Assembly: GCA_945907225.1 (NCBI GenBank)
Contig: CAMDSN010000022.1
Coordinates: 1 to 12,962, forward strand
DNA: 12,962 nt
DNA from: Flavobacterium psychrophilum
GTDB taxonomy: Bacteria > Bacteroidota > Bacteroidia > Flavobacteriales > Flavobacteriaceae
Direction of reading: 5' to 3'
Shown here piece after piece: positions 1 through 12,962 of the stretch (positions are counted from its first letter, which is position 1; the number at the start of each line of letters is the position of its first letter). Under the pieces are notes generated by a model. The model was given only the letters and a program-made list of their open reading frames with translations, was not told where the DNA came from and ran no database searches. Made by a program: the position numbers and the translations under genes.

Positions 1-324
1 GCATTAATTATGATGATTTTAGAGAAGAAAAGCAACTTAAAAACGCTATACAATTTGGGAGCTGAAATAAGCGATTTAAAAAAGATATTTCTATTACAGG
101 GAGGCATGCTTACTTTTTTTGGAGGAATACTTGGACTAGTATTAGGAATAATTGTAGTGTTAATACAACAGCATTTCAAATTAATTATGATTACCGAAAG
201 TTTACCCTATCCAATTATTTTTAATTTCCAAAATGTACTACTTGTTTTTGGAACTATTGTCACACTTGGCCTTATGTCTAGTATTATTGCAAGCAGTCGC
301 ATTTCTAAAAAATTATTAGACTAA
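1..324 (+). CDS. FtsX/LolC-family ABC transporter permease, C-terminal fragment (5' end outside window)
   Basis: This is the last 107 residues of an inner-membrane ABC permease; the frame is open from base 1, so the gene begins before the window. Visible are a cytoplasmic stretch resembling the coupling region (EKKSNLKTLYNLGAEISDLKKIF), then a Gly-rich membrane helix (LTFFGGILGLVLGIIVVLI), a short periplasmic segment, and a last helix (NVLLVFGTIVTLGLMSSIIASS) ending in a basic tail. The coupling-type phrase 'LGA...DLKKIFLLQGG' followed by two helices is the usual C-terminus of FtsX-like permeases such as LolC/LolE, which extract lipoproteins, or MacB-type exporters. Which of these it is cannot be decided from the fragment. 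Its TAA overlaps the TAG of the convergent dusB gene, so there is no space for a private terminator. Confidence 0.8.
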   Translation, partial: ALIMMILEKKSNLKTLYNLGAEISDLKKIFLLQGGMLTFFGGILGLVLGIIVVLIQQHFKLIMITESLPYPIIFNFQNVLLVFGTIVTLGLMSSIIASSRISKKLLD

Positions 325-1313
325 GCGAATTGAAAATCAGCATAAACCTCCCTAATCTCTTCTAAAACCTTGTATAAAGCTTCAGCCGTATCAAGTGTTA
401 CTAGTTTAAATCGGAACTCTTTAAAGTTAGAAACCCCTTTAAAGTAATTGGTATAGTGACGCCTCATTTCAACGATCCCCAATCGCTCTCCTTTCCAATC
501 CATTGACCATGTAAGGTGATTCCTTGCGGCTTCTATACGATCCATCATTGTGGGTTGTGGTAAATGTTGCCCTGTTTTAAAATAATGTTTGATTTCATTA
601 AATATCCAAGGATAACCTATTGCAGCCCTGCCAATCATCATGCCATCTAAGCCATATTTATTTTTATATTCTAATGCTTTTTCAGGAGAATCAATATCAC
701 CATTTCCAAATATAGGCATAGTAATCCTTTGATTGTTTTTTACCCGTGCAATGTGTGACCAATCAGCGCTACCTTTATACATTTGCGCTCGAGTTCTAGC
801 GTGTACCGTTAATGCCTGCACACCAATATCTTGAAGTCTTTCGGCGACTTCGTCAATATTTATAGAATTTTCATCCCACCCCAGGCGGGTTTTCACGGTT
901 ACTGGCAAATTGGTGCCTTTGATTACAGCTTTAGTTAATCGAACCATTAAATCAACATCTTTTAAAACTCCCGCTCCAGCCCCTTTACAAACTACTTTCT
1001 TAACCGGACAACCAAAATTAATGTCAACTAAATCGGGACGAACGGCGTCAACTATTCTAGAAGACATTTCCATTGCATCTTCATCGCCCCCAAAAATTTG
1101 AATCCCAACAGGCCGCTCATAATCAAAAATATCCAACTTCATGCGACTTTTAATTGCATCTCGGATAAGCCCTTCTGATGAAATAAATTCAGAGTACATC
1201 AAATCTGCACCATGCAATTTGCACAACCTTCTGAATGGGGGATCACTTACATCTTCCATTGGAGCAAGTAAAAGAGGAAAATCAGGTAAAATAATGTTGC
1301 CAATTTTTGGCAT
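321..1313 (-). CDS. dusB: tRNA-dihydrouridine synthase (DusB type)
   Basis: FMN-dependent enzyme that reduces specific uridines in the tRNA D-loop to dihydrouridine, using NADPH in the cytoplasm. The 330 residues match the usual Dus length. Visible in order: the FMN-barrel start LLAPMED (15-21), the catalytic loop NFGCP with Cys102 as the expected proton donor, followed by KGAGAGVL; VKTRLGW with flavin-contacting Lys141; TVHARTRAQMYKG around His171; GNGDI (203-207) and MMIGRAAIGYPWIF (225-238), which bind the flavin phosphate. The C-terminal part is the helical tRNA-binding domain. Assignment to DusB rather than DusA/DusC rests on overall similarity and on Bacteroidota usually having DusB; it is likely but not proven. 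The ATG at 1313 gives an N-terminus (MPKIGNIILP) of the expected form. The gene is divergent from lepA. Confidence 0.93.
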   Translation of the reverse strand: MPKIGNIILPDFPLLLAPMEDVSDPPFRRLCKLHGADLMYSEFISSEGLIRDAIKSRMKLDIFDYERPVGIQIFGGDEDAMEMSSRIVDAVRPDLVDINFGCPVKKVVCKGAGAGVLKDVDLMVRLTKAVIKGTNLPVTVKTRLGWDENSINIDEVAERLQDIGVQALTVHARTRAQMYKGSADWSHIARVKNNQRITMPIFGNGDIDSPEKALEYKNKYGLDGMMIGRAAIGYPWIFNEIKHYFKTGQHLPQPTMMDRIEAARNHLTWSMDWKGERLGIVEMRRHYTNYFKGVSNFKEFRFKLVTLDTAEALYKVLEEIREVYADFQFA

Positions 1314-1329
1314 GATTGTATATTTTTTT

Positions 1330-1337
1330 CAAAAATA
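1330..1337 (-). promoter_or_regulatory. Possible dusB -7 element (TATTTTTG)
   Basis: On the minus strand this reads TATTTTTG, matching the Bacteroidota -7 consensus TAnnTTTG, 16 bases before the dusB ATG. No good TTG -33 element is seen upstream, and the leader would be very short, so this is weak. Confidence 0.3.
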
Positions 1338-1342
1338 CTAAA

Positions 1343-1400
1343 GAATGTTGAATACTGAATGTTGAATTCCATATTTAAGACTGTATTTTGATCATTCAAC
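1343..1400. repeat. Short direct repeat GAATGTTGAAT x2 plus inverted copy
   Basis: GAATGTTGAAT occurs at 1343-1353 and again at 1357-1367 (14-base period). The inverted heptamer ATTCAAC follows at 1394-1400. It lies in the dusB/lepA divergent spacer. It could be a low-complexity spacer or a protein-binding site; nothing in the sequence decides this. Confidence 0.5.
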
Positions 1401-1438
1401 AATAGTTAAACGGGGATCTTCATTCAAAAACTTTGCCT

Positions 1439-1446
1439 TATATTTG
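1439..1446 (+). promoter_or_regulatory. Probable lepA -7 element (TATATTTG)
   Basis: TATATTTG fits TAnnTTTG exactly and lies 44 bases before the lepA ATG, which predicts a leader of about 35-40 bases. A TTG -33 box is not obvious at the expected spacing. Confidence 0.4.
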
Positions 1447-1490
1447 CGCTTGAAATGGTGTCGTTTTGCCAAAAATTGTTAGTTTAAAAG

Positions 1491-3287
1491 ATGAAGAATA
1501 TAAGAAATTTTTGCATTATTGCTCATATTGATCACGGGAAAAGCACCCTTGCAGATCGACTTCTTGGTGCTACACAAACTGTTACAGCACGCGAAGAAAA
1601 AGCACAATTGCTTGACAATATGGATTTAGAGCGTGAGCGTGGCATAACGATAAAAAGTCACGCTATACAAATGGAATATAAATATAAAGGAGAAGATTAT
1701 ATTCTGAACCTTATTGATACTCCGGGCCATGTTGATTTTTCGTATGAAGTTTCACGTTCTATTGCTGCTTGTGAAGGGGCGTTGTTGATCGTGGATGCGG
1801 CACAAAGTATTCAGGCACAAACGATTTCAAATTTATACTTGGCCTTAGAAAACGATCTAGAAATTATTCCCGTTTTAAATAAAGTTGATTTGCCAAGCGC
1901 CAATCCAGAAGAAGTTAGCGACGATATTATAGATTTATTGGGATGCAAATTAGAGGATATTATTCACGCTTCAGGAAAAACTGGATTTGGCGTTGAAAAT
2001 ATATTAAGTGCTATTATTGAAAAAATTCCGGCTCCTAAAGGTGTAAAAGACGAACCTTTACAGGCTTTGATATTTGACTCCCATTACAATCCGTTTCGGG
2101 GCATTGAAGTAATTTTTCGTGTGAAAAATGGAGAAATAAAAAAAGGACAAAAAATCAAATTTATGGCGACCGGCAACGAATATTTTGCTGATGAGGTTGG
2201 TACGTTAAAACTAAATCAAGTTCCCAAAGACGTTATTTCTACTGGCGATGTTGGTTATTTAATTTCCGGAATTAAAGAGGCAAAAGAGGTAAAAGTTGGT
2301 GACACCTTAACGGATGCAAAAACGCCCACAACAAATATGATAACTGGATTTGAAGATGTAAAACCAATGGTTTTTGCAGGAATTTATCCAGTAGACACTG
2401 AAGATTATGAAGATTTACGTTCTTCAATGGAAAAATTACAATTAAACGATGCCTCATTAGTTTTTACCCCTGAGAGTTCGGCTGCTTTGGGATTCGGGTT
2501 TCGTTGTGGATTCCTTGGAATGTTACATATGGAGATAATTCAAGAAAGATTAGAACGTGAATTTGACATGACTGTTATTACAACAGTTCCAAACGTTTCC
2601 TATTTGGCCTACACCAAAAAAGAACCCGAAAAAGGGATGATAGTAAATAATCCAACGGATTTGCCAGAGCCATCAAAAATGGAGCGAGTTGAGGAACCAT
2701 TTATTAAAGCAACAATTATTACAAAAGCTGATTTTGTGGGTAATGTTATGAGTTTATGTATTGAAAAAAGAGGAATTATAACCAACCAAACCTATTTAAC
2801 TACAGAAAGAGTAGAATTAAATTTTGATATGCCGCTTGCCGAAATTGTATTCGATTTTTACGATAGATTGAAAACCGTTTCGAAAGGATATGCCTCGTTT
2901 GATTATTCTCCAATTGGAATGCGAACTTCAAAATTAGTGAAACTAGACGTTTTATTAAACGCACAATCAGTGGATGCGCTTTCGGCTTTGATTCATGAAA
3001 GTAATGCATTTCACATTGGTAAAAAAATGTGTGAGAAATTAAGAGAGTTAATTCCAAGACAACAGTTTGATATTCCTATTCAAGCTGCAATTGGAGCTAA
3101 AATCATAGCGCGAGAAACCATTAAGGCTTTAAGAAAAGACGTTACCGCTAAATGTTATGGTGGTGATATTTCGCGGAAGCGTAAGCTTTTAGAAAAACAG
3201 AAAAAAGGAAAGAAACGTATGCGTTTAGTAGGAAATGTTGAGATTCCGCAAGAAGCGTTTATGGCTGTTTTGAAACTGAACGACTAA
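1491..3287 (+). CDS. lepA: Elongation factor 4 (ribosomal back-translocase LepA)
   Basis: Translational GTPase that binds the ribosome and can back-translocate stalled or mis-translocated complexes; it is also implicated in ribosome assembly. The 598 residues equal the family's normal length, so the gene is intact. G-domain motifs are complete: G1 AHIDHGKST (11-19), G2 RERGITIK (48-55), G3 DTPGH (76-80) and G4 NKVD (130-133). EF-G-like domains II, III and V follow. The LepA-specific C-terminal domain is recognisable from [19 protein letters not shown] and the basic tail KGKKRMRL, which enters the peptidyl-transferase region. The ATG at 1491 gives the canonical start [17 protein letters not shown]; no Shine-Dalgarno is visible, as is usual for this group. 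It is monocistronic between divergent dusB and a convergent operon. Confidence 0.98.
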
Positions 3288-3334
3288 ATATTCCGAATTT
3301 ATATTGAGTTTGTTTCTTGTTGTTTTAATTGTGT

Positions 3335-3368
3335 AAATAAAAAAAGGGATGCTAAAACCACCCCTTTT
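3335..3368 (-). terminator. Intrinsic terminator of the ABC/M1-peptidase operon, probably shared with lepA
   Basis: The arms AAAAGGG (3342-3348) and CCCTTTT (3362-3368) form a 7-bp stem with a 13-base loop. Read on the minus strand, the stem starts five bases after the permease/peptidase stop and is followed by seven T's and then ATTTA, a convincing terminator. Read on the plus strand, the T-tract is short (TTTTG), so lepA termination here would be weaker. Confidence 0.7.
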
Positions 3369-3373
3369 GTACT

Positions 3374-6300
3374 TTATAACTTCCTCCTATTATCGTCAGA
3401 TTGCGTATCAATTAACTTATTATAGGGGTCAACACCAACTACGGTTGGCTTTTCATTTATAATAATAGAAATTGAATTGTCGATTTTATTAATTTTTATT
3501 TTCTTTAAATACAATTCTTTATCCGATTTTTTTCCTTTTTTAGTTTGCTCACTAAAAATACCTATTTCAACATAATCAGCTAAAGGATATGATTCTATTG
3601 CAAACGAATCTCCCTTTTTAATATAGGAAAGTGTTTTACCATTTTTGTCTTTATAAATTCGTTTTCCGGTATCATCGGCTTTGTATTTTGAAACTTGAAA
3701 CTCAATGTAAACCTGGTATTTTCCGTTAGAAAGTTTTTTAGATGTGGCTTTGCTCACTTTGTTGTCATACAACGTAATGGTTTCAAACATGTCGTTAATT
3801 ACATAGTGCAAACTATCCGGTGTTACGGCTTTCAATTGGGCTACAAGCTCAATAGAATTAGTATAAGGCGCTTCTTGATATGCGACTTTTTTAATATACT
3901 CTTTGAGAGCATCGTTCATTTTTTTCTCTCCAATAAAATCACTCAAAGCATATAAAACCAAAGAGCCTTTATTGTAATGAATGTATTGTTGGTTTTCATT
4001 AAACATTAACGGTTGTTCTTTTTTGCTTTCAAAAGTTCTTCCTTGAAGGTAACTGTCTAAAGCATCTTTTAAGAATTTGCGCATTTGCGATTTTCCATAG
4101 GTATGTTCTAAGACTTTTAGCGAACTATATTCTGAAAGACTTTCAGATAAAAGTGTTGCCCCTTGCACGTTAGCTCCAATAACTTGATGTGCCCACCATT
4201 GATGTGCGATTTCATGTGAAGTTACCGAAAAAGGATAATCAACTGCGTCTGGATTTTCATCATCTACAGCAGCTATAAATCCTATAGCTTCAGAAAATGG
4301 GATTGTGTTAGCAAAAGACTGTGCAAATCCACCACCAGTCTTAGGAAACTCAATGATACGAAGCTGTTTGTGTTGGTACGGACTAAAATTATTAGTATAA
4401 TAATCCAATGATTTTTTAGCGGCCAATATCATTCTGCCCAAATTGTATTCATGCCCTTTGTGATAATAAATTTCGATGTTTACATTTTTCCATTTGTCTT
4501 TTTTAACTTCATATTTAGCAGAATTGAATGCATAAAAGTTTAGCATTTTTCTGTCCATTTTATAATGAAAATAATTTCTGCCATCTTTACACCATTTTTT
4601 TGTTAAATATCCTGGCGCAATGGCAGTTTGATCCCCGGCTGTGCTTACAGTTGTTTCAAACGTAATCCAATCGGCATCATTACTAATGTACGTATTCTTT
4701 CTGGCGATACTATCCATTGGAGATGCCATTCGGTTTTTTGGTTTTAAACCATATTTTTTTCTAACATCGTCATCGGTAAGTTCGCCTTGGTCTGAATAAC
4801 CTATAGAAGGAAACATGGAATTGTTCAAGAACGTTCCGTTATAAATTACTGGAGAATTATCATTAAATAAATCATTTGGTATATTTTTAACTGTAAAGCT
4901 CATTTGAATAGAATCCCCTGGTATTAGTGGTTTTTCTAATCGATAGATATCAAAATTCATGATGGTGTCTTTGGAAACTAATTTTGTTTTAACTTCAAAT
5001 GTCACTTTAGTTTCTTCGCTATGGTTTACAAAGATAGAATCTATGGATTGAGCCGTTTTATTCTTTAATGTATAGCTGCCATTAGCTACGAAATTTCGCT
5101 CCTCTGGGAACAAATCCATATTTACTTTAACATCTATAATTCTGGGCTGGGCTTTATTTTCATACTTTTTATACTTCTTTTCCCATTGTGCCATTTCTTG
5201 CTCTTGTTCTTTGCTCGATTTATTCAATTTTGCAATATTATCTTCATAATAAATAGCAGATCCGATTCCTAAAAATACAAAAAATGAAAGCGTCGCAGGA
5301 ATCGCGATTTGCATTTTAATACGATTTTTAGCAGCTACAAAACGTGCTTTTACGGATTGCCCTAATCCTCTTGTCCAAAACAATAAGGACATAGCGAACA
5401 ACACTAGGCCTAATGCCAACCAATAAAATTTATATAAATAGTAATATTTTAAACCATGTCCGTAGCCATTCATATCTGAATAATCAAAACTAGGGTCACT
5501 ATTGAATTGGTAAATTTGTTGTTCTACGCCAATAGCGGGTAAAAAGTTTAATCCTATCGAAAGTATCAAAAGCACAAAGAAACCTAACAAATAATTTTTG
5601 AATAGCGTTTGAATAAAAACTGATAAAAGTGCCCAAATGATGCAATGAATTAATCTAATACCATACAATTCAAACAAATAATGACCAATTTCAAAATTAT
5701 AATACCCTTTGTAAATTTGAAATAAAATGCCCGATATCATAATAACGGACAACAATACTATTTGCATTTTTACTATTGCTATAAATTTTGAAAACAATAA
5801 AACCCAATTTGGTGTAGGCGTTACATCTATCAAATGGTTCATTCTAGCAGTTGCACTACGATGTATTAAAATTCCAGCGAAAAGAAAAGTCAACAAATTT
5901 ATAAACAAACTAAATGTAGTTCCTGGAATTTGCAACATTTGCCAAGTAACTGGATACGTTTCCGTTCCAAAAAACTGACCGGCTGATAAGGAAGTGATTA
6001 AGATAAAGAGCATTCCAACAATAACAATACTAATGAAAACCCAGTTTTTGACAATGAATTTAAAATCAACATTAGACAAACTCCAAGCTGTTTTGATGTT
6101 TTGCTTTGTTGAAAAATCAAAGTTGATGTGTGGAAGATTTATTTTTGTAATTCCACCGAAATTATTTTTTGTTACTCGCTCGTTATTTTTGCTTTGCCCT
6201 AGTGTTAAAGCGGTTTGTGTAAACGAAAAATAGCGATACATTAGTAGTAAAATCAAGCTAGAAATCCCCAACCAAATAAGACGATTGTATAGCACCACAC

Positions 6301-7021
6301 CAGTATAAGGCAATAGGTTATCATTTTTTTCATACACCGTCCAATATTTAGTATAATAATCTAAGGCATCCAAACCAAAAGGTTCAAAAAGTGCCACTAG
6401 GTATCGGTTGTCGGCATCTTGAGTAAAGCTACTAATGATACTTTGAACAAAGAGTAATAAAATAACCGTTATAAATCCAACTGAAATATTTCTTGTGATA
6501 GTTACCATTGAAAACACAATAACTCCATAAAAAATTAGATTCGGTATAATAAAGATGAGATAACTTTGAATGTAAGCTATAAAACGATGAGGTCCCAATA
6601 AATCGGGATTAACGCCAGGTAAAAAAGACGCTAAAAAAGCCCCCAATCCAACAAACAAAGTGATAATAATAACCACCAATAAAGAACTTAAAAACTTGCT
6701 CATTAGATAATCCCATTTCGAAAACGGATACGAAAATAAAATGGTGTGCATGTTGTATTTAAAATCCCTGTAAACGGAAGCGCCAATAATTGAGGGTAAT
6801 AAGAAATAAATGAAAACCGATAATCCGTTCAACATTCCGTTTAAAGCGATGGGCGAGTTTGCCATAGCATTTGAAGAGGTAGTCGTTTTAAAACTGTCAA
6901 AAATCCCTAAACTACTACCCATTAAGAGTAACGAAAGACCAAAAAAGATGGCTACATAGATATAAAAAGCGGGGTTTTTCAACCACCTTTTTAACTCGAA
7001 GGTAAAAATAGTTCCAAACAT
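3374..7021 (-). CDS. ABC-2 type permease fused to a periplasmic M1-family metallopeptidase domain
   Basis: Fusion of an ABC membrane subunit with a zinc peptidase, 1215 residues. Residues 1-595 hold about 12-13 membrane helices in two ABC-2-like halves (roughly 18-264 and 327-592), the last helix being TLSFFVFLGIGSAIYY. The remainder (about 600-1215) is an M1 gluzincin region expected in the periplasm. Zinc ligands are His936 and His940 in HEIAHQWW plus Glu960; Glu937 is the catalytic base, and Tyr1016 in YNKG aligns with the M1 proton-donor tyrosine. Two departures from classic aminopeptidases: 19 rather than 18 residues separate HExxH from Glu960, and the GAMEN exopeptidase motif is replaced by FAQSFANTIPF (899-909). 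I recall both as typical of this fusion family, so this is probably not decay. The substrate is unknown. The ATG lies one base after the ATPase stop, so the two are translationally coupled and form one transporter. Confidence 0.93.
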   Translation of the reverse strand: MFGTIFTFELKRWLKNPAFYIYVAIFFGLSLLLMGSSLGIFDSFKTTTSSNAMANSPIALNGMLNGLSVFIYFLLPSIIGASVYRDFKYNMHTILFSYPFSKWDYLMSKFLSSLLVVIIITLFVGLGAFLASFLPGVNPDLLGPHRFIAYIQSYLIFIIPNLIFYGVIVFSMVTITRNISVGFITVILLLFVQSIISSFTQDADNRYLVALFEPFGLDALDYYTKYWTVYEKNDNLLPYTGVVLYNRLIWLGISSLILLLMYRYFSFTQTALTLGQSKNNERVTKNNFGGITKINLPHINFDFSTKQNIKTAWSLSNVDFKFIVKNWVFISIVIVGMLFILITSLSAGQFFGTETYPVTWQMLQIPGTTFSLFINLLTFLFAGILIHRSATARMNHLIDVTPTPNWVLLFSKFIAIVKMQIVLLSVIMISGILFQIYKGYYNFEIGHYLFELYGIRLIHCIIWALLSVFIQTLFKNYLLGFFVLLILSIGLNFLPAIGVEQQIYQFNSDPSFDYSDMNGYGHGLKYYYLYKFYWLALGLVLFAMSLLFWTRGLGQSVKARFVAAKNRIKMQIAIPATLSFFVFLGIGSAIYYEDNIAKLNKSSKEQEQEMAQWEKKYKKYENKAQPRIIDVKVNMDLFPEERNFVANGSYTLKNKTAQSIDSIFVNHSEETKVTFEVKTKLVSKDTIMNFDIYRLEKPLIPGDSIQMSFTVKNIPNDLFNDNSPVIYNGTFLNNSMFPSIGYSDQGELTDDDVRKKYGLKPKNRMASPMDSIARKNTYISNDADWITFETTVSTAGDQTAIAPGYLTKKWCKDGRNYFHYKMDRKMLNFYAFNSAKYEVKKDKWKNVNIEIYYHKGHEYNLGRMILAAKKSLDYYTNNFSPYQHKQLRIIEFPKTGGGFAQSFANTIPFSEAIGFIAAVDDENPDAVDYPFSVTSHEIAHQWWAHQVIGANVQGATLLSESLSEYSSLKVLEHTYGKSQMRKFLKDALDSYLQGRTFESKKEQPLMFNENQQYIHYNKGSLVLYALSDFIGEKKMNDALKEYIKKVAYQEAPYTNSIELVAQLKAVTPDSLHYVINDMFETITLYDNKVSKATSKKLSNGKYQVYIEFQVSKYKADDTGKRIYKDKNGKTLSYIKKGDSFAIESYPLADYVEIGIFSEQTKKGKKSDKELYLKKIKINKIDNSISIIINEKPTVVGVDPYNKLIDTQSDDNRRKL

Positions 7022-7022
7022 A

Positions 7023-7898
7023 TTATTGGTCGTTTTTTAGTGCCACAAAATACACGTCTTCCAACTGTGGTTCGGCAGCAGAGAAACTATCTTTTGGCTT
7101 TTCTATACTGAAAACTCTAATGTTCAATGTATTATCCTGATTATAATTCGAAGAAATAATATTGAACTCTTTTTCGTTTTGTTCTAGTGTTTCCCTGGTG
7201 ATAATTTTGGTCCAAATTTGTCCTTTTAATGCATCCGTAGCCGCTTTTGGAGTGCTTTGGTTTAAAATTTTCCCGCCGTTTAAAATGGCCATTTCATGGC
7301 ATAACTCTTTTACGTCATCAACTATGTGCGTTGAAAATATTACAGTATGATTGGTGCCAATTTCGCGCAACACATTCAAAAAACGGTGTCTTTCTGCTGG
7401 ATCTAACCCTGCAGTTGGTTCGTCAACAATAATTAACTTCGGATTATTTAAAAGTAGTTGTGCAATACCAAAACGTTGTTTCATTCCGCCTGAGTAACCA
7501 TTTACATTTTTCGTTCTTACATCATATAAATTGGTCACTTCTAAAACCTGTTTTACAATAGCTTTTCTGTCTTTATTAGATGAAATACCTTTTAATCTTG
7601 CAAAATAATCTAATAAATTTTCGGCAGACATGTTTGGATAAACCCCAAATTCTTGCGGCAAATAACCCAAAATTTTTCTTAACTCCATTTGATTTTCCAG
7701 CACATTGATTCCGTCAAATTCTATAGAACCTGAATCTGGTTTTTGGAGGGTTGCAATGGTTCTCATTAAACTTGATTTTCCTGCTCCATTTGGCCCTAAA
7801 AGCCCAAACATTCCCGAACCAATTTCAAGATTTAAATTATCTAAGGCCTTCACGCCATTACTATAGGTCTTGCTTAAATTATTAATTTGAAGTTTCAT
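7023..7898 (-). CDS. ABC transporter ATP-binding protein (partner of the permease/M1 peptidase)
   Basis: Cytoplasmic ATPase energising the membrane protein encoded immediately downstream. All nucleotide-binding motifs are intact in 291 residues: Walker A GPNGAGKS (35-42), Q-loop LPQEFG with Gln82, signature YSGGMKQR (135-142), Walker B LIIVDEP with Glu160 and the D-loop GLD (to 166), and H-loop His191 (FSTHIVDD). About 90 residues follow the core, ending LEDVYFVAL, a common C-terminal feature of ABC-2 (CcmA/YhaQ-like) ATPases. Substrate and direction cannot be read from it; ABC-2 systems are usually exporters. The gene is first in a two-gene operon, with its TAA and the next ATG separated by one base. 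It is divergent from thiL across 193 bp. No clean TAnnTTTG element is visible before it on the minus strand. Confidence 0.93.
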   Translation of the reverse strand: MKLQINNLSKTYSNGVKALDNLNLEIGSGMFGLLGPNGAGKSSLMRTIATLQKPDSGSIEFDGINVLENQMELRKILGYLPQEFGVYPNMSAENLLDYFARLKGISSNKDRKAIVKQVLEVTNLYDVRTKNVNGYSGGMKQRFGIAQLLLNNPKLIIVDEPTAGLDPAERHRFLNVLREIGTNHTVIFSTHIVDDVKELCHEMAILNGGKILNQSTPKAATDALKGQIWTKIITRETLEQNEKEFNIISSNYNQDNTLNIRVFSIEKPKDSFSAAEPQLEDVYFVALKNDQ

Positions 7899-8029
7899 AA
7901 TGTGCTTTTATAAATTTTATTGTTAACTATTTGTCTTTTGAATGAATAATTATTACAAAGAAATGGTATTTTTCTAAAATAAATTAATCTAAAAGGAATA
8001 ATTCGAAAAAACCTAAATTAAAAACTTTG

Positions 8030-8037
8030 TACCTTTG
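8030..8037 (+). promoter_or_regulatory. thiL -7 promoter element (TACCTTTG)
   Basis: TACCTTTG followed by C, in the context ctttgTAccTTTGc, is the textbook Flavobacterium/Bacteroidota -7 element. It predicts a start of transcription near 8043 and a leader of about 50 bases. The -33 region is poorly conserved. Confidence 0.6.
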
Positions 8038-8091
8038 CCGTACAAAATTTAACCTCTTAAATGAAGCGTTTACTTCGTCTTATACAAAACC

Positions 8092-9141
8092 ATGCTAGAA
8101 GAAAAAAATCCACAACGAACTGCATTATCACAATTGGGTGAATTTGGTTTGATTGACCATTTGACAAAAAACTTTGATGTAAAACAACCCTCTACTTTAA
8201 AAGGTATTGGCGATGATGCCGCTGTATTAGATTTTCCTGCTAAAAAAATTGTGGTTTCTACCGATTTACTAATTGAGGGAGTACATTTTGACTTGTCTTA
8301 TATGCCTTTGCGCCATCTAGGATATAAAGCCGTTGTAGTAAATCTGTCTGATATTTGTGCGATGAATGCAAAACCAACTCAAATTACTGTTTCGGTTGCA
8401 GTTTCTAATCGTTTCCCATTAGAAGCTCTCGAGGAATTATTTGATGGAATTACTCATGCTTCTAAATTTTATAATGTTGATGTAATCGGTGGCGATACCA
8501 CTTCCTCTCAAAAAGGATTAATTATCTCTATTACAGCAATAGGCGAAGCAAATTCAGAAGATATTGTATACAGAAATGGTGCAAATGATGGTGATTTACT
8601 GGTTGTAACTGGCGATTTAGGTTCCGCTTATATGGGATTACAAGTTTTAGAAAGAGAAAAACAAGTATTTCAGGTTAATCCAAATAATCAACCCGATTTA
8701 GATGGTTATACCTATTTAATTGAACGGCAATTAAAGCCAGAAGCTAGAGTTGACATTAAAGATTTACTTTCAAAACTGGAAGTAAAACCAACGGCTATGA
8801 TTGATATATCTGATGGGTTATCTTCTGAGATTATTCATATTTGTAAACAATCAAAAGTAGGGTGTAATTTATATGAGGATAAAATTCCTATTGATCCCGA
8901 ATTTATAAATGTTTGTGAAGAGTTTAATATAGATAGTACAACAATTGCAATTAACGGCGGTGAGGACTATGAGTTACTTTTTACGATTGCATTAGATGAC
9001 TTTGATAAAATTAAAGCTAATCCAAATTTTACTGTTGTTGGGCATTTGACTCAAGAGAGCGAAGGAATACACTTAATAACAAGAGCTAATACCAAAATCC
9101 CTTTAAAGGCAAGGGGTTGGGATGGAATGAAAGAAGAATGA
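8092..9141 (+). CDS. thiL: Thiamine-phosphate (thiamine-monophosphate) kinase
   Basis: Phosphorylates thiamine monophosphate to thiamine pyrophosphate with ATP, the last step of coenzyme B1 synthesis, in the cytoplasm. The 349 residues match flavobacterial ThiL and the PurM/ThiL fold. Visible motifs: GIGDDAAVL (38-46), whose aspartates bind Mg and ATP; STDLLIEGVHFD (56-67); LSDICAMNAKP (85-95); IGGDTTSS (132-139); TGDLGSAYMGLQ (173-184); DISDGLSSE (238-246); and NGGEDYELLFT (288-298) in the C-terminal domain. The ATG at 8092 gives MLEEKNPQRTALSQLGEFGLID, the expected N-terminus. An earlier ATG at 8061 is out of frame. The upstream region shows no TPP riboswitch core. It stands alone between divergent and convergent neighbours, with no other thi genes in view. 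Confidence 0.97.
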   Translation: MLEEKNPQRTALSQLGEFGLIDHLTKNFDVKQPSTLKGIGDDAAVLDFPAKKIVVSTDLLIEGVHFDLSYMPLRHLGYKAVVVNLSDICAMNAKPTQITVSVAVSNRFPLEALEELFDGITHASKFYNVDVIGGDTTSSQKGLIISITAIGEANSEDIVYRNGANDGDLLVVTGDLGSAYMGLQVLEREKQVFQVNPNNQPDLDGYTYLIERQLKPEARVDIKDLLSKLEVKPTAMIDISDGLSSEIIHICKQSKVGCNLYEDKIPIDPEFINVCEEFNIDSTTIAINGGEDYELLFTIALDDFDKIKANPNFTVVGHLTQESEGIHLITRANTKIPLKARGWDGMKEE

Positions 9142-9164
9142 TGTTAGAGATATAAAAGGCAAAA

Positions 9165-9830
9165 TTAAATAACCCCTTTAATTTTAGCTTCATTTATTAG
9201 ATCAATATCCTCATCAGCTTTTACTTCAAGGACATCTTTTATATTAATTTTTCGTTTTTCTATAGCGCTGATAGACAGAGGAATATACTGCGGCAAATCT
9301 GCTGTTTTGACTCCTTTAGACAAATGAAACAAAATTTGCTTGTCAAAAGCATCTAATTCAATATTATTGTATTGGACCTGACCAACTAATTTTATTACGG
9401 TTTGACTATAATATTTTTCACTATTAATGATCTTATCAAAGGCAAAAATTAGTTCATCAAAAGTTAGGTCATTTTTAATAATCAATCCATTAGGATTGAT
9501 ATTTTTAATAATGTTATTGATTTTTAATAATTCCGTGTGCATAGTTAATAGGATCACTTTACAATTTGGCATTACCTTTTTAATAAAAGTTGCTAAATCT
9601 TCCCCTGAATAAATTTCTTTTTCAGTAAATTCAGGCATACTGATATCAAAAAAAGCAACATCAAAATGGCTTTTAGCCTCATCAATATTCTCATATCCAG
9701 ATTGACAGTTGTTGGCCTGAGTAACTGTAAAGTCATATCCTTGTTGACTAAACTTTTCTAAAGCATTTTTATAAGCTTGTATGATAAACGGGTGGTCATC
9801 AACTATTAGAATATTCATTTTTTTTGTCAT
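9165..9830 (-). CDS. Two-component response regulator, receiver plus diverged LuxR-like HTH
   Basis: Predicted DNA-binding output of the adjacent kinase. The receiver domain (about 5-135) has the acidic pair Asp11-Asp12 in LIVDDHP, phospho-acceptor Asp62 in FFDISMP, Thr96 in LLTMH and the conserved Lys119 (IIKND). A linker leads to a C-terminal region (about 157-201, LDAFDKQILFHLSKGVKTADLPQYIPLS...KRKINIKDVL) that follows the LuxR/NarL helix pattern but lacks its usual signature residues; I recall this form as common in Flavobacteria. A tail rich in acidic and basic residues follows. The ATG at 9830 overlaps the kinase TGA as ATGA, which favours it over the internal Met5 and implies translational coupling. 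Targets are unknown; the inverted repeats in front of the peptide gene are candidates. It converges on thiL, 23 bp away. Confidence 0.9.
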   Translation of the reverse strand: MTKKMNILIVDDHPFIIQAYKNALEKFSQQGYDFTVTQANNCQSGYENIDEAKSHFDVAFFDISMPEFTEKEIYSGEDLATFIKKVMPNCKVILLTMHTELLKINNIIKNINPNGLIIKNDLTFDELIFAFDKIINSEKYYSQTVIKLVGQVQYNNIELDAFDKQILFHLSKGVKTADLPQYIPLSISAIEKRKINIKDVLEVKADEDIDLINEAKIKGVI

Positions 9831-11875
9831 GCTTTGCTTTCTATTAGTTGAATAGTATTTATAGGAATCTGAATCTCTATTCTAGTGCCTTCTCCCTTTG
9901 CTGAAATGATTTCAATTTTGCCTTGACAGTCGCTAGTTCTGGTGATCATGTTTTGCATTCCAATCCCTTTGCTCTTTTTATTCACATCAAAACCAATCCC
10001 GTCATCTTTTAAAAGAAATGCAACATTTTCTGTGTTTCCAGTAATTTCGATAGTAATATTTTTTGCAGTTGCATATTTATTTATATTTTGCAAACCCTCT
10101 TGTAATATTCTGTACATATTAATTTTTATGGCATTTTCTATTTTATCCCAGTTAATTGAGGGATCTATATGATATATTACTTCAGAATCGTGAAAAGATT
10201 TTTGTTCTTCAAGTAGATTGTGAACAATTGAGACAAAGTTATTAATTAAAACTAGTTTTTCTCTATTCAAATCATGTGAAATTTCACGAATATCTTGTTC
10301 AATGATTTTTAATTCATTTAACAATTCAGCTCTTTTAGTGGCTGCATCAGCATCGGTATTTGAATTTAAGCTATCAAGGTTTAACCGCAGGCCAAACATT
10401 CGGCCAAGAACACCATCATGGAGATCTTGGGCCAACCGTTTTTTTTCTTTATAGCGACTTTCATCAATAATAGATTGTTGTAACATCATCAAATTAAATA
10501 TTTCTTCGTTCGCTTTTTGTTGGGTTTGCTTAAATAATAATTCTCTTGTTTTAGCTCGCTGTGCTCTTACTATAAATAATAAAGAAACCAAAATAAAAGT
10601 TATGGCAAAACCATAAAGAAGGTTTCTGTTTTTGTCTTCTAATACATCCTTTTCTTGAATTATTTCTTGCGTCCCAAACTGAATTCTTGCAAATCTGTCT
10701 TTTGAATTTCTTTCAACAATCTGAAGACTATCCGATATTTTTAAATAATCCTCGGAATATTTAGATGCATTTGTGTTGTCAACTACTGATCCCTGTTTTA
10801 AGGAAAAAAGTATATCGATAGGATTTTTATTAATACTTGATAAATCTAGAGCCCTGTTTGCATACTCAAGCGCCTTATCTTTTAAGTTTAAATAATAATA
10901 ATATTCAGAAATATGTATATAACTAATAATAATTGCTGAACTATCATTTGTTTTTTTTCTAATTGCTAAAGATTCAAAAAATAAATTAGGTAAAGAAGTT
11001 AAATCATTTATTTTCAACTTTGAATAGGCCTTGTTGTCAATTATATTAGAATAGACATCTGGTAGTTTTACTTTCAACGTGATGTCTTTAAGGGATTTGT
11101 CAAAATATTTTATGGCCTGATTGTGATTTTTTAAATTTTGATATACCAATCCAATATTACTTAGGCAAATTGCCTCTTCATGAAAGTTATTTGCAATTTC
11201 ATTTTTCTTTATTTCAATAAGAGCTTTATTGAAATAGTTAATAGATTCATTATAATCCTTTAGTTGGTTTGAATTTAAGCCAAGTTGATTTAAAATATTA
11301 TAACGCATTATTTTATCAGATGTCTTTTTATTTGCAACAAGAGATTTTGAAAGACTTAAATCTGATCCAAGATAATCGCCGGCATAAAATTGAATTATCC
11401 CTTTCTTTAATAGAATAGTTGAATAACCTTCATAATCTCTAAGTTGTTCATAAATTTTTTCTGATTTAGTGTAATAATAAAAAGAACTATCAATCACTTT
11501 TACTTGTTCAAAATAATTTCCGAATGATCTATAAGACTTCGCTAAATTAATAATGTCAGCTGAAGCTATAGAATTTTTCTTCAATAGCTCGGCAGCAATT
11601 TTATAATTTTCCCATAACCCATTATCATAATATTTAGTAATTAAATCATAATTTAATTCTCTTAAAGATAATGTGTTAGAAGAATTTTGAATGATTGATT
11701 TAACTTTATTCAGATACTTTATTTTTTCTTTTAGTGAAGTTTTATTTTTTTCTGACTTGGCAAACCAATATTTGACACTATCAATTGCAATATTTTCTGA
11801 TTTAAAAGTACTATTGTCCTTCGAACATGAGGTTAGTATAACACAAAAAAATAATATAGAATAAATATTTTTCAA
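9827..11875 (-). CDS. Lipoprotein TPR-domain sensor histidine kinase (HisKA_3/NarL-type); start corrected to TTG at 11875
   Basis: Membrane-bound sensor kinase for the overlapping response regulator. No ATG is available at the 5' end. The first possible start (TTG, 11908) would add an odd N-terminus (MFFFNLTQYFY). The TTG at 11875 gives MKNIYSILFFCVILTSC, a classic lipoprotein signal peptide with lipobox LTSC, so I prefer it (682 residues; add 11 for numbering from 11908). In 11908 numbering: a periplasmic region of tetratricopeptide-like helices (about 60-420, for example NQLGLNSNQLKDYNESINYF and SNIGLVYQNLKNHNQAIKYF), a membrane helix at 430-447, a coiled linker, and the HisKA_3 box RLAQDLHDGVLG with phospho-acceptor His497. 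The HATPase domain has its N-box near 604-616 (EGLQNINKYATAK) and DDGIGFD...GIGMQNM from 635. TPR sensors can bind peptides; the peptide gene next door makes this suggestive only. Confidence 0.88.
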   Translation of the reverse strand: MKNIYSILFFCVILTSCSKDNSTFKSENIAIDSVKYWFAKSEKNKTSLKEKIKYLNKVKSIIQNSSNTLSLRELNYDLITKYYDNGLWENYKIAAELLKKNSIASADIINLAKSYRSFGNYFEQVKVIDSSFYYYTKSEKIYEQLRDYEGYSTILLKKGIIQFYAGDYLGSDLSLSKSLVANKKTSDKIMRYNILNQLGLNSNQLKDYNESINYFNKALIEIKKNEIANNFHEEAICLSNIGLVYQNLKNHNQAIKYFDKSLKDITLKVKLPDVYSNIIDNKAYSKLKINDLTSLPNLFFESLAIRKKTNDSSAIIISYIHISEYYYYLNLKDKALEYANRALDLSSINKNPIDILFSLKQGSVVDNTNASKYSEDYLKISDSLQIVERNSKDRFARIQFGTQEIIQEKDVLEDKNRNLLYGFAITFILVSLLFIVRAQRAKTRELLFKQTQQKANEEIFNLMMLQQSIIDESRYKEKKRLAQDLHDGVLGRMFGLRLNLDSLNSNTDADAATKRAELLNELKIIEQDIREISHDLNREKLVLINNFVSIVHNLLEEQKSFHDSEVIYHIDPSINWDKIENAIKINMYRILQEGLQNINKYATAKNITIEITGNTENVAFLLKDDGIGFDVNKKSKGIGMQNMITRTSDCQGKIEIISAKGEGTRIEIQIPINTIQLIESKA

Positions 11876-11905
11876 ATAGAAATATTGAGTTAAATTGAAG
11901 AAAAA

Positions 11906-11913
11906 CAAATTTA
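11906..11913 (-). promoter_or_regulatory. Possible kinase promoter -7 element (TAAATTTG) at the foot of the terminator
   Basis: The minus strand reads TAAATTTG, an exact TAnnTTTG match, immediately after the T-tract of the upstream terminator. A TTG lies 16 bases upstream inside the hairpin (11932-11930), slightly short of usual spacing. Transcription would start near 11900, about 25 bases before the preferred TTG start. The element overlaps the alternative TTG start at 11908, which argues against that start. Confidence 0.4.
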
Positions 11914-11945
11914 TAAAAAAAAGCTATCACAATGTGATAGCTTTT
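11913..11945 (-). terminator. Strong intrinsic terminator between the peptide gene and the kinase
   Basis: The arms AAAAGCTATCAC (11919-11930) and GTGATAGCTTTT (11934-11945) are perfectly complementary, giving a 12-bp stem with a 3-base loop. On the minus strand the stem runs into eight consecutive T's. It lies 22 bases after the peptide stop. It should end most peptide-gene transcripts before the kinase, allowing the peptide message to be far more abundant than kinase message. Confidence 0.9.
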
Positions 11946-11967
11946 AAATATAAATTGAAAATATTAC

Positions 11968-12207
11968 TTATTGTCCTATTGGTCTGCTTGATCCTCTACC
12001 TCCAATTTCGAATTGTCCTATTGGTCGACTTGAACCTCTACCTCCAATTTCAAATTGTCCTATTGGACGGCTTGATCCTCTACCTCCAATTTCAAATTGT
12101 TCTGTAGGTATACTTGATACTCTATTCATTGTATGCGTAGGAGTGGTAAATGATGTGACTACTAGTAATAAGGCTAATAATCCAATTGTTGATGCTAATT
12201 TTTTCAT
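11968..12207 (-). CDS. Secreted peptide precursor with three identical 14-residue repeats (candidate pro-peptide)
   Basis: A 79-residue protein of no family I recognise. Residues 1-20 (MKKLASTIGLLALLLVVTSF) are a Sec-type signal sequence with two lysines and a hydrophobic core; the cleavage site is unclear, probably within TSFTTPTHT. A short spacer leads to three perfect copies of FEIGGRGSSRPIGQ at 38-51, 52-65 and 66-79, the last Gln being the final residue. Residues 28-37 (NRVSSIPTEQ) look like a decayed half copy of GRGSSRPIGQ. There is no cysteine; each unit has one acidic and two basic residues and is Gly/Ser-rich, so likely unfolded. It lies between two sensor kinases on the same strand and has its own terminator. 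A peptide signal precursor is the leading guess. A secreted antimicrobial or structural repeat peptide is possible, and no modification or processing enzyme is in view. Confidence 0.85.
   Translation of the reverse strand: MKKLASTIGLLALLLVVTSFTTPTHTMNRVSSIPTEQFEIGGRGSSRPIGQFEIGGRGSSRPIGQFEIGGRGSSRPIGQ
11971..12096 (-). repeat. In-frame 42-bp tandem repeat, three copies
   Basis: The units are 12055-12096, 12013-12054 and 11971-12012 in coding order. They encode identical peptides but differ at five sites, all synonymous: Phe TTT/TTT/TTC, one Gly GGA/GGT/GGA, one Ser AGC/AGT/AGC, and Arg CGT/CGA/AGA (two sites). A degenerate fourth half unit lies at 12097-12126. The copies are old enough to have diverged in DNA but not in protein. 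Confidence 0.95.
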
Positions 12208-12236
12208 AATTTGAGACTTTATGTATTGTTATTAAA

Positions 12237-12302
12237 TTTTACATTTAGTTAAAGTGATAATCCATTATTAATAATGATTGTAGACACTTTAACGATGTAA
12301 AA
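12237..12302. promoter_or_regulatory. 66-bp nested palindrome in front of the peptide gene
   Basis: Three nested symmetric elements share nearly the same centre (about 12270). The outer arms are TTTTACAT (12237-12244) and ATGTAAAA (12295-12302). The middle arms are GTTAAAGTG (12248-12256) and CACTTTAAC (12285-12293). The core is CATTATTAATAATG (12263-12276), a perfect 14-bp palindrome. It ends 30 bases before the peptide ATG. It may be an operator for a dimeric regulator, or a hairpin in the peptide-gene leader; no T-tract follows it, so it is not a normal terminator. Confidence 0.65.
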
Positions 12303-12431
12303 CTAAACAGCTAGTCTCTACTAACGCCTATCAATTGTAGTGTATATGGTAGAATGATACCGTTTGTTAGTAAATGATATTAAAATCTGGGTAGATGGGT
12401 TTTAAGAAAATTGAATTTTTAAAATAGCCGG

Positions 12432-12489
12432 AACTATTTGTGTTAATTCAAATCTCCTATGGCGGGCATTAAAGAATTAACAAATAGTT
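12432..12489. repeat. Long inverted repeat just downstream of the upstream kinase
   Basis: The right arm GAATTAACAAATAGTT (12474-12489) is the reverse complement of the left arm 12432-12449 apart from two extra bases (TG) in the left arm. That gives 16 paired bases around a 24-base loop carrying the GC-richer stretch CCTATGGCGGGC. On the minus strand it begins 17 bases after the kinase stop. No poly-U follows, so a terminator or 3'-end stabiliser role is only possible; it could also be a small mobile-repeat remnant. Confidence 0.6.
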
Positions 12490-12506
12490 GATAAACATAA
12501 GCACAT

Positions 12507-12962
12507 CTATGATCTTGCTGTAAAAGGAATTGTAATGTTAATGGATGTGTTTCTCTTTTTGGATTTAATATTAAGCTCTCCGCTCAAAGATTCAACGCGC
12601 TTTCGAATATTCTTTAAGCCAATGCCATCATTATTTGTTTTCACATTAAATCCTATTCCGTCATCAGAAATAGACATGCAAATATTGGAATCGCACAAAA
12701 TTAAATCAATCCGTATATTTTTAGCATCTGCATGTTTATCTATATTGTGACACGCTTCTTGAATGATTCTATATAAATTCATTTTTATCCCACTTGAAAC
12801 GAGGTTCCAATCAATAGCATCATCATATTCAAATACACACTTTAATCCTGTTGAAGATTTGTACCCCATTATAAAGTTTTCCAAAAGGGCAATAAAACTG
12901 GAATTTTCCTTAAAAACATCTGTGTTTAGGTTGTGGGCAATGTTTCTAATTTCCTGTTCAAT
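12507..12962 (-). CDS. Sensor histidine kinase (NarL/HisKA_3 type), C-terminal fragment (5' end outside window)
   Basis: The last 151 residues of a second sensor kinase; the frame is open to the window edge, so an internal ATG at 12884 is not the start. The fragment begins IEQEIRNIAHNLN, which corresponds to IEQDIREISHDLN after the phospho-acceptor helix of the downstream kinase. It continues through a complete HATPase domain: N-box YRIIQEACHNIDKHADAKN, G1 box SDDGIGFNV and G2 box DGIGLKNIRKR, ending in NITIPFTARS. It is clearly paralogous to the TPR kinase (compare IKMNLYRIIQEACHNIDKHA with IKINMYRILQEGLQNINKYA), so the locus probably arose by duplication. No response regulator follows it; the next gene on its strand is the repeat peptide, 299 bases away. 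Its sensor domain is not visible. Confidence 0.9.
   Translation of the reverse strand: MEQEIRNIAHNLNTDVFKENSSFIALLENFIMGYKSSTGLKCVFEYDDAIDWNLVSSGIKMNLYRIIQEACHNIDKHADAKNIRIDLILCDSNICMSISDDGIGFNVKTNNDGIGLKNIRKRVESLSGELNIKSKKRNTSINITIPFTARS

What the first reader, a model, noticed from the sequence alone, without database searches (positions are those of the whole stretch)
11968..12207. Secreted multi-copy peptide precursor whose repeats differ only synonymously
Three tandem 14-residue units (FEIGGRGSSRPIGQ) are identical in protein, while the 42-bp DNA units differ at five positions, every one silent, including three different Arg codons (CGT, CGA, AGA). This is the pattern expected if each unit is released as the same active peptide, as in yeast alpha-factor-type precursors. 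A signal sequence precedes them, and the last unit ends exactly at the stop codon. I do not recognise the family. The repeats and silent changes are seen; the role as a processed peptide is inferred.
Basis: partly seen in the sequence, partly recalled or inferred. Interest (0 to 1): 0.85.

Follow-up and report, generated by a model that had tools for sequence, protein, structure and literature searches.

The report
Multi-copy bacterial signal peptide and receptor
In many Flavobacterium species a small exported protein made of identical repeated units is encoded right beside a sensor kinase, and the units change from species to species together with the sensor's outer part but not its kinase core, as expected of a chemical signal and its matching receptor.

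Summary
In detail: ORF 12207-11968(-) is a signal peptide plus three 14-residue units identical in protein; their DNA differs at 5 positions, all silent. It belongs to a family matched in 236 of 398 Flavobacterium-genus genomes (profile, E<=0.01). Units are near-identical within a gene (pS 0.34, pN 0.047, 92 loci) but differ strongly between genes. Of 123 loci examined, 6 precursors end at a contig edge; in the other 117 a TPR histidine kinase follows directly on the same strand, with a terminator-like hairpin between in 101 of 110 tested. Unit and TPR domain co-vary beyond kinase or species distance (0 of 1000 permutations). Fifteen pairs of loci with kinase domains 88-96% identical have both different units and TPR domains only 38-45% identical. 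In the window's own MAG a second contig matches at 95% up to codon 23 of the precursor and again from late in the TPR domain, with no match between. Best reading: a peptide-pheromone precursor and its polymorphic receptor, like ComX-ComP or agr in logic but with a multi-copy precursor and TPR sensor. Secretion, cleavage and binding are inferred.

The parts
11968..12207 (-). precursor gene, 79 aa, of the multi-copy peptide
   Evidence: homologues
12139..12207 (-). conserved signal peptide (judged by eye), codons 1-23 (MKKLASTIGLLALLLVVTSFTTP)
   Evidence: mean pairwise identity of residues 1-22 is 70% over 87 loci; 95% DNA identity to contig C166 ends in codon 23
12097..12138 (-). probable decayed first unit, THTMNRVSSIPTEQ
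   Evidence: resemblance to the unit at R, SS, P, Q; inferred
12055..12096 (-). unit 1, FEIGGRGSSRPIGQ
12013..12054 (-). unit 2, FEIGGRGSSRPIGQ
11971..12012 (-). unit 3, FEIGGRGSSRPIGQ
11919..11945 (-). intrinsic-terminator-like hairpin with T run between precursor and kinase genes
   Evidence: fold energy -13.5; such a hairpin in 101 of 110 loci, mean 4.2 (maximum 10) in 20 shuffles of the spacers
9827..11908 (-). TPR histidine kinase, proposed receptor; the true start is probably TTG at 11875 (682 aa, as P0021)
   Evidence: Pfam TPR, HisKA_3, HATPase_c; P0021 has 682 aa; the start chosen by my script is TTG in 106 of 110 loci
10709..11803 (-). TPR superhelix, about residues 36-400, proposed extracytoplasmic ligand-binding domain
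   Evidence: AlphaFold2 pLDDT mostly above 90 between residues 41 and 390; matches to peptide-binding TPR proteins
10562..10627 (-). transmembrane helix, about residues 428-449 (judged by eye)
   Evidence: sequence NLLYGFAITFILVSLLFIVRAQ
9860..10558 (-). conserved HisKA_3/HATPase kinase core
   Evidence: conservation
9165..9830 (-). response regulator next to the kinase
   Evidence: Response_reg, E 5e-13; a homologue follows the kinase in 101 of 104 loci with room
12342..12376 (-). conserved direct repeat (period 20) upstream of the precursor; its likeness to LytTR-type sites is recalled, not tested
   Evidence: both halves together (at most 8 mismatches of 32) in 98 of 110 loci, 0 in each of 10 shuffles; consensus; occurrence in whole genomes
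12292..12305 (-). conserved TAGTTTTACATCGT element, possible -10 region
   Evidence: found with the second half-site in 76 of 110 loci, 48 or 49 nt apart in 75 of the 76; no shuffled control for this element
12507..12962 (-). end of a second histidine kinase upstream, cut by the contig end
   Evidence: HATPase_c; lies within the 823 nt that are 95% identical to contig C166

Best explanation
The ORF is the precursor of a secreted signalling peptide. It is exported by its signal peptide, and its identical units are the active ligand, probably released singly by proteolysis outside the cytoplasm. The ligand binds the extracytoplasmic TPR domain of the kinase encoded just downstream, which passes phosphate to the adjacent response regulator(s). 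A LytTR regulator encoded upstream in relatives probably binds the direct repeats before the precursor and makes a feedback loop. A leaky terminator and a TTG start keep the receptor scarce relative to the peptide. Peptide and sensor domain evolve as one specificity cassette (pherotype) swapped between conserved flanks. Shown from sequence: gene order, unit identity under purifying selection, co-variation and cassette swap, hairpin, upstream repeats. Inferred: secretion, cleavage, binding, phosphotransfer, feedback, cell-to-cell use.
For: Precursor directly 5' of the TPR kinase in 117 of the 117 loci not cut by a contig edge, of 123 examined (110 by script, 7 more). Units within a gene: pS 0.34, pN 0.047, pN<pS in 91 of 92. 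Unit distance vs TPR distance given kinase distance: r 0.31, 0 of 1000 permutations, n 87; also given kinase plus thiL (r 0.26, n 72) or glyS (r 0.20, n 69) distance, 0 of 1000 each. Of 60 pairs with kinase distance <0.12, Spearman 0.87; all 15 with TPR distance >0.5 have unit distance >0.55, and all 19 with unit distance <0.3 have TPR distance <0.45. DNA profiles show the swapped segment. Hairpin in 101 of 110. Sensor fold resembles NprR, Rap and LGN. A LytTR-RR homologue lies upstream in 99 of 104 loci with room.
Against: No experiment. No protease or exporter gene was seen to be consistently linked in the few loci read in full. Units of 9-19 residues may be large for passive passage through outer-membrane porins (recalled), so sensing could be limited to the producing cell. 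Six of 105 loci show no clear repeat (L023, L109, L119, L138, L144, L154). Co-variation is looser in one direction: of 32 close-kinase pairs with unit distance >0.45, 17 still have TPR distance <0.45, three of them <0.3. One pair over all comparisons has alike units (0.17) with TPR distance 0.52: L063/L071. With glyS as background the margin over the largest null is small (0.20 vs 0.17). The Flavobacterium promoter consensus that I recalled is absent (1 of 110). No LytTR regulator is visible in the window or on contig C166, which end upstream. A shared TPR fold proves no ligand. Pairs of loci are not independent.
Confidence: 0.7

Rival explanations
1. Periplasmic self-sensing: the repeat protein stays, whole or cut, in the producer's periplasm as a multivalent ligand or accessory subunit of the kinase, reporting secretion or envelope proteolysis rather than other cells.
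For: The kinase has a lipoprotein-like start (lipobox-like motif in 99 of 110); no outer-membrane export system was seen among the neighbours read.
Against: Does not predict strong divergence of units between related species or cassette swapping with conserved flanks; a structural subunit need not keep every unit identical.
Confidence: 0.17
2. Antimicrobial peptide with self-sensing: the units are a narrow-spectrum inhibitor and the kinase detects it to induce immunity, so diversity reflects an arms race.
For: Variable secreted peptide next to a two-component system; variants with the same signal peptide but other units.
Against: No immunity, transporter or modification gene was recognised in the conserved neighbourhood glyS - LytTR RR - precursor - kinase - RR - thiL (a few loci read in full); no Pfam, NCBIfam or PADLOC match for the precursor.
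Confidence: 0.08
3. Ordinary repetitive secreted protein homogenised by recombination; its position beside the kinase has no ligand meaning.
For: Tandem repeats are prone to homogenisation; copy number varies, e.g. P0003 with one unit against three.
Against: Units keep many silent differences, so they are not freshly copied (pS 0.34); constant gene order and co-variation with the TPR domain not explained by kinase, thiL or glyS distance.
Confidence: 0.05

Closest known systems
ComQXPA of Bacillus (pheromone ComX, kinase ComP)
   Same: peptide gene beside its kinase; kinase with HisKA_3; precursor and sensor domain polymorphic together while the kinase domain is conserved (what is said of ComQXPA is recalled)
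   Different: no prenyltransferase recognised among neighbours read, no Trp in the window precursor, tandem copies, TPR sensor domain with one TM helix rather than a polytopic sensor
agr of Staphylococcus
   Same: polymorphic peptide-sensor specificity group; LytTR regulator linked to the peptide gene (the agr side is recalled)
   Different: no AgrB-like neighbour recognised in the loci read, no Cys in the window precursor, other kinase type, tandem copies
RRNPP receptors (Rap, NprR) with Phr/NprX peptides
   Different: RRNPP receptors are cytoplasmic and their peptides re-imported (recalled); here the TPR domain appears extracytoplasmic and is fused to a histidine kinase
yeast alpha-factor precursor
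   Same: signal sequence followed by tandem copies of one peptide
   Different: no Lys-Arg processing spacers in the window precursor; bacterial; proposed receptor is a kinase, not a GPCR (alpha-factor side recalled)

Membership tests
ComQXPA | polymorphic precursor and sensor domain with conserved kinase domain | tested here: met
ComQXPA | ComQ prenyltransferase beside the precursor | tested here: not met
   genes next to the precursor in the loci read (L074, L103, L105, L061, window) are response regulators and kinases, with glyS and thiL further out
ComQXPA | Trp in the mature peptide for prenylation | tested here: not met
   no Trp in the window precursor
agr | Cys- or Ser-based ring made by AgrB | tested here: inconclusive
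   no Cys in the window precursor (some relatives have one, e.g. L129) and no AgrB-like neighbour recognised in the loci read; a Ser-based ring was not testable
agr | LytTR response regulator linked to the peptide gene | tested here: met
   PF04397 in the three upstream RRs tested; RR1 homologue upstream in 99 of 104 loci with room; not visible in the window itself
RRNPP | TPR peptide-binding superhelix | tested here: inconclusive
   similar fold; peptide binding not tested
RRNPP | soluble cytoplasmic receptor | tested here: not met
   lipoprotein-like start, TM helix and kinase domain
double-glycine leader peptides exported by C39 transporters | short non-Sec leader ending GG and a peptidase-containing ABC transporter | tested here: not met
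   signal peptide precedes the units and GG lies inside each unit; no such transporter recognised beside the precursor in the loci read
multi-copy pheromone precursor (alpha-factor type) | tandem copies of one peptide under purifying selection | tested here: met
multi-copy pheromone precursor (alpha-factor type) | units released by a processing protease | not testable with these tools
   needs mass spectrometry

The most novel reading that the evidence does not exclude
Flavobacterium, and perhaps Bacteroidota more widely, has its own large class of peptide communication: short secreted precursors, single- or multi-copy, each encoded just 5' of a histidine kinase with an extracytoplasmic TPR domain, with pherotype alleles swapped as a peptide-plus-sensor cassette. 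Even distant kinases (28-39% identity) in genomes without a match to the repeat family are preceded by other short signal-bearing ORFs, several ending in motifs such as PIIIIKRD (8 of 12 loci).
Probability: 0.45. Interest if true: 0.93.

Novelty: new variant of a known kind. Interest (0 to 1): 0.88.

Why it matters
Peptide pheromone systems with polymorphic specificity are, to my knowledge, known almost only from Gram-positive bacteria. This would give a Gram-negative group such a system, with a precursor holding identical copies and a TPR kinase as receptor. It predicts the core sequence of the signal for about a hundred species from sequence alone (the exact ends are unknown), so ligand, receptor and cross-talk can be tested with synthetic peptides, and it offers natural pairs (same kinase, different sensor and peptide) for studying how specificity evolves.

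Tried and rejected
Chance repeat or untranslated ORF: rejected. Membership of a catalogued family: no match for the precursor in Pfam or NCBIfam at E<=1 or PADLOC at E<=0.01; one PDB sequence match at E 0.97, taken as chance. Flavobacterium promoter consensus TTG-N17-23-TAnnTTTG (recalled): 1 of 110, no better than shuffles. Spread outside the genus: a profile search of 397 family genomes gave strong matches (E below 1e-10) only in three Flavobacterium genomes; 17 others lay between 4e-4 and 9e-3, mostly covering only the signal part and often in much longer frames, taken as chance. The first scan of named genomes with the single sequence found nothing; the profile found 95 loci, 80 kept, titled mostly Flavobacterium or Flavobacteriaceae, some under other MAG labels. 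The first within-gene pN/pS chose segments by protein identity and is biased; one search uses whole units. The second half-site alone is a loose pattern (101 of 110 loci, but 14-22 in shuffles), so I count the full repeat instead (98 of 110, 0 in shuffles).

Literature: six searches were answered and no listed title concerns this system; I saw those listings, and of papers only passages of PMC10352776, which describe none. Six further searches timed out and met the cap; four look-ups of two papers failed. Absence from print is therefore weakly tested.

Rows dropped before counts: L112 (100-base filler) and L021 (replaced by L113, same contig); five incomplete kinases, then 18 loci without a simple unit of 20 residues or less; 14 of 110 loci without a usable period and 4 with a single unit. 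Counts on 110 loci leave out the 7 loci added. The 123 loci come from 122 genomes chosen by peptide match, not at random: 120 of the 185 genomes matching, plus two.

Full report
WHAT IS THERE. The finding is exact. On the minus strand, 12207-11968 encodes 79 aa: a signal peptide (judged by eye), 14 residues resembling a decayed unit, and three copies of FEIGGRGSSRPIGQ ending at the stop. Five nucleotides differ among the copies, all silently. Pfam, NCBIfam and PADLOC gave no family for it.

A FAMILY WITH FIXED SIGNAL AND VARIABLE UNITS. Twenty proteins at E<=10 came back. Apart from near-copies of the window protein they share the signal (MKKLATTFGLLALMLIVTSFTTP-like) but carry other units, repeated within their own protein, e.g. 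FEIGGKDRPEPVL or FTTGGKKPVIAE. In the genus, 185 of 398 genomes match the single sequence at E<=0.05 and 236 of 398 match a 20-row profile at E<=0.01 (one of the 20 rows has a typing slip). Outside Flavobacterium nothing convincing was found in a family-wide sample of 397 genomes.

SELECTION ON THE UNIT. I examined 123 loci (window, second contig of its genome, and loci). Over 92 loci with regular units, all-against-all comparison of whole units gives pS 0.34 and pN 0.047; pN<pS in 91, and pN is zero in 30; the exception is L108. Of 96 genes counted, 71 have 3 or 4 copies, and 50 of 92 have 14-residue units. So copies are old enough to have collected silent changes while the peptide is held nearly constant. 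In several genes the spacers between cores drift while the core stays, e.g. IGGRSQDP[ST] in L060 or the two IDGNQSAGQSRKVD copies of L147 (read by eye, not counted). Between genes the units differ: 60 clusters among 87 at a distance of 0.15, 44 at 0.25.

THE PARTNER. In 110 of 123 loci the script found a TPR histidine kinase frame just downstream of the precursor on the same strand. Six precursors lie at contig edges. The remaining 7 have a precursor that my pattern missed; checked afterwards, each is followed within 93 nt by a kinase frame of 676-707 aa. So all 117 loci with room show the pair. The script's kinase start is TTG in 106 of 110, with a lipobox-like motif in 99 of 110. A terminator-like hairpin stands between the two genes in 101 of 110, against a mean of 4.2 (maximum 10) in 20 shuffles. 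A response-regulator homologue follows in 101 of 104 loci with room; a homologue of the LytTR-type regulator lies somewhere upstream in 99 of 104, within 1 kb in 83; thiL is found in 90 of 101 (LytTR domain itself checked in three; glyS and thiL names confirmed). In the loci read in full the order is glyS - LytTR RR - (RR and a second kinase in some) - precursor - TPR kinase - RR - thiL.

CO-EVOLUTION AND CASSETTE SWAP. The TPR part is far less conserved than the kinase part (mean identity 43% against 65%). With 87 loci, unit distance follows TPR distance after removing kinase distance (r 0.31, 0 of 1000 permutations, largest null 0.17), more than it follows kinase distance after removing TPR distance (0.11). 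The result holds with thiL or glyS added as species background (r 0.26 and 0.20; 0 of 1000 each; for glyS the largest null was 0.17, a small margin). Nearest neighbours agree between unit and TPR in 39 of 87, between unit and kinase in 24 of 87. Among 60 pairs with kinase distance <0.12 (Spearman 0.87), 15 have TPR domains more than 50% different, and in all 15 the units differ by more than 0.55; in all 19 pairs with alike units (<0.3) the TPR distance is below 0.45. The link is looser the other way: of 32 pairs with unit distance >0.45, 17 have TPR distance <0.45, as expected if units can change in smaller steps too. One pair over all comparisons, L063/L071, has alike units but TPR domains 52% different. 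L069 and L074 have 96% identical kinase domains, 40% identical TPR domains and different units; DNA identity per 150 nt is 0.65-0.93 upstream, 0.44-0.62 across most of units and TPR, and about 0.9 from the membrane helix on. In L058 against L069 the kinase side is likewise about 0.85-0.9, and the last 150 nt before the precursor 0.97, but DNA further upstream is mostly below 0.75. The pairs are not independent, so these counts describe rather than test.

THE SAME THING INSIDE THE WINDOW'S OWN GENOME. Contig C166 of the same MAG is 95.4% identical to the window over 823 nt, covering the upstream kinase end, the region before the gene and the signal peptide, and stops in codon 23. No blastn match follows through the units and most of the TPR domain; 89% identity resumes over 300 nt from about kinase codon 374, where the contig ends. 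Its precursor has GGKNTPTDLRE-type units. Two strains with different alleles, or a duplicated locus, would both fit; most genomes listed have a single match, which favours alleles. P0010, with a window-like signal but GGKSSNGGLG units, looks like a third type, and P0003 is the window type with one unit instead of three.

REGULATION. Upstream of the precursor a direct repeat with period 20, CATTCACTATCAAACG-N4-CATTCTACCATAAACG, is present with at most 8 mismatches of 32 in 98 of 110 loci, and in none of 10 shuffled sets (consensus). TAGTTTTACATCGTGA follows 48-49 nt from the second half in 75 of the 76 loci where both were found. In 10 genomes a shorter form of the repeat (up to 3 mismatches) was found in 7: once each, twice in the window's genome, always just upstream of the precursor; the reversed control gave none. 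I propose that the LytTR regulator binds there; this is inference, and the regulator is not visible in the window, which ends upstream.

BEYOND THE FAMILY. Fifteen of the genomes without a precursor hit were searched with the kinase: 10 have distant homologues at E<=1e-40 (12 loci), 5 have none at that threshold. In 8 of the 12 loci a short signal-bearing ORF of 54-65 aa ends 20-102 nt before the kinase match, with quite different C-termini (TPIIIVKKD, TPIIIIKRD, EPIIIKPKR, DPPTVPVIKK, GDPFPPKPKG and others); in 4 I saw none convincing (chosen by eye). One of these ORFs has full-length matches in five other genomes at E 5e-7 to 2e-3, of 199 searched, among weaker ones. This suggests a wider architecture, with the tandem-repeat family as one branch; small signal-like ORFs arise by chance, so this needs a proper test.

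JUDGEMENT. A cognate peptide-receptor pair evolving as a cassette is well supported by sequence. Release of single units and use between cells remain inferred; periplasmic self-sensing is the main rival.

Noticed in passing
L273, L275-L280, L284 (upstream of the kinase): Distant TPR kinases in genomes without a match to the repeat family are preceded by other short signal-bearing ORFs, several ending in P-I/L-I/V-I/V-x-K-K/R-D-like motifs; seen in 8 of 12 loci.
   Followed up: partly
G000 contig C166 (L113), against window 12962-12140 and 10789-10491: A second version of the locus in the same MAG with another peptide and TPR domain between near-identical flanks; may be a strain variant.
   Followed up: partly
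L054, L062, L067, L074, L101 upstream of the auxiliary kinase: A signal-bearing protein of about 120-140 aa (MKNLLFGLIA... type) sits before the second kinase in several arrays; no Pfam match for the one tested, L074:3930-4352.
   Followed up: no
window 3374-7021 and 7023-7898 (-): A 1215-aa protein with membrane-like segments and an M1-peptidase-like HEIAHQWW motif (recalled; no NCBIfam match at E<=1e-5) beside an ABC-transporter-like ATPase frame (by eye); also seen in L061 but not in the stretches of L074 or L103.
   Followed up: partly
L023, L109, L119, L138, L144, L154: Family members without a clear tandem repeat, apparently with a single core.
   Followed up: no
L063 and L071: Nearly the same unit (GGRGQVGTGN / GGRGEVGTGS) with TPR domains 52% different, the one pair against the rule that alike units go with alike TPR domains.
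   Followed up: no
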